Part shown: in pieces, positions 1-64,000 of the stretch
How positions within the stretch are numbered: position 1 is the first letter of the stretch
Layout of the letters: the number at the start of each line of letters is the position of its first letter
Source: Desulfomonilia bacterium
GTDB lineage: Bacteria > Desulfobacterota > Desulfomonilia > UBA1062
Length of the DNA: 64,000 nucleotides
Assembly: GCA_036567785.1 (NCBI GenBank)
Contig: DATCTV010000037.1
Coordinates: 248,001 to 312,000, forward strand
Reading direction: 5' to 3'
Position numbers and translations under genes: made by a program
The notes under the pieces: model-generated
The model's database searches: none
Told to the model about the DNA's origin: nothing
The model's input: the letters and a program-made list of their open reading frames with translations, nothing else

Positions 1-3000
1 AATGCCGTGCTTCCCTACACTCTGCCCAGACAGGCCCTCAAAGATGCCGTCATGATACTGAACCTCAGGGCCGAACTGAACAGGGAGGAATTCTCCATGA
101 ACCTCATCCGCATGGGCTACACCCGTGAGCCGCTGGTTGACGATGTCGGCCAGTTCAGCATGAGAGGTTTCGTGATGGACATATTCTCACCGGGCATGGA
201 TGAGCCGGTAAGGCTCGACATGTTCGGCGACATGATAGAGGAGATAAAGGTCTTCAGCCTCTCAAGCCAGCGTTCTAAGAAGTCGGCTCAGACCAAAGGC
301 CATCCTTCATGTACGGTTATGCCTGTCTCGGAAGTTCTTCTGACGCCGGATAACATAAAGACGGCGAGGCCCAGATTAAGAAGGCTCAAGGGTGAAAACC
401 TCTCTGCCCTTATCGAGGATATCGAACAGGGGGTCATGGCCCCCGGCATTGAGGCCTACCTCCCTGTATTTTATGAAGAAACGGCCACCATATTCGATTA
501 CATGGGCAGGGATTTCATTCTGGTAGGCCCTGATGAAGAGGGTTTGAAGACCGCATGGGAGAGTTTCTATTCAAAATATATAAGGGCATATGACAAGGCT
601 GCCGATCCGGCATGTATGCTTCATCCCGGGGATTTGATGATTGCCGAGAAGGCGTTTGTCGATTCCGCAACAGTACACGGGCACATCCTGACTTCGATTA
701 CGGGCGGGACCTCTGGCTTTTCATGGCATGACTTCAGAACAGGAGGCGCCCCCGAGAAAGCCCCTGAGCGTCTGGCAGGGCTGGCTGCCGAGGGATTCAC
801 CGTATTCCTTACCGCAGGGTCCTCCATGCTTGCCGAGAAAGTCGAGTATGCGCTCATCACCCGCGGCGCGGATACAAAACGGTTTGAAAGGCCTCTTTTC
901 GACCTTCACAGGCGGCCCGGCATATTCATCAATGAAAATCAGCTCTCATCGGGCTTCGTTCTGCCTGAAAAATGGCTTGCCGTAATTCCGGCCGAAGAGG
1001 CCTTCGGCGTAAAACGGCAGAGAAAACCCGCAAGACGCCAGGCCATAGTCAATCCGTTCACCCAGCTTGAAGTGGGAGATGCGGTCGTGCACCGTGACAA
1101 CGGCATCGGTATTTTCAAAGGTGTCGAAAGGCTTACCCTCGACGGCATAACCTCCGATTTTGTCGTTCTCGAGTATGTAGGGGGCGACAAGCTTTACCTG
1201 CCCGTGTACCGGCTTGCAATGATACAGCGCTATGTGGGTGATACTGACGCGCTCACAATCGACAGACTTGGCGGCACACGCTGGTTCAGGGTGACCGAAA
1301 AGGCCCGTGAATCGGCCAGGAAGCTGGCCGCCGAACTGCTTCAGATATATGCAAAACGCGAAAGCTCGCACGGGTTCTCATATGATGTGGACACCGAGCA
1401 GGTGCGCGCATTCGAAGACGACTTTCCCTATGACGAGACTGACGACCAGCAGAAGGCGATTGAGGACGTCTATGCGGATATGGCATCATCAAGGCCCATG
1501 GACAGGCTTGTATGCGGCGATGTCGGCTACGGCAAGACCGAGGTGGCCATGAGGGCGGCCTTTGTTGCGGCCATGTCGGGAAAGCAGACAGCCATACTTG
1601 TCCCGACGACACTCCTTGTACGCCAGCATCTGAGCAATTTCCGAGAACGCTTCGAGCGCTGGCCGCTTCGCATAGAGGCACTTTCCGGGTTTGCAACCTC
1701 ACAGCAGAATGAAAACGTCATGAAAGCGATCGAAACGGGCGCAGCCGACATACTTATAGGCACGCACACGCTCATTTCAGATAATGTCAGGTTCAAGGAC
1801 CTCGGGCTTCTTATCGTCGATGAAGAGCACCGATTCGGGGTCAAGGACAAGGAAAGGATAAAATCGAAAAGGGCCGAGCTCGATATTCTGACGCTTACGG
1901 CGACTCCCATCCCGCGCACACTCAATATGTCGCTATCGGGCATAAGAGACCTTTCCATAATCGAAACGCCGCCCGCCGAGCGAAAATCAATAGATACCGA
2001 GATTTCACGATTTGACGACGAGGCCATTGTCAACGCCATCGACCGGGAGCTTGCCAGGGGGGGGCAGGTTTTTTTCGTCCATAACATCGTGGCCAACATC
2101 GATTACATGGCCGACTATATCAGGCGCATATGTCCTGCCGCCCGTATAGGAGTGGCCCATGGCCAGATGCCGAAGAGGGAACTGGAAAAGGTCATGGAGC
2201 AGTTTCTCGACCGCAGGATAAACGTTCTGGTGTCCTCGTCCATCATAGGAAGCGGCATAGACATCGGCAATGCGAACACCATCATCATAAACCGCGCGGA
2301 CAAATTCGGCATGGCCGACCTCTATCAGCTCAGGGGACGGGTCGGCCGCTCCAAGCTGAAGGGCCATGCCCTGCTGCTCATACCCGAGACCGGAAGGGTT
2401 ACGAAGGACGCGCGCAAAAGGCTTTCCGCCATCAAGGAATACGAATCGCTCGGCGCAGGCTTCCAGATGGCCATGCGTGATATGGAAATAAGGGGGGTGG
2501 GCGATATACTGGGCCATAACCAGTGGGGCCATGTCACGGCAATCGGCTTCGAACTCTATCAGGAGATGCTTGCAGAAGCGGTTTCGCTTCTTCAGGGCAA
2601 GACCGTCACTCCCGGACTCGACCCGGAGATCAAGCTGGGCATCGATGCCTACATACCTGAGGATTACTGTCCGGAAGAGCACCTGAGGCTGGGGCTGTAT
2701 AAGAAGCTTGCCACGGTTTCGCCGGAAGATATCCCCGGGGTCATGGACGAGCTTATAGATATGTACGGCCCTGTGCCGGGGCCTGTCAGGGCGCTGCTTT
2801 TCATAGCCGAGACAAGGGGCATGATGAAGCGCCTGAGAATAAGGAAACTCGAGCTTGCCGAGAACTTTTTGAAGCTGTACTTTAGCAGTGATACTGTGGT
2901 AAACATCCATGACCTGATAGATTTAGTCACTGAGAAACAGGGCAGACTTACAAAAGAAGGCATGGCCGGAATAACAATTAAGGACATACGGGAGATTCAT

Positions 3001-3039
3001 GGAATACTCGAAAGGCTCATTCAAAAAACTGCTGCTTAG
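1..3039 (+). CDS. mfd: Transcription-repair coupling factor Mfd, 5'-truncated by window edge
   Basis: Mfd is an ATP-driven translocase that removes RNA polymerase stalled at DNA lesions and recruits UvrA to start excision repair. About 1012 residues are visible, against roughly 1100-1170 in the family, and the frame is open from base 1, so the N-terminal UvrB-like part begins outside the window. Counting from the GTG at base 7, the CarD-like RNA-polymerase-interaction domain lies near residues 347-410. Walker A (GDVGYGKTEV) is near 502, the DEEH box near 605, then TATPIPRTL and the helicase motif GRVGRSKLKGHALLL. The C-terminal TRCF domain ends the protein. The surA-like gene begins 41 bp before the mfd stop, so the two are probably co-transcribed. 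The GTG at base 7 is an internal codon, not a start. Identity is very secure. Confidence 0.97.
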   Translation, partial: NAVLPYTLPRQALKDAVMILNLRAELNREEFSMNLIRMGYTREPLVDDVGQFSMRGFVMDIFSPGMDEPVRLDMFGDMIEEIKVFSLSSQRSKKSAQTKGHPSCTVMPVSEVLLTPDNIKTARPRLRRLKGENLSALIEDIEQGVMAPGIEAYLPVFYEETATIFDYMGRDFILVGPDEEGLKTAWESFYSKYIRAYDKAADPACMLHPGDLMIAEKAFVDSATVHGHILTSITGGTSGFSWHDFRTGGAPEKAPERLAGLAAEGFTVFLTAGSSMLAEKVEYALITRGADTKRFERPLFDLHRRPGIFINENQLSSGFVLPEKWLAVIPAEEAFGVKRQRKPARRQAIVNPFTQLEVGDAVVHRDNGIGIFKGVERLTLDGITSDFVVLEYVGGDKLYLPVYRLAMIQRYVGDTDALTIDRLGGTRWFRVTEKARESARKLAAELLQIYAKRESSHGFSYDVDTEQVRAFEDDFPYDETDDQQKAIEDVYADMASSRPMDRLVCGDVGYGKTEVAMRAAFVAAMSGKQTAILVPTTLLVRQHLSNFRERFERWPLRIEALSGFATSQQNENVMKAIETGAADILIGTHTLISDNVRFKDLGLLIVDEEHRFGVKDKERIKSKRAELDILTLTATPIPRTLNMSLSGIRDLSIIETPPAERKSIDTEISRFDDEAIVNAIDRELARGGQVFFVHNIVANIDYMADYIRRICPAARIGVAHGQMPKRELEKVMEQFLDRRINVLVSSSIIGSGIDIGNANTIIINRADKFGMADLYQLRGRVGRSKLKGHALLLIPETGRVTKDARKRLSAIKEYESLGAGFQMAMRDMEIRGVGDILGHNQWGHVTAIGFELYQEMLAEAVSLLQGKTVTPGLDPEIKLGIDAYIPEDYCPEEHLRLGLYKKLATVSPEDIPGVMDELIDMYGPVPGPVRALLFIAETRGMMKRLRIRKLELAENFLKLYFSSDTVVNIHDLIDLVTEKQGRLTKEGMAGITIKDIREIHGILERLIQKTAA

Positions 3040-3856
3040 TCTGGTGATTTTAGCGTGTATTGTTTTAATGCGCTCCGTCACAGTCCATGCGGATACTATC
3101 GACGGTATCGTTGCAGTTGTCGACAAGCAGCTGATCATGCGTTCCGATCTGAACAGGAGGCTTTTGCTCGTGGGCATCAGCCCGAATAACGAGGTCCGCT
3201 CGCGCCAGATACTTGAACTGATGATAGAAGAAGTCGTTGTGCAGAAGACCTACGAAAAATACGGCATGGCCCCTATAAACAAGAAGCAGGTCCAGGAACT
3301 GGCTGAGGCGAACAAGATCAGCGAAGATACCGCCAGGATAATGATGATGAGAAAAGCCCTCATGGACACTATGGTTACGTCGAGGGTCGTTGTTACACCC
3401 CAGATGATCAGGGATGAATTCAAAAATAATCCCGAATATTCCGGAAAACCGTCTCTTGAACTGAAGCAGATCGCCATAAAGGATAACAAGGAAAAGGCGG
3501 ACAAGGCCGAGGCCGAAATAAAAGCGGGCGCGCCGTTTGACGATGTGGCCCTCGAGTATTCCGATATCCTGACAGACGGGAAATGCAACCTGGGCTGGAT
3601 GCCTCTGGACGCTCTCGATTCGGTTGCGGCCAAGGCGCTTGAAAACTCAAAGGTGGGAGACGTCTCGCCCCCTTTGAAGATCAACGACTACTGGTGCATT
3701 TTCATGGTTACCGGCCGCGACGTTGTGGGTGCGAGAAATTTTGAAGAAGCGAAAGACCAGATTGCGGCGGACCTGACGGAAAAGGCCAGGGAAGACGCAT
3801 TCGAACACTGGCTCAAACAGATCATGAGCGAATACTTTATCGGGATTTACATGTAA
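2999..3856 (+). CDS. SurA-like periplasmic peptidyl-prolyl isomerase
   Basis: The 285-residue protein is predicted to be exported and to act as a chaperone or prolyl isomerase for outer-membrane or secreted proteins. It opens with basic residues and a hydrophobic signal segment (about residues 10-30, ending VHA). A SurA-type N-terminal region follows (DGIVAVVDKQLIMRSDL onward, about 33-150), then a parvulin/PPIC domain (about 155-260), in which GWMPLDALD and a YWCIFMVTGR strand resemble the family pattern. It has one parvulin domain, unlike the two of E. coli SurA. Its start overlaps mfd by 41 bp and uvrA follows 35 bp after its stop. Its presence between two repair genes suggests shared transcription rather than shared function. 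Confidence 0.85.
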   Translation: MEYSKGSFKKLLLSLVILACIVLMRSVTVHADTIDGIVAVVDKQLIMRSDLNRRLLLVGISPNNEVRSRQILELMIEEVVVQKTYEKYGMAPINKKQVQELAEANKISEDTARIMMMRKALMDTMVTSRVVVTPQMIRDEFKNNPEYSGKPSLELKQIAIKDNKEKADKAEAEIKAGAPFDDVALEYSDILTDGKCNLGWMPLDALDSVAAKALENSKVGDVSPPLKINDYWCIFMVTGRDVVGARNFEEAKDQIAADLTEKAREDAFEHWLKQIMSEYFIGIYM

Positions 3857-3891
3857 GCAGCAGGTAAATTCCCGCCTGAAACCGGTTTATT

Positions 3892-6654
3892 ATGAAAGAC
3901 TTCATAGAAATCAGGGGTGCGGCCGAGCATAACCTTAAAGGCTTTGACCTCAACATTCCCAGGAACAGGCTTGTTGTAATCACGGGCGTATCCGGCTCTG
4001 GTAAAAGCTCGCTCGCATTCGACACTCTTTATGCCGAGGGCCAGCGCCGCTATGTCGAATCATTGAGCGCCTATGCAAGGCAGTTCCTCGAGCAGATGCC
4101 AAAGCCTAACGTGGAATCCATCGACGGCCTTTCTCCTGCAATTGCAATCGAGCAGAAAAACACTTCCAACAACCCGCGCTCGACAGTCGGGACCGTAACC
4201 GAGATACACGATTACCTGAGGCTCCTCTTCGCCCGTATCGGCTCGCCCCATTGCTGGATATGCGGCCGGCCGATCGCGTCCATGACCGTGGGCCAGATGG
4301 CGGATGCCATCATGCAGAAGGACGGCGCCCGCATGATCCTTTACGCGCCTGTCGTCACCGGCCGCAAGGGTGAGTACGCAAAGCAGATCGATAACCTGGC
4401 AAAGGACGGCTTCACCCGCGTACGCATAGACGGTGTCACCTATGACATCGAAGAGACGCCCAAACTCGACAAGAACAAAAAGCATACAATCGATGTCGTC
4501 ATTGACAGGCTTGTCATAAAAGAGGACGTCAGACAGCGTCTGACCGAGTCCATCGAGACCGCGCTCAAGCTCTCCGGCGGTATCCTCCTGGCCGAAGAAA
4601 AGGACAAAGGCGAGACGCTTTTATCAGGCAACTTCAGCTGTCCTGTGTGCAACGTAAGCTACCCGGAGATAAGCCCGCGCATGTTCAGCTTCAACAACCC
4701 GCACGGCGCATGTCCTGAGTGCATGGGCCTGGGCGCCATGCTCGAGGTCGACCCCGAACTCGTGGTGCCAAACCCCTCTCTCTCCATACTGGAAGGTGCA
4801 ATAGAACCCTGGGGCGTGCCGCCCGGAAAATGGTACACGAGGGCGCTTAAAAGGCTCGCACGCGACGCCGGGATAGACCCGAGGACGCCTTTTAACATGC
4901 TCACAAAAACCGAGCAGGACATGATGCTTAACGGCAACCACCGCCATGAAGGCGTCATCCCGAATATCCTGAGGCGCATGAAAGACACCGAGACCGGCGA
5001 GATTCAGGAGCATATCCACCGCTACCTCTCATACAGGACTTGCCCGGCATGCGGCGGCTCGCGCCTGAGGAAGGAATCCATGAGCGTGCTTGTGAGCGGC
5101 AGGAACATCCACGAGATCTCGCTCATGAGCGTGGATGAGCTGATAGTCTTCTTCGACAACCTCATGCTTTCCGATAAGGACGCGCACATTGCGGCCCGGC
5201 TGATTAAGGAAATACGCGCAAGGCTGGGCTTCCTTACCTCGGTGGGAATCGGCTACCTGAGCCTCGAGCGCCAGGCAGGCACGCTCTCGTCAGGCGAGGC
5301 CCAGCGCATAAGGCTCGCCACGCAGATAGGCTCGGCTCTCACCGGCGTCATGTACATACTCGACGAACCGTCAATCGGCCTTCACCAGCGGGACAACGAA
5401 AGGCTCATCAACACGCTCAAACACCTGCGCGATCTCGGCAACACGGTAATCGTTGTCGAGCACGACGAGGAAACCATACTTGAAGCCGATCACGTTATCG
5501 ACCTCGGGCCCGGCGCAGGTGAACTCGGCGGGTATATAGTCTGCGAAGGCGCGCCCTCTGACCTGAAGGAATGCCCCGATTCCCTTACCGGCAAATATAT
5601 CACCGGCAAGCTCACCATCCATGTCCCGGACGAGCGCAGAAAGCCCTCCAAGGGTTTCCTCAAGATAAACGGGGCTTCCACTAACAACCTCAATAACGTA
5701 AACGTCGATATCCCGCTTGGCGTCTTCACCTGCATCACAGGCGTCTCGGGCTCGGGCAAATCAAGCCTTATAATAGACACGCTATGCCCGTACCTTGAGG
5801 CCTCGCTCTCCCGCTCGAAACTGAGCCGGTTCAAGGTCAAAAACATAACGGGTGCTGAGCTGATAGATAAGGTCATAAACATCGACCAGGCACCTATCGG
5901 CAGGACACCGCGTTCCAACCCGGCAACATATACCGGTCTCTTCACCTTCATACGTGAACTCTTTACGCTCCTGCCGGAAGCGCGTATGCGTGGCTACCAG
6001 GCCGGCCGATTCAGCTTCAACGTCAAGGGCGGCAGGTGCGAGGCCTGCCACGGGGAAGGTCTAATCAAGATAGAAATGCACTTCCTTCCCGATGTCTATG
6101 TCGTATGCGACCAGTGCGGCGGCAAACGCTTCAACGACGAGACACTTTCGATAAAATACAAAGGCAAAAACATCAGCGATGTACTCAATATGACCGTGCA
6201 CGAGGCATACCTGTTTTTCGACGCCATCCCCAAAGTCAAACGCAAGCTCCAGACACTTATGGACGTCGGTATGGACTACATAAGGCTCGGCCAGAGCGCG
6301 ACAACGCTCTCAGGCGGCGAGGCCCAACGCACCAAACTCTCACGCGAACTCTCCAAACGCTCTACCGGAAGCACGGTCTATATACTGGACGAACCCACCA
6401 CAGGTCTGCACTTCGACGACATCAACAAACTCCTCAAGGTGCTCCACCGACTGACCGGCGAAGGCAATACCGTGATCGTGATCGAGCACAACATGGATGT
6501 AATCAAGTCGGCCGACTATATCATCGATCTGGGCCCCGAAGGCGGCCAGAACGGGGGCAGAATAATCGGCGCAGGCACGCCGGAAGAGATAGTAAAGATA
6601 AAGAACTCGCATACCGGGCGGTTTCTAAAGCATTATCTCGAACGCGGTTACTAA
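3892..6654 (+). CDS. uvrA: Excinuclease ABC subunit A (UvrA)
   Basis: UvrA is the damage-sensing ABC ATPase of nucleotide excision repair and loads UvrB. At 920 residues it is near the usual 940. Two ABC modules are complete. Walker A motifs (GVSGSGKSS) lie near residues 32 and 617. The signatures LSSGEAQR (about 465) and LSGGEAQR (about 806) are each followed by [11 protein letters not shown] or [11 protein letters not shown]. Zinc-binding cysteine pairs are seen near 121 (CWICG), 250 (CPVC with CPEC) and 717 (CEAC with CDQCGG). It lies downstream of mfd, so both recruitment routes of excision repair sit in one locus. No uvrB or uvrC is in the window. Confidence 0.98.
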
Positions 6655-6659
6655 GTAAT

Positions 6660-6785
6660 AAATATACAGGCCGCCATAACTTTGCATACCGTTGTCGCTC
6701 CTCGCGAAAACGCTGCGACATACGTCAAGTATGCCTCGCATTTCTGCTTCGTCGCTCCTAGGTCTGCTGTGTTCTGACGTCCTGT
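6660..6785. repeat. Dispersed intergenic repeat, copy 1 (diverged)
   Basis: This non-coding stretch after uvrA contains an imperfect palindrome, GACATACGTCAAGTATGCC, and the string GTCGCTCCTCGCG. Its order of landmarks (CAGGCC, ACTTTG, GCTCCTCG, ACGTCAA-GTATGCC) matches the reverse complement of a segment at about 16540-16665. The two are therefore probably diverged copies of one dispersed repeat. The match was made by eye and is imperfect. The rest of the 6655-6966 gap holds A+T-rich sequence that may carry the promoter of the next gene. Confidence 0.45.
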
Positions 6786-6966
6786 AAACAATTAACCAAT
6801 CGTTTACTCCCAAGCCGTAGCATGTGAAAATGATGTATGGAAACCATGCTTGAGGCTTGCTGATGATCATAAATGTATGTATATTATAGCTTAATTGATG
6901 ATTTAGCATAATGTGCTATAGCGCATAAACAACAAGGGATAACAATAAATTGGAGGAGGTAATTAA

Positions 6967-7170
6967 ATGAAAGTCAGTATTAAGGATCTCCAAGTTAATA
7001 TGGATCTTGGCAATAATGGAATCGAACTAGATGTATATGACAACAATGACAAACATCTGGGGGACTTACGCATAGGAAAAGCTACGATTGAATGGTGCCC
7101 TGGGCGCACACACAAAGGAAACGGTAAGCAGAAGAATTGGGATGAACTTATAAGGTTCTTTAATTCCTGA
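6967..7170 (+). CDS. Small hypothetical protein (67 aa)
   Basis: The gene encodes 67 residues and starts at an ATG preceded by a strong ribosome binding site (GGAGGAGGTAATTA). I do not recognise a family. The N-terminal two thirds alternate polar and hydrophobic residues (IELDVYDNNDKHLGDLRIGKATIEW), which suggests a small beta-sheet fold. The end is basic and includes GRTHKGNGKQK and a WDELIRFF helix. There is no signal peptide or membrane helix. It lies alone between repeat remnants, with no obvious operon partner. The good ribosome site and balanced composition support a real gene. Confidence 0.65.
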   Translation: MKVSIKDLQVNMDLGNNGIELDVYDNNDKHLGDLRIGKATIEWCPGRTHKGNGKQKNWDELIRFFNS

Positions 7171-7184
7171 TTTTCAAGGAGTTG

Positions 7185-7263
7185 ACAGTAGGGACAGTAG
7201 GGGGGACGCTGATGAAATTATGAGTAAAATGTTTTTTAAAATCATATTGTCATCAACGTCCCC
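7185..7263. repeat. MITE-like inverted repeat remnant
   Basis: A direct repeat (ACAGTAGGG twice, about 7185-7203) leads into an inverted repeat. GGGGACGCTGATGA (7202-7215) matches the reverse complement of TCATCAACGTCCCC (7250-7263) at 13 of 14 positions, around a 34-bp A+T-rich centre. This looks like the end of a REP-transposase-associated or miniature transposable element. It lies downstream of both the 67-aa gene and the minus-strand lipoprotein, so it could also work as a terminator. No transposase frame is present. Confidence 0.5.
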
Positions 7264-7378
7264 GAAGTGGTTTACAAGTATGATAACTGACTGCTGTTGT
7301 ATCTGGATTGACGTCGTTCCCAGTCTCCCTGGCAAAGACGTCCTGGCCAAAGCAGAATCTGCTCTCGTTGTCGAATTC

Positions 7379-8584
7379 TCAAGGAACCTGCCTGTTTCCG
7401 GAAGAGTCGAGCCTGACGAGGTAGATGTCATCCTTGTAGATTCCGTTCACCGTAACTCCTGTGAATACGAAGCCGCCGTCATTTTTTCCGGCTATCGTAT
7501 ATGCGGTATCATAGGATGAGCCGCCGTATGTCCTGTTCCAGAGCATATTCCCATCCGGGTCCAGTTTCACGACCCATGCGTCGGATGAATTCAGCCTGCC
7601 TTTTCCAAAGGATTGCGTCTCGCCTGCAAAGACATAGCCGCCGGATGTTTCAACAATCGAATATGCTGTATCGAAACCTGTCGCCGCACCAATGATTTTT
7701 GACCATTCGATTTCTCCGAGTGAGTTTAGCTTCATTATCCAGGCGTCGGTATTGCCATCCTGAAAAAAGCTCTCCTGTTTGTGTCCCGCGACTACATAGC
7801 CGCCGTCGGAAGCCTGGATGACGGACCTGGCGAACTCATGTCTGGCGTCTCCATACCTTTTCGACCACTCCACATTGCCCGAGGGGTCCGTTTTTATGAT
7901 GACATAATCCGGGTCGCCATCCGTGCCTGTTGAAGGGTTCGATGTTCCGGCCATGATGAAACCGCCATCGGTTGTCTGCTTAATCGAATATCCGACGAGT
8001 GCATCCTGATCGCTGAAAGTCTTTTCCCAGATTATACCGCCAGCAGAATCAAGCAGGTAAACCTTAATGCCCATGCCGCTGAAATCATGCGTGTAGCCGC
8101 ATACCGCATACCCGCCGTCTGCGGTTTCGACCGCCTGCATGGCGCCGCTGCGCTGTGGGTCGCCGTATGCCTTGTTCCAGACGATGTTGCCGGATGCGTC
8201 AAGCTTGACTATCCAGAAATTGCAGATGCTGCCATCTGCACCGACAGGGCCGTAGCTTTCGGTCTCGCCTGCGATGATGTAACCGCCGTCAGAAGTCAAG
8301 GCGATCGAGCGTGGATAGTCGTAGCAGCCTGCCTCGCCGTACATCTTTGTCCAGACGATTTTTCCTGCGGTATCGACTTTTAGAATATACAGATCGGTTG
8401 AAAGGTCGGACTGCTCATATGAGCCCGCTACAACAAATCCGCCGTCCGCCGCCTGGACTACCGCCTGACCGTCCTGGTTGCCCTTTCCTCCTAATTTCTC
8501 CGGGCTGTTTTCACCGCATCCGATGGTCCAGGCCGTGCACAGACCGCATATCAGAATCACAAAATTTCTTAAGATGACTTTCAC
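7379..8584 (-). CDS. Lipoprotein with seven beta-propeller-type repeats
   Basis: The 401-residue protein starts at GTG behind GGAGGG. A lipoprotein signal is seen (hydrophobic stretch ending WTIGC, Cys near residue 23). The body is made of seven repeats of about 50 residues. Each has a core of the form DGGYVVAG, a D-x-W/Y-I-x-K-L/V-D strand and a turn such as GNIVWNKAYG. Seven copies fit a seven-bladed propeller, which is inference. Such proteins are usually exposed on the cell surface and bind other molecules; no catalytic motif is visible. It is divergent from the deacetylase lipoprotein gene, and the 227-bp gap between them must hold both promoters. Confidence 0.8.
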   Translation of the reverse strand: MKVILRNFVILICGLCTAWTIGCGENSPEKLGGKGNQDGQAVVQAADGGFVVAGSYEQSDLSTDLYILKVDTAGKIVWTKMYGEAGCYDYPRSIALTSDGGYIIAGETESYGPVGADGSICNFWIVKLDASGNIVWNKAYGDPQRSGAMQAVETADGGYAVCGYTHDFSGMGIKVYLLDSAGGIIWEKTFSDQDALVGYSIKQTTDGGFIMAGTSNPSTGTDGDPDYVIIKTDPSGNVEWSKRYGDARHEFARSVIQASDGGYVVAGHKQESFFQDGNTDAWIMKLNSLGEIEWSKIIGAATGFDTAYSIVETSGGYVFAGETQSFGKGRLNSSDAWVVKLDPDGNMLWNRTYGGSSYDTAYTIAGKNDGGFVFTGVTVNGIYKDDIYLVRLDSSGNRQVP

Positions 8585-8811
8585 GAAACCCTCCCCAAAG
8601 ATTTTATTGAACTATCTTCGATGTTTGATTTTGATGGATGTCTTTAATTGCCTGGAAATACATTCTGCTAATCGAAATGTCCACATGATTCTATTTATGC
8701 ATGCGATGTCAGGGTTGAGATTTTATGAATTAGTATGCTATGTATTTCCCGACAGTTCGCACGAAAACAGCCGTGAGAATTTTAAATGTATTTGTGAGGG
8801 GGAACATAGAA

Positions 8812-10416
8812 ATGAAAAGAATCATCAACAGGGTAATTGCATCGGCCATCATGGTGCTGATCCTTGCTTTTCTTGCCGCATGCAGCAGCCAATCATCCGA
8901 TGATGCCGGAAGCCAGAATAATTCGAATAACAGCTCAGCCGAAGAAAGCTATACGGCTGCTTCGCTCTCAGGCGCCTGGGTCCTTGATTCTGATTCATCA
9001 GCAATAAGGAATTACCTGATTACAGACGGCAGCGGGAAACTAACCGACTGGAGTATGAACGGAGGCGGCTCGGGGACATATTATATCGATTCAGACGGGT
9101 CTTTAATCTTCCGCGCGGGCGGCTCCGACATTAAAGGGAAACTTCTTTTAACGTCTCCTGTAAAGGGGACAATCAGTTTCGATTGCTGCGGCGACTGGCG
9201 GATAAATAAAGTAAACGACCTTTCCTCCTGCACTGGAGACTGGCAGGGGATTTTCACCGATAGAGAAGCGTCCCGGACTTTCCGGGTCATAGTTTCGGTG
9301 GATAATCAGGGCGTGATCACGTCCGTCGATGGGCTTGGTGATGAAGTTAAAGGAAGAATGCTCAGCATCAGGGGCGAGGTCGCAGCGTTTATTGAATACG
9401 GTGATGAAAGACGGACTATAGCCTTTTCAGCCACCCGAAAAAAAGACACTGTGAGCGGGGAGGCATTCTTTGATTCAGACGAGACTCAGGCCGGTTCCGT
9501 GTCGCTTGAAAAGGTTGAGTACACCGTGGAAAATGCAGCAACTCTGCTGCTCGATCACAAGGGCGCGCGAAAAGGTCTTATCATAAACGGCGACGATCTT
9601 GCCATGGGAGAATTCGCCAACAGCGGAATTTTCTCCGCATGGGACGCAGGGGCCATTACTAGCATCTCGCTTTTTACCGTGACCATGGCCGAGGGTATTG
9701 ACGGACAGCCCGTTCAGGGTGATCCGTACGCGGAAGCAATCGAGGGGATAAGAATGCGTCCCGGCATCGATGTCGGCTGCCATCTCACACTCAGTTCGAC
9801 CGATGGTTTTATGATCAGACCTGTGCTTCCGCCTGAGCAGATTCCCACTCTGGTTGATAAGAACGGCTACCTGAAACAGAGCTATATCAACTTTCTCTTT
9901 GCCTCCCGCGACGAGATCAAGGCTGAGAGCAGAGCTCAGATAAATAAGGCGCTGGCGAGCGGAGTTAAACTGTCGCACCTTGACTGCCATGTAGGCTGGG
10001 GGCACATCACCGGCCCCATGAAGGACCTTTATACCGAACTCGGTGATGAATACCGACTGCCACTGCGCTGGGTTCTTGGTACGGATGACGAGCAAAGGCT
10101 CATCAACCACAGGGTGCTTGTGCCGAAGAAATTTGTCGGCCTGTCCGACACAAGCATAAAGTCGGTTACAGCGGAAGCCTTTGCAAAACGCAAACAGTTC
10201 ATGCTGAGGACTCTTATGAATCTGCCGGACGGGATTACGGAAGTTCTCTGCCATCCGGGAACAGATGCACCAGTTGGTCAGGTCTGGCGCATGGTCGATT
10301 ATATGGTTCTGACCGATCCTGAAGTGAAAGCAAAGATACAATCCATGTGCGCCTCAGGAAAACTTGTGATGCTTGGATTCAATGACCTCGGGCGGACAAT
10401 GAAGAGACTGAAATAG
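8812..10416 (+). CDS. Lipoprotein with C-terminal ChbG/YdjC-type carbohydrate deacetylase domain
   Basis: The 534-residue protein is set to start at the ATG at 8812 (GAGGGGGAACATAGA upstream), which places a lipoprotein signal at the N-terminus (LAFLAAC). An in-frame start 72 bp upstream would bury that signal. Residues about 40-250 are Ser/Gly/Asp-rich beta segments of unknown function. From about residue 255 the sequence matches ChbG/YdjC deacetylases: NGDDLAMG, GCHLTLSS and HLDCHVGWGH supply the expected Asp and His metal ligands, and a late CHPG motif follows. Family members remove acetyl groups from chito-oligosaccharides or related glycans. Attachment to a membrane lipid and the extra N-terminal region are unusual. 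The exact substrate is unknown. Confidence 0.8.
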   Translation: MKRIINRVIASAIMVLILAFLAACSSQSSDDAGSQNNSNNSSAEESYTAASLSGAWVLDSDSSAIRNYLITDGSGKLTDWSMNGGGSGTYYIDSDGSLIFRAGGSDIKGKLLLTSPVKGTISFDCCGDWRINKVNDLSSCTGDWQGIFTDREASRTFRVIVSVDNQGVITSVDGLGDEVKGRMLSIRGEVAAFIEYGDERRTIAFSATRKKDTVSGEAFFDSDETQAGSVSLEKVEYTVENAATLLLDHKGARKGLIINGDDLAMGEFANSGIFSAWDAGAITSISLFTVTMAEGIDGQPVQGDPYAEAIEGIRMRPGIDVGCHLTLSSTDGFMIRPVLPPEQIPTLVDKNGYLKQSYINFLFASRDEIKAESRAQINKALASGVKLSHLDCHVGWGHITGPMKDLYTELGDEYRLPLRWVLGTDDEQRLINHRVLVPKKFVGLSDTSIKSVTAEAFAKRKQFMLRTLMNLPDGITEVLCHPGTDAPVGQVWRMVDYMVLTDPEVKAKIQSMCASGKLVMLGFNDLGRTMKRLK

Positions 10417-10425
10417 GATGCCGGA

Positions 10426-11364
10426 TTAAATATCCGTGACAACAGGCATCAAACGGAATGACAGGTCGGGGAAATGCCCAGACAGCCTTTCCCTGATGCG
10501 CTGCTCGACCACGGCTATTTCGGACAGGGTCATGCCGGGATTGAAAAACAGCTCCATCTCGATAAAGCGGGTATTACCGCTAAGGCGTGTGTAAACACAT
10601 CCGATATTCTCAAAGGCGTCAAACTCGCGTGCCAGAACCCCCATGATTTTTATCTGGTCATCCTCCGGCAGTGGAAGGTCAATGAGCGACTTGAAATTTT
10701 TAACGATGAGCCGGCCGCCGTTTGCGAGCATGTATACAGCCAGCAGTATTGTCACGGCTGGGTCGATCATAAGGGCAAGCGGGCGTATGTCCATCCATAT
10801 GAGGAAAAGCGCCAGCCCGAGCACCGCCATCACGCTCACATCCATAACTGCGGATATCTCGTAATTGATCCTGAATGAGGCCATGAGCGATGTCTGCTGA
10901 GGGTTTCTGCGAATTATCCATGAAGTTAACAACAATAATAACAGTGAGCGTACAAGAGAAATTACCATGGGAACCTGGCTCAAACCGAAAAGGATGTTCT
11001 CCGGGGGATTGATAAAGCGGTTTATAGCCGAGTATATAAGAAAGCATCCTGACGGCATCAGGAGGGTGCCGTATAGAAGGCTGGTAAAGTTCTCAAGTTT
11101 TCCTACACCGTAAGGGAAAGTGAAGATGTTCTTTTTTAGCATGATGCGGACAGCGACAAAGGCGAAAGTGTTTACAATGAGCGACAGGCCGTAGTCCAGT
11201 GCAACCGTGAAGATTGTAAGCGAATCCGAAATGAAACCTACCACCATGAACAGAATCGTAAGCGGGATAAGAGTCCCGAAGCCCCAGTATACGACAAGAC
11301 GGAGGTCATTCAACTGCCGGGAAGTGTTATCCTCAAGGCTCATTTTGTTATTATTTTCAGACAT
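10426..11364 (-). CDS. Cation diffusion facilitator family transporter
   Basis: The 312-residue membrane protein has about five to six hydrophobic helices and a cytoplasmic C-terminal domain of the CDF type. The family exports divalent metals such as zinc, iron or manganese in exchange for protons. The pattern FPYGVGKLENF matches the FxYGxxKxE region of the family. I chose the ATG at 11364 (MSENNN); a TTG 15 codons upstream is also open but less likely, and neither has a strong ribosome site. The metal-site helix reads DSLTIFTVALDYGLS, so the usual HxxxD on that helix is altered and metal specificity cannot be given. It converges on the deacetylase gene, 9 bp away. Confidence 0.8.
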   Translation of the reverse strand: MSENNNKMSLEDNTSRQLNDLRLVVYWGFGTLIPLTILFMVVGFISDSLTIFTVALDYGLSLIVNTFAFVAVRIMLKKNIFTFPYGVGKLENFTSLLYGTLLMPSGCFLIYSAINRFINPPENILFGLSQVPMVISLVRSLLLLLLTSWIIRRNPQQTSLMASFRINYEISAVMDVSVMAVLGLALFLIWMDIRPLALMIDPAVTILLAVYMLANGGRLIVKNFKSLIDLPLPEDDQIKIMGVLAREFDAFENIGCVYTRLSGNTRFIEMELFFNPGMTLSEIAVVEQRIRERLSGHFPDLSFRLMPVVTDI

Positions 11365-11457
11365 GGCATCCGCTTTGAAATATATGGCTGGCCGGCCACC
11401 TTTTGTCAATTGAATGTTGGGGAGGATATATTCTCCACAGGTAGGAAATCCGCTGGT

Positions 11458-12249
11458 TCAATCTTCAGGGTATCCAATGAGGTATGTTATATAAAACGGC
11501 AACGAAGATTCCATGCGGCCGGTTTTCCATGAATAGCCACAGTCACTGAAAGGCATGATCAGCTCTTCAAGCTCCTTTACCGAATACGTCCTCATGCAGC
11601 TTACAAAACCATCCCAGAAAACCATTGCAGGAAGTACAGGTATCAGGAATGTCCACAGTAAACGCCGCCAGTCGAACGGTTTGAGGAACGAGAATTTAAA
11701 GAGCAGCCAGAGCTGCACGGCTATGCCGAATGGAATCAGGAATTTAACCATGGACCTGTCCGTGTATTCGAATATGCCGATGCCCTGTCTTTTCTCGACG
11801 GTATCCGCCAGGATCGCTGCTGCTGAGGCCTTGTCGAAATGATGGAACGCACTGAAAATTGTCCTGAACCCCTTGAGATATTCAGGCGGAGTCAAAGCAT
11901 CCACAGGTTCGGCGATATATTTGATTTTACCGTCCGATTTATCCGATATGCTCTTGAATGCAGCCAAGTTTGGATATTTATCAGTAAGCGTTATTTCCAT
12001 CCTGCTTGCGATTTCAGGTTTCGAGGCGTTCATTACAGTAACAGCCGGAGAACCGCCACCGGAGCAGAGGTCGATTATTTTAAAGCTTTCGCTCATGGCT
12101 GCAACCGGTTCTATGAGGCCGGCCACCGGCGCGTATATCTGTTTCAGAGATTCGAAATAGGATATGAAATCGGTAAACATATCCCGCAATGATGCTGGAA
12201 GGCAGTCAATATCATGCAGTTCTAAAAGGCGAATGCACTTTTTCATCAT
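11458..12249 (-). CDS. SAM-dependent methyltransferase-like membrane-associated protein
   Basis: The 263-residue protein has a class I methyltransferase motif I (IIDLCSGGGSP, near residue 80). A later acidic position (ITLTDKYPN) and FSAFHHFD fit the Rossmann-type fold. The second half holds two hydrophobic segments (LIPFGIAVQLWLLFKF and LLWTFLIPVLPAMVFW), so the enzyme may be anchored to the membrane. The start is uncertain: ATG-ATG at 12249 is used here, while a TTG 12 codons upstream is also open. The substrate is unknown. It lies just downstream of the minus-strand PH-like membrane protein, 62 bp away, and may share a transcript. Confidence 0.65.
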   Translation of the reverse strand: MMKKCIRLLELHDIDCLPASLRDMFTDFISYFESLKQIYAPVAGLIEPVAAMSESFKIIDLCSGGGSPAVTVMNASKPEIASRMEITLTDKYPNLAAFKSISDKSDGKIKYIAEPVDALTPPEYLKGFRTIFSAFHHFDKASAAAILADTVEKRQGIGIFEYTDRSMVKFLIPFGIAVQLWLLFKFSFLKPFDWRRLLWTFLIPVLPAMVFWDGFVSCMRTYSVKELEELIMPFSDCGYSWKTGRMESSLPFYITYLIGYPED

Positions 12250-12311
12250 ACCTGTGCTATTAAACCCGATCCCCTGTATCTGCAAGGATCTTGCGTCAGT
12301 CTGAAATAATC

Positions 12312-12845
12312 TCAGGACTGCATCCTGATTCCAGTGGCGTCCCTAATTGTCTGTGCTATGAATTCCGCCTGATCGGATTCGGGAATTGACGCGAGAAGTT
12401 TTTTCTCTTTTCTTGTATAGTCCACATACATGATAGCATATGACCTGCGGTTACGGTTGCCGTAACGCTCCCTGACGATAATATCCGTGATTTCCTCCCT
12501 TTTAACCTCTTTGCTGCCGAACCAGGGAACAGGATATATGCTGACCTTGATGCCTGAAATGGAAATAACCACATCGGTTTTGTTGAAAAGGGAAGCCACA
12601 ACATAATACGTTATGCAGACACCCATTGCGACATGGATCAGCGGGAAAAAGAGGATCATGGGTTCCGCCGGACTGGGCTGAGAGATCGCCTGCGAGTACC
12701 AGAATAAAAGGAAACCGTCCCAGAAGATGGCGAATATCGCCAGCGGAGCAACCTGCCATGTCCGCCATACCTTGCGGATCGTTATTCCGTCCGCATCGTT
12801 TATCAATTCAAGACCTTCCGGTATTGTCGAAGAAGGAGTTCTCAT
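12312..12845 (-). CDS. Hypothetical membrane protein, two helices plus PH-like domain
   Basis: The 177-residue protein has two hydrophobic helices (about residues 32-52 and 66-88). They are followed by a beta-rich region with VVISISGIKVSIYPVPWFG and EITDIIVRERYG. This layout resembles bacterial PH-domain or Ycf4-like membrane proteins, but I cannot name a family with confidence. It starts at ATG 12845 and runs in the same direction as the methyltransferase gene. The divergent patatin gene begins 105 bp away. No catalytic motif is visible. Confidence 0.6.
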   Translation of the reverse strand: MRTPSSTIPEGLELINDADGITIRKVWRTWQVAPLAIFAIFWDGFLLFWYSQAISQPSPAEPMILFFPLIHVAMGVCITYYVVASLFNKTDVVISISGIKVSIYPVPWFGSKEVKREEITDIIVRERYGNRNRRSYAIMYVDYTRKEKKLLASIPESDQAEFIAQTIRDATGIRMQS

Positions 12846-12914
12846 ATCCGGCCTCTATTTCGATTATGTGACAATATTAACAGTGCGGTCAAATAACGCA
12901 AGACGCTATCTTCA

Positions 12915-12943
12915 TTGATTTACTTCATCAATTGGCTTAAAAT
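12915..12943 (+). promoter_or_regulatory. Sigma-70-type promoter, predicts leaderless patatin mRNA
   Basis: TTGATT (12915-12920) and TAAAAT (12938-12943) are spaced by exactly 17 bp. The expected start of transcription is at about 12950, at or next to the ATG at 12951. No Shine-Dalgarno sequence precedes that ATG, which fits a leaderless message. Confidence 0.6.
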
Positions 12944-12950
12944 TTTCAAT

Positions 12951-14015
12951 ATGGACAAAAGGCCAATAATCGGCATTGCCCTTGACAGCGGGGGTGCAAA
13001 AGGCGGCGCCCATATAGGTGTGCTCGATGTCCTTCATGAAAACGGCATCGAGGTTGACATAATTGCGGGTTCAAGTGCCGGCGCCTTTGCTGGCGCCATC
13101 TATGCTACAAAGACCAGAGGCGTTTTCATGGATATCCTTAAGGATATGAAATGGCAGGATGCCCTGAGCTATTATGTCGACCCGGTTTTTCCCGTATCAA
13201 GTCTGCTTGGCGGAAAACGGGCGCGGGCATTCCTTGACCGTGTACTAGGAGACGCTTTGATCGAGAACCTGCCGGTCACTTATGCGGCAGTGACCACGGA
13301 CCTCCTATCAGGTGATACTGTTGTTTTAAACAAGGGACTGCTTGTTGAAGCTGTCATGGCGAGCGCCTCGATGCCGGGGATATTCAGACCTGTTGCCTAC
13401 GGGGACAGGCTCCTTACCGACGGCGGCGTTTCCGATCCGCTGCCGCTTGATGTGCTGAAGTCATATAATCCTGATATCACCATAGCGGTAAACCTTCATG
13501 CAAGCCTTACCGGCAGATACGGTTCAACCCAGCGGAATGCCGCCCTGGTCAAGGCGGAGGAAGAGCAGACGGACACCAGCTATGAAGATGTGCTTTATGA
13601 ATGGCTTTTAAAGATGCCGACGGGGCAGTGGCTTGTTAATAACGTAAGGCCTATAACCAGGAGTCTTCGTAAAAGGATTGATCCTGATGCAGACGGGAAG
13701 ATTGACCTGATTGAAAAGTTAAGGGATCAGTTCAGTTTCAATATCACATCGATGGTCGAAAACAGCTTTTCATCGGGCGGAAAATTCATGAACATCTTCG
13801 ACGTGCTCAATGCATCCACCAACATACAGCAGTACCAGAAAAACAGGCTAATGCTTAAATATGAAAAGCCGGATATTCTTATAAATCCCGATGTTGCCGC
13901 AATCGGCTCGCTGGAGTTCACCAGAACAAAAGAGGCGATTGAAGAAGGCCGCCGTTGCGCCCTTGAAGCGCTCCCGGAATTGAAGGCTTTGATTAACAGA
14001 ATGGCGCAGATATGA
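12951..14015 (+). CDS. Patatin-like phospholipase
   Basis: The 354-residue protein is a serine lipid acyl hydrolase of the patatin class. The oxyanion-hole region (DSGGAKGGAHIGVL) is near residue 12. The nucleophile elbow GSSAG is near 40 and the catalytic Asp motif DGGVSDPLPLDV is near 165, so the Ser-Asp dyad is complete. The first motif has SGGAKG in place of the common GGGxRG. The ATG at 12951 is chosen because the upstream TTG would lie inside a good promoter and adds no conserved sequence. There is no signal peptide, so a cytoplasmic or membrane-face role in lipid turnover is likely. The gene ends before a hairpin at 14071. Confidence 0.87.
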   Translation: MDKRPIIGIALDSGGAKGGAHIGVLDVLHENGIEVDIIAGSSAGAFAGAIYATKTRGVFMDILKDMKWQDALSYYVDPVFPVSSLLGGKRARAFLDRVLGDALIENLPVTYAAVTTDLLSGDTVVLNKGLLVEAVMASASMPGIFRPVAYGDRLLTDGGVSDPLPLDVLKSYNPDITIAVNLHASLTGRYGSTQRNAALVKAEEEQTDTSYEDVLYEWLLKMPTGQWLVNNVRPITRSLRKRIDPDADGKIDLIEKLRDQFSFNITSMVENSFSSGGKFMNIFDVLNASTNIQQYQKNRLMLKYEKPDILINPDVAAIGSLEFTRTKEAIEEGRRCALEALPELKALINRMAQI

Positions 14016-14070
14016 ATCATGGATATCTGCAGGACTGAGGGTCTGTTTGTGTCCGGTTTTTTGGGATTCG

Positions 14071-14098
14071 AGGGGAAATCCTCAGGTGGACTTCCCCT
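14071..14098. terminator. Hairpin between convergent genes
   Basis: An outer stem of AGGGGAA pairs with TTCCCCT, and an inner TCC pairs with GGA around a TCAGGT loop. It is followed on the plus strand by TTGTCTGCGCTTTTTC. It lies between the patatin gene and the convergent DUF2950 gene and could end transcription from both sides. Confidence 0.55.
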
Positions 14099-14113
14099 TT
14101 GTCTGCGCTTTTT

Positions 14114-15058
14114 CTATTGAGCTTTTTTCCAGGTGCTGTCCGGATTGAAGGTCTTCATTTTCCCGGCAATCCCGGCTGTGCCGGGGCCAAGGTCTTTTTG
14201 ATAAACAATGCCTTCAAAGTTTACAATAAACGTCATCACGCCGGAATTCCCGTATGAAGCAGGGTATGCAACGAGTGCGAACCCGCCTATCATATGGCCG
14301 TTTACGATATAGCTGTATGCCCCGCCACTGGCGCTTGCTCCCTGGGAAGTCAGGATCCGGTAATAGTAGCCGTTGTAAGGTGATGCCTCGTCTGTCTTCT
14401 TATAGCCCTCTCCCTGTGCTTTTGCCGCCAGAGGCCCGAGAGGACTCGGATTCTCGCCGGGATTTGCCTTCCAGTACAGGCCGTCCTTTTTCCCCTGTGA
14501 GCTCACAAGCTTCTGTGCATATTCAAGCCGTCCGTTGCCGTCACGGTCAACAGATGCATATTCCCGTTCGGCATCAGCTATCGCAAGGCAGGTCTGTATG
14601 GCGCCAAGCTCATTCTTTCCGATCCGGCGGCTGAGGATTTCTCCCCGGCCCTGTTTTGCATCGAAATGCCAGGACTCGCCGGTTTTTACTATGGGGATCG
14701 GGAAAGGCCAGTCATTCTTGCCGATATAAAGAATGAACTTTGATTTGGACGGCATTCTCAGAAGGTTCTTCTCTCCAAAGAGAAGTATGAATTTATCCCT
14801 GTCCTTTCTGTCCTCTACTGCATCTCCCGATGAGATAAGCCCTTTACTGCCGGGTCCCAGGACATCGGAGATCTCTTTTTCGCTGCCATTGCCGATGGCC
14901 TTCACCAGAGCATCCACTGCGGCGGCAGGTGTTGGAAAAGTCATCTGTTTTGTCTGTGCAGCCAGGCCTGTTCCGCTGAAAACCGCTGCGGTAAACAGAA
15001 TAATCGCACAGCCTGCGAGAAAACGTGCCGGCTGAAATCTAATTTTCAATAAGCGCAT
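14114..15058 (-). CDS. DUF2950 family exported protein
   Basis: The 314-residue protein starts at ATG 15058, with GGGAGG eight bases upstream; a longer frame from a TTG at 15118 lacks such a site. A signal peptide is clear (hydrophobic stretch ending GTGLAAQ). The mature part has features of DUF2950: FPTPAAAVDALVKAI near its start, DRDGNGRLEYAQKL, LYWKANPGENPSPLGPL and a GGFALVAYPASYGNSGVMTF end region. The function of the family is unknown. The DUF3300 gene lies just upstream on the same strand, its stop 62 bp before this start. These two families often occur side by side, which suggests a shared envelope role. Confidence 0.85.
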   Translation of the reverse strand: MRLLKIRFQPARFLAGCAIILFTAAVFSGTGLAAQTKQMTFPTPAAAVDALVKAIGNGSEKEISDVLGPGSKGLISSGDAVEDRKDRDKFILLFGEKNLLRMPSKSKFILYIGKNDWPFPIPIVKTGESWHFDAKQGRGEILSRRIGKNELGAIQTCLAIADAEREYASVDRDGNGRLEYAQKLVSSQGKKDGLYWKANPGENPSPLGPLAAKAQGEGYKKTDEASPYNGYYYRILTSQGASASGGAYSYIVNGHMIGGFALVAYPASYGNSGVMTFIVNFEGIVYQKDLGPGTAGIAGKMKTFNPDSTWKKAQ

Positions 15059-15120
15059 GGTTGTGTCCTCCCATGGTATTTCCCTGATCTCAATGTGTAG
15101 CGTCATGCTTTTCTCCAATT

Positions 15121-16281
15121 CTACAAACGGTTTCTTCCACCTCCGCCGCCCAAATGCTCGCCGGAAGACCGGGAGAAATCTCCGCCGCCAAACCTTGAAG
15201 AATTGAGGCTCTGATTGCCCCTGTCGCTGTCCCTCTGCGCCTCATTTCCTCTGTCCATGCCTGAAAATACGCTGTTGCCCGCACCGCTTCCTGAATTGCC
15301 GTAACCCCGGTAGTCCATCCGGCTGTTTACGCCTGCGGGATCTGAAGGGGAATATTTTTTACGGGTTGCAGTATCGCCGTAGGCAACCCCCTGACGGTGA
15401 TCGGGATTATGCTGCCACTGGCTTGGAGCTTTGCCGCCGCCATTGATGTTTTTTGCGGCATCTGGGGGATGGTTGCCGTCGGGATGATTGTTTCCGTTTC
15501 CATGCGGTGGAGGCGGAGGTGTCGGCCCGGGTCCATGATGCGGAGGGGGTGGCGGCGGCGGTGGAGGAGTTACGATAATCGTTCCTCCATGCCAGTTGCA
15601 GCCGTGGCTCCACCCGTACCAGGCCGCACCGACCGCTACTCCCACGGTGAATGTTACCAGGGCAGCGCCCGGAGGATATGTATATACCGGGTACGGCGGG
15701 TATGCCGGATACCACCATGTCCCGTAGATTACGGTCGGGTCGTATACGGGGACATATATGACCTGGGGATTGGCTGATTGAATGATGACGGTGCTTCCGT
15801 CGTTCGTAACCTGCTGCTGCTGGTTGCTTTTGAGGTTACCTGCCTGGTAGGCCTTCTTGCGCAGTTTCTGGACCGTGTCCATTACATCTTTCTGTTGTGC
15901 GAGGAATGCATCTCCCAGATTCTGGGTCCAGTCGAGCTTGTCGTTCATCATATCGAGCACATCAGGGAACGAGACCAGCGATTTAACGCTTTCGTCCCAG
16001 GTCTGCTTATCAAGTGCTGCCTTAAGTTTATCCCCTTTAAGGCTTTTGTTGTTTTGCAGCCAGCGGTCCGCCTGCACCACCTCGATGGGATAGGTTGAGG
16101 CCATGAATATCTGAGCCAGAAGGCTGTCGGGATAGAGTGCAATCGGGGCGAGCATCTGGTCGAGCTCTTCCTGCTTGAATTTTTTTGTTGGGGTGTCTTG
16201 TGCCGATACAGGTGAGGCAAAGGCCAGACAAATGATAATAAAACCTGTCAGCCTCAATTTCCATGACCCTTTTGTTTTCAT
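15121..16281 (-). CDS. DUF3300 family exported protein, Pro/Gly-rich C-terminus
   Basis: The 386-residue protein starts at ATG 16281 behind GAGGTATTAAT. It has a signal peptide (ending PVSAQ) and a conserved DUF3300 domain with LDQMLAPIALYPDSLLAQIF, ADRWLQNN and VIYVPVYDPTVIYG. A short hydrophobic glycine-rich segment follows. The last 150 residues are low complexity: proline runs with HHGPGP, then Asn/Gly/Ser/Arg-rich sequence ending GGGGGRNRL. The family function is unknown. Its neighbour downstream is the DUF2950 gene, and both are probably one operon acting in the periplasm or outer membrane. Confidence 0.85.
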   Translation of the reverse strand: MKTKGSWKLRLTGFIIICLAFASPVSAQDTPTKKFKQEELDQMLAPIALYPDSLLAQIFMASTYPIEVVQADRWLQNNKSLKGDKLKAALDKQTWDESVKSLVSFPDVLDMMNDKLDWTQNLGDAFLAQQKDVMDTVQKLRKKAYQAGNLKSNQQQQVTNDGSTVIIQSANPQVIYVPVYDPTVIYGTWWYPAYPPYPVYTYPPGAALVTFTVGVAVGAAWYGWSHGCNWHGGTIIVTPPPPPPPPPHHGPGPTPPPPPHGNGNNHPDGNHPPDAAKNINGGGKAPSQWQHNPDHRQGVAYGDTATRKKYSPSDPAGVNSRMDYRGYGNSGSGAGNSVFSGMDRGNEAQRDSDRGNQSLNSSRFGGGDFSRSSGEHLGGGGGRNRL

Positions 16282-16458
16282 ATTAATACCTCGCTTTTAT
16301 TGTATGCTGTTGCAGGTGCACGTTTCTGTTTCATCTGCTTTGGCGTCATGTTTCTTAAGGGTGTTTGAATAAGTTAATTATCAATTCTGACAGTAATATA
16401 AACTCATTTGTGATGAAAAGACAGAGGTTCGATAGGGTAAGTTATCAGACTGCTGAAT

Positions 16459-16493
16459 AAGAAGAGTGCAGGGTGTTTCCCTGCACTCTTCTT
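16459..16493 (-). terminator. Long perfect hairpin downstream of trpB2
   Basis: AAGAAGAGTGCAGGG (16459-16473) and CCCTGCACTCTTCTT (16479-16493) form a 15-bp perfect stem around a 5-base loop. Read on the minus strand it follows trpB2 and is trailed by TTATTCAGCAG. It is probably the terminator that separates trpB2 from the DUF3300 gene. Confidence 0.6.
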
Positions 16494-16539
16494 CGATTAT
16501 GAATACAAGGCGTTAGAACAAAGCAGTTCTATAGGTACG

Positions 16540-16665
16540 CCTTGTCTATTATTCCGTTCTGCATTCAGGATTATACCGAGGCGGCAAGGTGGATGCGGCA
16601 CTGGCGTACTTTCAGCGTACGTCGAGGAGCATTCCGACGCAGCCAACAAAGGTAGGGCCTGAATG
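16540..16665. repeat. Dispersed intergenic repeat, copy 2 (diverged)
   Basis: This gene-free segment within 16282-16678 carries the imperfect palindrome GCGTACTTTCAGCGTACG and then GAGGAGCATTCCGACG and AACAAAGGTAGGGCCTG. In reverse complement these landmarks occur in the same order as at 6660-6785. A 62-codon minus-strand open frame across it is not convincing as a gene. The remainder of the gap holds the hairpin at 16459 and, nearest DUF3300, a probable promoter region without a clear consensus. Confidence 0.45.
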
Positions 16666-16678
16666 CGAAATGGAATTT

Positions 16679-18064
16679 TTACCATTTGCCTGTTTTCCTC
16701 TCGGGCGCGGGAGGCAGTCCCTCAAGCGACTTGAGTGATTTCGCCATGTCCTCTTCGGGCAGCGGATAATCCATCAATCTTCCGCTCATGTAGTTGTCGT
16801 ATCCTACGAGGTCCATTAGCCCGTGGCCGCTCCAGTTGAAGAGGATGACCTTTTCCTTGCCCTCTTCACGAGCCTTCACTGCTTCCTGGATGACTGCAGC
16901 AATCGCATGGCTTGTTTCCGGCGCCGGAATAAAGCCTTCGGTGCGCGCCCACATGACCGCTGATTCGTAGCAATGGAGCTGGTCGATTGCGATAGGCCTT
17001 ATGAGCCCTTCGACAGCGGCCTGGCTTACCAGAGGGGACATGCCGTGATATCTCAACCCTCCTGCGTGAATCGGCGGTGAAACGAACTCATGGCCAAGGG
17101 AATGCATGGGGAGCAGCGGCGTCATCTTTGCCACATCGCCGTGGTCGTAGGCGAATGGAGCCCTTGTCATTGTGGGGCATGAACTGGGTTCAACCGGTAT
17201 GATGTCGATGTCCGCACCGTTTATCTTGTCAAGCACGAACGGGAAGGAAATGCCTGCGAAATTGCTGCCGCCGCCGACACATCCGATGACGACGTCAACC
17301 TTGTTCTCGTTTATCTTGGCGAGCTGCTTCTTGGCCTCGAGCCCGATTATGGTCTGGTGGAGCATTACGTGATTCAGCACGCTGCCCAGCGTATAGCGGG
17401 TCTTTCCGGTAGGATCCGAAACCGCCTCTTCAATCGCCTCGCTTATGGCTATGCCCAGAGAGCCGGGAGTGTTCGGGTCTTTCGCAAGTATATCACGGCC
17501 CGCCTTGGTCTGAGTGCTCGGGCTCGCTATGCAATCGCCGCCCCAGACCTGCATCATGAGCTTTCTGAAGGGTTTCTGGTCAAAGCTTATGCGCACCATG
17601 TAGACCTTGCATTTAAGACCTATGAGCGAACATGCAAAAGAAAGGGCGCTTCCCCACTGGCCTGCTCCGGTTTCTGTCGTAAGCTTTTCGATCCCGGACT
17701 GCTTGTTGTACCACGCCTGGGGAACAGCGGTGTTCGGCTTGTGGCTGCCTGCAGGTGAAACACCTTCATTTTTAAAATAAATCCTTGCAGGTGTTTTAAG
17801 GGCCTTTTCAAGAAACGTCGCACGATAAAGCGGCGAAGGACGCCAGCGATAGAGTATTTCGAGGACTTCTTCGGGTATGTCTATCCAGCGCTGCTGGCTG
17901 ACTTCCTGTTCGATAAGCGGCATGGCAAATACCGGGGCCAGCGCATCAGGGGAAACGGGGTTTCCGTCAGGGCCAAGCGGTGGAAGCATGGGTGTGGGCA
18001 GGTCTGCTGCCAGGTTGTACCATTGTCTTGGGATTTCATCTTCGTTTAACTGAACCTTAATCAT
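16679..18064 (-). CDS. trpB: Tryptophan synthase beta chain, TrpB2 type
   Basis: The 461-residue protein is a PLP enzyme that joins indole and serine to make tryptophan. Its length and N-terminal extension ([16 protein letters not shown]) are those of the TrpB2 subgroup, which usually works without TrpA. GSHKPNTA carries the PLP lysine near residue 115. The acceptor motifs [12 protein letters not shown] and [11 protein letters not shown] are also present. The start ATG at 18064 has AGGAGG upstream. The trpR-type gene lies 28 bp upstream on the same strand, so the enzyme is probably tryptophan-repressed. No trpA is in the window, which fits indole salvage rather than full biosynthesis. Confidence 0.93.
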
Positions 18065-18092
18065 TGTATCCTCCTAGATATTTTTACTCTGA

Positions 18093-18371
18093 TTAAATTT
18101 TGCCAGAGCGTTCAAGCACCTCTTTTATTGCGGATGACTCCTTCTTGAGTTCCCGGGAGCCTCTCGTAATCTTGCAGAGACTTATTCCGAGCCTCTTTGA
18201 AATCTCCCTCTGGGAGACTCCAGAGTAAAGCATTTTCAGAAGCTCCCACCTTGAAGAAATTGTCTCGACTTCCGCCGGCGTCATCAGTTCCGAAAGGAAT
18301 CTTTCTGCAAGGTCCCTGTCGCCGATACTGAACAGGGTTTCCATCATCTCGTTAATATTCTTATTATCCAT
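18093..18371 (-). CDS. trpR: Trp repressor family protein
   Basis: The 92-residue protein matches the TrpR fold: an N-terminal helical part (ETLFSIGDRDLAERFLSELMTPAEVETI), then SSRWELLKMLYSG, and the helix-turn-helix VSQREISKRLGISLCKITRGSREL. TrpR binds tryptophan and represses trp genes. The ATG at 18371 gives the normal repressor length. A far longer open frame running into mazG is not a real extension. It sits directly upstream of trpB2, and two palindromes overlap its own promoter region, so self-control of a trpR-trpB2 operon is likely. Confidence 0.88.
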   Translation of the reverse strand: MDNKNINEMMETLFSIGDRDLAERFLSELMTPAEVETISSRWELLKMLYSGVSQREISKRLGISLCKITRGSRELKKESSAIKEVLERSGKI

Positions 18372-18378
18372 GGCAACT

Positions 18379-18428
18379 GTTTCTGTATATAGAAACACAT
18401 AATTCATTGAAATGTCAATTAGTAATTG
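18379..18428 (-). promoter_or_regulatory. Putative trpR-trpB2 promoter and operator palindromes
   Basis: On the minus strand a TTGACA (18413-18418) overlaps the perfect inverted repeat CAATTA-N-TAATTG (18416-18428). Further down, GTTTCT-N6-AGAAAC (18379-18396) forms a second palindrome over the A+T-rich region where the -10 element should lie and next to the trpR start. The layout fits a repressor that blocks its own promoter. The match to the E. coli trp operator is not exact. Confidence 0.45.
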
Positions 18429-18470
18429 ATAAGACATTAAAGTGCATAAATTTCGGAGCCATATTAACAT

Positions 18471-19127
18471 ATGAAAGAATTCGACAGGCTTATGGCAATA
18501 ATGGAAAGGCTCAGGGCGCCGGGCGGCTGTCCCTGGGATGCCGAGCAGACACATGAAAGCATTGCAAGGTGCGCGGTCGAAGAGGCTTATGAACTTGTTG
18601 ATGCAATCTCGGAAAGAAACCCCGGACATATAAAGGAAGAACTGGGAGACATGCTGCTTCAGGTGGTGTTTCACTCGGTGATGGCTGCTCAGGCTGGCGA
18701 TTTCACGATTGAAGACGTTATCAAAGGCATCTCGGATAAGCTTGTTCACCGCCACCCCCATGTTTTTGGAGATGCTGTCGCGGATACCGCCCAAGACGTC
18801 AAACTTTCGTGGGAAAAATTGAAGAAAGAGGAGGAAGGCAAGAAAAAGCGCAGCCATGCGCTTGACGGGGTCCCCTCTGATCTGCCGTCTCTTCTTCTTG
18901 CAGGGAAGGCCGTGTCGCACCTCAGAAAAAGGGGGATGATTTCAGAGAACATCTCGGATCATGTAAAGGATATTAAAAAACAGCTCGATATTCTTGAAAA
19001 CTGTGAATCGCCGGGTGAAATAATAGCCGGGATTTTATTTTCTGTTTCCGCGATTGCCCGTGAAATGGATATCGATACCGAAACGGAACTCAGAAAAAAC
19101 ATTCTGTCGAAATTTCAGCAGAAATAA
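18471..19127 (+). CDS. mazG: Nucleoside triphosphate pyrophosphohydrolase MazG
   Basis: MazG hydrolyses NTPs and dNTPs to the monophosphate and pyrophosphate, and helps to clear non-canonical nucleotides. The 218-residue protein begins MKEFDRLMAIMERLRAPGGCPWDAEQTHES, with the metal-binding EEAYELVDAI and KEELGDMLLQVVFHS motifs near residues 38-65. LVHRHPHVFG and SWEKLKKEE follow. A second MazG-like part is shortened, which makes the protein smaller than the usual 260 residues. CGGAG precedes the ATG. The gene is divergent from trpR, and its promoter shares the 99-bp gap with the trp operator region. Confidence 0.93.
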   Translation: MKEFDRLMAIMERLRAPGGCPWDAEQTHESIARCAVEEAYELVDAISERNPGHIKEELGDMLLQVVFHSVMAAQAGDFTIEDVIKGISDKLVHRHPHVFGDAVADTAQDVKLSWEKLKKEEEGKKKRSHALDGVPSDLPSLLLAGKAVSHLRKRGMISENISDHVKDIKKQLDILENCESPGEIIAGILFSVSAIAREMDIDTETELRKNILSKFQQK

Positions 19128-19264
19128 TTTCCGGTGTCCCGGAGAAACCTTAACACAAATAAACCTGCATTAACGAACGAAGGTGACTCTGCCGATAAAG
19201 ATGAAAAGTCAGTACCGGGACAGAGGGGTCATGAAATGATAAAAAATACGGTCAAGGGTGTCAT

Positions 19265-20641
19265 ATGAAAAAAATTTACAGGTCAGTTCTATTTACCGTT
19301 ATTTTATCTGTTGCACTGCTGACGGCATGCAGCAGTGTCAGCAGCAATACTGTCGGGACTTCGAAGGTCGTCGTTTTTTCCGATGTCCACTTCAATCCGT
19401 TCTATGACCAGACGCTCTTTGATACGCTTGTTGCTGCCGATGCAGCCCAGTGGAAAGGCATATTCGAGTCGTCAAGCATTTCAGAGCCATCCGCCTGGGG
19501 TGAAGACTCAAACTATCCGCTATTTGCGCAGGCCCTTTCGAGCATAAAGGAAAACTCATCATCGAGTTCGATCGCCATTTTCCCTGGAGACATTCTCGTT
19601 CATGATTTCGAAACGCAGTTCTACAAACTCTACGGCAGCGAGGATGAAGCGGCTATGAGGTTGTTTCTTTTAAAGACGGCGACGTTCTTTGCAATTGAGG
19701 TACGCGCTCACCTGGGAAGCATCCCTGTCATGTTCGCACTGGGAAATAACGACTCCTATGAAGGAGATTATAAAATTGAACCGGACAGCCGGTTTCTGAA
19801 CGATACTGCCGAGCCGTTCTACAATTACTTTTTAAACGGTGTCATGGATCATGATTTCTTCAACAGCACATACAGAACAGGGGGATATTATTCGGCAGCG
19901 CCTCTGGGGCCGGACCTGCTTGTGATCACGCTCAACTCTATCTTCTTTTCACCGAAGGCCGCAGGAGGTACGGGAGAGGCAGCAACTGCGGAACTCGACT
20001 GGTTTGAAAAAACGCTTGCATCGGCCGCTTCATCGGGGAAAAAGGTCTGGATTGTCACACATATACCTGTCGGTGCGAATATATCTTCCAACAGAAAGCT
20101 GATCGACGGAGGCGGACAAATTGACGATGCCAAGATGATGTGGGTAGATGAGTATCAAACGCGTTTCCTGAACATCCTTTCAGCCTACCCGGATACGGTT
20201 GCCATGATGTTCACCGGGCATACACACATGGACGAATACCGTCTTCCTTTAGGCGCCCTTCAAATAACGCAGGGAATAAGCCCGGTCGACGGCAACAATC
20301 CGGCGTACAAGATATTTTCATTTGATGAGCATTCATTTTCAATCAAGGATTATGTTTCCTTTAACCGTGACCTTTCCGAACCGTCAGGACGATTCAACAG
20401 CTATTACAATTTTTCCTCATCATATCTCCTGAATGATCTTTTACTTGATGGATATCTTGATGAACTGCTTCCATTGCTCAAGACCGACCTTTCCCGGCAG
20501 GAACTTTACAGGCGTTATTATTATTCCGGGCATGACGGGGGCAATCCGATAACGGATGCGAACTGGCCTGCTTACTGGTGCGGCATCGGTGAAATGTCAA
20601 AAGAGGGTTATATGGATTGCGTCAACAGCTACGGGCAATAG
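19265..20641 (+). CDS. Secreted lipoprotein metallophosphoesterase, acid-sphingomyelinase-like
   Basis: The 458-residue protein starts with a lipoprotein signal (LSVALLTAC, Cys near residue 22). The calcineurin-like metal site is complete: FSDVHFNPFYD, FPGDILVHD, LGNNDSYEGD, VTHIPVG and FTGHTHMDEY. The order and spacing are those of acid sphingomyelinase-like phosphodiesterases, with an extended C-terminal part. It probably hydrolyses phosphodiesters or phosphate esters outside the cytoplasm; the substrate is not known. The gene lies 53 bp upstream of the beta-helix lipoprotein and is likely co-transcribed with it. Confidence 0.87.
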   Translation: MKKIYRSVLFTVILSVALLTACSSVSSNTVGTSKVVVFSDVHFNPFYDQTLFDTLVAADAAQWKGIFESSSISEPSAWGEDSNYPLFAQALSSIKENSSSSSIAIFPGDILVHDFETQFYKLYGSEDEAAMRLFLLKTATFFAIEVRAHLGSIPVMFALGNNDSYEGDYKIEPDSRFLNDTAEPFYNYFLNGVMDHDFFNSTYRTGGYYSAAPLGPDLLVITLNSIFFSPKAAGGTGEAATAELDWFEKTLASAASSGKKVWIVTHIPVGANISSNRKLIDGGGQIDDAKMMWVDEYQTRFLNILSAYPDTVAMMFTGHTHMDEYRLPLGALQITQGISPVDGNNPAYKIFSFDEHSFSIKDYVSFNRDLSEPSGRFNSYYNFSSSYLLNDLLLDGYLDELLPLLKTDLSRQELYRRYYYSGHDGGNPITDANWPAYWCGIGEMSKEGYMDCVNSYGQ

Positions 20642-20694
20642 AAAATTGCCAACGGAAAGAAAGCGGTCATGACTCATAAAATCGGAGGATCAGT

Positions 20695-22791
20695 ATGAAA
20701 CCGGCAAAAAAAGTCCTGTGTTTTACAGTCCTGGTGCTCGTGTCTTTCGTTATATCCTGCTCATCGGGTGGCAGCGACTGCAACTGCTCCTGTACCAGGG
20801 AATACTGGGTCTCTCCGGGCGGGAGCGATACGGGAACAGGCGATTCGAACGATCCCTTCCTGACAATTGCACACGCGCGCGACGTTATCCGTGCCGGAAC
20901 CGATAAAGGAGTCTGCAACATAAATGTGAACATCAAGGGAGGCTTATACCGTCTTACCGAACCTCTTGTCTTTACTTATGAGGATTCAGGCGCAAGCGGA
21001 GCAGAGATAACCTATAAGGCAGCCGCCGGAGAGGCTCCTGTGATCTCGGGAGCTGTTCAAGTAAGTGGATGGACATTGCACGATGCTGTCCTTAACATCT
21101 GGCAGGCCCAGACGAATGTGAATACGAGCACTTTGCCCAGACAGCTTTATGTAAACGGCGTCCGCGCCACCCGTGCACGCACAGTGGATTATCCGAACTA
21201 CTATACGCCTGCCTCAACCGGTTACACATACTCCTATACAACCGGGACCGATCCGCAGATACCGCCTGTATGGGAAAACCCTACTTCTGTCGAAGCGGTA
21301 ACCGCCACTCAGTGGAAGATGATGCGCTGCCCGGTTGCACAGATAAACGGCGGTAGCGAGGTCGTAATGCAGAACCCGTGCTGGGCGAACGCCAATGTAT
21401 TTCCCGAACCGTGGAATTTTCATCTGCTTTCCTGGTGGGAGAACGCCTATGAATTTCTGGATCAGCCGGGCGAATGGTACCTGAACCCGGTCACGAAAAT
21501 ACTTTACTATATTCCGCTTAACGGCCAGGACATGAGCACCGCCGATGTGGAACTGCCTGTACTTGAGACACTGCTTTCCGTCACAGGAGATGCATTAGCC
21601 CCGGTGCACCACATCAATTTTAAAGGGATTACCTTCGAATATGCGACATGGCTCGGCCCCAACACCTCGGACGGTTATGTCGCGGACCAGAGCGGTTTTG
21701 TCCTGAAAGGGGCCGGACATCCGAGCAACTTAATCGGCCATGATCCAAACACAGTGCGCACACCAGGCAATTTGAGCTTTATCTATGCGCAGAACATCAC
21801 TTTCGAAAATAACACCGTCCAACATATGGGCGCGGCCGGTGTCGATTTTGCTTCGGGAAGCCAGAACAACCAGATCATAAACAATACCATCAGTGATATT
21901 TCCTCCACTGGAATACAGCTCGGCGGCAATACATACGAGGATGCGCGTCCGACGACAGATTCAGGACTTACGAAGGATAATTTTATATCGAACAATCTGA
22001 TTGAATACACAGGCCGGGAATTCTGGGACGCGGCCGGCATTTATATCGGCTTTACCACGCGAAGCACCGTTGAACACAACGACATCAATCATACCTCATG
22101 GTCAGGCATAGCCATCGGTTGGGGCTGGGCCCTGCTTGATCCGGGCGGGTTCGTCGGCGTACCCGGCGGCACGCCGAATATGTGGGGGACCTTTACCACG
22201 CCTACTGCTGCAACAGGTAACCTGATTTTGCACAACCATATTCAATATTTCCTTGAAAGGTTGTGGGACGGAGGCGCCATTTACAGCACCGGCTTTCAGG
22301 GAACCTGCATGGAAGACGGCCAGTTGATCGCATACAACGTCGCTGAAAACAAACGCACCCTTGCAGGCGGAAACACCTTTTATACCGACGGCGGCAGCCG
22401 TTATGTGACGCTGCTTGAAAACGTGTCTCTGAACAATCCCCAGGGATTTGTCAATCTGGGCCCATGCGGGAAATCCTCGTCTTTTACGGGAATCTGTTGG
22501 GCTACTGACATCGTGCCTTACGGGGAAGACATGGGCGGATGCTGCCCTTACGGTGACCTTGACTTTTTGCAGAACTACCTCAGAGACTCGCTTGATTTTT
22601 ATGACATCTGCGAGAATACTTGTTATCCGAACTTTCCCGTGGGCATGTCATTCATCGATAATGTAAAGGTCTCGAACAGCAGCGATGTTCCGTCGGCGAT
22701 ACTCAGCCAGGCAGGACGGCAGCAGGTATCAAACTCCGGTTCGGAAGACTGGCTTGTTTTACTGTTCAAGCCTCAGATAAGCGGCTTGTGA
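20695..22791 (+). CDS. Secreted lipoprotein with right-handed parallel beta-helix
   Basis: The 698-residue protein has a lipoprotein signal (LVSFVISC) and a Cys-rich start. YWVSPGGSDTGTGDSNDPF is typical of extracellular beta-helix proteins that act on polysaccharides. PRQLYVNGVRATRAR and a long series of N-rich rungs (ITFENNTVQHMGAAGV, QIINNTISDISSTGIQLGG, STVEHNDINHTSWSGIAIG) follow. This layout resembles glycoside hydrolase or polysaccharide lyase families, but I cannot assign one. A strong ribosome site (CGGAGGATCAGT) precedes the ATG. Together with the phosphodiesterase lipoprotein upstream it forms a small secreted-enzyme unit. Confidence 0.75.
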   Translation: MKPAKKVLCFTVLVLVSFVISCSSGGSDCNCSCTREYWVSPGGSDTGTGDSNDPFLTIAHARDVIRAGTDKGVCNINVNIKGGLYRLTEPLVFTYEDSGASGAEITYKAAAGEAPVISGAVQVSGWTLHDAVLNIWQAQTNVNTSTLPRQLYVNGVRATRARTVDYPNYYTPASTGYTYSYTTGTDPQIPPVWENPTSVEAVTATQWKMMRCPVAQINGGSEVVMQNPCWANANVFPEPWNFHLLSWWENAYEFLDQPGEWYLNPVTKILYYIPLNGQDMSTADVELPVLETLLSVTGDALAPVHHINFKGITFEYATWLGPNTSDGYVADQSGFVLKGAGHPSNLIGHDPNTVRTPGNLSFIYAQNITFENNTVQHMGAAGVDFASGSQNNQIINNTISDISSTGIQLGGNTYEDARPTTDSGLTKDNFISNNLIEYTGREFWDAAGIYIGFTTRSTVEHNDINHTSWSGIAIGWGWALLDPGGFVGVPGGTPNMWGTFTTPTAATGNLILHNHIQYFLERLWDGGAIYSTGFQGTCMEDGQLIAYNVAENKRTLAGGNTFYTDGGSRYVTLLENVSLNNPQGFVNLGPCGKSSSFTGICWATDIVPYGEDMGGCCPYGDLDFLQNYLRDSLDFYDICENTCYPNFPVGMSFIDNVKVSNSSDVPSAILSQAGRQQVSNSGSEDWLVLLFKPQISGL

Positions 22792-22808
22792 ATTAAAAAA
22801 GAGGTATA

Positions 22809-23786
22809 ATGATGAACAGCGAACACATACACCTCTGGCAGCACGACCATGATTTCAATTCAGGAAAAAAATCATCAGAAACGAAAACCCTCGTTGTTGT
22901 CATAATAACGCTTCTGACGATGTTCGCCGAGATATTCATCGGCTGGCTCAGCAATTCGATGGCCCTTCTTGCCGACGGTTTTCATATGGGAACGCATGCC
23001 ATAGCCCTCGGTATATCCCTTGGCGCATACATGCTTGCGCGCAGACATGCAAAGAGTTCCGGATTCGCTTTCGGGACATGGAAGATCGAGATACTGGGCG
23101 CCTACACGAGCGCCATTGTCCTTGGCATTGCTGGCCTTGCCATGATTGTCATGTCCGTCGAAAGGTTCCTCAATCCGCTTGTTATTAGATATAACGAGGC
23201 GCTTATCGTCGCCATGCTAGGACTTTCGGTCAATATCATATGTGCCTTAATCCTTGGCTCGGGACACAATCACGGGCATGAGCATGATCATGATGAAGTC
23301 GTCCATAATCACGTTCATGAACATGGACGCGACATGGACCTCAACCTGAAAAGCGCTTATCTGCATGTTGTCGCCGATGCACTGACATCAATCCTTGCGA
23401 TAGCAGCACTTCTGGGCGCCAAATATCTGAAGCTTACATGGCTGGACCCGGCCATGGGAATTCTGGGCGCTTTTCTCATACTCAGGTGGGCCTTTCTGCT
23501 GCTCAGGGACACTTCCAGGATACTGCTGGACTGGCATGGCGATTTGTCCGTGACAAAAAGCATCAGGGAGATAATTGAACAGGACAGTGATTCAAAAGTA
23601 AGCGACCTTCATATCTGGCAGGTCTCGGAAGGGCGCTATGCATGCATCGTTTCCGTGATTACAGGCTCGGGCCGCACTTACAGCTATTATAAGAGGCTCC
23701 TCGATTCCGTACCCGGGCTTGTGCATGTAACAGTTGAGGTTCTTGCGTGCAGCCCGGATAAGCTTTGCACGTCCGAGATCAGGTAG
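22809..23786 (+). CDS. dmeF: CDF family metal exporter, DmeF-like
   Basis: The 325-residue membrane protein has six predicted helices and a cytoplasmic C-terminal domain. SMALLADGFHMGTHAIAL provides the first metal site (ADxxHMxxH), and YLHVVADALTSILAIAAL the second (HVVAD). A His-rich loop (GHNHGHEHDHDEVVHNHVHEHG) lies between helices 4 and 5. The N-terminal IHLWQHDHDF and FAFGTWKIEILG match DmeF, which exports cobalt and nickel. It overlaps the last 8 bp of the convergent protease gene. No metal-responsive regulator is seen nearby. The family is secure, the exact metal is inference. Confidence 0.87.
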   Translation: MMNSEHIHLWQHDHDFNSGKKSSETKTLVVVIITLLTMFAEIFIGWLSNSMALLADGFHMGTHAIALGISLGAYMLARRHAKSSGFAFGTWKIEILGAYTSAIVLGIAGLAMIVMSVERFLNPLVIRYNEALIVAMLGLSVNIICALILGSGHNHGHEHDHDEVVHNHVHEHGRDMDLNLKSAYLHVVADALTSILAIAALLGAKYLKLTWLDPAMGILGAFLILRWAFLLLRDTSRILLDWHGDLSVTKSIREIIEQDSDSKVSDLHIWQVSEGRYACIVSVITGSGRTYSYYKRLLDSVPGLVHVTVEVLACSPDKLCTSEIR

Positions 23787-24540
23787 AGCGGTACTGTCTG
23801 TAAACAAGGAAGCCGCCCCAGGCTGTTGCTGCAAGCATAATGAGGCAGCCTGTCCCCCATGCCATCCATCCTATGGCGTGGCTTGAATCAAGCAGGCCAA
23901 GTGTACCCAGTATGTATTCCCAGTCGTGCGGGCCTTCCTTTCCCGTATGTCCGCCAAGAAGCATCAGATTAAGGTCAAGCGCGTCATAGATATAAGGGGC
24001 AATGTCGATAAAATTTTCTCCGAACCACCAGAAGGTTGCTGCTGCGGCGAATGAATCCTGTCTCCATGATATAAAATAAACGGTGAATACCATCGGGACA
24101 GTGAGCTGCATCAGTGTGCCTCCCAGTACCGTTATGAATTCTCCCATGAAAGACAACAGCAGATGACCCGCCTCGTGAAAAACGAGATTTATGGCATGCA
24201 TGGTATTCAGGAGAAAGGATGTCTCACTCTGGGGGTCTGATAAAGGGATGAACGCGAGCCTGAATCCTAAGAGAAACAGGCCTGCTAACAGGATAATTCT
24301 AAGCGTCATGAAATTTGAGGGTATCGTAAACATGCCCTGTAAAACGGATTGAGCAAGCCTTGAGCGAACCGGAGATTCTTCCGGCCGTTCTTTATCCGCA
24401 GGTGATTTCACCCTTTTTTTATATTTGGCAAAAATTATCCCGCAGCCTGTGCATTCGCTCAGGCCGTCCGCCTGTTCAGCTCCGCAATTAGGACAAATCA
24501 TTATTCTGTTATCCCGTTCTTCGGTTTCTATTCTTACCAT
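23779..24540 (-). CDS. Membrane metalloprotease with N-terminal zinc ribbon (M50-like)
   Basis: The protein has about 254 residues from ATG 24540. ATGs at 24552 and 24501 are also possible, and no ribosome site decides between them. A zinc ribbon (CPNCGAEQADGLSECTGCG) lies near the N-terminus, followed by a basic linker. At least four hydrophobic helices follow. One carries HEAGHLLL, the HExxH metal-binding motif of membrane peptidases. A second-ligand Asp or Glu is not obvious (WFGENFIDIAPYIYDA is a candidate). The family resembles uncharacterised zinc-ribbon HEAGH proteins related to site-2 proteases. It is divergent from the hybrid kinase gene. Confidence 0.7.
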   Translation of the reverse strand: MVRIETEERDNRIMICPNCGAEQADGLSECTGCGIIFAKYKKRVKSPADKERPEESPVRSRLAQSVLQGMFTIPSNFMTLRIILLAGLFLLGFRLAFIPLSDPQSETSFLLNTMHAINLVFHEAGHLLLSFMGEFITVLGGTLMQLTVPMVFTVYFISWRQDSFAAAATFWWFGENFIDIAPYIYDALDLNLMLLGGHTGKEGPHDWEYILGTLGLLDSSHAIGWMAWGTGCLIMLAATAWGGFLVYRQYRST

Positions 24541-24631
24541 ATATACATCCATTCCTGAAACACCGGCTATTGTATGTTGATAAAAATAAGTTATAATATA
24601 ATTTATAAAAATCATATAAATTGGCGGACGG

Positions 24632-27349
24632 ATGGAGAAGGTAAAGCCGGTTTCCTTGAATGCTGATTTTTACAGAAAGCTTATCGAGGACGCCAATATA
24701 ATAATCTTTAGAATGGCCCTGCCTGAAGGAAAATTCGAGTATGTAAGCCCTGGGTGTATCGAGATAACAGGCTATGAACCGCAGGAATTCTATGACGATC
24801 CCATGCTCATCAGAAAGTTTATCCACCCTGATTGGCAGCCTGTTCTGCAAGAGCGGTTCAATGAAATCTTAATGGGTGAGATAAAGCCCTTTTATGAATA
24901 TAAGATAATCCATAAGTCGGGAGTGGAAAAATGGATTCACCATAAAAATGTTGTTGAATATGGAAGCGACGGCAGACCTGTAGCAATTGAAAGCGTTATA
25001 ACCGATGTATCCGGGCTGAAAAAAATTGAGGTTGAACTTGCTGCATCCGAAAACAAGTTTCGCCTGGCATTCAATAACTCTCCCAATATCCTTGCTATAA
25101 GCAGTATTGATGATGGCGTTTTTATCGAAGTCAATGACAACTTTGAAAAGATACTGGGCTGGAGGCGTGAAGATATTACAGGCAAATCGGCTTTTGAGCT
25201 TGGACTTGTAAGGGATAAAGCCAGAAGGGACGAACTGATTGAGATAATCAAAAGGGATGGCCATATAAGCAGTTATGAAATCGAGATGATTACAAAATCC
25301 GGCGAGATAAGGACGGGCGAATTTTCCGCAGAGATAATTGATGTAAACAATAAGAAGTGCCTCATTATGCAGGTCAATGACATAACAGAACGTAAGAAGG
25401 TGGAGAAGGCTCTCAAAGAAAGCAGGGAACAGTACAGGCATCTGATATACAATTTTCCAGACGGCATAATCATTCACAAAGAAGGTAAAATCCTGTACGG
25501 CAATCCTGCTGCAATGAAGCTCTTCGGATCAATGAATCCTGAAGACTATGCCGGTAAAACCATGTTTGATTTTGTCCCGGAAAATTCTCATGGCCTCCTG
25601 ATGGAGCGCAGAAGACAGTTCAAGGAAGGAAAAACACCGCCGCAGATTGAAATTAAGTGTTTAGACATCAAAGGAAATTTGATTGATGTCGCGATAACCG
25701 TAAGTCATGTCTATTTCAAGGGTGAAAAGGCTGTCATGACCATCTTTCATGATATCACCGACCGAAAAAAAATCGAAGAGGCCCTCTTCAGAAGTGAACA
25801 GCAGTATCGTTTGATATCTGAAAATATGCAGGATACGTTGTGGTTGATGGATATGGATTTTAAAACAGTCTGGATCAGCCCTTCGGTGGTAAAAACCAGG
25901 GGTTTCACCCTGGAGGAATTGCAGTCCATGCCTATTGACCGGCATTTGACACCAGAGTCTTATGATATCGCCATGAAAATTCTGGCTGAAGAACTGACCC
26001 CTGAACGTCTCGCTGACAGGGATTGTGAGATATCCAGAATGGTTGAGCTCGAATTTATCTGCAAGGACGGCACGATATTTACAGGCGAGATCAGAATGAC
26101 TCTTCTGAGGGATTCGGGAGGCAAACCCATCGGCTTTCTGGGAGTCGGACGCGACATTTCGGAAAGAAAGAAGGCAGAGAACGAGAAGCAGCTGATGGAA
26201 AAGCAGATCCAGCAGGCCCAGAAACTCGAGAGCATAGGCGTGCTGGCAGGAGGTATTGCCCATGACTTCAACAACATGCTTACGGCAATAATAGGTAATT
26301 CGGAACTCGCTCTTTTGGACATCTCTGAGACGTCCCCGGCCGTACAGCGGTTGCAGAATGTTATTAAGGTGGCAATGAGCGCTGCGGGCCTGTGCAAACA
26401 GATGCTCGCATATTCGGGGAAGGGTGCTTTCCAGATGGTACCGATCAATCTGACCGGACTCATTCGCGAGATGGAGCAGATGCTTATAGCCTCGATATCC
26501 AAGAAGGCGAAACTTGATCTGATTCTCGATGAAAAGATTCCATTCATAAAAGCCGATCTGCCGCAGATCCAGCAGATAATAATGAATCTTGTAATAAACT
26601 CAAGCGAGGCTATAGGAGAAGATACGGGCACTATTACCATTATGACCCGACAGATTGAATGCAGCGGTGAATATCTGAAGACATTGGATCTGGGTGATGA
26701 GATGGTTGAGGGTGTTTATGTCTGTATGGAGATATCGGACACAGGCTGCGGCATGGACAGGGAAACCATGGGCAAAATCTTTGACCCTTTCTTCACGACG
26801 AAATTCACGGGCAGAGGGCTGGGCCTCGCTGCAGTACTCGGTATAGTGAGGAGCCATAAGGGTGCCCTGAAAATATACAGCGAACCGGGCAGGGGCACGA
26901 CATTCAAAATCTTCTTCCCGGCAACAGAACCTTTCACGGGCACAAACAAGGTAAAGGCTGAACAGGAGCAGACCTGGCAGGGAAGCGGCACAATAATGCT
27001 GGTTGATGATGATGATCAGATCAGAAACGTTTGTAAAAAGATGCTGGAGCGAATCGGTTTTGATGTGATAACTGCCGTTGACGGCAAGGACGCGCTCGAC
27101 GTTTTCAGGAGGAACAGGGATAAGATAAGATGCGTCATACTGGATATGACCATGCCGATAATGGACGGAAAAGAGGCCTATGGCGAACTTATGCTTATTG
27201 ATCCTGATGTCAGGGTGATAATAAGCAGCGGCTATAACGGGATCGAAGTGATGAACAGCTTCAAGGAGAAGGGTCCGGACGGCTTCATCCAGAAGCCTTA
27301 CCAGTTTGAAAATATGAAAGAGGAACTCAAAAAAGTTCTGGGCAGATGA
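24632..27349 (+). CDS. Hybrid sensor histidine kinase with four PAS domains and receiver
   Basis: The 905-residue protein has no signal peptide or membrane helix, so it senses in the cytoplasm. Four PAS domains span about residues 10-125, 140-255, 262-375 and 385-515. The kinase H-box GGIAHDFNNML is near 542, with the N box LVINSSEA, G1 DTGCGMD and G2 GRGLGLAAVLG. The C-terminal receiver (LVDDDDQIR, phospho-acceptor Asp near 837 in DMTMPIMDG) includes the conserved QKPY. No output regulator is encoded beside it. It converges with a second hybrid kinase that shares the HDFNN class of catalytic core. The signal is unknown. Confidence 0.9.
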   Translation: MEKVKPVSLNADFYRKLIEDANIIIFRMALPEGKFEYVSPGCIEITGYEPQEFYDDPMLIRKFIHPDWQPVLQERFNEILMGEIKPFYEYKIIHKSGVEKWIHHKNVVEYGSDGRPVAIESVITDVSGLKKIEVELAASENKFRLAFNNSPNILAISSIDDGVFIEVNDNFEKILGWRREDITGKSAFELGLVRDKARRDELIEIIKRDGHISSYEIEMITKSGEIRTGEFSAEIIDVNNKKCLIMQVNDITERKKVEKALKESREQYRHLIYNFPDGIIIHKEGKILYGNPAAMKLFGSMNPEDYAGKTMFDFVPENSHGLLMERRRQFKEGKTPPQIEIKCLDIKGNLIDVAITVSHVYFKGEKAVMTIFHDITDRKKIEEALFRSEQQYRLISENMQDTLWLMDMDFKTVWISPSVVKTRGFTLEELQSMPIDRHLTPESYDIAMKILAEELTPERLADRDCEISRMVELEFICKDGTIFTGEIRMTLLRDSGGKPIGFLGVGRDISERKKAENEKQLMEKQIQQAQKLESIGVLAGGIAHDFNNMLTAIIGNSELALLDISETSPAVQRLQNVIKVAMSAAGLCKQMLAYSGKGAFQMVPINLTGLIREMEQMLIASISKKAKLDLILDEKIPFIKADLPQIQQIIMNLVINSSEAIGEDTGTITIMTRQIECSGEYLKTLDLGDEMVEGVYVCMEISDTGCGMDRETMGKIFDPFFTTKFTGRGLGLAAVLGIVRSHKGALKIYSEPGRGTTFKIFFPATEPFTGTNKVKAEQEQTWQGSGTIMLVDDDDQIRNVCKKMLERIGFDVITAVDGKDALDVFRRNRDKIRCVILDMTMPIMDGKEAYGELMLIDPDVRVIISSGYNGIEVMNSFKEKGPDGFIQKPYQFENMKEELKKVLGR

Positions 27350-27418
27350 CTTGAATCAACTGCAACATGATTTATCAAAAAGCCAGATGCAAATTATACA
27401 TCAAGAAACTCAGATGTA

Positions 27419-30400
27419 TTATTCCATGGCTTGACGGACTTTGATTGCCAGATCTTTGATTGAGTACGGCTTTTGAAGGAAATTCACCCCTTCTTCAAGC
27501 ATACCGCGGTTGGATATGACATCTGCCGTATATCCGGAACAGAAAAGGCATTTCAGTCCGGGTTTCATGCCGGTGATTATTTTAGCCAATTCCCATCCAT
27601 TCATCTTGGGCATAATCACATCTGTGATCAATAAAGATATCCGGTCAATATGATTTTCGGCCATGAGAAGCGCCTCTTTTGGCGTGCTGGCGGTCAATAC
27701 GGTATATCCCAGATGTTCCAGCATTGTCTTCCCTGTATACAATGCGGCCGTGTCATCTTCCACAATCAGGATGGTTTCACCATGACCGGCATATGGTTTT
27801 TCAGGTCTATCAGTGATTTGTTCAATATTCTCAACCTTGCATCGGTGTAAGTAAATATAAAATGTCGATCCCTTGCCCTGCTCGCTGCGGACGTTGATGA
27901 ATCCTTCATTCTGTTTGACGATTCCATACACTGTAGCCAAACCGAGGCCGGTGCCCTGACCGGCTCCCTTGGTGGTAAAAAACGGCTCGAAGATATGATC
28001 AAGTGTATCTTTGTCCATTCCGCTTCCATTGTCACTTACGGCCAACATCACATATTCTCCTGGCATGCAGTCCGCATATCTTGAGCAGAGGGCCTCATCC
28101 GCGAGTATATTTCTAGTCTCAATGGTTATCTTCCCGACACCGGCGATTGCATCCCGTGCATTGATGCATAAATTAGCCAGCAACTGGTCGACCTGACTGG
28201 GGTCGATCATCACCGGCCATAATCCCATTTCAGGCTTCCAGATCAGTTCGATGTCCTCACCTATCATGCGCCGCAACATCTTGAGCATGCCTTCCACTGA
28301 CTCATTCATATTCATAATTTTCGGAATGGCGGTTTGTTTGCGTGCAAAGGCGAGGAGCTGTCTTGTCAGATCGGCGGACCGGATGGCCGCATTTTGTATT
28401 TCCTTAAGATTGGCAAATACGGGCATCGAATCATCGGTTTTTTGAAGTGCAAGATCGGTATGTCCCATAATGACGCTGAGTATATTGTTGAAGTCGTGAG
28501 CCACTCCTCCGGCCAGGCGGCCCACCGCCTCCATCTTTTGCGCTGTTGTCAATTGTTCCTGGAGTTTCATCTTTTCAATTTCCGCATGTTTGAGTTCGGT
28601 GATGTCCTGTACGGTCCCGCCTGAGCGTATCGGTTCTCCATCAGGGCTGTAATATGTCTCGCCCTGTTCATGCACATATTTTATCCGCCCGTCAGGAAAC
28701 AGCAGCCTGTGGACCAGTTTATATGGTTTATTGGTTTGCATGGATTGCTTGAATGCGGTTATGACCATTTCGCGGTCATCAGGGTGGATGTTCTCCATAA
28801 ATACCTCATAGGACAAACTTGAACGTTGTTTGTCTATCTCGAATATCTGGAAAATCTCATCTGACCAGGTGATTTTATTGGACGTATGATCGAGTTCCCA
28901 ATGACCGATATGGGCAAGCCGTTGGGCTTCCATCAGTTGTTTCTGGTTTTCGCGGAGAGCCTCTTCCACCTGTCTGCGTTCCGTGACGTCGATGAAACTG
29001 GCACGAATCAGTTTCCTGTTTTCGGAAGGCAATCGGACAACGCGAACCTCGCAGTACAGATCCCTGCCATTGGCACTGTGAATAATTCGATCAAATTGAA
29101 GATCTTCTCCTGCCAGAACCCGCAAACTGTGATCTGAAATGCTCTCATCCGGATTGCGTCCGTCCGGTTGCTTTTTTACATAGAATCGTTGCGGATCAGA
29201 TTCGAGAAGTTCATCTCGGCTGCAACCAAAAAGCCTTTCCGCACTGGCGTTTGCATCCACAAATTTCTGCTGATCCACATCATATACTAAAATGGCATCA
29301 GGTGCCCGTTCGATGAGGATGCGGTAACGGGATTCGCTTTCACGTGCCTGTTTCTCTGCAATCCTGCGGCGATAGTTCTGTATGATTAAGGCTGTAATCA
29401 GGCCGGCCAGAACAAGAAACGCGGCTATCGTACCGACGACAACAGCTTTGTACTGGTTCCAGAGAGTCGGAGGGCGGTTTATTATCAAGGCATTATCCGG
29501 AATGAGGCCTGGATTTACACCCCAACGTTTGATCTGTTGCCAGTCAACCATTGGTTTTAAAAAACGCGAGGCAGGTTCGAGAGGAAGCGGATTATCCGTC
29601 ATAAGGGAAGGCAGGATTCTCCCCAGCATGGTGCTGAGTGCTTGCACGTCAACCATAGAGCCGCCGATGACACCGGTACCCAGTTGCGAGGTGGCAAGAC
29701 AGAAAACAGGTGCATTGGATGTTTGGGCAAGACTGATTGCTATATCGATCGGCTGATATGTATTTCCGGTAATGTCCGATGAAATGCGAGAGTAGATGAC
29801 CACTGTTCCTGGAGGCAGGCTTCTCACATGCTCTAGAAGATTGTTCACAGACATGTTGCTGGAATATTCGAAATCCAGCTTTTTTTGCCACGAGCCAAAA
29901 TCAATCATGGCCTTGTGTTCGAATGACTTGTCAAGATCACCCTTGCCGGAGACAAACAGGACCCTGCGCGTCTCGGGGAAAAGTTTCAATGCAAGCTCCA
30001 GCGTCCCACGCACATCGAAGGCCAACGGGCTTTGAAAAATTGGTTTGCCCGTTCGCTCAAGATGCGGTCTCTTCTGGCCGTAAAGAGCTAGACACGGGCT
30101 CCCTGGTGAGAGGTTTCTGGCTTCGTTAAGGAGGAAATTGAGGGCATCGTTGAAAACGGTGATAATGAGATCAAATCGTTGCCCGGCGTATTTATCGAGC
30201 AAGAGCCGACTGAGCAGAAGACGTTGTTCCCGGGTTTTAGGCGGTGAGATGTCCAAATATTCATATATGAAGTCATCAGGGTTGAGATTTGCGACTTTTC
30301 TGGCAGTTTCTAGCCCGGCTGATATCTGTTGTTGGGCGGGTTGGTTGTAGTTGTAGGTGTACAGGATCAGAACACGCTTTTCTTCAGCCTTGTCGACCTT

Positions 30401-30493
30401 CAATTCGCCCGTGGTTATGGATTTGCCGGAAGCTGCAGTCAACACCATGCAGGACCAGAGAAGGCACAGCAATCGTGTCATGTTCCAACCCAT
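27419..30493 (-). CDS. Hybrid histidine kinase with periplasmic ABC-substrate-binding-type sensor
   Basis: The 1024-residue protein starts behind GGGGAG. A signal segment (LLCLLWSCMVLTAASG) leads to a periplasmic domain of about 300 residues. It resembles ABC transporter substrate-binding proteins of the PF04392 type (VLILYTYNYNQPAQQQISAGL, LIITVFNDALNFLL, VLFVSGKGDLD). One membrane helix follows near residues 350-372. Then come two PAS domains (FVDANASAERLFG and IFQIFEID), an HDFNN-type kinase core (His near 666) and a receiver with its Asp near 961 (ITDVIMPKMNG). The sensor suggests detection of a small periplasmic ligand. Its kinase and receiver parts are close paralogues of those in the protein at 50449-53349. 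Confidence 0.88.
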   Translation of the reverse strand: MGWNMTRLLCLLWSCMVLTAASGKSITTGELKVDKAEEKRVLILYTYNYNQPAQQQISAGLETARKVANLNPDDFIYEYLDISPPKTREQRLLLSRLLLDKYAGQRFDLIITVFNDALNFLLNEARNLSPGSPCLALYGQKRPHLERTGKPIFQSPLAFDVRGTLELALKLFPETRRVLFVSGKGDLDKSFEHKAMIDFGSWQKKLDFEYSSNMSVNNLLEHVRSLPPGTVVIYSRISSDITGNTYQPIDIAISLAQTSNAPVFCLATSQLGTGVIGGSMVDVQALSTMLGRILPSLMTDNPLPLEPASRFLKPMVDWQQIKRWGVNPGLIPDNALIINRPPTLWNQYKAVVVGTIAAFLVLAGLITALIIQNYRRRIAEKQARESESRYRILIERAPDAILVYDVDQQKFVDANASAERLFGCSRDELLESDPQRFYVKKQPDGRNPDESISDHSLRVLAGEDLQFDRIIHSANGRDLYCEVRVVRLPSENRKLIRASFIDVTERRQVEEALRENQKQLMEAQRLAHIGHWELDHTSNKITWSDEIFQIFEIDKQRSSLSYEVFMENIHPDDREMVITAFKQSMQTNKPYKLVHRLLFPDGRIKYVHEQGETYYSPDGEPIRSGGTVQDITELKHAEIEKMKLQEQLTTAQKMEAVGRLAGGVAHDFNNILSVIMGHTDLALQKTDDSMPVFANLKEIQNAAIRSADLTRQLLAFARKQTAIPKIMNMNESVEGMLKMLRRMIGEDIELIWKPEMGLWPVMIDPSQVDQLLANLCINARDAIAGVGKITIETRNILADEALCSRYADCMPGEYVMLAVSDNGSGMDKDTLDHIFEPFFTTKGAGQGTGLGLATVYGIVKQNEGFINVRSEQGKGSTFYIYLHRCKVENIEQITDRPEKPYAGHGETILIVEDDTAALYTGKTMLEHLGYTVLTASTPKEALLMAENHIDRISLLITDVIMPKMNGWELAKIITGMKPGLKCLFCSGYTADVISNRGMLEEGVNFLQKPYSIKDLAIKVRQAME

Positions 30494-30634
30494 TCCAATA
30501 TCTCCCCAGAATCATCATTATCAAGTAACAGAATGGTGTAATAATAATGGGCAAATAAATAATATCAAGGAATCCAAAGGATCAGGGCAATATAACGGAA
30601 ATTCAGATCAGGGCTTACCGCCTTAGCCGTTGCT

Positions 30635-31252
30635 TTATGCCTTTATCACAAGCTCCTTGCCCAGTTCGAATGCCTTTATATTTATTTCCTGCTTTTCCTT
30701 TTTGAATGTCCCTGCCATGACCTCGATAAAGTCAGGTGTGTCGAAAGGCAGATCATCGAGTCCGGCTATCGCCCCCATCATTATTACATTGCTCAGAATC
30801 GGTTCGCCAAGCTTGAGCGCCTCGTCTGTTGCATCGACGAATTTCACGTCCGAGGTCAGCTTCAAGAGCGCGTCATTAAGCTCTTCCCTGCTCGGGTATT
30901 TCTGATCTCCCGCTATGACGCCCACCGGATAGACCGGCCTCGAATTGCTGAGCACCTTTGTCGACGGATTGCCGTAGCCCGCCATGACCCTGAGTGATTC
31001 GATGGGCTCCAGCGCAACGATGAGGTCGGCCTTTCCTTTTGGCATCTGGGGGCTCCATGTGCCTCTGGCGGAGATCCTGATATGGCTCATGACCGAGCCT
31101 CCGCGCTGGGATACGCCGAAGGTTTCGCCAATCGTTATTGTATAACCTTTTTTTGCGAGAATATTGCCCAGCATGCGCGATGCGATAACATTACCCTGCC
31201 CGCCGACGCCAGTGATTATAACGTTGTAAGGGTCTTTCACGATAGCGCTCAT
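30635..31252 (-). CDS. iorB: Indolepyruvate ferredoxin oxidoreductase, beta subunit
   Basis: The 205-residue protein is the small gamma-type domain of 2-oxoacid:ferredoxin oxidoreductases. It contains VIITGVGGQGNVIASRMLG, the nucleotide-fold motif, and SQRGGSVMSHIRI. With IorA it oxidises aryl pyruvates, made from aromatic amino acids, to aryl-acetyl-CoA while reducing ferredoxin. The start ATG at 31252 overlaps the iorA stop by 4 bp (ATGA), which means translational coupling. A longer open frame to 31414 lies inside iorA and is rejected. A protein of about 200 residues is normal for the family. Confidence 0.92.
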   Translation of the reverse strand: MSAIVKDPYNVIITGVGGQGNVIASRMLGNILAKKGYTITIGETFGVSQRGGSVMSHIRISARGTWSPQMPKGKADLIVALEPIESLRVMAGYGNPSTKVLSNSRPVYPVGVIAGDQKYPSREELNDALLKLTSDVKFVDATDEALKLGEPILSNVIMMGAIAGLDDLPFDTPDFIEVMAGTFKKEKQEINIKAFELGKELVIKA

Positions 31253-33189
31253 TTTGCCACCTCCGCCTTCTTTATAGCACCTGACGGACATATGCTTGCG
31301 CAGACGCCGCAGCCGGCGCAGATTACCTCGTCTATACGCGCCTTTCCCGCCGCCTGGTCCCATATAAGGCCGGGGCACCTGAAAATCCTTGTACACAAGC
31401 GGTTGCACCCGCACTTTTCGCCCAGGCAGACATTCTCGTCAATGCTCACCTCGAAATATTTCCTGCCCTTTCTTTCCGGTGACAGTGCGCATTTCTGCCT
31501 CAAAATCATCACGCGCGTGCCGGTCTGGTTTCTCAGCATGTCAAGCAGGGCCGCCTCAGTTGCCTCGACATCGAAGGGGTCGCTTATCGCAGTCTTCGCT
31601 CCTACCGCCTTGCAGACGGCCTCAATATCCACATCCGGAACATCGTCGCCCATCACGCTGGCTTTGAGGCCGGGATGGGGCTGGAAGCCCGTCATGGCCG
31701 TTCCGCTGTTGTCCAGTATGACCATGATGATGTCCGATTTGTTGTGCACTGCATTCACAAGCGCGGGCATCGCTGCATGGAAGAATGTCGAATCGCCGCA
31801 TACACTCAACACAGGCTGGTCCATGCCGAATCTTCCAAGCTGGCCGAAGCCGCTTGCTATGCCTGTGCCCGCGCCCATGCAGTGACCTGTCTTGAGCGTC
31901 GAAAACCCGCAAGGCAGAAAGGCGAGCGTATAGCAGCCGATGTCACCACAGACGAATCCCTTGCGGTTATCCATGGCAAGCGCATTGTGAATGCCCCAGA
32001 ATGACGCCCTGTGAGGGCATCCTGCACAGAAGGTGGTTTCGCGGCTGGGGGCGTTGCCGAAAGAAAGCATATTTGCATTTATCTCGAATTCCTGAGGTAC
32101 AGGTTTGTAGTCGATTCCCAGAATGCCGGCAAGGGCTGCTATCACTATATCGGGATTGAGTTCACCGGTAGTTGGAAGCGTCGCCTCCGCCCTTCCGAAA
32201 AACTGCTTGACGCCTGTTTCATCCGCCAGTTCGGCGGCAAGAATCTTTACGTTGTCTTCGAGGAAAGGGAGAACTTCTTCGACAACGAGAATTTTCTTTG
32301 AAGCCGACAGATGCTTCTTCATAAGATTTCTCGGCAGCGGCCATGTGGTGCCGAGCTTGAGAATGCCTACCCTGTCTTCAACACCCAGGACATTGACCGC
32401 TTCCTTTGAATAGAAGGTGCATGCGCTGCTTGTGATTATAAGAAGCTCGGGCTCGACGGGGCCTGTGTATGTGTTGAAAGGGCTCTGTTCGAAAAGGGCC
32501 TCGGCCTTTTTCAGCTTCTGCTGCTGTATCGGATGCCAGTAGGCTACCGGCATGGTGTGGACCGGTCCTGTCTCGGGGTCGATCACGAATCCGTCGGACC
32601 TGAAAACCGCCTTCCTTTTCTCTGCCGGCAGGGGGCCTGTCTTAACCGTTCCGCTTGCATGGGAAAGGCGCGTGACGCTCCTCATGACCACAAGGCCCTT
32701 GATCTCTTCGGAGAGTTCGAACGCCCACTTGGTCATGTCCTTCGCCTCCTGGAAATCGCCCGGTTCAAGGAGCGGCAGTTCAAGCAGCTTTGCAAAATGG
32801 CGTGATTCGCCTTCGTTCACGCTTGAAAGAGCGCCGGGGTCATCGCAGGGAATGAGCACCATGCCTCCTCTTGTACCTGAAAGCCCCAGATGCAGGAGAA
32901 AGTCCGAAGCCACGTTAACGCCGTTCTGCTTCATGGCGACCAGCGAACGCAATCCGGCAAAAGAACCGGCTGCCGCGACTTCGACCGCCACCTTCTCGTT
33001 GACCGACCACTCCACATACAGGCCCCGTTCATCTGCGGCCTTTCCAAGATTTTCAATTATTTCCGAGGAAGGCGTACCGGGATATGCAGATGCGACCTGG
33101 ACGCCTGCCTCAAGCGCGCCCCTTGCTATCGCCTCGTTTCCCATCATCAGAAGGATGTCTCCGCCTTTTTCTTCCGTCAGTCGGCTCAT
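31249..33189 (-). CDS. iorA: Indolepyruvate ferredoxin oxidoreductase, alpha subunit
   Basis: The 646-residue protein is the TPP- and Fe-S-containing large subunit. The N-terminal pyrimidine-type domain has MMGNEAIARGALEAGV and SAYPGTPSSEI. The TPP-binding half has FCAGCPHRASFWG and CGDIGCYTLAF, then VCGDSTFFHAAMPALVNA and the metal site ILDNSGTAMTGFQPHPG. At the C-terminus there are two clusters, CLGEKCGCNRLC and CAGCGVCASICPSGAI. The reaction is oxidative decarboxylation of indolepyruvate or related aryl pyruvates with CoA. It overlaps the genes on each side by 4 bp, so the three are one coupled operon. Such enzymes mark an anaerobic, amino-acid-fermenting lifestyle. Confidence 0.95.
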   Translation of the reverse strand: MSRLTEEKGGDILLMMGNEAIARGALEAGVQVASAYPGTPSSEIIENLGKAADERGLYVEWSVNEKVAVEVAAAGSFAGLRSLVAMKQNGVNVASDFLLHLGLSGTRGGMVLIPCDDPGALSSVNEGESRHFAKLLELPLLEPGDFQEAKDMTKWAFELSEEIKGLVVMRSVTRLSHASGTVKTGPLPAEKRKAVFRSDGFVIDPETGPVHTMPVAYWHPIQQQKLKKAEALFEQSPFNTYTGPVEPELLIITSSACTFYSKEAVNVLGVEDRVGILKLGTTWPLPRNLMKKHLSASKKILVVEEVLPFLEDNVKILAAELADETGVKQFFGRAEATLPTTGELNPDIVIAALAGILGIDYKPVPQEFEINANMLSFGNAPSRETTFCAGCPHRASFWGIHNALAMDNRKGFVCGDIGCYTLAFLPCGFSTLKTGHCMGAGTGIASGFGQLGRFGMDQPVLSVCGDSTFFHAAMPALVNAVHNKSDIIMVILDNSGTAMTGFQPHPGLKASVMGDDVPDVDIEAVCKAVGAKTAISDPFDVEATEAALLDMLRNQTGTRVMILRQKCALSPERKGRKYFEVSIDENVCLGEKCGCNRLCTRIFRCPGLIWDQAAGKARIDEVICAGCGVCASICPSGAIKKAEVAK

Positions 33190-34316
33190 TCTGCACCTCC
33201 GGCTGAAATTATTTCATTAAGTACATCGGCGCCCAGGCGCATCATGGCCCGCGTTCCTTCGGCATCACAGTTGATTCTTCCCTCAGATGAGCCCTTGACA
33301 AACGCCCTCTGTTTTTTGTTTTTCGCGGCTGTTTTCAGGTGCTCCAGGTTTGCCGCAGGCATCTCGTCTGTTATGAGGAAGCCTTTTTTAACTGCATCGT
33401 CAAAAAAGCGCTCGCCGCGTTCCGTCCTTATTATAAGCGTATTCATATCCGGTCTGCCTTCGAGCACACCGACTGAAATGTCCGCAAACTCGGCGGTCAT
33501 GTCCGTACAGTAAGAGCAGGTCTCGGGCACAAGCCCCCTTATTTCCGATAACGGGAAGGTGAGTTTGCCGCCTTCTGTATATACCTCGAAGACCTCGGCA
33601 GGCGGGGGCGGGATGTCGAACTTCTTAATTGTTTTAATGTCGAGCCTGTCCTTCAGAAATGCTTCTAGCCTGCCATAATCAAGCGCCCATGTGCAGAAAA
33701 GGCCTATGATAACGGCTGTCGGGTCTCTGAAATTATCCATACCGGTCGGATTGAGTCTCATCTGTGCGAGGGAAAGCGACTGGCATGGTGTGGCCACAAC
33801 AGCGAGGTTGTCAAGGCCTTCTCTCACGGCGCGGTTTAGTGCCGAAAGAGATGGCGCCGCCGAATATTTCGATGAGGCACACGAAAGGACGCCTTTGGCA
33901 GTTTTTACGACCTTGGGCACAGGGAGCAGGCCTGAACTGTCGGTAAGGATTGCTGCCCTCGCCTTTTTCGATTTCAGTGCGGAGATTACAAGGGCCGTAA
34001 CGGCGCCTCCTGCCTGAAAATCACCTTTGCCGGTCTTATCCGCAGCCTTTGCGATGAGAATCTTCCGATATTCGCCGAGAGGTTTTGCCCTGTAAGCATT
34101 TCCGAAATATGCTTTTGAGAGCTCATCCAGGTCAACCTCTATCTTCGGACAGAAAGCGAAGCACCTGCCGGTGGCTGATGTGCATGGGAAAAGACTGACC
34201 GTCGTTCCTCGGTGATTTTTGAAATAAGGGCACAGATCAACACATGCCCCGCAACCTATGCAAAGGCCCTTTGACTGGACATCGGCGATAAGCTCGTTTG
34301 CGCCTAAAACTTTCAT
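33186..34316 (-). CDS. Fe-S / coenzyme F420 hydrogenase beta-like (FrhB/FdhB) subunit
   Basis: The 376-residue protein has an N-terminal ferredoxin-like region (GLCIGCGACVDLCPYF, then FPCTSATGRCFAFCPK). The FrhB/FdhB domain follows, with FQAGGAVTALVISAL, SKYSAAPSLSAL, ATPCQSLSLAQM, and CSYCTDMTAEFADISVG as the family Fe-S and flavin hallmarks. Relatives transfer electrons between F420 or ferredoxin and a partner enzyme through FAD. A GGAGG site precedes the ATG. Its stop overlaps the iorA start by 4 bp, so the encoded subunit is probably an electron acceptor or donor partner of IorAB. Whether it uses F420 cannot be read from the sequence. Confidence 0.83.
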   Translation of the reverse strand: MKVLGANELIADVQSKGLCIGCGACVDLCPYFKNHRGTTVSLFPCTSATGRCFAFCPKIEVDLDELSKAYFGNAYRAKPLGEYRKILIAKAADKTGKGDFQAGGAVTALVISALKSKKARAAILTDSSGLLPVPKVVKTAKGVLSCASSKYSAAPSLSALNRAVREGLDNLAVVATPCQSLSLAQMRLNPTGMDNFRDPTAVIIGLFCTWALDYGRLEAFLKDRLDIKTIKKFDIPPPPAEVFEVYTEGGKLTFPLSEIRGLVPETCSYCTDMTAEFADISVGVLEGRPDMNTLIIRTERGERFFDDAVKKGFLITDEMPAANLEHLKTAAKNKKQRAFVKGSSEGRINCDAEGTRAMMRLGADVLNEIISAGGAE

Positions 34317-34399
34317 AATGCCTCCACGAAAAAGCAGTTAAGCTTTTAAGCTAATGAGCAGTTAGGTTGAATAAAGAGTCAATAACCTTCAATAATTGC

Positions 34400-35089
34400 T
34401 TAGCGATTCGCCGCCGCCTTTTTCTTCGCCTCGCTTACCTCATATTCCCTCAGACTCCGGGCCATATCCCGAACTTGATCGGGTAGGGCGTTGACCGGCA
34501 GTCCTGAAGATAGCGCCATATAGTATATGTGTGCCACCTTTTCGAGGAGTTCTGCGGCAAGCAGCGCCTTGTCCATATTTTTACCCAGGGCAATTATCCC
34601 GTGGTTCTGGATAATGTAGGCGTTGGCGTTGTTGCCCAGCTTGCCTGCAACACCCGCGGCCAGTTCCGGGCTGCCGGAAACTGCGTATGGGGTTACCTCG
34701 ACCGATTCGCCGAGCATGAAGGAGACCTCGTCAAAAAGTGCGGGGATGGGCTTGTTCAGCAGTGCGAAGACGCTCCCGTATATCTGATGTGTGTGGACTA
34801 CGGCGTTCACGTCCGGCCTTTCGCGGTAGATGACAGCATGCATCCCGGCTTCTACCGAGGGAGGACGGCAACCTTCCACCACGGAACAGGAAAGATCGAC
34901 GATGCAGATGTCATCCGGGGTGATCTCGTGGTATTTCACTGATGACGGTGTGATCGCCATCAAATTTTCGCCGTCTATCCTCACCGATACATTGCCTCCC
35001 GTACCCCTGAGTGAGCCGAAATAACCGTTGTCGGACAGCCATATACTGGCTTCGAGCACTTCATTCTGGTACTTTTCAAATTTACCCAT
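34400..35089 (-). CDS. Class II aldolase/adducin family protein
   Basis: The 229-residue protein is set to start at ATG 35089, with AAGGAG upstream; the longer open frame to 35221 has no ribosome site and lies next to the fusion gene stop. Family signs are RGTGGNVSVR, ITPSSVKYHEI, and the zinc ligands VVHTHQIYGSVFA and IIQNHGIIALGK. A candidate active-site acid lies in DEVSFMLGE. Family members split or epimerise phosphorylated sugars such as fuculose-1-phosphate or ribulose-5-phosphate. It lies 76 bp downstream of the kinase-dehydrogenase fusion on the same strand and probably acts after it in one sugar pathway. Confidence 0.87.
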   Translation of the reverse strand: MGKFEKYQNEVLEASIWLSDNGYFGSLRGTGGNVSVRIDGENLMAITPSSVKYHEITPDDICIVDLSCSVVEGCRPPSVEAGMHAVIYRERPDVNAVVHTHQIYGSVFALLNKPIPALFDEVSFMLGESVEVTPYAVSGSPELAAGVAGKLGNNANAYIIQNHGIIALGKNMDKALLAAELLEKVAHIYYMALSSGLPVNALPDQVRDMARSLREYEVSEAKKKAAANR

Positions 35090-35165
35090 ATACAGTTTTG
35101 CTCCTTTCAAGCTTTTTCGTTGGAAAAAAATAGTCCCTTTTTTACCTGTTTGTCCCTGTGCCGTA

Positions 35166-37832
35166 TTATGACGTGACTGAAGGCCGCTTGTTTTTAGAAA
35201 GCTCCTCAAGCTTTTTTTCATCCGGCTCGGGGCGGGGGGCCGACCATGAGAATGCCTGAAGCACCTCGGGATTAAGGATATAATCCGGTTTCTCTCCTGC
35301 CATGAGCTTTCTGATCTGACCTGCTGCTATCGCCCCCTGATGCGCCGCCGTTTCGGCGGTATTCCCGCCAAGATGAGGAGTGGCGATAACATTGGGGTGT
35401 GATACGATGGGGTCGTCCGATCCCGGAGGCTCCGCCGGGAAAACATCCAGGGCGGCGCCCGCTATTTTGCCAGATGTAAGAGCCCATAACAGCGCATCGT
35501 CTTCCACAAGGGAGGCCCTGGCTGTATTGATGAAGAAGGCCCCGGTTTTCATTTTTTCAAACGCCTCACGATTGATCATCCCTTTTGTGGCCTCAATCGC
35601 AGGGGCATGAATGCTTATAAAATCGCTTACGGAGAGCAGCTCATCAAGGGAAACCTTCTGTGCTGAAAGCAAAGCACCGGCCCCTTCGGTTACCATCGGG
35701 TCATAGAAGACGATTCTGGCACCGAATCGGGACAGTCTGGCAGCGACTCCTGCGCCTACATTTCCCATTCCCACCAGCCCCACGGTCTTTCTCCAGAGTT
35801 CTTTGCCCTGGTATTTCAGATAGGCCTCTCCCATCTTTGCCATGTCGCCCTCTTTCACATTTCCGCGCTTTAAGAAATCGGATGACCCCGGCATCATGCG
35901 GGCGAGCATGATCATGAAGGCGACTGTCAGGTCGGCAACCGCATCTGCATTACGTCCGGGTGTGTTCATTACGGGAATGCCAAAGGCTGTTGCCGCCTTG
36001 ATGTCAACATTGACCGCGTTCCCGCGGCAGGTGACGATCGCCCTGAGGTCCTTTGAATCGCGGATGGCGGGGAAATCTACCACATCCATTTCGGTAACGA
36101 ATATTTTTTTGCCCGCAAGCGCATCGGCCAATTCCTTACCGCCGTCGTACAACTTCATTTTTTCGCGCCATCCCTCGTAAACAACATTGCCTATGCTTTC
36201 GAATTCGCTGATGGCGGTCTTTTCAAGGGAAGCGGTGATGAAGATATCCGGCTTGAATGACGGATCGGCTGCCCTGCCCGCTGCGGGAGAGGGTTCGAAG
36301 AGCGAAGCGGTAAGAAGGTCGCCGATGCATGCATCGGCAGTGGCGCGTTTGTCAAAGGCCTGCCTCCATCCCGTATAGAGGTTCTGATATTTTTCCGCGG
36401 TTTTACCCGGCTTGTATTCGTTAAAAGCCATGGATATTTTTCTGGCGCCTGTTGCAGGGTCGGAGAACACTCCTGCTCCTACGCCTGCAAGCACTGCTGC
36501 TCCTAACGATGAAGCCTCTGAGACCGGAGGGACATTCACAGCGCATCCTGTCACGTCAGATGTGATCTGCGTGAAGAGTAAGCTTCCGGACATGCCGCCT
36601 GTAACCATAATTTTGGGTATCTTTTTGCCTGAGACGGCGATGATCTGCTCGAGGTTTGCCCGTACGGAGAAGGCAATACCCTCGATAAGGGCGCGGGCTA
36701 TGTGTCTGCGGCTGCGGGCCGGGTCTCCGGTAACCATGTGGGAAAAGGTGAGGTTTCCTACGGGCAGACCGACTGACCTGCCGTCGAATAATGCCGTACC
36801 GAAAGTGGAGTAAACGCCTGCGGCCCCGGGCAGCGAATCTTCCGCCTCTGCAAACAAGCCGAGGGCGGCATCGGGGGCGTCAGGATAAAGCAGGCGGGCA
36901 AACCAGTCGATGATGTCGCCGGTAATGAGGCCGTTGCTTTCCAGGACATATTTCCCGGGTACGACATGCTGTCCGCTCCAGAGCCGCCCGGAATCATCCA
37001 GTATCAGATCATCACTCACCAGCTGAAGCGGCATAGTGGTGCCTGCTATGACTGCAAGGTCGCCATCGGCAACTGCCCCGGCCCCCAGCAGACCGCACTG
37101 GGTGTCTGCGCCGCCAGCCGCAACCGGTATTCCGGGGACAAGGCCCAGGATATCGGCGCCTTCTTTTGTCAGCGGACCGAGATGCGAGCCGGAATCCACT
37201 GGCGCCGGAAAGAGCGAGACGGGAAGCCCCAGTGAGTTGATGAGATCGGATGCCCACTGGTTCTCTTTCAGGTCGAAAAGAAGCGTCTCTCCTGCCTGTG
37301 AGCGCTCTGAGGCGAGTTTTCCTGACAATATGAATGCAATCCAGTCGGTAACCGACAGCGCGGCGGTTGCCCGCTTGAAAAGATCGGGTGCGTTGTTTTT
37401 AAGCCAGATAAGACGGGTACCCAGGAACAGAGGTGTCGGCCAATGGCCTGATATGGCGTGTACTTCATTTCCACGTTCAAAGCCCAGCATCATGCCTTCG
37501 CCAAGGGCCCTGGCATCCTTGTTGGGAGTTGCCAGCAGTATCTCATTACCTGCATCAAGGACAACGGTCGTATTGCGCATACCGCTTGCAGCAATGCCCG
37601 CGATCTGTTCAGGTGCAACGCCGGCTTTTGCGAGCACCTCACGGGATGCTTCGCCCAGCTTTTTCAGGATGCCGGCGGTATCGATGGAAAAGCCGAGGCC
37701 GCTGGTGCCGGGTGCTGAAGGGTGTGTCCAGTTTCGCTTTGCTGTTTTTACCGCCCCTGTTTCAATATCCAGAAGGAGGCAACGGCCGGATCCCCCTCCT
37801 ATGTCGATTGCCATCAGGTATTGCGTTTTCAT
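35166..37832 (-). CDS. Fusion of FGGY sugar kinase and D-2-hydroxyacid dehydrogenase
   Basis: This 888-residue protein joins two complete enzymes. Residues 1 to about 500 form an FGGY kinase: AIDIGGGSGRCLLLD at the ATP site, AAGGADTQCGLLGAG with the catalytic Asp, GTALFDG and TGGMSGSLLFTQITSD. From about 525 a D-3-phosphoglycerate-dehydrogenase-type domain begins. It has the NAD motif VGMGNVGAGVAARL (near 686), the Arg in NTARASLVED (near 771), the Glu of DVFPAEPP (near 800) and the His of TPHLGGN (near 820). All catalytic residues are kept and no stop or frameshift splits the parts. AAGGAG precedes the ATG. With the aldolase downstream it suggests a kinase-oxidation-cleavage route for an unusual sugar or polyol. 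Confidence 0.88.
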   Translation of the reverse strand: MKTQYLMAIDIGGGSGRCLLLDIETGAVKTAKRNWTHPSAPGTSGLGFSIDTAGILKKLGEASREVLAKAGVAPEQIAGIAASGMRNTTVVLDAGNEILLATPNKDARALGEGMMLGFERGNEVHAISGHWPTPLFLGTRLIWLKNNAPDLFKRATAALSVTDWIAFILSGKLASERSQAGETLLFDLKENQWASDLINSLGLPVSLFPAPVDSGSHLGPLTKEGADILGLVPGIPVAAGGADTQCGLLGAGAVADGDLAVIAGTTMPLQLVSDDLILDDSGRLWSGQHVVPGKYVLESNGLITGDIIDWFARLLYPDAPDAALGLFAEAEDSLPGAAGVYSTFGTALFDGRSVGLPVGNLTFSHMVTGDPARSRRHIARALIEGIAFSVRANLEQIIAVSGKKIPKIMVTGGMSGSLLFTQITSDVTGCAVNVPPVSEASSLGAAVLAGVGAGVFSDPATGARKISMAFNEYKPGKTAEKYQNLYTGWRQAFDKRATADACIGDLLTASLFEPSPAAGRAADPSFKPDIFITASLEKTAISEFESIGNVVYEGWREKMKLYDGGKELADALAGKKIFVTEMDVVDFPAIRDSKDLRAIVTCRGNAVNVDIKAATAFGIPVMNTPGRNADAVADLTVAFMIMLARMMPGSSDFLKRGNVKEGDMAKMGEAYLKYQGKELWRKTVGLVGMGNVGAGVAARLSRFGARIVFYDPMVTEGAGALLSAQKVSLDELLSVSDFISIHAPAIEATKGMINREAFEKMKTGAFFINTARASLVEDDALLWALTSGKIAGAALDVFPAEPPGSDDPIVSHPNVIATPHLGGNTAETAAHQGAIAAGQIRKLMAGEKPDYILNPEVLQAFSWSAPRPEPDEKKLEELSKNKRPSVTS

Positions 37833-37990
37833 ATTAAGAAGCTCCTTTATAATAGAGGAAGTATGAATTTTTGGTTTTTTTATGTCAAGCCAATTTGCCT
37901 TGCATTTCAGAATATCGGATATGGTTTGAATCTATCTTTTAATGCTATTATATCAAGGCACCGGACAACGTTATACATTTGGAGGGGATC

Positions 37991-38920
37991 ATGCGCATCA
38001 TCAGGGCGGTTATTGGTTTTATCGTTATCTTAATACTGAGCTGTATCTTATTCGTCTATCTGGCTCCTGAAAAAGCCACGGCGATGGCAATTGGTCTTGA
38101 GCGGAAACTAGCCGGGCTTTCGTTCAAGGAAATAGATCTGCCCGGTGGGCTGCATTATGCCTATCTTGAAGGAGGGCAGGGGGAACCGCTTATGCTCCTG
38201 CACGGCTTCGGGGCCGACAAGGATAATTTTGTCCGGGTGGCCCGTTTTCTGACAAATCGTTACAGAGTAATAATTCCCGATAACCTGGGCTTCGGAGAAT
38301 CCGGTCATCCCGCTGACGCCGACTACAGGCCCGGCGCCCAGGCCGCAAGACTCAGGAACCTGGCCCTGGCCCTAGGCATAACGAAAGTGCACCTGGGAGG
38401 CAGTTCGATGGGCGGCCACATTTCCATGATGTATGCCGCGATGTATCCTGATGAGGTACAGAGCCTCTGGCTGCTGGACCCGGGCGGCATATGGAGCGCG
38501 CCTCCCGGCGAACTTCAAAAGGTTATCGCTCAGGGTGGAGAAAATCCTCTTATGGCTAAAAGCGAAGATGATTTCGCCCGGATATTTGCTTTCGTAATGT
38601 CGAAACCGCCTTTCATTCCAAGGCCGATGCTGAATGTCATGGCAAAAGAGCGCATACGTAATTATAATCTGGAGAAGCGGATTTTTAAGGAATTGAGCGA
38701 TGATTCGATCGAGAAGCACGTGGCCGGCCTCAAAACGCCTGCCCTTATCGTGTGGGGAGAAAACGACCGGGTCATCAGTGCGGCCACTGCCGGGGTGCTC
38801 CACAACCTGATGCCGGAATCCAGAGTCATTATCATGCCGGGAGTAGGCCACCTTCCCATGATCGAAGAGCCGGACAGGACGGCCGGTGATTATCTGAAAT
38901 TCAGGGACGGGCTGAAATGA
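37991..38920 (+). CDS. Membrane-anchored alpha/beta hydrolase
   Basis: The 309-residue protein starts at ATG 37991, directly after GGAGGGGATC. An N-terminal hydrophobic helix (AVIGFIVILILSCILFVYL) probably anchors it. The hydrolase fold is clear: MLLHGFGADKDNF, IIPDNLGFGESGHP, the nucleophile elbow GGSSMGGH near residue 140, the Asp in VWGENDRVISA and the His in MPGVGHLPMIEEP. The catalytic triad is complete. Relatives include lipases and C-C hydrolases; the substrate is unknown. The penicillin-acylase-type gene follows 169 bp downstream on the same strand. Confidence 0.87.
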   Translation: MRIIRAVIGFIVILILSCILFVYLAPEKATAMAIGLERKLAGLSFKEIDLPGGLHYAYLEGGQGEPLMLLHGFGADKDNFVRVARFLTNRYRVIIPDNLGFGESGHPADADYRPGAQAARLRNLALALGITKVHLGGSSMGGHISMMYAAMYPDEVQSLWLLDPGGIWSAPPGELQKVIAQGGENPLMAKSEDDFARIFAFVMSKPPFIPRPMLNVMAKERIRNYNLEKRIFKELSDDSIEKHVAGLKTPALIVWGENDRVISAATAGVLHNLMPESRVIIMPGVGHLPMIEEPDRTAGDYLKFRDGLK

Positions 38921-39089
38921 CGCATCGGAAAAGACATTTCGAAACAGAAAGGCCTCTTCCGCCAGACAAATAGGCCTTGCATTTTTTATCCTGCGGCGTT
39001 TAACCTTTCAGTTATTGAACCCGCACCTTTTTAGACCTGTTCCACGAATCAGGCCGGCTTCCGGCCGCGCCGCTAAAGGAGGTAAATAT

Positions 39090-41690
39090 ATGGCAAGGGA
39101 CAATTCCGGCAAGGTACTCAAGACCATTCTGTACATTCTACTTGCTCTGGTTGTCATAATTTCAGCAGGCGGGTATGTCTTTTACAGGAGCATGATGAAG
39201 AGCCCTGTCCCGAAGGTCGAAGGCGAGCTGAAGGCGGGCGGGCTCAGGGAGAGCGTAGAGGTTTTGCGCGATGAGTGGGGGGTGCCTCACATATATGCTA
39301 AAAACATGCATGACCTCATGTTCGCCCAGGGCTATGTTCAGGCTCAGGACCGCTTCTGGCAGATGGAGTTCTTCCGCAAGACATGCGGAGGGCGCATAGA
39401 GGAACTCACTGGCAGGAAGGCCGCCCTGGTGAACGCCGATATATATCTTCGGTCTCTTGGCATATACAGGGTCGTGGAGGAGGAGTACAAAAGCTATTCC
39501 TCTGCGGACCGGGCCCTTCTTGACGCCTTTGCCAAGGGCGTGAACGCATATATATCGAAGAGAACCCCCGGACAGCTATCGGTAAACTACTCAATCCTCG
39601 GACTTACGGGAGTAAAGTTCAAGGTGGAGCCCTGGTCGGCTCTGGATTCCCTGGCCTTTTCAAAGCTTATGGCCTGGGACCTCGGCCTGTCACGCGACAT
39701 GGAGCAGCCTCGGACAAAACTTTATGCAAAGCTGGGTGCGAAAATGGCCGAACAATTCCTCGTTCCGCCATGGCCGCTCAAGGAGAAGCCCACCATACTT
39801 CTCGATGAGGATATAAAAGCAATGTTCCCGGATGCACTCAATCCCTCTTCTCCCGGTCAGGCGGTTAAGCTCTCATCCAATGAAATTCCGGCAGGAAAGG
39901 CATTTGAAAATACCGGCCCGCTGGCGGATCTGTCCATGCTGATGGGACAGACGGAAGGGACAGGCAGCAACTCATGGGTGGCCACAGGAGGCCTTACAAA
40001 AAGCGGCATGCCTCTGCTTGCAAACGACCCTCATCTCGGCATACAGCAGCCCTCGATATGGTACGAGATTGCGCTTCACTGCCCGGATGACGGCAGGGGG
40101 AGACCCTTCGACGTGGCAGGCTTCGCATTTGCATCGAGTCCCGGAGTGGTTGTAGGCCACAATAACGACATCGCCTGGGGCACAACGAACGTATACCCCG
40201 ACGTTAACGACCAGTATCAGATAAAGGTGAACCCGGGCAACCCTTTGCAGTACGAATGGGACGGCAAATGGCGGGATATGACGGTTCATGAGGAATCTAT
40301 CCTGGCAGGCAACGGTAAACCTCCGATCGTGATCAATGTCCGGAAAACACACCTCGGCCCGATCATCAACGACAACAAATACGACGAAAAAACAGGCCAG
40401 ACCACCGGCTTCAATGTAATGGACCCTCTGGCCCTGCACTGGACGGGTCTTATGCCAGGCACAATAGCGCTTGCCATCATCAGGCTCGACAGAGCAAAGG
40501 ACTTCAACGAGTTTCGCGATGCGCTCAGGTACTGGGACACGCCTTCTCAGAGCGTGGTATATGCCGACCGAAAAGGCAATATCGGCTACCAGATGCCGGG
40601 CAAGATACCTGTGAGAGTGAAAGGTCATACCGGACAGGTGCCGGTGCCGGGATGGACATCGGCATATGAATGGAAAGGATTTGTTCCCTTCGAGCTCCTT
40701 CCCCATCTGCTCAACCCGGCCAGGAACTTCATCGTAGCATGCAACCAGGAGGTGGCGCCTCCCGAGTACTTCGCCATGCTTGATGCCAGGCTCGGTCCGG
40801 ATGTCAACGCCGATTTCGGAAGCAGATACAACAAATGGGTCTACGGCTACCGCTCGCAGCGTGCCTATGAGCTTATCAGGCAGCTTGCACCAAACACCAC
40901 GGCCACATTCCAGACAATGCAGAGCGACAACAAATGTCTCTCGGCGGATGAACTGCTGCCTTATCTGGGCAGCCTCAAGCTGAGTGACCCTGCTCTTGCA
41001 GAAGCCCGTGACTGGCTCATGAAATGGGATCGCTTCACGGAAGAGGACAGCCCCGAGGCCGCACTCTATATGGAGTTCTGCATGAAGCTGTTCAAAAATA
41101 CTTTCCAGGACCAGCTTGGAGACATTCTCAAGTCTGACGGCCTCGACAAGGAGATGTGGGCTCTCAACCTTCTCATGAAAGACCCTCTCAATGACTGGTG
41201 GGACGACGCTGCAACTGCAGGCATAAAGGAGAATCGCGACGACATCCTGACCCGCTCGTTCAGCGAGGGTTATTCTGCTGCCGTAGCGTCTCTCGGAACA
41301 GACCGCAGCAAGTGGAAGTGGGGCACTCTTCACAAGGCAACCTTCGTGAGCAACCCTCTGGGCGCTTCAAAGATCGGCCTCCTGGAATCCCTTGTCAACC
41401 AGGGGCCTGTTGCCACCAGCGGCAGCACGGAATGCCTCAACAACAACATCTGGTATGCGAGCAAGGGTGATTTCAGTGTGGGGCTCATACCTTCCATGCG
41501 CATGATCGTAGACATGAGCGACCTGACGAAGTGCGTAAGTATAAACTCGACAGGCTCGTCCGGCCATCCGGGAAATAAATGGTACGGCGATCAGATCGAA
41601 CCCTGGGCGAAGCTCAAATACCGTCCGATGCTTTGGAGTCGAGAACAGGTTGAGACAGGGGCGAGGCACAGGCTGACATTGAAGCCATAA
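39090..41690 (+). CDS. Penicillin acylase family protein (N-terminal nucleophile amidohydrolase)
   Basis: The 866-residue protein starts at ATG 39090 behind AAAGGAGG. It has an N-terminal helix (ILLALVVIISAGGYVFY) and is exported. The alpha part includes RDEWGVPHIYAKNMHDLMFA and QAQDRFWQMEFFR. The self-cleavage site is GTGSNSWVATG (near residue 295), in which the Ser becomes the new N-terminal nucleophile of the beta chain. NDPHLGIQQPSIWYE, GHNNDIAWGTTN and a late Asn-containing segment complete the fold. Relatives split amide bonds of penicillins or acyl-homoserine lactones, so quorum-signal removal is possible but not shown. The gene ends in a structured terminator. Confidence 0.9.
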   Translation: MARDNSGKVLKTILYILLALVVIISAGGYVFYRSMMKSPVPKVEGELKAGGLRESVEVLRDEWGVPHIYAKNMHDLMFAQGYVQAQDRFWQMEFFRKTCGGRIEELTGRKAALVNADIYLRSLGIYRVVEEEYKSYSSADRALLDAFAKGVNAYISKRTPGQLSVNYSILGLTGVKFKVEPWSALDSLAFSKLMAWDLGLSRDMEQPRTKLYAKLGAKMAEQFLVPPWPLKEKPTILLDEDIKAMFPDALNPSSPGQAVKLSSNEIPAGKAFENTGPLADLSMLMGQTEGTGSNSWVATGGLTKSGMPLLANDPHLGIQQPSIWYEIALHCPDDGRGRPFDVAGFAFASSPGVVVGHNNDIAWGTTNVYPDVNDQYQIKVNPGNPLQYEWDGKWRDMTVHEESILAGNGKPPIVINVRKTHLGPIINDNKYDEKTGQTTGFNVMDPLALHWTGLMPGTIALAIIRLDRAKDFNEFRDALRYWDTPSQSVVYADRKGNIGYQMPGKIPVRVKGHTGQVPVPGWTSAYEWKGFVPFELLPHLLNPARNFIVACNQEVAPPEYFAMLDARLGPDVNADFGSRYNKWVYGYRSQRAYELIRQLAPNTTATFQTMQSDNKCLSADELLPYLGSLKLSDPALAEARDWLMKWDRFTEEDSPEAALYMEFCMKLFKNTFQDQLGDILKSDGLDKEMWALNLLMKDPLNDWWDDAATAGIKENRDDILTRSFSEGYSAAVASLGTDRSKWKWGTLHKATFVSNPLGASKIGLLESLVNQGPVATSGSTECLNNNIWYASKGDFSVGLIPSMRMIVDMSDLTKCVSINSTGSSGHPGNKWYGDQIEPWAKLKYRPMLWSREQVETGARHRLTLKP

Positions 41691-41693
41691 CGG

Positions 41694-41749
41694 TAGCCCC
41701 GTTTATTCTGGCCATGATTATCATGGCCAGATTCTGACGCCGGGGTTAC
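41694..41749. terminator. Nested hairpin terminator between convergent genes
   Basis: TCTGGCCATGA (41707-41717) and TCATGGCCAGA (41721-41731) form an 11-bp perfect stem with a 3-base loop. It is nested in an outer stem of GTAGCCCCG with CGGGGTTAC. It lies between the acylase gene and a convergent acyl-CoA dehydrogenase gene and should work in both directions. Confidence 0.65.
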
Positions 41750-41771
41750 GTGTCGGCTTTGTCTTCCTCCT

Positions 41772-42965
41772 TCAGCTCAGCATGTCGCGACCGTAATCCA
41801 GAATACGGCGGGCGATCACGAGCATCTGAATCTGCTGGGTTCCTTCGTAGATGTCATTGACCTTGTTGTCCCGCATCCATTTTTCCAGCAGATATTCCCG
41901 GGAATAGCCTATGGGGCCCAGGATCTCCACGCATTTCTGGACTATGATATTGCCGTATCTGCCGCATTTGGCCTTGGCGATTGACGCCTCGAGATTGTTG
42001 GGACGTCCGTTGTCAGCCATCCAGGCAGCCCTTTCTACAAGCAGCCGCATGACCTCGAGCTGGGTTTCCATCCATATCAGATCACGCTCGACGGCTGTCT
42101 GCTTAAGCGGAAGGCTGTTATAAGAGACAGTGACTCCTTCCTTTTCGAGGGCTTCCCTTGTGAATTCATATGCAGCCCTGGCGCAGCCCGTAGCCATGGC
42201 AGCGACAAGGGGCCGCGTGTTGTCAAAGGTCTGCATGACGCCTTTGAAACCTCCTTCGGGCTTTATCTCCGGATCACCCAGGAGGTTTGTCTTCGGAATG
42301 CGGCAGTCTTCGAAAACAAGGGTTGCGGTGTCCGAGGCCCTGATGCCGCATTTCTTCTCTAGCTTTTCCACCCTGAACCCCGGGGTCCCCTTTTCTACAA
42401 GGAAGGATTTTATTGCAGCCCTGCCTCTGGACTTGTCCAGTGTGGCCCACACCACGACAGCATCACACCTGTCCCCGTCGGTAACGAAGATTTTTTCGCC
42501 ATTGATCACATATTCGTCTCCGTCGAGGACTGCGGTTGTGGAAACCGCTCCTGCATCGGAACCGCACCCCGGCTCGGTGATTGCCATGGCACAGTATTTC
42601 ATGCCGAATCTTTCAAACTGTTCGTCGGTTGCCACGGCATTGACGGCTGCATTGCCGAGGCCTCCGCCCGGCATCGCGAGCATAAGACCCACATCACCCC
42701 ACGACATTTCCTCGGCCCCAGCAACGCCTATCGCGTTGCTTCCGATGCGGTCCTCGGTCTCTTTGATTTCCTTCTTTTCCTTCTTGCTCCTTTTTCCGCC
42801 ACCCATGCCCGCCTGCATGACGGGTTTGAATGCCTCCAGTTCCACGGCTCGTTCATGTTCATGGTCATCATAGTATCTGGCTATCGGCCGAACGATATTC
42901 TTTACCATGCCGTTCAGCATCATCCTTACCTGATCAATAATTTCCGGTGTTTCGAAGTTTATCAT
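41772..42965 (-). CDS. Acyl-CoA dehydrogenase
   Basis: The 397-residue flavoprotein introduces a double bond into an acyl-CoA. It is set to start at ATG 42965, after GGGGGAAAACAAG. The FAD and substrate motifs AITEPGCGSDAGAVSTTAVLD and GEKIFVTDGDRCDAVVV are seen. The C-terminal IYEGTQQIQM holds the usual catalytic Glu. A basic insertion, GGGKRSKKEKKE near residue 65, is an unusual subgroup trait. The neighbouring dehydrogenase gene upstream is 29 bp away on the same strand; the two are different in sequence and may form a heteromer or act on different chain types. No thiolase or CoA ligase is close. Confidence 0.9.
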   Translation of the reverse strand: MINFETPEIIDQVRMMLNGMVKNIVRPIARYYDDHEHERAVELEAFKPVMQAGMGGGKRSKKEKKEIKETEDRIGSNAIGVAGAEEMSWGDVGLMLAMPGGGLGNAAVNAVATDEQFERFGMKYCAMAITEPGCGSDAGAVSTTAVLDGDEYVINGEKIFVTDGDRCDAVVVWATLDKSRGRAAIKSFLVEKGTPGFRVEKLEKKCGIRASDTATLVFEDCRIPKTNLLGDPEIKPEGGFKGVMQTFDNTRPLVAAMATGCARAAYEFTREALEKEGVTVSYNSLPLKQTAVERDLIWMETQLEVMRLLVERAAWMADNGRPNNLEASIAKAKCGRYGNIIVQKCVEILGPIGYSREYLLEKWMRDNKVNDIYEGTQQIQMLVIARRILDYGRDMLS

Positions 42966-42994
42966 CTTGTTTTCCCCCTTACCCTTAAGAAAAA

Positions 42995-44095
42995 TTACAC
43001 CATCATCATGCCTTCGAGCATGGAAAACGCCCTGGCGTTTCTGAACCACAACTCAACCGGATGTTCGCGGATAAGCCCGTGTCCGCCCAGGATGGACACC
43101 CCGTAATCGGCTATTTTGAAGGCCTGTTCTGAGGCATACATCTTGGACATGCAGGCCAGCCGCATGGCATTGTCCTTCTGATCCGCGGTCCATGCAGCCT
43201 TGAAGTTCAAAAGCCTGCAGCCGTCTATTTCTATGGCCATATCGGCCAGCATGAATGCGATGGCCTGTCTGGAAGCTATTGGCATACCGAAGGCAATGCG
43301 TTCCTTTGCATAATCGATGCAGTAGTCTTTTGAGGCTGAAGCGACACCCACTGCTGCCGCCGACAGGGCAATTCGGCTGCAGGCGATCAGTCTGGTATAA
43401 TTGAGGTTCTCCAGACGATTTTCCACTCCCACACGGCAATCCTGAAAGTCTATGCTGAATGTGTCAAGGGCATTCATTCCCATATTCTTTTCCTTTTCTC
43501 CGATAGTCACACCATTCAGAGATTTGTCGATAATGAACGCCTCGACGCCTTCTGATCCGCCGCCTGAAACGACAGAAGCGATGACGATGAAATTCTGCGC
43601 CCTGTCAGCCAGGGGAACCAGGCACTTCTTTCCGTTAAGGACGTATTGATTTCCTTTGCGCACAGCCGTGGTCCTGATATTCGCCACATTGAAGCCAATG
43701 GCATGTTCCATGACCGCCAGTGTCCCTGTGGTGTAGGAACTGCCGCAGAAAGGTGGGAGATACTTCTCTTTCTGGGCATCGCTTCCCATCTCCAGAACAG
43801 GCAGAACGAACAGGAACGGCGCCATGACCGCACAGGCAAGCGACATATCTCCGTAGGCCAGTTCTTCGGCAATGATTGAGTTGTTGAGTACGGACCTTGC
43901 GGATGCATACCCCCCGTACCTTTCAGGAATGAAACTGGCGGCAAGACCCAGATCCCAGGAACCTGCCAGGAATTCATCAGGTATCTGCGCCTTTTCTTCA
44001 CAATCCCTGGCAATGGGGCGTATCCTGTCCGCAGCAAAACGGCGCATCGATTCCTGAATCTGCCTTTGGTCCTCATCCAAACTGAATGTTGACAT
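42995..44095 (-). CDS. Acyl-CoA dehydrogenase, short C-terminus
   Basis: The 366-residue protein is set to start at ATG 44095 behind GGAGG. It begins with DQRQIQESMRRFAADRIRP, typical of the family N-terminal helix. GTLAVMEHAIGFNVANIRTTA stands in place of the usual TEPxAGSD motif, so the substrate site is altered. GGHGLIREHPVELWFRNARAF is the usual late motif. The chain ends soon after at FSMLEGMMMV, so the last helix is short although a Glu at the usual place is kept. It probably pairs with the dehydrogenase encoded downstream. The changes make its activity less certain than that of its neighbour. Confidence 0.83.
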   Translation of the reverse strand: MSTFSLDEDQRQIQESMRRFAADRIRPIARDCEEKAQIPDEFLAGSWDLGLAASFIPERYGGYASARSVLNNSIIAEELAYGDMSLACAVMAPFLFVLPVLEMGSDAQKEKYLPPFCGSSYTTGTLAVMEHAIGFNVANIRTTAVRKGNQYVLNGKKCLVPLADRAQNFIVIASVVSGGGSEGVEAFIIDKSLNGVTIGEKEKNMGMNALDTFSIDFQDCRVGVENRLENLNYTRLIACSRIALSAAAVGVASASKDYCIDYAKERIAFGMPIASRQAIAFMLADMAIEIDGCRLLNFKAAWTADQKDNAMRLACMSKMYASEQAFKIADYGVSILGGHGLIREHPVELWFRNARAFSMLEGMMMV

Positions 44096-44254
44096 ATCCA
44101 CCTCCAATTTACGGGTTAATTTGCATCTGCACAGGTGAGCTAAAGTAAATATTTTTAAGGATACATATATTTTAACAGTGAAGAAAAAGAATGAAAGGGG
44201 GGGTGTGTCAATTCATGTGATTGCAGGAAGAATGAATAACCTGCCCGAGTAAAT

Positions 44255-45679
44255 TCATTCAAGCCTGGCGTCCGGGACTTCGGCGCATGTAGCGGGTATC
44301 ACCGGCACATGCTCGATTACTTTCATGGACTTCCAGGCACCGTTCCTGAATCTGAAGTAAAAGATGAAGCTAAGGAGGATTACATAGGTTGTAGCGATTG
44401 CCCAGCAGGCATAAATGCCGCCCCCCAGCCTCAGCGCAATCCATGTGGGTGCAATGAGGACAAAAACGGATGAGATCACGATACTTACCATGACAAATTT
44501 CGTATCTCCCGCCCCTTTGAGTGTTGAAGAGAATATTATGCTTACCGCATCAAAGAGCGAATAAAGGGCGACGAACCTGAGAAGGATAACGGTCAGCCTC
44601 GATATCTCGGCCATGTCATGCCCGTGGGCATTGGATGAATATATACCGACAAAAATCCCCGGCGTAACAGCAAAGAGCAGTGCCACTATCCCCATGTAGA
44701 CCATAGTGAAATGAAATCCCGAGAATGTGCTCTTTTCCGACAGGTCTGTCCTTCCCATGCCTATGTATTTCCCGGTAAGGACGGAAACCGCAATGCCTGC
44801 GCCGAGCATTGGCATGAAGGCGAGCGTGTTGATGTTGAAAGCTATGTTGGTTGCAGCGAGGTTTATGGTTCCAAGTCTCCCCACAAGAAGCACGAATACC
44901 GTGAATCCCGCCATGTCTATGAAAAACTGCACACCTGACGGGAATCCGAATTTCAGAAGCCTTAAGAAAAGTTTCCTGTCGAATCTGAATCCTGTCGCAA
45001 TGCCGTAACGCCTCGATTCACCCGGCCTTAAAAGAAGGGCAAGGTATAATAGAAATGCAGCTGTTACGGCAATAATCGATGCAATGCCTGCGCCCTTTAT
45101 CCCCAGAGCCGGGAATCCCAGATTCCCGAAGATAAGGCAATAGTCAAGTATTATGTTTATGACGGTCGCGGTGATATCTATAAAGAATACAATCCAGGGT
45201 CTGCTCAGGCCGGAAAAAAATCCGCTCATGGCGGAAGATGCTATCATGGGAAAGGAAGCAAAGCAGAGAACCTTGAAATATATTTCTTCCAGGGCCCTGA
45301 CCTCGGGACTGTGTCCCGCCATCATAAAGATAGGGCCTGCAAACGGTATGAGCGCAAGGCTGATGACAGCCCCGATGACGGAGAAAAAAACTCCCTGCCA
45401 GACGGCGGAACCAATCCTTGAATTCATGCCGGCGCCGCTGTACTGAGCCACGAAGGTTCCCGTATAGCTTGCAGTGCCAATGAACAGGCTGACGATGGCG
45501 AAGTTCAGAAGACCGGCCGGCATGGCTGCTGCGATCGCCTCAGGTGAATACCATGTAAGGAACATTCGGTTGACGAAATGCTGTATCGACCATAGCGAGG
45601 TACTCAGGATGAGAGGGATAGCAAGCGCAAGAAATTCCCTGTACCCTCCGTCGGAATGCCACCGGCTGCTGATTTTCAT
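44255..45679 (-). CDS. MATE family efflux transporter
   Basis: The 474-residue membrane protein has about twelve predicted helices in two similar halves, as in multidrug and toxin extrusion exporters. Typical features are FLALAIPLILSTSLWSIQHFVNRMFL near the N-terminus and TFVAQYSGAGMNSRIG near residue 75. GIASIIAVTAAFLLYLALLL and a second half beginning LLKFGFPSGVQFFIDMAGF also match. It exports drugs or metabolites against a Na+ or H+ gradient. AAAGGA precedes the ATG at 45679. The transglutaminase-like gene lies 58 bp upstream on the same strand. Substrate unknown. Confidence 0.9.
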   Translation of the reverse strand: MKISSRWHSDGGYREFLALAIPLILSTSLWSIQHFVNRMFLTWYSPEAIAAAMPAGLLNFAIVSLFIGTASYTGTFVAQYSGAGMNSRIGSAVWQGVFFSVIGAVISLALIPFAGPIFMMAGHSPEVRALEEIYFKVLCFASFPMIASSAMSGFFSGLSRPWIVFFIDITATVINIILDYCLIFGNLGFPALGIKGAGIASIIAVTAAFLLYLALLLRPGESRRYGIATGFRFDRKLFLRLLKFGFPSGVQFFIDMAGFTVFVLLVGRLGTINLAATNIAFNINTLAFMPMLGAGIAVSVLTGKYIGMGRTDLSEKSTFSGFHFTMVYMGIVALLFAVTPGIFVGIYSSNAHGHDMAEISRLTVILLRFVALYSLFDAVSIIFSSTLKGAGDTKFVMVSIVISSVFVLIAPTWIALRLGGGIYACWAIATTYVILLSFIFYFRFRNGAWKSMKVIEHVPVIPATCAEVPDARLE

Positions 45680-45737
45680 CAGATAATCCTTTAATGCATA
45701 TTAAACAAAAGCGATATTGAATTCATCCATGATCCGG

Positions 45738-46370
45738 CTATTTCCCGGTTTGCCCCGAAAAGTGGTCAATCAGATGAGGATAGTATTTCTCAAACTCATG
45801 AAGCATCTTTTCAAACGGGAAATCATCAAATATGCCGTAATCGTGCACATATTCCATATGGCGTTTGCCTGTAGAGTCGAAGGGGTGGAAAACTGAATCC
45901 GCTTCGCCGTCGAATTCCAGAGGGAGTGTTCCGAATTTTTCGCATAGTCTGATGTCGAATGCCGGAGTCGCCTTTACCCATTTTCCGTCAATGTTGAGGG
46001 CCGTATATCCGTGAAAAACGAACAGATCGGTTTTCATAAGATTGATAAGCTTCTTTGTGGCAAGGTGATTGCGAACGTTGGCGAAGCCAAGCCGTGCGGG
46101 TATTCCTAGGGCGCGGGCGGCAGCTGCAAGCAGGATCGCCTTCTGTATGCAGAAACCTTCCCTTCGCTCAAGCACGTAGCTTGCCTTGTAATGGGACCTG
46201 TCGAGCGTCAGACAGTAGGGATTGTAGGTAAACCCGTCGCGTACCGCATAGTAAAGGCTGACGGCCTGCTCTTTTTTTCTTCCCGATGTGCCGGCCGATT
46301 CCGAGGCAAATCTGCGGATGTCAGGGCTGTCGCTGTCGATGTATGAGGTCGGTTCAATAAACTCTTTCAT
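45738..46370 (-). CDS. Transglutaminase-like domain protein
   Basis: The 210-residue cytoplasmic protein carries the transglutaminase/protease fold. The catalytic Cys is in REGFCIQKAIL (near residue 73), the His in FHGYTALNIDG (near 119) and the Asp in TPAFDIRLCEKFG. No signal peptide or membrane helix is seen. Relatives hydrolyse peptide bonds or modify glutamine side chains. The late HMEYVHDYGIFDDFPFEKM segment is typical of a bacterial subgroup of unknown role. It starts at ATG 46370 and is divergent from the response-regulator gene by 152 bp. Confidence 0.82.
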   Translation of the reverse strand: MKEFIEPTSYIDSDSPDIRRFASESAGTSGRKKEQAVSLYYAVRDGFTYNPYCLTLDRSHYKASYVLERREGFCIQKAILLAAAARALGIPARLGFANVRNHLATKKLINLMKTDLFVFHGYTALNIDGKWVKATPAFDIRLCEKFGTLPLEFDGEADSVFHPFDSTGKRHMEYVHDYGIFDDFPFEKMLHEFEKYYPHLIDHFSGQTGK

Positions 46371-46487
46371 GATTCTTATGATAGGTTGAAATCAGCGGCC
46401 GGGTCAACACCTCATTGCCATGGAAAAGACAGGTTTTCCGTCAGGAACGAAGCATAGGAAATTTGAGGTTTGCCATCCGATAACGCA

Positions 46488-46516
46488 TTGACTACCTTAT
46501 GCTTATCACTTAATAT
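46488..46516 (+). promoter_or_regulatory. Sigma-70-type promoter, predicts [18 protein letters not shown]-regulator mRNA
   Basis: TTGACT (46488-46493) and TAATAT (46511-46516) are separated by exactly 17 bp. The start of transcription should fall at about 46523, the A of the start codon. No Shine-Dalgarno sequence is present. This would drive the four-gene unit that includes glgC, rimO and kdsD. Confidence 0.7.
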
Positions 46517-46522
46517 ATTCGT

Positions 46523-46888
46523 ATGCAAAAAATCCTACTAGTCGAGGACGACAAAAGACTGCAAACCCTTATCAGGGACGAATTGGAAGAGGAAAACTAC
46601 GAGATAATCCTTGCGTCCGACGGTAAGCAGGCACTTGCGCTTCTGAAGGAAGGTATCGTCAGTATCGACCTCATAATCATGGATTTGAGAATGCCGAACA
46701 TGGACGGGCTCGATGCCATCGGCCATCTTCTGAAGGCAAGGCTCAACATCCCGATAATCATCCATACGGCGTATTCCAGCTATAAAAACGATCCTCTCGC
46801 AATGGCCGCGGATGCGTATGTAGTAAAATCTCATGATCTGACCGAATTGAAGGCAAAAATAAATGAGCTCATTGGGGAAAAGGCATGA
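46523..46888 (+). CDS. Single-domain response regulator (receiver only)
   Basis: The 121-residue protein is a bare CheY-type receiver. ILLVEDDKRLQ supplies the acidic pair, IIMDLRMPNMDG holds the phospho-acceptor Asp near residue 53, IIIHTAYSS the Thr, and YVVKSHD the Lys. It has no DNA-binding or enzyme output domain. The ATG lies 7 bases after a -10 element and has no ribosome site. Its stop overlaps the start of glgC by 4 bp, which ties its production to that of ADP-glucose pyrophosphorylase. It may act through protein contact, or be a phosphate acceptor for one of the nearby hybrid kinases. Confidence 0.9.
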   Translation: MQKILLVEDDKRLQTLIRDELEEENYEIILASDGKQALALLKEGIVSIDLIIMDLRMPNMDGLDAIGHLLKARLNIPIIIHTAYSSYKNDPLAMAADAYVVKSHDLTELKAKINELIGEKA

Positions 46889-48120
46889 ATCCAAAGGATG
46901 TCGATGTAGTCATACTCGCAGGCGGCAAGGGCGAAAGGCTTTATCCTCTCACCAAAGACAGGGCGAAGCCGGCGGTTCCTTTCGGCGGGATGTACCGCAT
47001 TATAGATTTTACGCTTTCCAATTGCGTTAATTCAGGATTGAGAAGGATATACGTCCTGTCGCAGTACAAGTCGCTGTCCCTCAACAGGCATATACAGCTT
47101 GGATGGCTGCCATTCTTTTCGGCGCCTATGGGCGAGTTCATTTACAGCATCCCTGCGCAGCAGAGGGTAGGCGACACATGGTATGAGGGAACGGCCGATG
47201 CGGTCTTCCAGAATATCTACACCCTGCAGAAGGACATGCCTCAATATACCCTGATCCTCTCGGGCGATCATGTGTACCAGATGGATTACCGGGAGATGAT
47301 CCGCTACCACGAGGAAAAAGGGGCTGACCTGACGGTAGGCGGAATAATCATGCCGGTCGAAACCGCTGATCAGTTCGGGGTTATAAGGGCAAATTCCAGC
47401 ATGGAGATAATTGAGTTCCAGGAAAAGCCCAAAAAGAATCCATTCACACTGCCTGATGATCCCACCAAGGTTTTTGTATCAATGGGAATTTATGTGTTCA
47501 ATACCGCCGCTCTTGTCAGGAATCTTGTCGAAGATGCAAAGAGCAGTTCAAGCTCTCACGATTTCGGCAAGGATGTCATTCCCAAAATGACAAAAGATGC
47601 AAAGGTGGTCGTATATCCTTTCACAGGTATGGGCAGGAAAGGTGAAGAACCGTACTGGCGTGACATAGGTACGCTCGAGGCATACTATGAAGCGAACATC
47701 GATCTTGTAAGAGTTACTCCTAAGTGCAACCTTTATGATCCGAGGTGGCCCATACACACGGTTTTCAGCCCTTATCCTCCGGCCAAGATGGTGTTTGCAG
47801 GCGGTGCCGATGGAAAGAGGATAGGCCTTGTGCTGGATTCGATTGTCTGCGGGGGGGCGATAGTCTCGGGCGGCAAGGTCGAACTTTCGATAATCTCGCC
47901 GAATGTCCGCGTCAACAGTTATGCCGAGGTGAGCGAATCTTATCTCATGGATGGCGTTGTTGTCGGACGGAACAGCAGAATAAAGCGCGCTATTGTGGAT
48001 AAGGATGTTAACATACCGCCCAACATGACAATCGGTTATGACATGGAAGAAGACAAAAAGCGCTTTGATGTATCTTCCACGGGCATAGTAGTAATACCAA
48101 GGAATTCCCCGTTTGACTGA
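46885..48120 (+). CDS. glgC: Glucose-1-phosphate adenylyltransferase
   Basis: GlgC makes ADP-glucose from ATP and glucose-1-phosphate, the committed step of bacterial glycogen synthesis. The 411-residue protein has VVILAGGKGERLYPLTKDRAKPAVPFGG at the N-terminus, with the catalytic Arg-Lys and activator-site residues. SGDHVYQMDY, ISMSMEIIEFQEKP-type and VNSYAEVSESYLMDGVVVGRNSRI segments of the C-terminal beta-helix follow. The start overlaps the receiver gene by 4 bp, and the stop overlaps rimO by 8 bp. No glycogen synthase or branching enzyme is nearby. Confidence 0.95.
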   Translation: MNPKDVDVVILAGGKGERLYPLTKDRAKPAVPFGGMYRIIDFTLSNCVNSGLRRIYVLSQYKSLSLNRHIQLGWLPFFSAPMGEFIYSIPAQQRVGDTWYEGTADAVFQNIYTLQKDMPQYTLILSGDHVYQMDYREMIRYHEEKGADLTVGGIIMPVETADQFGVIRANSSMEIIEFQEKPKKNPFTLPDDPTKVFVSMGIYVFNTAALVRNLVEDAKSSSSSHDFGKDVIPKMTKDAKVVVYPFTGMGRKGEEPYWRDIGTLEAYYEANIDLVRVTPKCNLYDPRWPIHTVFSPYPPAKMVFAGGADGKRIGLVLDSIVCGGAIVSGGKVELSIISPNVRVNSYAEVSESYLMDGVVVGRNSRIKRAIVDKDVNIPPNMTIGYDMEEDKKRFDVSSTGIVVIPRNSPFD

Positions 48121-49402
48121 AGCGAAAAAGAGTTTTTCCATCATCAGTCTGGGGTGTCCCAAAAACCTTGTTGATTCGGAATATATCTGCGAGAAATTAT
48201 CTGGTGCCGGGTTTACCATGGTGAATGAAACCGGCGAATCGGATGTCGTGATTGTAAACACATGCGCTTTTCTTCAGTCATCCGTGAGAGAATCGATTGA
48301 TACGATGCTTGAATGGCTTGACAGGGGAAAAGAAGTTGTCTGCACAGGCTGCATCGTAAGCCGCTACGGAAAGAATTTAAAAAGGGAGTTTCCTGAAATA
48401 AAGGTTTTCGCGGGCCCCGGCACGTATGACAAACTGCCCCGAATGATCATGGAGGGTGATGAATGTGCTAAGCCTCTTTTCGGTTCCGTCACAGCGAGGA
48501 CCTTCACTTCGACAAGGGGGTATGCATATGTGAAGATCAGCGAAGGCTGCTCGAATCACTGCAGCTACTGCCTGATACCATCGCTTCGAGGTGAACTCGT
48601 AAGCAAGCCGGAAGCCCTTGTTATCGAAGAATGTGGCAACCTTATAAAGAAAGGCGCCAGAGAGCTTATCCTGATAGGACAGGACCTGGGCGGCTACGGA
48701 AAAGAAAGAGGTGTCAAAGACGCCCTGCCCGGCCTTGTAAAAAAATTAAGCGCGCTTGACAGGGATGTATGGATAAGACTCATGTACATCCATCCGGCAT
48801 CTCTTACCAGAAGGCTTGTCGAGACAATCATGGAGAATCCTAATGTATGCAGGTATGTGGATATCCCTGTTCAGCATATCTCGGGCAGCGTGCTTGAAAA
48901 AATGGGCAGAAAAGGCGGGAAAAATGCGGTTGAGCGGTCACTTGCCATGCTTGATGATGCAGGGATATGGATACGGTCCACACTTATGGTCGGACACCCA
49001 GGAGAGGATGAGAAGGCGTTTTCGGAGCTTGTCGGACTTGTGGACTCGGGCATATTCGGGTCAATGGGCGCATTCGTCTATTCACCCGAGGCCGGGACAG
49101 AAAGTGCTGCGATGACGCAGATTGAAGAGACCGTAAAAAAGGGACGTCTGAAAAAAATAATGAGTATGCAGAAAAAGGTTTCAAGAAAACGCTTGAAGAC
49201 ACTTATCGGAAGGACGGAAAAGGTGCTTGTAGAGGGTTTTCATCCCGAGACCGGGCTTCTGCTGAAGGGCAGGACACAGTTTCAGGCCCCCGATGTTGAC
49301 GGTATGACAATGATAAATGAGGGCAGCGCACCATTCGGTGATTTTGCAAAGGTTGAACTTATAAGGTCTACGGATTATGATCTTATCGGGAGGATTGTAT
49401 GA
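48113..49402 (+). CDS. rimO: Ribosomal protein S12 methylthiotransferase RimO
   Basis: RimO is a radical-SAM enzyme that adds a methylthio group to an aspartate of ribosomal protein S12. The 429-residue protein opens with SIISLGCPKNLVDSEYI, a RimO signature, and carries the N-terminal cluster cysteines (also NTCAFL and CTGCIVSRY). The radical-SAM site is ISEGCSNHCSYCLIPSLRG near residue 142, and a TRAM domain ends the protein (KVLVEGFHPETG). It starts at TTG 48113, inside the end of glgC, behind AAGGA. The stop overlaps kdsD by 4 bp. Confidence 0.95.
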   Translation: MTEAKKSFSIISLGCPKNLVDSEYICEKLSGAGFTMVNETGESDVVIVNTCAFLQSSVRESIDTMLEWLDRGKEVVCTGCIVSRYGKNLKREFPEIKVFAGPGTYDKLPRMIMEGDECAKPLFGSVTARTFTSTRGYAYVKISEGCSNHCSYCLIPSLRGELVSKPEALVIEECGNLIKKGARELILIGQDLGGYGKERGVKDALPGLVKKLSALDRDVWIRLMYIHPASLTRRLVETIMENPNVCRYVDIPVQHISGSVLEKMGRKGGKNAVERSLAMLDDAGIWIRSTLMVGHPGEDEKAFSELVGLVDSGIFGSMGAFVYSPEAGTESAAMTQIEETVKKGRLKKIMSMQKKVSRKRLKTLIGRTEKVLVEGFHPETGLLLKGRTQFQAPDVDGMTMINEGSAPFGDFAKVELIRSTDYDLIGRIV

Positions 49403-50382
49403 CGGCTAAGGAGATAATCGAAGCGGGCAAAGAGGTCCTTGCTGCTGAAATAGAAGGGCTTTCGGGAGTTCTTGCGCAGGTCGATGAAAATTTTGCCAGA
49501 GCCGTGGATGTGATCGCATCTTCTCCTGGCAAGGTAATACTGACAGGCGTAGGCAAATCAGGAATAGTTGCGAGAAAGATAGCTTCAACGCTTGTAAGCC
49601 TAGGCACGAACTCCATATACCTGCATCCTGTCGACGGGCTTCACGGTGACCTTGGGGTGATTGCAAAGGATGACGTCGCCATAATCCTGTCCAACAGCGG
49701 AAATACCAGGGAAATTACCGATCTCCTTCCTTTCCTTAAGCGCTTCGGGATAACGCTTATAGGCATAACCGGCGGCATCGGTTCACAGCTGGCGAAGGCG
49801 AGTGACATAGTCCTTTCCTGTCGTGTTGAAAAAGAGGCGTGCAAGCTCGGCCTGGCGCCGACGACATCCACCACTGCGCAGCTGGCGCTTGGCGATGCAC
49901 TGGCTGTTGTTGTTTCCGAGGTCAAGGGTTTCGGAAGGGATGATTTCAAGGGCGTTCACCCGGCGGGTACCCTGGGAAGGCAGCTTATGTCGAGCATCTC
50001 CGATGTCATGATAACCGGTAAAAAGGTCCCCTTCGTATCCGGCGGTTCCGGTATGGATGAGGTGCTTAAGGAGATGACAGCAAAGAAGCTGGGGCTCACT
50101 CTTGTCGGCACTGTTGATTCGATTGAGGGCATAGTGACTGACGGCGACCTCAGACGCGCACTTGAGAAACACGGAAGTGCGCTGCCGGCACTTACTGCAA
50201 GAGATATCATGACAAAGAATCCGAGGCGTATATCGGGTGATATACTTGCCATCGAGGCGCTTGACATGATGGAAAAACACCAGATTACATCTCTTCTCGT
50301 AATGGATGATGAGAAGTTCCGTGGCGTCGTACACCTGCACGACCTTCTGGGCAGGGGAAACCTTGCTATCAAGGGATTATGA
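49399..50382 (+). CDS. kdsD: Arabinose-5-phosphate isomerase (KdsD/KpsF)
   Basis: The enzyme converts ribulose-5-phosphate to arabinose-5-phosphate, the first step to Kdo for lipopolysaccharide, so the organism should be a diderm with LPS. The 327-residue protein has an SIS domain (VGKSGIVARKIASTLVSLG, SNSGNTREI, LAPTTSTTAQLALGDALAV) and a C-terminal CBS pair (ISDVMITGKKVPFV and ARDIMTKNPRRIS). Both are complete. It overlaps rimO by 4 bp and is the last gene of a coupled unit. It converges on the hybrid kinase gene, 66 bp away. Confidence 0.94.
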   Translation: MTAKEIIEAGKEVLAAEIEGLSGVLAQVDENFARAVDVIASSPGKVILTGVGKSGIVARKIASTLVSLGTNSIYLHPVDGLHGDLGVIAKDDVAIILSNSGNTREITDLLPFLKRFGITLIGITGGIGSQLAKASDIVLSCRVEKEACKLGLAPTTSTTAQLALGDALAVVVSEVKGFGRDDFKGVHPAGTLGRQLMSSISDVMITGKKVPFVSGGSGMDEVLKEMTAKKLGLTLVGTVDSIEGIVTDGDLRRALEKHGSALPALTARDIMTKNPRRISGDILAIEALDMMEKHQITSLLVMDDEKFRGVVHLHDLLGRGNLAIKGL

Positions 50383-50448
50383 AACGTTGATATGTGCACA
50401 GTACCTCGAAGGTGATGCTTCGCAGATGGAATCTGAGGCGCAGGGATA

Positions 50449-53349
50449 TTATTCTTTATTTGCCTCAAGAACCTCACGGACTTTTGCAGCCAGAGCGCTT
50501 ACAGAAAAAGGCTTCTGGATGAAATGCATTCCATGATCGAGAACGCCGTGAAGAGCTACAATGTCTGCGGTGTATCCAGACATGAAAAGTACCTTGAGAT
50601 GAGGGTATAGCTCCAGAATTTTTTTGGCAAGTTCGGGCCCGTTCATCTCGGGCATGACAACGTCGGATATTATCATGTGAATATTGTGGCTGGCGTAATC
50701 TTCAGCCATGAGGATTGCATCCCTGGAACCGGATGCGGCCAGAACGGTATATCCCATGTTCTGAAGCATCATAGCCGTCATATTGAGTATTGACGGTTCG
50801 TCTTCCACCAGCAGTATGGTTTCATTGCCGTTTGTCGATTGTTCCGATGCGGTTTCCGTTTGAGTTTCCGTTGCCTTGCCTTCATACCGGGGCAGATAGA
50901 TCGTAAAGGTCGTTCCCTTTCCGGGCTCGCTGTATGCATTGATAAAGCCGTTGTTCTGTTTTACGATACCATAGACCGTGGCCATTCCAAGACCGGTTCC
51001 CTTGCCTGTCTCCTTCGTGGTGAAAAAGGGCTCGAAGACCTGTGCCAATGTTTCCTTGTCCATGCCGCAGCCGTTGTCGCTCAGGGCAAGCCGCACATAA
51101 TCCCCGGGTGCAAAGCCATGGTGCATTGAACAGTACTCTTCATCAAAGGTCACATTGTTCGTTTCAATAGATATTTTGCCGATTCCCGAGATGGCATCAC
51201 GGGCATTAACGCACAGATTGGCCAGTATCTGGTCGATCTGGGAAGGGTCCATCATTACCGGCCAGACCCCGTCTCCCGGCAGCCATGTAAGATCGATATC
51301 CTCGCCGATTAGCCTCTGAAGCATTTTAAGCATGCTTTCAACGGTTTTGTTCAAATCAAGCACTACCGGTGTGATAGCCTGCTTGCGGGCAAAGGCCAGA
51401 AGCTGCCGTGTAAGATCAGCAGAGCGGTTGGCAGCCTTGCGGATCTCCTGAAGGGACGCGGTAATGGGCTGGGCAGGGTCAATCTTCATCAGCGCCATTT
51501 CAACACGTCCGAGGATTACACTCAGCATGTTGTTGAAGTCATGCGCGACGCCTCCGGCCAGACGGCCGACGGATTCCATCTTCTGTGCCTGCAGGAGCTG
51601 GCTTTCAAGCCTGGCCTTTTCCTCTTCGGCCTGTATGCGCTCGGTGATTTCCCGGCCCACACCCCTGAAGCCTATGATTTCACCGTTCCGGTTTCTGAGA
51701 GGGAATCCTGTCATCTCGGCGTATCCCGTCGTTCCATCCCTGCGGACAGCCTTGTAGCGGATATCCCTCACGGGCTTGCCTGTATTGTATATTAATGCAA
51801 AGGCGTCATATACGATGTGCATGTCTTCTTCGGCCACATGAACCCTGAAGCTTTTTCCCATCAGTTCTTCCCTGGGATATCTTAATAGACGGCAGATCGC
51901 ATCGTTCAAAAAGGTTATGTTGCCTTTTATATCCACTTCAAAATATGCATCCTCGGTCTCGTCGAGAATTGTACGGTATCTCTCCTCGGACTGGCGCAGC
52001 ATCTCTTCCATTTTCTTCCGCTCTGTTACGTCGCGTGTAGTACCTCTGAACCCGATCGGTTTGCCTGCCGAATCTTTTATCAGCGAGGCCGATATCTCGA
52101 CCTGCCGTCTTGTTCCGTCTTTTCTGATGATCTCATAATCAAATAGATTGCTGGATGTTCCCGTGTTGTAAATTTTATTGAAGGCTTCATATGCTTTTAT
52201 CGAGTTTTCTTTGTCTGCAAACTGCCGGTGGTTCATGCCCATCAATTCTTCTCTTGAATACCCGTGTATTTTACAGATCGATTCGTTAAAAAATGTGAGA
52301 CTGCCTGAAAGGTCGAGCTCGAAATATCCGTCCTGGATGTCTTCAATAATGTTCCTGTATTTTTCCTCGGACTGCCACAGATTTTCTTCCATTTGCATGT
52401 GCCTGGTAATCTCCTGGCCGATTCCCCGAAAACCGATAATCTCTCCTTGACGGTTCAGCAGAGGAAGGCCTGCAATTTCTGCAAATCCTGTTGTTCCATC
52501 ACTGCGAACTGCCTTGTAGCGGATATCTCTTATGGTCATACCGGTTTTGTATATTTTACCGAAGGCATCATACAAAATAGGGATATCATCTTTATGGACA
52601 TGAATTCTGAAGCTTTTTCCGAGCAGGTCTTCCTTTGGATATTTTAAAAGACGGCAGACGGCATCATTTAAAAAAGTGAAATTACCGGCAAGGTCCACCT
52701 CGAAATATACTTCTTCCATCTCATCCAGAATGGTCCGGTACCTTTCTTCTGACTGACGTATTGTCTCTTCAGCCTTTTTTCTCTCGGTTATGTCACGGGC
52801 GATTCCGTAGAACCCTATTGGTCTGCCTGATTCATCTTTTTTTAATGAAGCCGCGACTTCAACCTGTCTTTTAGTACCGTCTTTCCTTGTGATTTCATAA
52901 TCGAATATGCTGCCGGATATCCCTGTTCTGTAGATATTATTGAAGGCGTCGAATGATTTCTTTGCATTTGCCTTATCTGTATACTGCCGGTTGTTCATAC
53001 CCATCAATTCTTCTCGTGGATAACCATGCATTTCACAGATCGATTTGTTGAAAAATGTGAAGTTGCCGGCAAGGTCAACCTCGAAATAACCGTCCCTGAT
53101 ATTCTCTATAATGGTTTCGTTTTTCTCCCCGGGCCACTGAAGCTTTTCTTCATTCCGCCTCTGCCCGGTGATAATCTTTCGAATCCCGGTCGTGAGTGAG
53201 GATTCTGCATTTTCATCAAAAGACCGTGAGCTGTCTGCCGGGATATCCAGCATTATGCCGCCTGTATTTCCGGAAAGCACCTCTCCGGCGATTTTTCGCA
53301 GGCTTGAAACATTGAAGATCTCTTGCTTTTTTTCAGTCTTTTCCTTCAT
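50449..53349 (-). CDS. Hybrid histidine kinase with duplicated PAS pairs and receiver
   Basis: The 966-residue protein has no membrane helix. Four PAS domains span about residues 70-575. PAS1 closely matches PAS3 (GYFEVDLAGNFTFFNKSICE versus GYFELDLSGSLTFFNESICK), and PAS2 closely matches PAS4. This shows a tandem duplication of a two-PAS unit. The kinase core has GGVAHDFNNMLSVI (His near 604), DNGCGMD and GTGLGMATVYG. The receiver has Asp near 898 in SDVVMPEMNG and the QKPF site. Its kinase-receiver part is paralogous to that of the protein at 27419-30493. GAAGGATGGTGG precedes the ATG. Confidence 0.9.
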   Translation of the reverse strand: MKEKTEKKQEIFNVSSLRKIAGEVLSGNTGGIMLDIPADSSRSFDENAESSLTTGIRKIITGQRRNEEKLQWPGEKNETIIENIRDGYFEVDLAGNFTFFNKSICEMHGYPREELMGMNNRQYTDKANAKKSFDAFNNIYRTGISGSIFDYEITRKDGTKRQVEVAASLKKDESGRPIGFYGIARDITERKKAEETIRQSEERYRTILDEMEEVYFEVDLAGNFTFLNDAVCRLLKYPKEDLLGKSFRIHVHKDDIPILYDAFGKIYKTGMTIRDIRYKAVRSDGTTGFAEIAGLPLLNRQGEIIGFRGIGQEITRHMQMEENLWQSEEKYRNIIEDIQDGYFELDLSGSLTFFNESICKIHGYSREELMGMNHRQFADKENSIKAYEAFNKIYNTGTSSNLFDYEIIRKDGTRRQVEISASLIKDSAGKPIGFRGTTRDVTERKKMEEMLRQSEERYRTILDETEDAYFEVDIKGNITFLNDAICRLLRYPREELMGKSFRVHVAEEDMHIVYDAFALIYNTGKPVRDIRYKAVRRDGTTGYAEMTGFPLRNRNGEIIGFRGVGREITERIQAEEEKARLESQLLQAQKMESVGRLAGGVAHDFNNMLSVILGRVEMALMKIDPAQPITASLQEIRKAANRSADLTRQLLAFARKQAITPVVLDLNKTVESMLKMLQRLIGEDIDLTWLPGDGVWPVMMDPSQIDQILANLCVNARDAISGIGKISIETNNVTFDEEYCSMHHGFAPGDYVRLALSDNGCGMDKETLAQVFEPFFTTKETGKGTGLGMATVYGIVKQNNGFINAYSEPGKGTTFTIYLPRYEGKATETQTETASEQSTNGNETILLVEDEPSILNMTAMMLQNMGYTVLAASGSRDAILMAEDYASHNIHMIISDVVMPEMNGPELAKKILELYPHLKVLFMSGYTADIVALHGVLDHGMHFIQKPFSVSALAAKVREVLEANKE

Positions 53350-53660
53350 CCACCATCCTTCAATTTTCTATCGGGTCATTCTTTAAATCCTTATGCCCAT
53401 CACATTTACTGTACTTAATCCCCATGTGAATTAAGGACACGATAAACATGCATGTCTGCACATGATCAACACACAGGTTTTGACCTCGATTGCAGCTTTA
53501 AAATCAACAAACTGCTTTTTATCAGATAAAAACTGTATATTTTTGCGCGCCATATTAATGCATATCGGCAAGTTGGCGATAAATATTAGGTTTTATTGAC
53601 ATATGATGGTTGGACGGGCTACTTGATCATAAAAATTAATCTGAAACTTCATAAATATAC

Positions 53661-53748
53661 TGGTGCCGGAGGCGGGAATCGAACCCGCACGGGGCCGGGC
53701 CCCTTCGGATTTTGAGTCCGACGCGTCTGCCAGTTCCACCACTCCGGC
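53661..53748 (-). tRNA. tRNA-Leu (anticodon CAA)
   Basis: Reading the minus strand, GCCGGAG at 53748 pairs with CTCCGGC near the 3' end, followed by discriminator A and an encoded CCA. The anticodon stem TCGGA/TCCGA encloses the loop CTCAAAA, so the anticodon is CAA. A long variable arm (AGGGGCCCGGCCCCGT region) and a T-arm GGTTCGATTCC are present, as expected for leucine. The 310-bp gap 53350-53660 between this gene and the kinase gene shows no further gene or clear element; it should hold the kinase promoter. Confidence 0.96.
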
Positions 53749-53855
53749 ACAGAAATAATCTACTAACAAAGCAGGCATATTTTTGCAAGGCATCTATTGA
53801 CAAATCAGATAACTTCAAACAATACCATTAAGACATTATTCTATTGGGGGCGACA

Positions 53856-54089
53856 ATGGCAGATGAAAGCATTCTTGTTCATTCGTTCATGAAAAATGCG
53901 CTTGAAGAGGTCAGGGTATCGGTAAGCACTTACAAAGGTAAAAAATATGTGGATCTGAGGGTCTATTACCAGGATGACAACGGCGAATACAAACCTTCAA
54001 AGAAAGGCATAGCTATCAGTCCAGAGCTTCTGCCTGAGCTTGAAAACGCTATAGGGAAATTAAAAGAGATTATTGAGTCTCAAGAATAA
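53856..54089 (+). CDS. PC4/YdbC-like transcription coactivator family protein
   Basis: The 77-residue protein resembles bacterial members of the PC4 single-stranded DNA-binding family. The beta strands EEVRVSVSTYKGKKYVDLRVYYQDDNG and the segment KPSKKGIAISPELLPELENAI, ending in an amphipathic helix, match the family fold. A GGGGG run precedes the ATG at 53856; an in-frame TTG four codons upstream is less likely. It stands alone after the tRNA and 188 bp before the acyl-CoA dehydrogenase gene. A role in binding single-stranded nucleic acid is inferred from the family. Confidence 0.75.
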   Translation: MADESILVHSFMKNALEEVRVSVSTYKGKKYVDLRVYYQDDNGEYKPSKKGIAISPELLPELENAIGKLKEIIESQE

Positions 54090-54277
54090 GGATTGATAAT
54101 ACCATTCATGACTGGCTCTGGTTCCTGCCGTGTTTCAGGGGCCTGTTTGTCTTGATGCGGTTCTAAGAAAATATATTTTCAATATTGCCACCTTTCATTT
54201 GTTGAGTTATGTCCACTATAATATCTATTATAATTCATGGGTTAGATTTGTAGTAAAAAAGCAAATGGAGGGAAGAT

Positions 54278-55426
54278 ATGAATTTTAACATTACCCAGGA
54301 ACAAAGGATGCTTCAGGAAACCGTAAAACGCTTTGCCGAAAAAGAAGTTGCCCCCCTCGTTGAAGAAATGGATCGTGATGAAAAGTTCAATGAACAGCTC
54401 TGGGAAAAGGCGAAACCCATCGGACTTCTCGGAATGGGAGTGGAGCCGGAATATGGCGGGATGCTTACGGATTACCTGTCTTTCGGCCTTATGGCCGAGG
54501 AATTGAGCAAGGTGGATGCAGGCGTCACCGTAACCCTTGGGGCGCATACCCTTTTATGCGCAAACAATATTGCCAGAAATGCAACCCCAGAGCAGAAAGA
54601 TAAATACCTGCCCGCCATTGCCGCCGGTAATTTGAGGGGCTGCATGGGTCTTACCGAACCCGGTGCAGGCTCGGATGCAATTTCTCTCAAGACAAGGGCC
54701 AGAAGAGACGGCGACTATTACATCCTGAACGGCACCAAGACATTCATATCCAATGCACCCATAGCCGATGTGGCGCTTATTTATGCGACAACCGATCCCG
54801 CACTCGGACTTGAAGGCCTGTGCGCATTCATTGTCGAGAAGGATTTCCCCGGGTATAAGGTGGGAAGGAAACTCTCCAAGATGGGGCTTCGCTCATCGCC
54901 TACAGGTGAGATCATTATGGAAGATTGCAGGGTACCTGTAGAAAATCTTCTTGGAGGAGTCGAGGGCAAGGGCCTTAAGACGATGTTCTCCGGCCTTGAC
55001 CTGGAGCGTTTCATGTGGTCTTGCATGGCGATAGGCATAGCGGAAGCGGCTTTCAGCGCGGCGCTCAAATATTCGAAGGAAAGGGAGCAGTTCGGGCAGC
55101 CCATCTTCAATTTCCAGATGATACAGGATAAGCTTGCTACCATGCTGGTCGAAATCGAGGCATCGAAGCTTCTGGCATATAAGGGCATTACATGCTGGGA
55201 TGAGGGTAATTTCAAAGAGGCCAGGATGCTTGCGGCCCAGGTCAAATTTTATGCATGCGAAATGGTGAACCGCGTAACCGCTGAAGCAGTGCATATTCAC
55301 GGCGGCTATGGCTATATGAAGGAATTTCCTGTAGAAAGGTATATGCGCGATGCGAAGGTTTTCCCGATAGGAGCGGGAACGACCGAGGTACAAAAACTTA
55401 TAATCGCAAACTATCTGAATAAATAA
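54278..55426 (+). CDS. Acyl-CoA dehydrogenase, isovaleryl-type active site
   Basis: The 382-residue flavoprotein starts at ATG 54278 behind GGAGGGAAG. MGLTEPGAGSDAISLKTRA and NGTKTFISNAPIADV are the FAD and substrate motifs. At the C-terminal catalytic place it has IGAGTTEVQK, with Ala where many family members carry Glu. It does have LDLERFMWS, which matches the region of isovaleryl-CoA dehydrogenase whose Glu (LDLER) serves as the base. A short branched-chain acyl-CoA is therefore a likely substrate. hypA starts 12 bp after its stop, so they are probably co-transcribed. Confidence 0.9.
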   Translation: MNFNITQEQRMLQETVKRFAEKEVAPLVEEMDRDEKFNEQLWEKAKPIGLLGMGVEPEYGGMLTDYLSFGLMAEELSKVDAGVTVTLGAHTLLCANNIARNATPEQKDKYLPAIAAGNLRGCMGLTEPGAGSDAISLKTRARRDGDYYILNGTKTFISNAPIADVALIYATTDPALGLEGLCAFIVEKDFPGYKVGRKLSKMGLRSSPTGEIIMEDCRVPVENLLGGVEGKGLKTMFSGLDLERFMWSCMAIGIAEAAFSAALKYSKEREQFGQPIFNFQMIQDKLATMLVEIEASKLLAYKGITCWDEGNFKEARMLAAQVKFYACEMVNRVTAEAVHIHGGYGYMKEFPVERYMRDAKVFPIGAGTTEVQKLIIANYLNK

Positions 55427-55438
55427 CAGGGATAATAC

Positions 55439-55789
55439 ATGCATGAGCTTCCGGTCACAGAAGGCATATTGAACATTGTGCTGAAGCATGCAGCGAATGC
55501 CCGAGTGAAAAAGGTGGTGTCCATATCATTAAAGATCGGAGAAATGAGCGATCTTGAAGATGAATGGATTCAGCGTTATTTCGACTACCTGAGCAAAGAT
55601 ACTGTCGCGCAGGGCGCAAAGCTGAAAATTGAAAGGGTGCCGGTGACAATCAGGTGCAATGTCTGCTCCGAGGTATATCCGGTCGATATAAGAAAAGTGA
55701 GTGATGCATGCTGCCCTGCATGCGGCAGCGATAAAGGATCGATGGTCTCCGGCAGGGAATACCATGTAAAGGACATGGAGGTTATCTGA
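55439..55789 (+). CDS. hypA: Hydrogenase nickel incorporation protein HypA
   Basis: HypA delivers nickel to the active site of [NiFe]-hydrogenases, and in some organisms to urease. The 116-residue protein begins MHELPVTEGIL, with the His2-Glu3 nickel site, and has the zinc ribbon CNVC and CPAC in the C-terminal half. The length is normal. Its stop codon shares a base with the start of hypB (TGATG). No hydrogenase structural gene or other hyp gene is in the window. Confidence 0.93.
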   Translation: MHELPVTEGILNIVLKHAANARVKKVVSISLKIGEMSDLEDEWIQRYFDYLSKDTVAQGAKLKIERVPVTIRCNVCSEVYPVDIRKVSDACCPACGSDKGSMVSGREYHVKDMEVI

Positions 55790-56466
55790 TGGAAGAGGTT
55801 CGTCTCATTGAACTCAAAGAAGAGATAATGACAGACAACAATTCCCTTGCCGCCGAACTGAAAAAAATGCTCAGGGGAAAAAAGACATTCCTTGTCAATA
55901 TTATGTCGTCTCCGGGTGCAGGCAAAACAACGCTTATTCTGAAAACAATTGAATTGTTAAAAAACAGGTTCAGAATTGCAGTCATTGAAGCCGATATCGA
56001 TTCAGTCGTGGATGCGGAAAAAGTTGCCCGGCTGGGAGTAAAAGCGGTCCAGCTGAGGACGGGAGGGTTTTGTCACCTTGATGCTTCAATGGTCAGCAAG
56101 GGTCTCGATGCGCTTGACCTTGACAATCTTGATCTTATCATAATCGAGAATGTCGGCAATCTGGTATGCCCCGCGGAGTTTGATACTGGCGCAATCAGAA
56201 ACGTCATAATCCTGAGCATCCCCGAAGGAGATGACAAACCCCTTAAATATCCGCTCATGTTTACAGTCTGCGACTGCCTGATAGTAAGCAAGACGGATTG
56301 TGCCTCCATGTTCGATTTCGATGCAGAGATACTAGAAAAACGCGTCAAGAAGCTTAACCCTGAAATAAAAATATTTCCGCTTTCAGCCAGGACGGGATCT
56401 GGAATTGAGGCGTGGACCGGATGGCTTGAAAAAGAAATCCGTGAATTTGTTGAGAGCCCGGCCTGA
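55789..56466 (+). CDS. hypB: Hydrogenase nickel incorporation GTPase HypB
   Basis: HypB is the GTPase partner of HypA. The 225-residue protein has the P-loop SSPGAGKTTL near residue 41 and IEADIDSVVDAEKV. GGFCHLDASMVS, the bridging metal-site Cys-His, and ENVGNLVCPAEFDTG, which is near-diagnostic for HypB, are also present. SKTDCASM replaces the usual NKxD-type specificity motif in part. There is no N-terminal His-rich stretch, so nickel storage is unlikely. It is coupled to hypA and ends 6 bp before the convergent MotE-like gene. Confidence 0.93.
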   Translation: MEEVRLIELKEEIMTDNNSLAAELKKMLRGKKTFLVNIMSSPGAGKTTLILKTIELLKNRFRIAVIEADIDSVVDAEKVARLGVKAVQLRTGGFCHLDASMVSKGLDALDLDNLDLIIIENVGNLVCPAEFDTGAIRNVIILSIPEGDDKPLKYPLMFTVCDCLIVSKTDCASMFDFDAEILEKRVKKLNPEIKIFPLSARTGSGIEAWTGWLEKEIREFVESPA

Positions 56467-56472
56467 TTGATC

Positions 56473-56997
56473 TTATTGCGCAGGACCGGTAGAACCCTTA
56501 TATGCAGCCAGGAGCTTTATCAAGCGGCTTGCTGTTTTTGCATCCATACTGGCAAGTATAGGGCCTGAGATGTTATCCCTCATTCCGGCGAGGATATCAA
56601 CCGCCTGTCCGGTCTCAAGTCCTTCCATAAGCCTTGCCGCGGATTTTGAATCCATTGCAGAATATATCCTTATCAGTCTTCTGACCCTTGAATCGCTTAC
56701 ACGGTTTATCTGCTTAAGTTCCTGCTGTATGCGAGACTCGGTCTGCTCAAGATTTTTAAGCCTGCTGTCCAGTTCCCTGCCGAGAACTGCAAGGCCCGCT
56801 TCGTCCGCCCTCAGCTCTTCGCGCTGCTTCAATATCAGGTAAAATTCATTTTCAGGATCAGGCGGCAGTGCTTTCACAGCCGGTTTTGCAGCCGTGTTTT
56901 CAGCTGCATAAGGGATGGAAGGAATCATGGCAATAGCGACGAACATGATAAGGGATAAAAGAAATCTTATGAAACATTTTTTCTCAGACAAGCACAT
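56473..56997 (-). CDS. MotE-like protein (coiled coil plus MgtE-N-type domain)
   Basis: The 174-residue protein starts at ATG 56997 behind GGAAGGGAAG and overlaps the end of the FliF-FliG fusion gene by 14 bp. It has an N-terminal hydrophobic signal or anchor (FLLSLIMFVAIAMIPSIPYA). A coiled coil follows, rich in Glu, Leu and Arg (about residues 60-105). The C-terminal MgtE N-domain-like part contains IRIYSAMDSKSAARLMEGLETGQAVDILAGMR and ASRLIKLLA. This layout is that of MotE-type flagellar chaperones found beside flagellar genes. Coupling to the fusion gene supports a joint role; the exact function is inference. Confidence 0.72.
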   Translation of the reverse strand: MCLSEKKCFIRFLLSLIMFVAIAMIPSIPYAAENTAAKPAVKALPPDPENEFYLILKQREELRADEAGLAVLGRELDSRLKNLEQTESRIQQELKQINRVSDSRVRRLIRIYSAMDSKSAARLMEGLETGQAVDILAGMRDNISGPILASMDAKTASRLIKLLAAYKGSTGPAQ

Positions 56998-58642
56998 CTT
57001 CCCTTCCTTTGCCTGCAATTACGAGCCTTCCTAGCCTTTCCAGTTTTCTGGCAATGCGGATGATATTCTGCTGTGCGGTCTCGACATCGGCTATCCTTAC
57101 TGGTCCCATCGATTCAAGGTCTTCCTTGAGCATCTCTGCCGCCCTGCTTGACATGTTCGTGAATATCTTTTCCTTCAACTCATCGTTCGCAGTTTTGAGT
57201 GCCAGGATAAGGTCCTCATTGGTTATCTCCTTAAGAAGCGTCTGGATTCCACGACTGTCTATGTTCATGATATCGTCAAAAACGAACATCTTCTGGCGTA
57301 TCCTGTCTGCAAGCAGAGGATCGACATCTTCAAGAGACGCAAAGATGATATTTTCGGTATTTATATCGAGATGATTCATTATGTCTGCAACATAATCAAC
57401 GCCCCCAAGCTTCCTTCCTTCATATGCACCCATTGCTTCGATATCTCTTTTGAGTACCTGTTCCAGTTCGTCTATTACCACCCTCGGGATTATTCCCATG
57501 TTAGCCATCCTGAATATGACCTCGCCCTGTATCTTTTCGGGCATTGAGCCCAGTATTCTGGCAGACCTGTTCCCCGGAAGATGCGATAAAACAACAGCTA
57601 TCGTCTGCGGGTGTTCGCCCTTAAGATAATCTGAAAGAATGGAGACATCCACGTGATTCAGTGTCGAGAACGGACCGGTTTCATTTTCTTTATAGGCTTC
57701 CACATCAGTAGCCCCGGTTTTAACAGTATCAGGACTTTCGGCAATCAGAGTTTTTGCCTGTGGGCTTTCGGTTTTTTCCTCCGAGGTTTCCTTAATTTCA
57801 TACTTTACAGCGGGACTGCCGGGTATATGAAGTCCGGCCCTGTTTTTTCTGTTTAAATATATGAAACAGGCCAGCAATAAGGCAAGCACTGCAATAATGA
57901 TGATAGAAAGAATCGGCAGTGAATTGAAGATACGGCTGCCGGTTAAACCGCTCTCATAAACCTGAGAGGTTTTTCTGATCAAAGGCATGGATGTAACGGC
58001 AATGGTATCATCACGTGTTTCATCAAATCCGAGAGCCTGCTTCAATACAGTCTCTATATTCATGATTTCACTTTGTGCTGCCGGTACAAATATCTTTTTT
58101 CCTGATTTGTCTTTGGAATAAGACCCATCTACGATGACGGATACGGAAAGCCTCCTGATCTCACCCGGGGCCTGGATGTATTCTGTAACGATATAAGGAT
58201 TTTCAGCCGCCTCATTCATTCCGGATGACAGAGATGACCCTTGTGCTTCCTTTCCACGGACCCTTTTTACAACCTCCATGTCGATGTCGGCATTAATTGT
58301 GACAAGAGCTTTGCCCGGTCCCAGAAGTCTGTCAAGAATATCCTGTGCCCTTTTTTCAAGGCTGTCTTCAATCATCTGTTTGGCTTCGACTCCCTGGTTT
58401 GATAATCTTGGTGTTGTATCCATATTCTCTCTTCCGGTAATTGCCGCGGATAATCTGGAGGTATTCACTGACATGAATAAAAGCACTGCAAAAACGATGA
58501 CCAGCACCGTAAGTGAAACGATCAGGGTCAGACTGATGTAATGAAACTTTTTAAAGAATGATACTGGCATGCTGTTCGCGTCTGCAGCTAAAACATTATC
58601 GGCTGCAAATCTTTCCGTATGTCTGTTAAAAGTCGTTTCCAT
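56984..58642 (-). CDS. FliF(RBM3)-FliG(middle and C domains) fusion protein
   Basis: This 552-residue protein fuses parts of two flagellar rotor proteins. Residues 35-58 are a first membrane helix. Residues 87-222 match the FliF third ring-building domain (RAQDILDRLLGPGKALVTI, APGEIRRLSVSVIVDG, LKQALGFDETRDDTIAV). Residues 241-262 are a second helix. After a charged linker (263-323), FliG begins exactly at its middle domain (PFSTLNHVDVSILSDYLKG, EHPQTIA at 343-349, GGVDYVADIMN) and runs to the C-terminal domain. RBM1, RBM2 and the FliG N-terminal domain are absent. Residues aligned with the E. coli torque charges K264, R281, D288, D289 and R297 are K483, R500, E507, D508 and R516. GAGGGAA precedes the ATG, and a sigma-54 promoter lies just upstream. 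Confidence 0.88.
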   Translation of the reverse strand: METTFNRHTERFAADNVLAADANSMPVSFFKKFHYISLTLIVSLTVLVIVFAVLLFMSVNTSRLSAAITGRENMDTTPRLSNQGVEAKQMIEDSLEKRAQDILDRLLGPGKALVTINADIDMEVVKRVRGKEAQGSSLSSGMNEAAENPYIVTEYIQAPGEIRRLSVSVIVDGSYSKDKSGKKIFVPAAQSEIMNIETVLKQALGFDETRDDTIAVTSMPLIRKTSQVYESGLTGSRIFNSLPILSIIIIAVLALLLACFIYLNRKNRAGLHIPGSPAVKYEIKETSEEKTESPQAKTLIAESPDTVKTGATDVEAYKENETGPFSTLNHVDVSILSDYLKGEHPQTIAVVLSHLPGNRSARILGSMPEKIQGEVIFRMANMGIIPRVVIDELEQVLKRDIEAMGAYEGRKLGGVDYVADIMNHLDINTENIIFASLEDVDPLLADRIRQKMFVFDDIMNIDSRGIQTLLKEITNEDLILALKTANDELKEKIFTNMSSRAAEMLKEDLESMGPVRIADVETAQQNIIRIARKLERLGRLVIAGKGREDVLV

Positions 58643-58666
58643 TATGTCGTTCCCTCATGACTGATA

Positions 58667-58683
58667 AGCAATTGCCGTACCAT
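58667..58683 (-). promoter_or_regulatory. Sigma-54 promoter of the FliF-FliG fusion gene
   Basis: On the minus strand, TGGTACGGCAATTGCTT matches the sigma-54 consensus TGGCACG-N4-TTGCW with one change. The GG and GC are spaced by exactly 10 bases. Transcription should start near 58657, leaving a short leader that contains the ribosome site GAGGGAA. Confidence 0.75.
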
Positions 58684-58711
58684 GTCTGAAACATGTGCAA
58701 ATAAGCCATTT

Positions 58712-60790
58712 TCAGCCGGCCTTTTTGGAAGAGCTTTTCGAAAGTGCAGGATTTTTGACGCTTTCGGTTTCAGGTTTGAAATATCTTTGAATGGACTTAT
58801 CAATATTAATTTCATTAAGCAGAAGTTTTGCGGCGGCAGCTGCTGTGGAATCTTTGCCTGAACTTATGATTTCTTCATATATCCGGGTGGTCTTTAAATA
58901 ATCCTGGTCTTTAGCTATTGCCGTTTGCAACAGGATTGCCTTTGTCTGGTAGGGTGAATCCGGGTACTCTCTTATTAGCCTTGAAAAGAGATTGATTGCA
59001 CGTAATGGTTCTGTTCCTGCGAGATCGCATGCCCTGATAAAGAGTGCGCGGTCAATAACAGGTGAGGCGGCAGTTTTAAGCCTTGTTATGCTGTCGTAAA
59101 CATTCATCTCCTTTTGGGTTTCGTTAGCCATATTATAAAGATAGGCCTTCAAGCGCAGCCGGCTCAAGCTTTCATTCTCATCAGGCACCAGATTTTCAAG
59201 ATAGTTAATCGCTTCCTTGTATCTTCCAAGCATCACAAGCAGTTCCGCTTTCTTTGTTTTCATAGCTGGGATTTCCGGGAAATTATCTGGATTTTCCAGA
59301 CACGTGTCGGTTAATTTCAGGGCTTTGCTTAAATGCCCTTTTCTGGTTTCGATCTTAACAAGAAGCGAAATAGCCTGGTTTTTTATTTCACTTGTTCCCG
59401 TATTGATTATTATGTCTGTCATTTTTGATGCATCGTCAATATAACCTTCTTTGAGCAACAGACCGGAAAGTCTGATTAAAAGTTCAGGATTGCTGATGTC
59501 TTTGAACATGCTGTCTTTATAGGACATATAAGCGCTTAGTATCACACTGTCCCGGTTGCCGTTGTTTTGAACTGCAAGTTCTTCAAGGAGTCGTTGAGCA
59601 CCTGTTTTTGAATATACATGAACAGAGTCGCTGACGCGGGTAATCGCCCATGCCTCATAATACATCTTGAAGGCCTCAATCATTTTGCCATATCTGGCAT
59701 TGGTCTTTGCCATGCTGTATGCGACAATTGGCAGGCTGTCAGGGTACTCGGAGATGGCTCTTCTATAGAGGGCAGTAAGTTGCTCGTACGTTCTGGCGGA
59801 TGGGGATTTATCAACTGTATCACGCTCTTCAATGATTGAAGCCATTCGAAGCATGGCCGCTACCGCACCGGGTGATCTGTTTATCGAGGCTTCATAATAA
59901 AGGGCATATGCATTATCCCGTCTGCCGAGTATGTTCAGGCAGTCACCGAGAATGATAAGTGCTTCTGTCCTTGAAGATGGAATGCCCAGATTAACGGCTT
60001 TTTCAAGAAAAACAGCTGCATCAGCGGGATTGCCTGTTTTAAATAGTGCCGAGCCCGTTGTCAGGTAGATATCAGGACTGAATCTGTAGATGTTTTTGTC
60101 CAGTGACAGGGCTTTGTTATACATCTGAAGTGCTTTTAAATATTCATTAAGTCCGGTGTATGCATCTCCCTTGACTGCATAGAATCGCGACTGCAGATTA
60201 TTTGAGATATGGCTCAAATCGAAATTTCTAATTATCCGTACGGTCTGTGCATAGGCGTCATTATATTTTTTTTGAATATTGAAGTTCTCGGCTTTCAGGA
60301 CATTGGCTGAAAATCTCAGTTCATTGTCAGAGGAAGAGGTTAATTTGTTTATAAGTCTTGAGGCCTCTTCGGGTCTTGATGATTTGTTGAGCATATCCGC
60401 ATATTCCGCTGAAAGCGCATCTCTGTCCTTGCCGTCGGGCATTGCATTCACTGCCTCTCCCATAAGGTCGCAGGCTTTTGATGCCATTGCCTGATTGTAG
60501 GGGTAGTACATAGCCCAGTGAATTCTCGCCAGAAGGGATTTCTCGAAAACGTTCAGGTTTTCCCTTTGATTTTCAAGGGCTGCCGCCGTGTAAGAATATT
60601 CATCATTTTCAAAGGCATTAACAAGATCAATGGATATCCTGTCTGATGTGTTGGAATATTTGACGCTTTTGCCTGACTGGCTGATTTCACCGGACAGGCA
60701 TACATTGTTTGAAATTACCAGTATAAACAGTATTAATGCACCTGCAAGGATGATTTTCAAAACATGACAGTGTGTTTTTGATATTTTCAC
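58712..60790 (-). CDS. Exported TPR-repeat protein
   Basis: The 692-residue protein begins with a signal or anchor segment (VLKIILAGALILFILVISNNVCLSG). At least eight tetratricopeptide-like helical pairs follow (for example AVKGDAYTGLNEYLKALQMYNKALSL, LFKTGNPADAAVFLEKAVNLG and LVMLGRYKEAINYLENLV). It ends in a Lys/Ser-rich tail (SKSSSKKAG). TPR arrays are scaffolds for protein assembly; outside the membrane, this one could organise an envelope machine. It starts at GTG 60790 with no ribosome site and a sigma-54-type promoter directly upstream. The fusion gene follows 69 bp after its stop. No TPR protein of this kind is standard in flagellar operons. Confidence 0.75.
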   Translation of the reverse strand: MKISKTHCHVLKIILAGALILFILVISNNVCLSGEISQSGKSVKYSNTSDRISIDLVNAFENDEYSYTAAALENQRENLNVFEKSLLARIHWAMYYPYNQAMASKACDLMGEAVNAMPDGKDRDALSAEYADMLNKSSRPEEASRLINKLTSSSDNELRFSANVLKAENFNIQKKYNDAYAQTVRIIRNFDLSHISNNLQSRFYAVKGDAYTGLNEYLKALQMYNKALSLDKNIYRFSPDIYLTTGSALFKTGNPADAAVFLEKAVNLGIPSSRTEALIILGDCLNILGRRDNAYALYYEASINRSPGAVAAMLRMASIIEERDTVDKSPSARTYEQLTALYRRAISEYPDSLPIVAYSMAKTNARYGKMIEAFKMYYEAWAITRVSDSVHVYSKTGAQRLLEELAVQNNGNRDSVILSAYMSYKDSMFKDISNPELLIRLSGLLLKEGYIDDASKMTDIIINTGTSEIKNQAISLLVKIETRKGHLSKALKLTDTCLENPDNFPEIPAMKTKKAELLVMLGRYKEAINYLENLVPDENESLSRLRLKAYLYNMANETQKEMNVYDSITRLKTAASPVIDRALFIRACDLAGTEPLRAINLFSRLIREYPDSPYQTKAILLQTAIAKDQDYLKTTRIYEEIISSGKDSTAAAAAKLLLNEINIDKSIQRYFKPETESVKNPALSKSSSKKAG

Positions 60791-60802
60791 AAATTATAGT
60801 CA

Positions 60803-60819
60803 TACAACTTCTATGCCAG
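60803..60819 (-). promoter_or_regulatory. Candidate sigma-54 promoter upstream of the TPR gene
   Basis: On the minus strand, CTGGCATAGAAGTTGTA keeps TGGCA and TTG of the sigma-54 consensus with the right GG-N10-G spacing, but has T for the C in the -12 element. Transcription would begin near 60792, about two bases before the GTG start codon, so the message would be nearly leaderless. Confidence 0.5.
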
Positions 60820-60859
60820 AAATTTAAAAAGCTCACCGAAAAACAGCCAGGCATGCTAT

Positions 60860-61837
60860 CTAGGATTGTATCCCCTGCTTTTTGATCTTTTCGACAAGGG
60901 TTGTTCTGTTCAGATTCAATAGCTTGGCGGCCCTGTTTTTTATCCAGCCTGATTTTTTGAGCGCCTGTATGATAATATTTTTCTCGAAATCACTGACCAC
61001 ATCAGAAAGGTCAATACCCTCGTCAGGCAGTATGAAGTCAAGCGATGCGCCTGAGCCTCGGACCTGGCCTGAAAGAATCTTTTCCGGCAGGTCTTCAGTT
61101 GTCACAGGATTACCGTTACAGAGAACTGAAAGCCTCTCAATAAGATTCTCGAGTTCCCTGACATTGCCGGGCCATCTGTAGTTCATCAGATGCTGCATGA
61201 CCTGCGTGTTTATCTCTATTGCTTCCATCGATTTTTCTCTTACATTTTTTTCAATAAAAAACTTTATGAGTGCCGGGATATCGTCAGGTCTTTCCCTGAG
61301 AGGGGGAAGGATGATGGGAATAACATTCAGCCTGTAATAAAGGTCTTCCCTGAAGTGTCCCTTATCGACTTCTTCCTCGAGGTTTTTGTTTGTTGCGGCG
61401 ATTATGCGCACATTGGCCTTGATGGTATTAATGCCGCCTACACGCTCGAATTCCTTTTCCTGAAGCACCCTGAGGAGCTTGACCTGAAGATTCGGGCTCA
61501 TTTCAGATATTTCATCAAGAAAAATGCTTCCTCCCGCTGCAATTTCAAACCTGCCCGTGTGCATCCTGAATGCGCCGGTGAAGGCCCCTTTTTCATGTCC
61601 GAACAGTTCACTTTCCAGCAGTTCTTCGGGTATTGCACCGCAGTTAACCGGGACAAAGGGAAGACGGGATCGTCTGGATTTTCCGTGGATGGCCCTTGCC
61701 ACCAGTTCCTTGCCGGTACCTGATTCTCCCAGGATGAGCACGGTTGAGTCAGTGTTTGCAATCTTCGATATGAGATCAAAAATCTTGATCATTTTCTCTG
61801 AAGTGCCGATTATGTTCTCGATTTTGTGCTTGTCCAT
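60860..61837 (-). CDS. Sigma-54-dependent transcriptional activator (AAA+ plus Fis HTH)
   Basis: The 325-residue protein is a bacterial enhancer-binding protein without an N-terminal receiver or GAF domain. The AAA+ part has LGESGTGKELVARAIH (Walker A), FVPVNCGAIPEELLESELFGHEKGAFTGA with the sigma-54-contact loop GAFTGA, GGSIFLDEI (Walker B) and YRWPGNVRELENLI. A Fis-type helix-turn-helix (IIQALKKSGWIKNRAAKLLNLNRTTLVEKI) ends the protein. ATG 61837 has AGAGGA upstream. Lack of a sensor domain suggests control by amount or partner proteins, as in PspF. It lies directly upstream of two genes with sigma-54-type promoters and is their likely activator. Confidence 0.93.
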   Translation of the reverse strand: MDKHKIENIIGTSEKMIKIFDLISKIANTDSTVLILGESGTGKELVARAIHGKSRRSRLPFVPVNCGAIPEELLESELFGHEKGAFTGAFRMHTGRFEIAAGGSIFLDEISEMSPNLQVKLLRVLQEKEFERVGGINTIKANVRIIAATNKNLEEEVDKGHFREDLYYRLNVIPIILPPLRERPDDIPALIKFFIEKNVREKSMEAIEINTQVMQHLMNYRWPGNVRELENLIERLSVLCNGNPVTTEDLPEKILSGQVRGSGASLDFILPDEGIDLSDVVSDFEKNIIIQALKKSGWIKNRAAKLLNLNRTTLVEKIKKQGIQS

Positions 61838-61874
61838 TATTTTCCTCTGACAGGACGGTAGCACAGCAAAGGTG

Positions 61875-61898
61875 GGAGCGTCAATATTTAGACGCTCC
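61875..61898 (-). terminator. Hairpin between ihfB and the sigma-54 activator gene
   Basis: GGAGCGTC (61875-61882) and GACGCTCC (61891-61898) form an 8-bp perfect stem around an A+T-rich 8-base loop. On the minus strand the hairpin follows ihfB. The downstream sequence is not T-rich, so it may weaken rather than stop transcription into the activator gene. Confidence 0.5.
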
Positions 61899-61911
61899 TG
61901 AAACAGGTTTA

Positions 61912-62193
61912 TTATCTGGATGCGTTGACTCTGTCCCTCATGTCCTTTCCGGTTTTGAAGAACGGAAGACTTTTGGGTCTAACCTTGATTTTCTCGCCGC
62001 TTTTAGGGTTTCTCCCCACATATGGTTTGTAATTCCTGATCATGAAGCTGCCGAATCCTCTGATTTCGACCCTCTGGGAATCTTTAAGGGACTTGATTAT
62101 GGAATCGAAAACAGTATTGACCACTGCCTCCGATTTCTTGGGGTGGAGCGCCAGTTTCATTGACAGTTCTTCAATTAATTCAGACTTATTCAC
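61912..62193 (-). CDS. ihfB: Integration host factor subunit beta / HU-family protein
   Basis: The 93-residue protein is a DNA-bending HU/IHF protein. MNKSELIEELSMKLALHPKKSEAVVNTVFDSI, then VEIRGFGSFMIRNYKPYVGRNPKSGEKI, with the intercalating Pro of the beta arm, and FKTGKDMRDRVN are closer to IHF beta than to HU. IHF bends DNA between enhancer and sigma-54 promoter, so its location next to a sigma-54 activator gene fits. It starts 55 bp after the rluB stop on the same strand. Confidence 0.88.
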   Translation of the reverse strand: MNKSELIEELSMKLALHPKKSEAVVNTVFDSIIKSLKDSQRVEIRGFGSFMIRNYKPYVGRNPKSGEKIKVRPKSLPFFKTGKDMRDRVNASR

Positions 62194-62248
62194 AGCTTAC
62201 CTCCAAAATAAAATGATGTTTAGAAATATAAAGTCCATGACGATTAAG

Positions 62249-62977
62249 TCAAGCAAGTTTCTGCTTTTTTTGCATATTTAATAATGCTCTCACTTCCGGA
62301 TCCCCCAATTCCCTGATCTCACGCGGCCTCATTTTTCCGAGCGATATGGGCCCTATTGCAATCCTTTTGATTGAAACTACATTAAGCCCTACAGCTTCAG
62401 CCATTCTTTTTATCTGATTTTTAAGGCCCTGCTTTAACGTGATTCTGACAGTTGTCATGCCTTTTACATCTTGTATTCTTTCAACAAGCGCCTCTCTTGT
62501 AACTATTCCGTCAATTTCAACACCTTTGGACATTTTACGGAGCGCCGCGGCGGATGCTTCGGGCCTCAGATCAACAATATATACTTTTCCCAAATTGTGC
62601 GTCGGGTGATGGATGGCATTTGCCATATCGCCGTCGTTGGTAAGGATCAAAAGCCCTTCCGCATCAAAATCCAGCCTGCCGACCGGGAAGACGCCTTTGT
62701 ATTTTTCGGGGATCAGATCATTGATGCATGCCCGGCCTTCGGGATCCTTCATTGTCGTGATCATGTATTTAGGCTTGTAGACCGCCAGATAATATTTCCT
62801 GCTTTGATAAAGAGGCTCTCCGTCGAGCCGAATATCATCTGTTTCAGGGTCTATTGTTTCGCCGATCGATGCGATATGGCCGTTTATTGAAACCCTTGCC
62901 GACGCGATTGCGTTGTCAGCCGCACGTCTTGACATTGCTCCGCATTGAGAAAGATATCTGTTAATCCTTACCTGCAT
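62249..62977 (-). CDS. 23S rRNA pseudouridine synthase (RluB/RluF group)
   Basis: The 242-residue protein has an N-terminal S4 RNA-binding domain (RINRYLSQCGAMSRRAADNAI, VSINGHIAS). The catalytic domain has VGRLDFDAEGLLILTNDGDMANAIHHP, with the active-site Asp in GRLDFDAEGL, and LKQGLKNQIKRMAEAVGLNVVSIKRI. This is the RsuA/RluB/RluE/RluF group; RluB is likely from its length and the NQIKRM region, but the exact site is inference. The ATG at 62977 has no visible ribosome site, and a TATATT lies only six bases before it, so a very short leader is possible. Confidence 0.9.
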   Translation of the reverse strand: MQVRINRYLSQCGAMSRRAADNAIASARVSINGHIASIGETIDPETDDIRLDGEPLYQSRKYYLAVYKPKYMITTMKDPEGRACINDLIPEKYKGVFPVGRLDFDAEGLLILTNDGDMANAIHHPTHNLGKVYIVDLRPEASAAALRKMSKGVEIDGIVTREALVERIQDVKGMTTVRITLKQGLKNQIKRMAEAVGLNVVSIKRIAIGPISLGKMRPREIRELGDPEVRALLNMQKKQKLA

Positions 62978-63056
62978 TCATGTAATATATATGTTTTTAT
63001 TTATCTTAAAAAGGTAATTGTATTGATCATAAATCAACCTGAGAACAGGTAAAATA

Positions 63057-63384
63057 ATGGCATTCTCCGGGTTAATTAAATGCAGTGGTTATATGAGTTT
63101 CTTTCATGACGTTATTATATTTGCACTTGGCAATTCTGCCGATGAATTTCTTCTGCTTAAGGTAAAGGGATACGTGTATCGCTTTTGCAAAATTCCCTAT
63201 AATCCGGCTTATGCTGCATGCCGCCGAGACCATATCAGGTATTGCAGCTTTTTCTGCTTTGATTATATTTGATGGTGTGTGTGGGGGAATTGGCAGACAA
63301 TCCGCATTCATTAAGATTGGATTCTTTGCCGTTGCCGCTCAGATTATTCCCGTATTATTTGAAAAAGACCGGAAAGGAGGATGA
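63057..63384 (+). pseudogene. Decayed membrane transporter remnant (MFS-like)
   Basis: A plus-strand frame here reads FFHDVIIFALGNSADEFLLLK, which resembles the start of the seventh helix in some major facilitator transporters (LFTLGNSSDAFLLLR). It is followed by unrelated sequence and a stop. In another frame, about 63175-63384, AAETISGIAAFSALIIFDG and SAFIKIGFFAVAAQIIPVLFEK look like closing membrane helices. The two pieces are out of frame and most of a transporter is missing, so this is probably a deletion remnant. It fills most of the 410-bp gap between rluB and the esterase gene. The family match rests on memory of the pattern only. Confidence 0.4.
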
Positions 63385-63387
63385 ATC

Positions 63388-64000
63388 ATGCAGATCATGA
63401 AAGGGGCTGAACCGATTTTTCTTAAAGGTGGAGAAAATGCCTGCCTTCTGATACACGGCCTGACAGGGACCCCTTCGGAGATGGCATACCTTGCTGGAAG
63501 GATGAATGAAGCCGGTTATACTGTCAAAGTACCGTTATTGCCCGGACACGGAACAGATATCAAGGAACTAAACATAACGACATGGCCTGCATGGGTCGGT
63601 GCCGTTTCCGAAGAGCTTGTAAAGATGTATCAAAGGCATGAAAATGTTTATGTGGCAGGGCTGTCAATGGGTGGGATAATGACACTCGCCATGGCTGCGC
63701 TGCATGGAAACCTTATTCAGGGAGGCGCAGTTTTTTCCACCCCACTGTGGTTCAAGCCCTTTGCGGCAAGATATATACTTCCAATACTTGGAAGAACTCC
63801 TCTGGCGAGTATTATAGGCGATCTGCCCTCGACACCCGGTCAGGATGTGAAAGAACCCCAGGGCGCCCCTCATGTAAGCTACGGAAGGAACTCCATACCT
63901 GCGACATATTCACTGATGGAGCTTATGGGGCTGATCAGAAAAAAGAGTTTTCTGTCAAGTATTAGAACCCCCCTGCTCATAATGCAGTCAACCCAGGATA
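63388..64000 (+). CDS. Carboxylesterase / monoacylglycerol-lipase-type hydrolase, 3'-truncated by window edge
   Basis: An open frame runs from ATG 63388, eight bases after AAAGGAGG, to the end of the window (204 residues visible). The translation shows LLIHGLTGTPSEM (oxyanion region), PLLPGHGTD, TWPAWVGAV, the nucleophile elbow GLSMGG near residue 91 and a late TPLLIMQSTQD. That last segment carries the catalytic Asp; the catalytic His would lie just outside. This is the pattern of Est30-type carboxylesterases, normally about 250 residues. An ATG at 63381 opens only a ten-codon frame and is not the start. Confidence 0.9.
   Translation, partial: MQIMKGAEPIFLKGGENACLLIHGLTGTPSEMAYLAGRMNEAGYTVKVPLLPGHGTDIKELNITTWPAWVGAVSEELVKMYQRHENVYVAGLSMGGIMTLAMAALHGNLIQGGAVFSTPLWFKPFAARYILPILGRTPLASIIGDLPSTPGQDVKEPQGAPHVSYGRNSIPATYSLMELMGLIRKKSFLSSIRTPLLIMQSTQD

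Follow-up and report, generated by a model that had tools for sequence, protein, structure and literature searches.

We analysed a 64,000-nucleotide stretch of DNA from a Desulfomonilia bacterium (here called the window) in which an FGGY kinase and a D-2-hydroxyacid dehydrogenase are joined in a single protein, with the gene of a class II aldolase directly behind. The fusion is probably a bifunctional enzyme responsible for steps one and two of a breakdown or salvage module of three steps, the aldolase contributing the third; we assign this reading a probability of about 0.6.

The fusion is encoded on the minus strand as one uninterrupted 888-codon frame beginning with ATG, and the plus strand across the same interval holds many stops (Table 1). 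Pfam matches to the kinase half comprised FGGY_N (3e-37) and FGGY_C (2e-21), both over their cut-offs, and those to the dehydrogenase half 2-Hacid_dh_C at residues 638-822 (4e-53) and 2-Hacid_dh at residues 567-854 (9e-12). Asp243 (within GGADTQ), Arg772, Glu801, His820, the GxGxxG loop and Asp711 (NAD) were invariant in nine fusions; with both kinase domains and the Asp on one side, and the NAD-binding domain and the Arg/Glu/His triad on the other, each half belongs to its family. No ATG occurs between Met468 and Met559, and the dehydrogenase half is therefore without an obvious start of its own. An AlphaFold2 model from a 27-sequence alignment (mean pLDDT 89.7, pTM 0.61) displayed two well-formed units connected by a long helix followed by a linker that is short and of low confidence. 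Since the position of the units relative to each other is not reliable, the model is uninformative on the channelling that the preliminary description had suggested. The preliminary description of this DNA, which named no strand, had claimed a complete kinase and a complete dehydrogenase in one 888-residue frame with the catalytic residues present, and a class II aldolase as the next gene. The former claim holds, on the minus strand, and the latter was borne out by Pfam (PF00596, 1e-48, 165.7 bits, cut-off 22.2) and by a Glu/His/His/His metal site.

Table 1. Features of the fusion locus, in window positions.
Feature	Position	Strand	Evidence
Fused FGGY kinase / D-2-hydroxyacid dehydrogenase, 888 aa, type A	35166..37832	-	Open reading frame check, Pfam, orthologs 74-79% identical over full length
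Kinase half, FGGY_N residues 5-250 and FGGY_C residues 260-452	36477..37820	-	Pfam, structure relatives
Catalytic Asp243 of kinase half	37106-37104	-	Sequence alignment
Inter-domain linker, residues 513-527, after long helix 479-512	36252..36296	-	AlphaFold2 model, local pLDDT dips to ~59
Dehydrogenase half, residues 528-860; triad Arg772/Glu801/His820; signature Arg603 (CRGN), Arg627 (PGRN)	35253..36251	-	Pfam, alignment
Ribosome-binding site AAAGGAGC, 8 bases upstream of fusion ATG	37841..37848	-	Sequence
Promoter-like TTGACA-17-CATACT upstream of fusion	37860..37888	-	Pattern match only; 7 promoter-like sites found in region, 3.3 expected
Class II aldolase, 229 aa; metal site Glu80, His99, His101, His163	34400..35089	-	Pfam PF00596, alignment; next gene in 10/10 type A loci with downstream sequence
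Ribosome-binding site AAGGAG ahead of aldolase ATG	35101..35106	-	Sequence

The dehydrogenase half has its fold and catalytic triad in common with D-3-phosphoglycerate dehydrogenase and the glyoxylate/hydroxypyruvate reductases. It differs from both in Thr601, in two new arginines, Arg603 and Arg627, in having no ACT domain, and in scores far below the curated cut-offs. Identity with D-3-phosphoglycerate dehydrogenase was rejected, since the phosphate-binding Arg75 of that enzyme (human numbering) is replaced by Thr601 and the curated model gave only 221 bits against a cut-off of 454. Arg603 and Arg627 occur in every module dehydrogenase, including the type associated with a phosphotransferase system (PTS, see below), and are absent from the other dehydrogenases compared, as would be expected if an additional anionic group, e.g. 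a phosphate, were bound. The Arg/Glu/His triad of D-2-hydroxyacid dehydrogenases itself requires a carboxylate.

The aldolase gene lies 76 bases behind the fusion on the same strand, and no terminator was called within this gap; the single transcript assumed in the preliminary description is accordingly a putative one. Its start was placed at 35089 rather than at 35221 as in the list of open reading frames, which would overlap the fusion, because of the ribosome-binding site and the agreement with orthologs. The metal site is that of FucA and its relatives (1fua and 6btd, the latter being the nearest solved aldolase). However, Asp120 occupies the position of FucA Tyr113, and the protein scores below all curated cut-offs, reaching 126 bits with the FucA model (cut-off 400); on these grounds an identity as FucA was rejected. 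As the catalytic Tyr113 is an Asp in type A, aldol cleavage remains a putative activity. The genes that follow the aldolase (30635-34316, minus strand) resemble an indolepyruvate-ferredoxin-oxidoreductase pair and an iron-sulfur protein; such a pair is also found near the module in locus L019.

The join of kinase and dehydrogenase is present in 17 genomes from several families, with 43-79% identity among those aligned, and occurs in two types. Type A, of about 888 residues with a separate aldolase, was found in the window genome and in G008, G023, G107, G263, G1144, G1198, G1223, G1239, G1247, G1251 and G1258, three of the copies running off a contig end. In type B the aldolase belongs to the chain itself and follows an SCP2 domain; this type was found in the window genome (L002/L022), G004, G276, G352, G1127 and G1128, split into two overlapping frames in the last. 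Few genomes carry a fusion: 6 of the 395 sampled across the phylum and 4 of 42 in the class. Among 399 genomes of Pseudomonadota none matched both halves at E 1e-90, and the plasmids searched yielded only separate LsrK or dehydrogenase matches. All fusions fall into one clade (100/100) in the kinase tree as well as in the dehydrogenase tree, and the fusion event thus probably took place once, as far as the two phylogenies tell. The aldolase gene follows type A in all ten loci with downstream sequence (the window, L019, L020, L023, L024, L078 in part, L085, L086, L087 and L090). The view of kinase, dehydrogenase and aldolase as a functional set, which had been put forward from the window alone, is upheld by this conservation, the aldolase being either next door or fused. 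Purifying selection is equally strong on all three enzymes, with dN/dS of about 0.1 (window versus L019: kinase 0.148/1.42, dehydrogenase 0.135/1.65, aldolase 0.131/1.14), although synonymous sites are near saturation and the ratio is accordingly rough. In one metagenome-assembled genome (G422, L011:8001-8851) the aldolase is intact and constrained while the fusion is reduced to a 42-residue stub; either the aldolase can persist alone, or the locus is decaying or misassembled. In L085 and L086 the next gene after the module encodes a sulfatase, with Pfam applied to the copy in L086; close to the module, L085 and L090 encode a SPASM radical SAM protein that might be a sulfatase-maturing enzyme.

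Separate-gene relatives were found in Bacillota, the phylum of Blautia, in which 20 of 300 genomes gave strong matches, mostly to a dehydrogenase and a kinase encoded as neighbours; in the loci fetched, the pair usually lies beside a class II aldolase. Both patterns that the preliminary description had proposed to look for, the same domain order in other genomes and separate kinase and dehydrogenase genes flanking the aldolase, therefore exist. The Bacillota module dehydrogenases share a single clade with the fusions (100/98) and carry the Arg603/Arg627 signature. In L051 kinase, dehydrogenase and aldolase are ordered as in the fusion, and the L051 aldolase clusters with that of the window (81/89); the aldolase of L054 groups with that of type B (100/99), types A and B having aldolases of different sublineages with 33% identity. 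Within the module dehydrogenase clade, the kinase is in most cases the one sister to LsrK, and a different FGGY kinase in L052/L068. In L065 and L067 galactitol-type PTS genes take the place of the kinase and are clustered with genes for a RuBisCO-like (MtnW-like) protein, a class II aldolase and a dehydrogenase that still belongs to the module clade. Judged by gene content, dehydrogenase and aldolase are the constant parts of the module, and the source of phosphate varies. The neighbours of the Bacillota modules are SorC-type sugar-binding regulators and Rbs-type ABC transporters, or MFS, IclR and aldehyde ferredoxin oxidoreductase (AFOR) genes; some modules adjoin genes for a xylose-isomerase-like protein, a Zn-alcohol dehydrogenase, a nucleoside-type ABC transporter and an adenosine-type deaminase, the last two (the deaminase as Pfam amidohydrolase) being seen in L055 and L056. 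An operon in L053 (L053:7356-12815) combines AFOR, an FGGY kinase, a 2-hydroxyacid dehydrogenase and a KDPG-type aldolase. This aldolase was rejected as a substitute for the class II enzyme, since neither the accompanying kinase nor the accompanying dehydrogenase groups within the module clades, and the arrangement is apparently convergent.

In the proposed pathway, the kinase half would use ATP to phosphorylate a small hydroxylated compound, for which a sugar acid or something closely related is the most likely candidate. With NAD, the dehydrogenase half would then oxidise the 2-hydroxy group of the phosphorylated product, and the ketone so formed would be cleaved by the zinc-type class II aldolase, both fragments feeding into central metabolism. 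Phosphorylation is placed first mainly because dehydrogenase and aldolase stay constant while the phosphate source varies, a PTS acting already at uptake. A sugar acid as substrate fits the dehydrogenase, the SorC, Rbs and PTS contexts, and the aldolase. An earlier suggestion that the pathway serves an uncommon sugar, polyol or sugar acid is only partly sustained by gene neighbourhood: SorC regulators and Rbs-type ABC or PTS genes accompany the separate-gene versions, but in the genomes that carry a fusion neither a sugar transporter nor a sugar regulator was found beside the module, and type B lies near lipid- or steroid-type genes. For the latter two reasons, the wording "uncommon sugar or polyol" is perhaps too restrictive.

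The type B copy in the window genome (L022:8720-12547, contig C34) has 1275 residues in the order kinase, dehydrogenase, SCP2 (lipid-binding), class II aldolase, and is neighboured by DUF1329, YCF48-like, MMPL and DUF1302 genes; in L025, L026 and L088 type B is flanked by genes for a P450, a KshA-type Rieske oxygenase, an AMP ligase and acyl-CoA dehydrogenases. Together with the SCP2 domain, these neighbours suggest a hydrophobic substrate. Type B might even process, within one chain, a polyol or hydroxy acid that is hydrophobic or lipid-linked and is bound by SCP2, while the two-domain version of the window would be its sister acting on a related or a soluble compound, in a catabolic pathway so far undescribed, but we regard this extension as speculative and rather doubtful. 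Breakdown of the hopanoids ribosylhopane or hopanetetrol, an idea prompted by SCP2, was discarded, as none of the fusion genomes yielded a squalene-hopene cyclase above the cut-off.

The alternative that survives best, though we consider it unlikely, is a classical ketose pathway in which the kinase acts on O1 of a ketose or deoxyketose, the aldolase releases dihydroxyacetone phosphate and an aldehyde, and the dehydrogenase clears a side product. An FGGY kinase paired with a FucA-like aldolase follows the logic of fucose and rhamnose breakdown, and 6btd is the 5-deoxyribulose-1-phosphate aldolase of B. thuringiensis. Nucleoside-derived 5-deoxy sugars would be the candidate substrates, in agreement with the isomerase-, alcohol dehydrogenase- and nucleoside-related neighbours of some Bacillota modules. 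A SAM riboswitch on B. subtilis yoaD points the same way (PMC12121620), but none was detected at the 15 sources scanned. Moreover, such a pathway supplies no carboxylate partner for the catalytic triad of the dehydrogenase.

The equilibria of the D-2-hydroxyacid dehydrogenase family usually favour reduction, and the redox step could hence run opposite to the direction proposed. In a reverse order of the whole pathway, which is likewise improbable in our estimation, the aldolase would act first and release hydroxypyruvate or glyoxylate, the dehydrogenase would reduce this product to D-glycerate or glycolate, and the kinase would phosphorylate it, so that the fusion would comprise the last two steps. 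The family indeed includes glyoxylate/hydroxypyruvate reductases (NCBIfam scores of 149-192 bits). Against this order, the known glycerate kinases belong to families other than FGGY, and the PTS that replaces the kinase in L065/L067 implies phosphorylation at uptake, ahead of the aldolase. In its favour, annotators of B. subtilis YoaDC had guessed that YoaD makes glycerate and YoaC phosphorylates it (PMC2885750), the function of yoaDC being a guess only.

Processing of autoinducer-2 (DPD), with the kinase as a functional LsrK and with dehydrogenase and aldolase in place of LsrG and LsrF, is very improbable. Both sequence and fold place LsrK nearest among characterised kinases: 5ya0, of the same FGGY fold, is the nearest solved relative of the kinase half (E 1.6e-62), and the Foldseek matches listed are FGGY kinases with LsrK first (5ya2, 3e-41, 31% identity, TM-score 0.86 by target); regulators of the SorC/LsrR type also adjoin the Bacillota versions. 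However, the module kinase clade (90/91) is sister to the LsrK enzymes from true lsr operons (100/100) and not placed inside them, the NCBIfam AI-2 kinase model gives 268 bits, half its curated cut-off of 528, and the pocket motif SMRE of LsrK is GMRN or SMRH in the module kinases. Identity with LsrK was rejected on these three grounds; in addition, the module is without an lsr operon and its kinase is fused to a dehydrogenase. That the join is an artefact of assembly or sequencing is practically ruled out: the window stems from a 64-contig draft assembly, but full-length fusions with a conserved linker recur in many independent genomes and contigs.

If the proposed pathway is correct, scattered bacteria make their phosphorylating and oxidising enzymes as one protein, beside or fused to the cutting enzyme, and the three steps become testable as a unit. 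Three unconnected annotations (AI-2 kinase, phosphoglycerate dehydrogenase and fuculose aldolase), each probably wrong here, are turned into one testable module, whose enzymes are tied together by the fusion and clade evidence and whose further members can be found by the CRGN...PGRN signature. Guessed functions such as that of B. subtilis yoaDC become testable as well, and, should the SCP2 version truly handle lipid-linked substrates, a new link between sugar-type and lipid chemistry would emerge. In the open-licence literature searched, no report of a kinase-dehydrogenase or a kinase-dehydrogenase-SCP2-aldolase chain was found. Relative to that literature the fusions are new, the enzyme families being known and the separate-gene module of Bacillota probably being represented by yoaDC.

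By description, the module resembles the 2-ketogluconate pathway, in which the kinase KguK is followed by KguD, a D-2-hydroxyacid dehydrogenase acting on the phosphorylated keto acid; that kinase is of another family, no aldolase takes part, and the two enzymes are not fused. The best-known separate-gene counterpart is probably B. subtilis yoaDC, likened to the module by enzyme families and arrangement. YoaD and YoaC are a dehydrogenase and an FGGY kinase of the same families in one operon with a transporter (PMC2885750), an arrangement resembled by the Bacillota MFS/AFOR versions (L051, L059, L064), but they are encoded by separate genes, whereas the window enzymes are fused. The closest documented precedent for fusing consecutive steps of sugar breakdown is RhaEW, a rhamnulose-phosphate aldolase joined to a lactaldehyde dehydrogenase with both activities demonstrated (PMC3870299). 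It is likewise a catabolic fusion, but joins the aldolase to a short-chain-type dehydrogenase (PF00106) without a kinase, whereas the dehydrogenase of the window belongs, by Pfam, to another family and is fused to a kinase.
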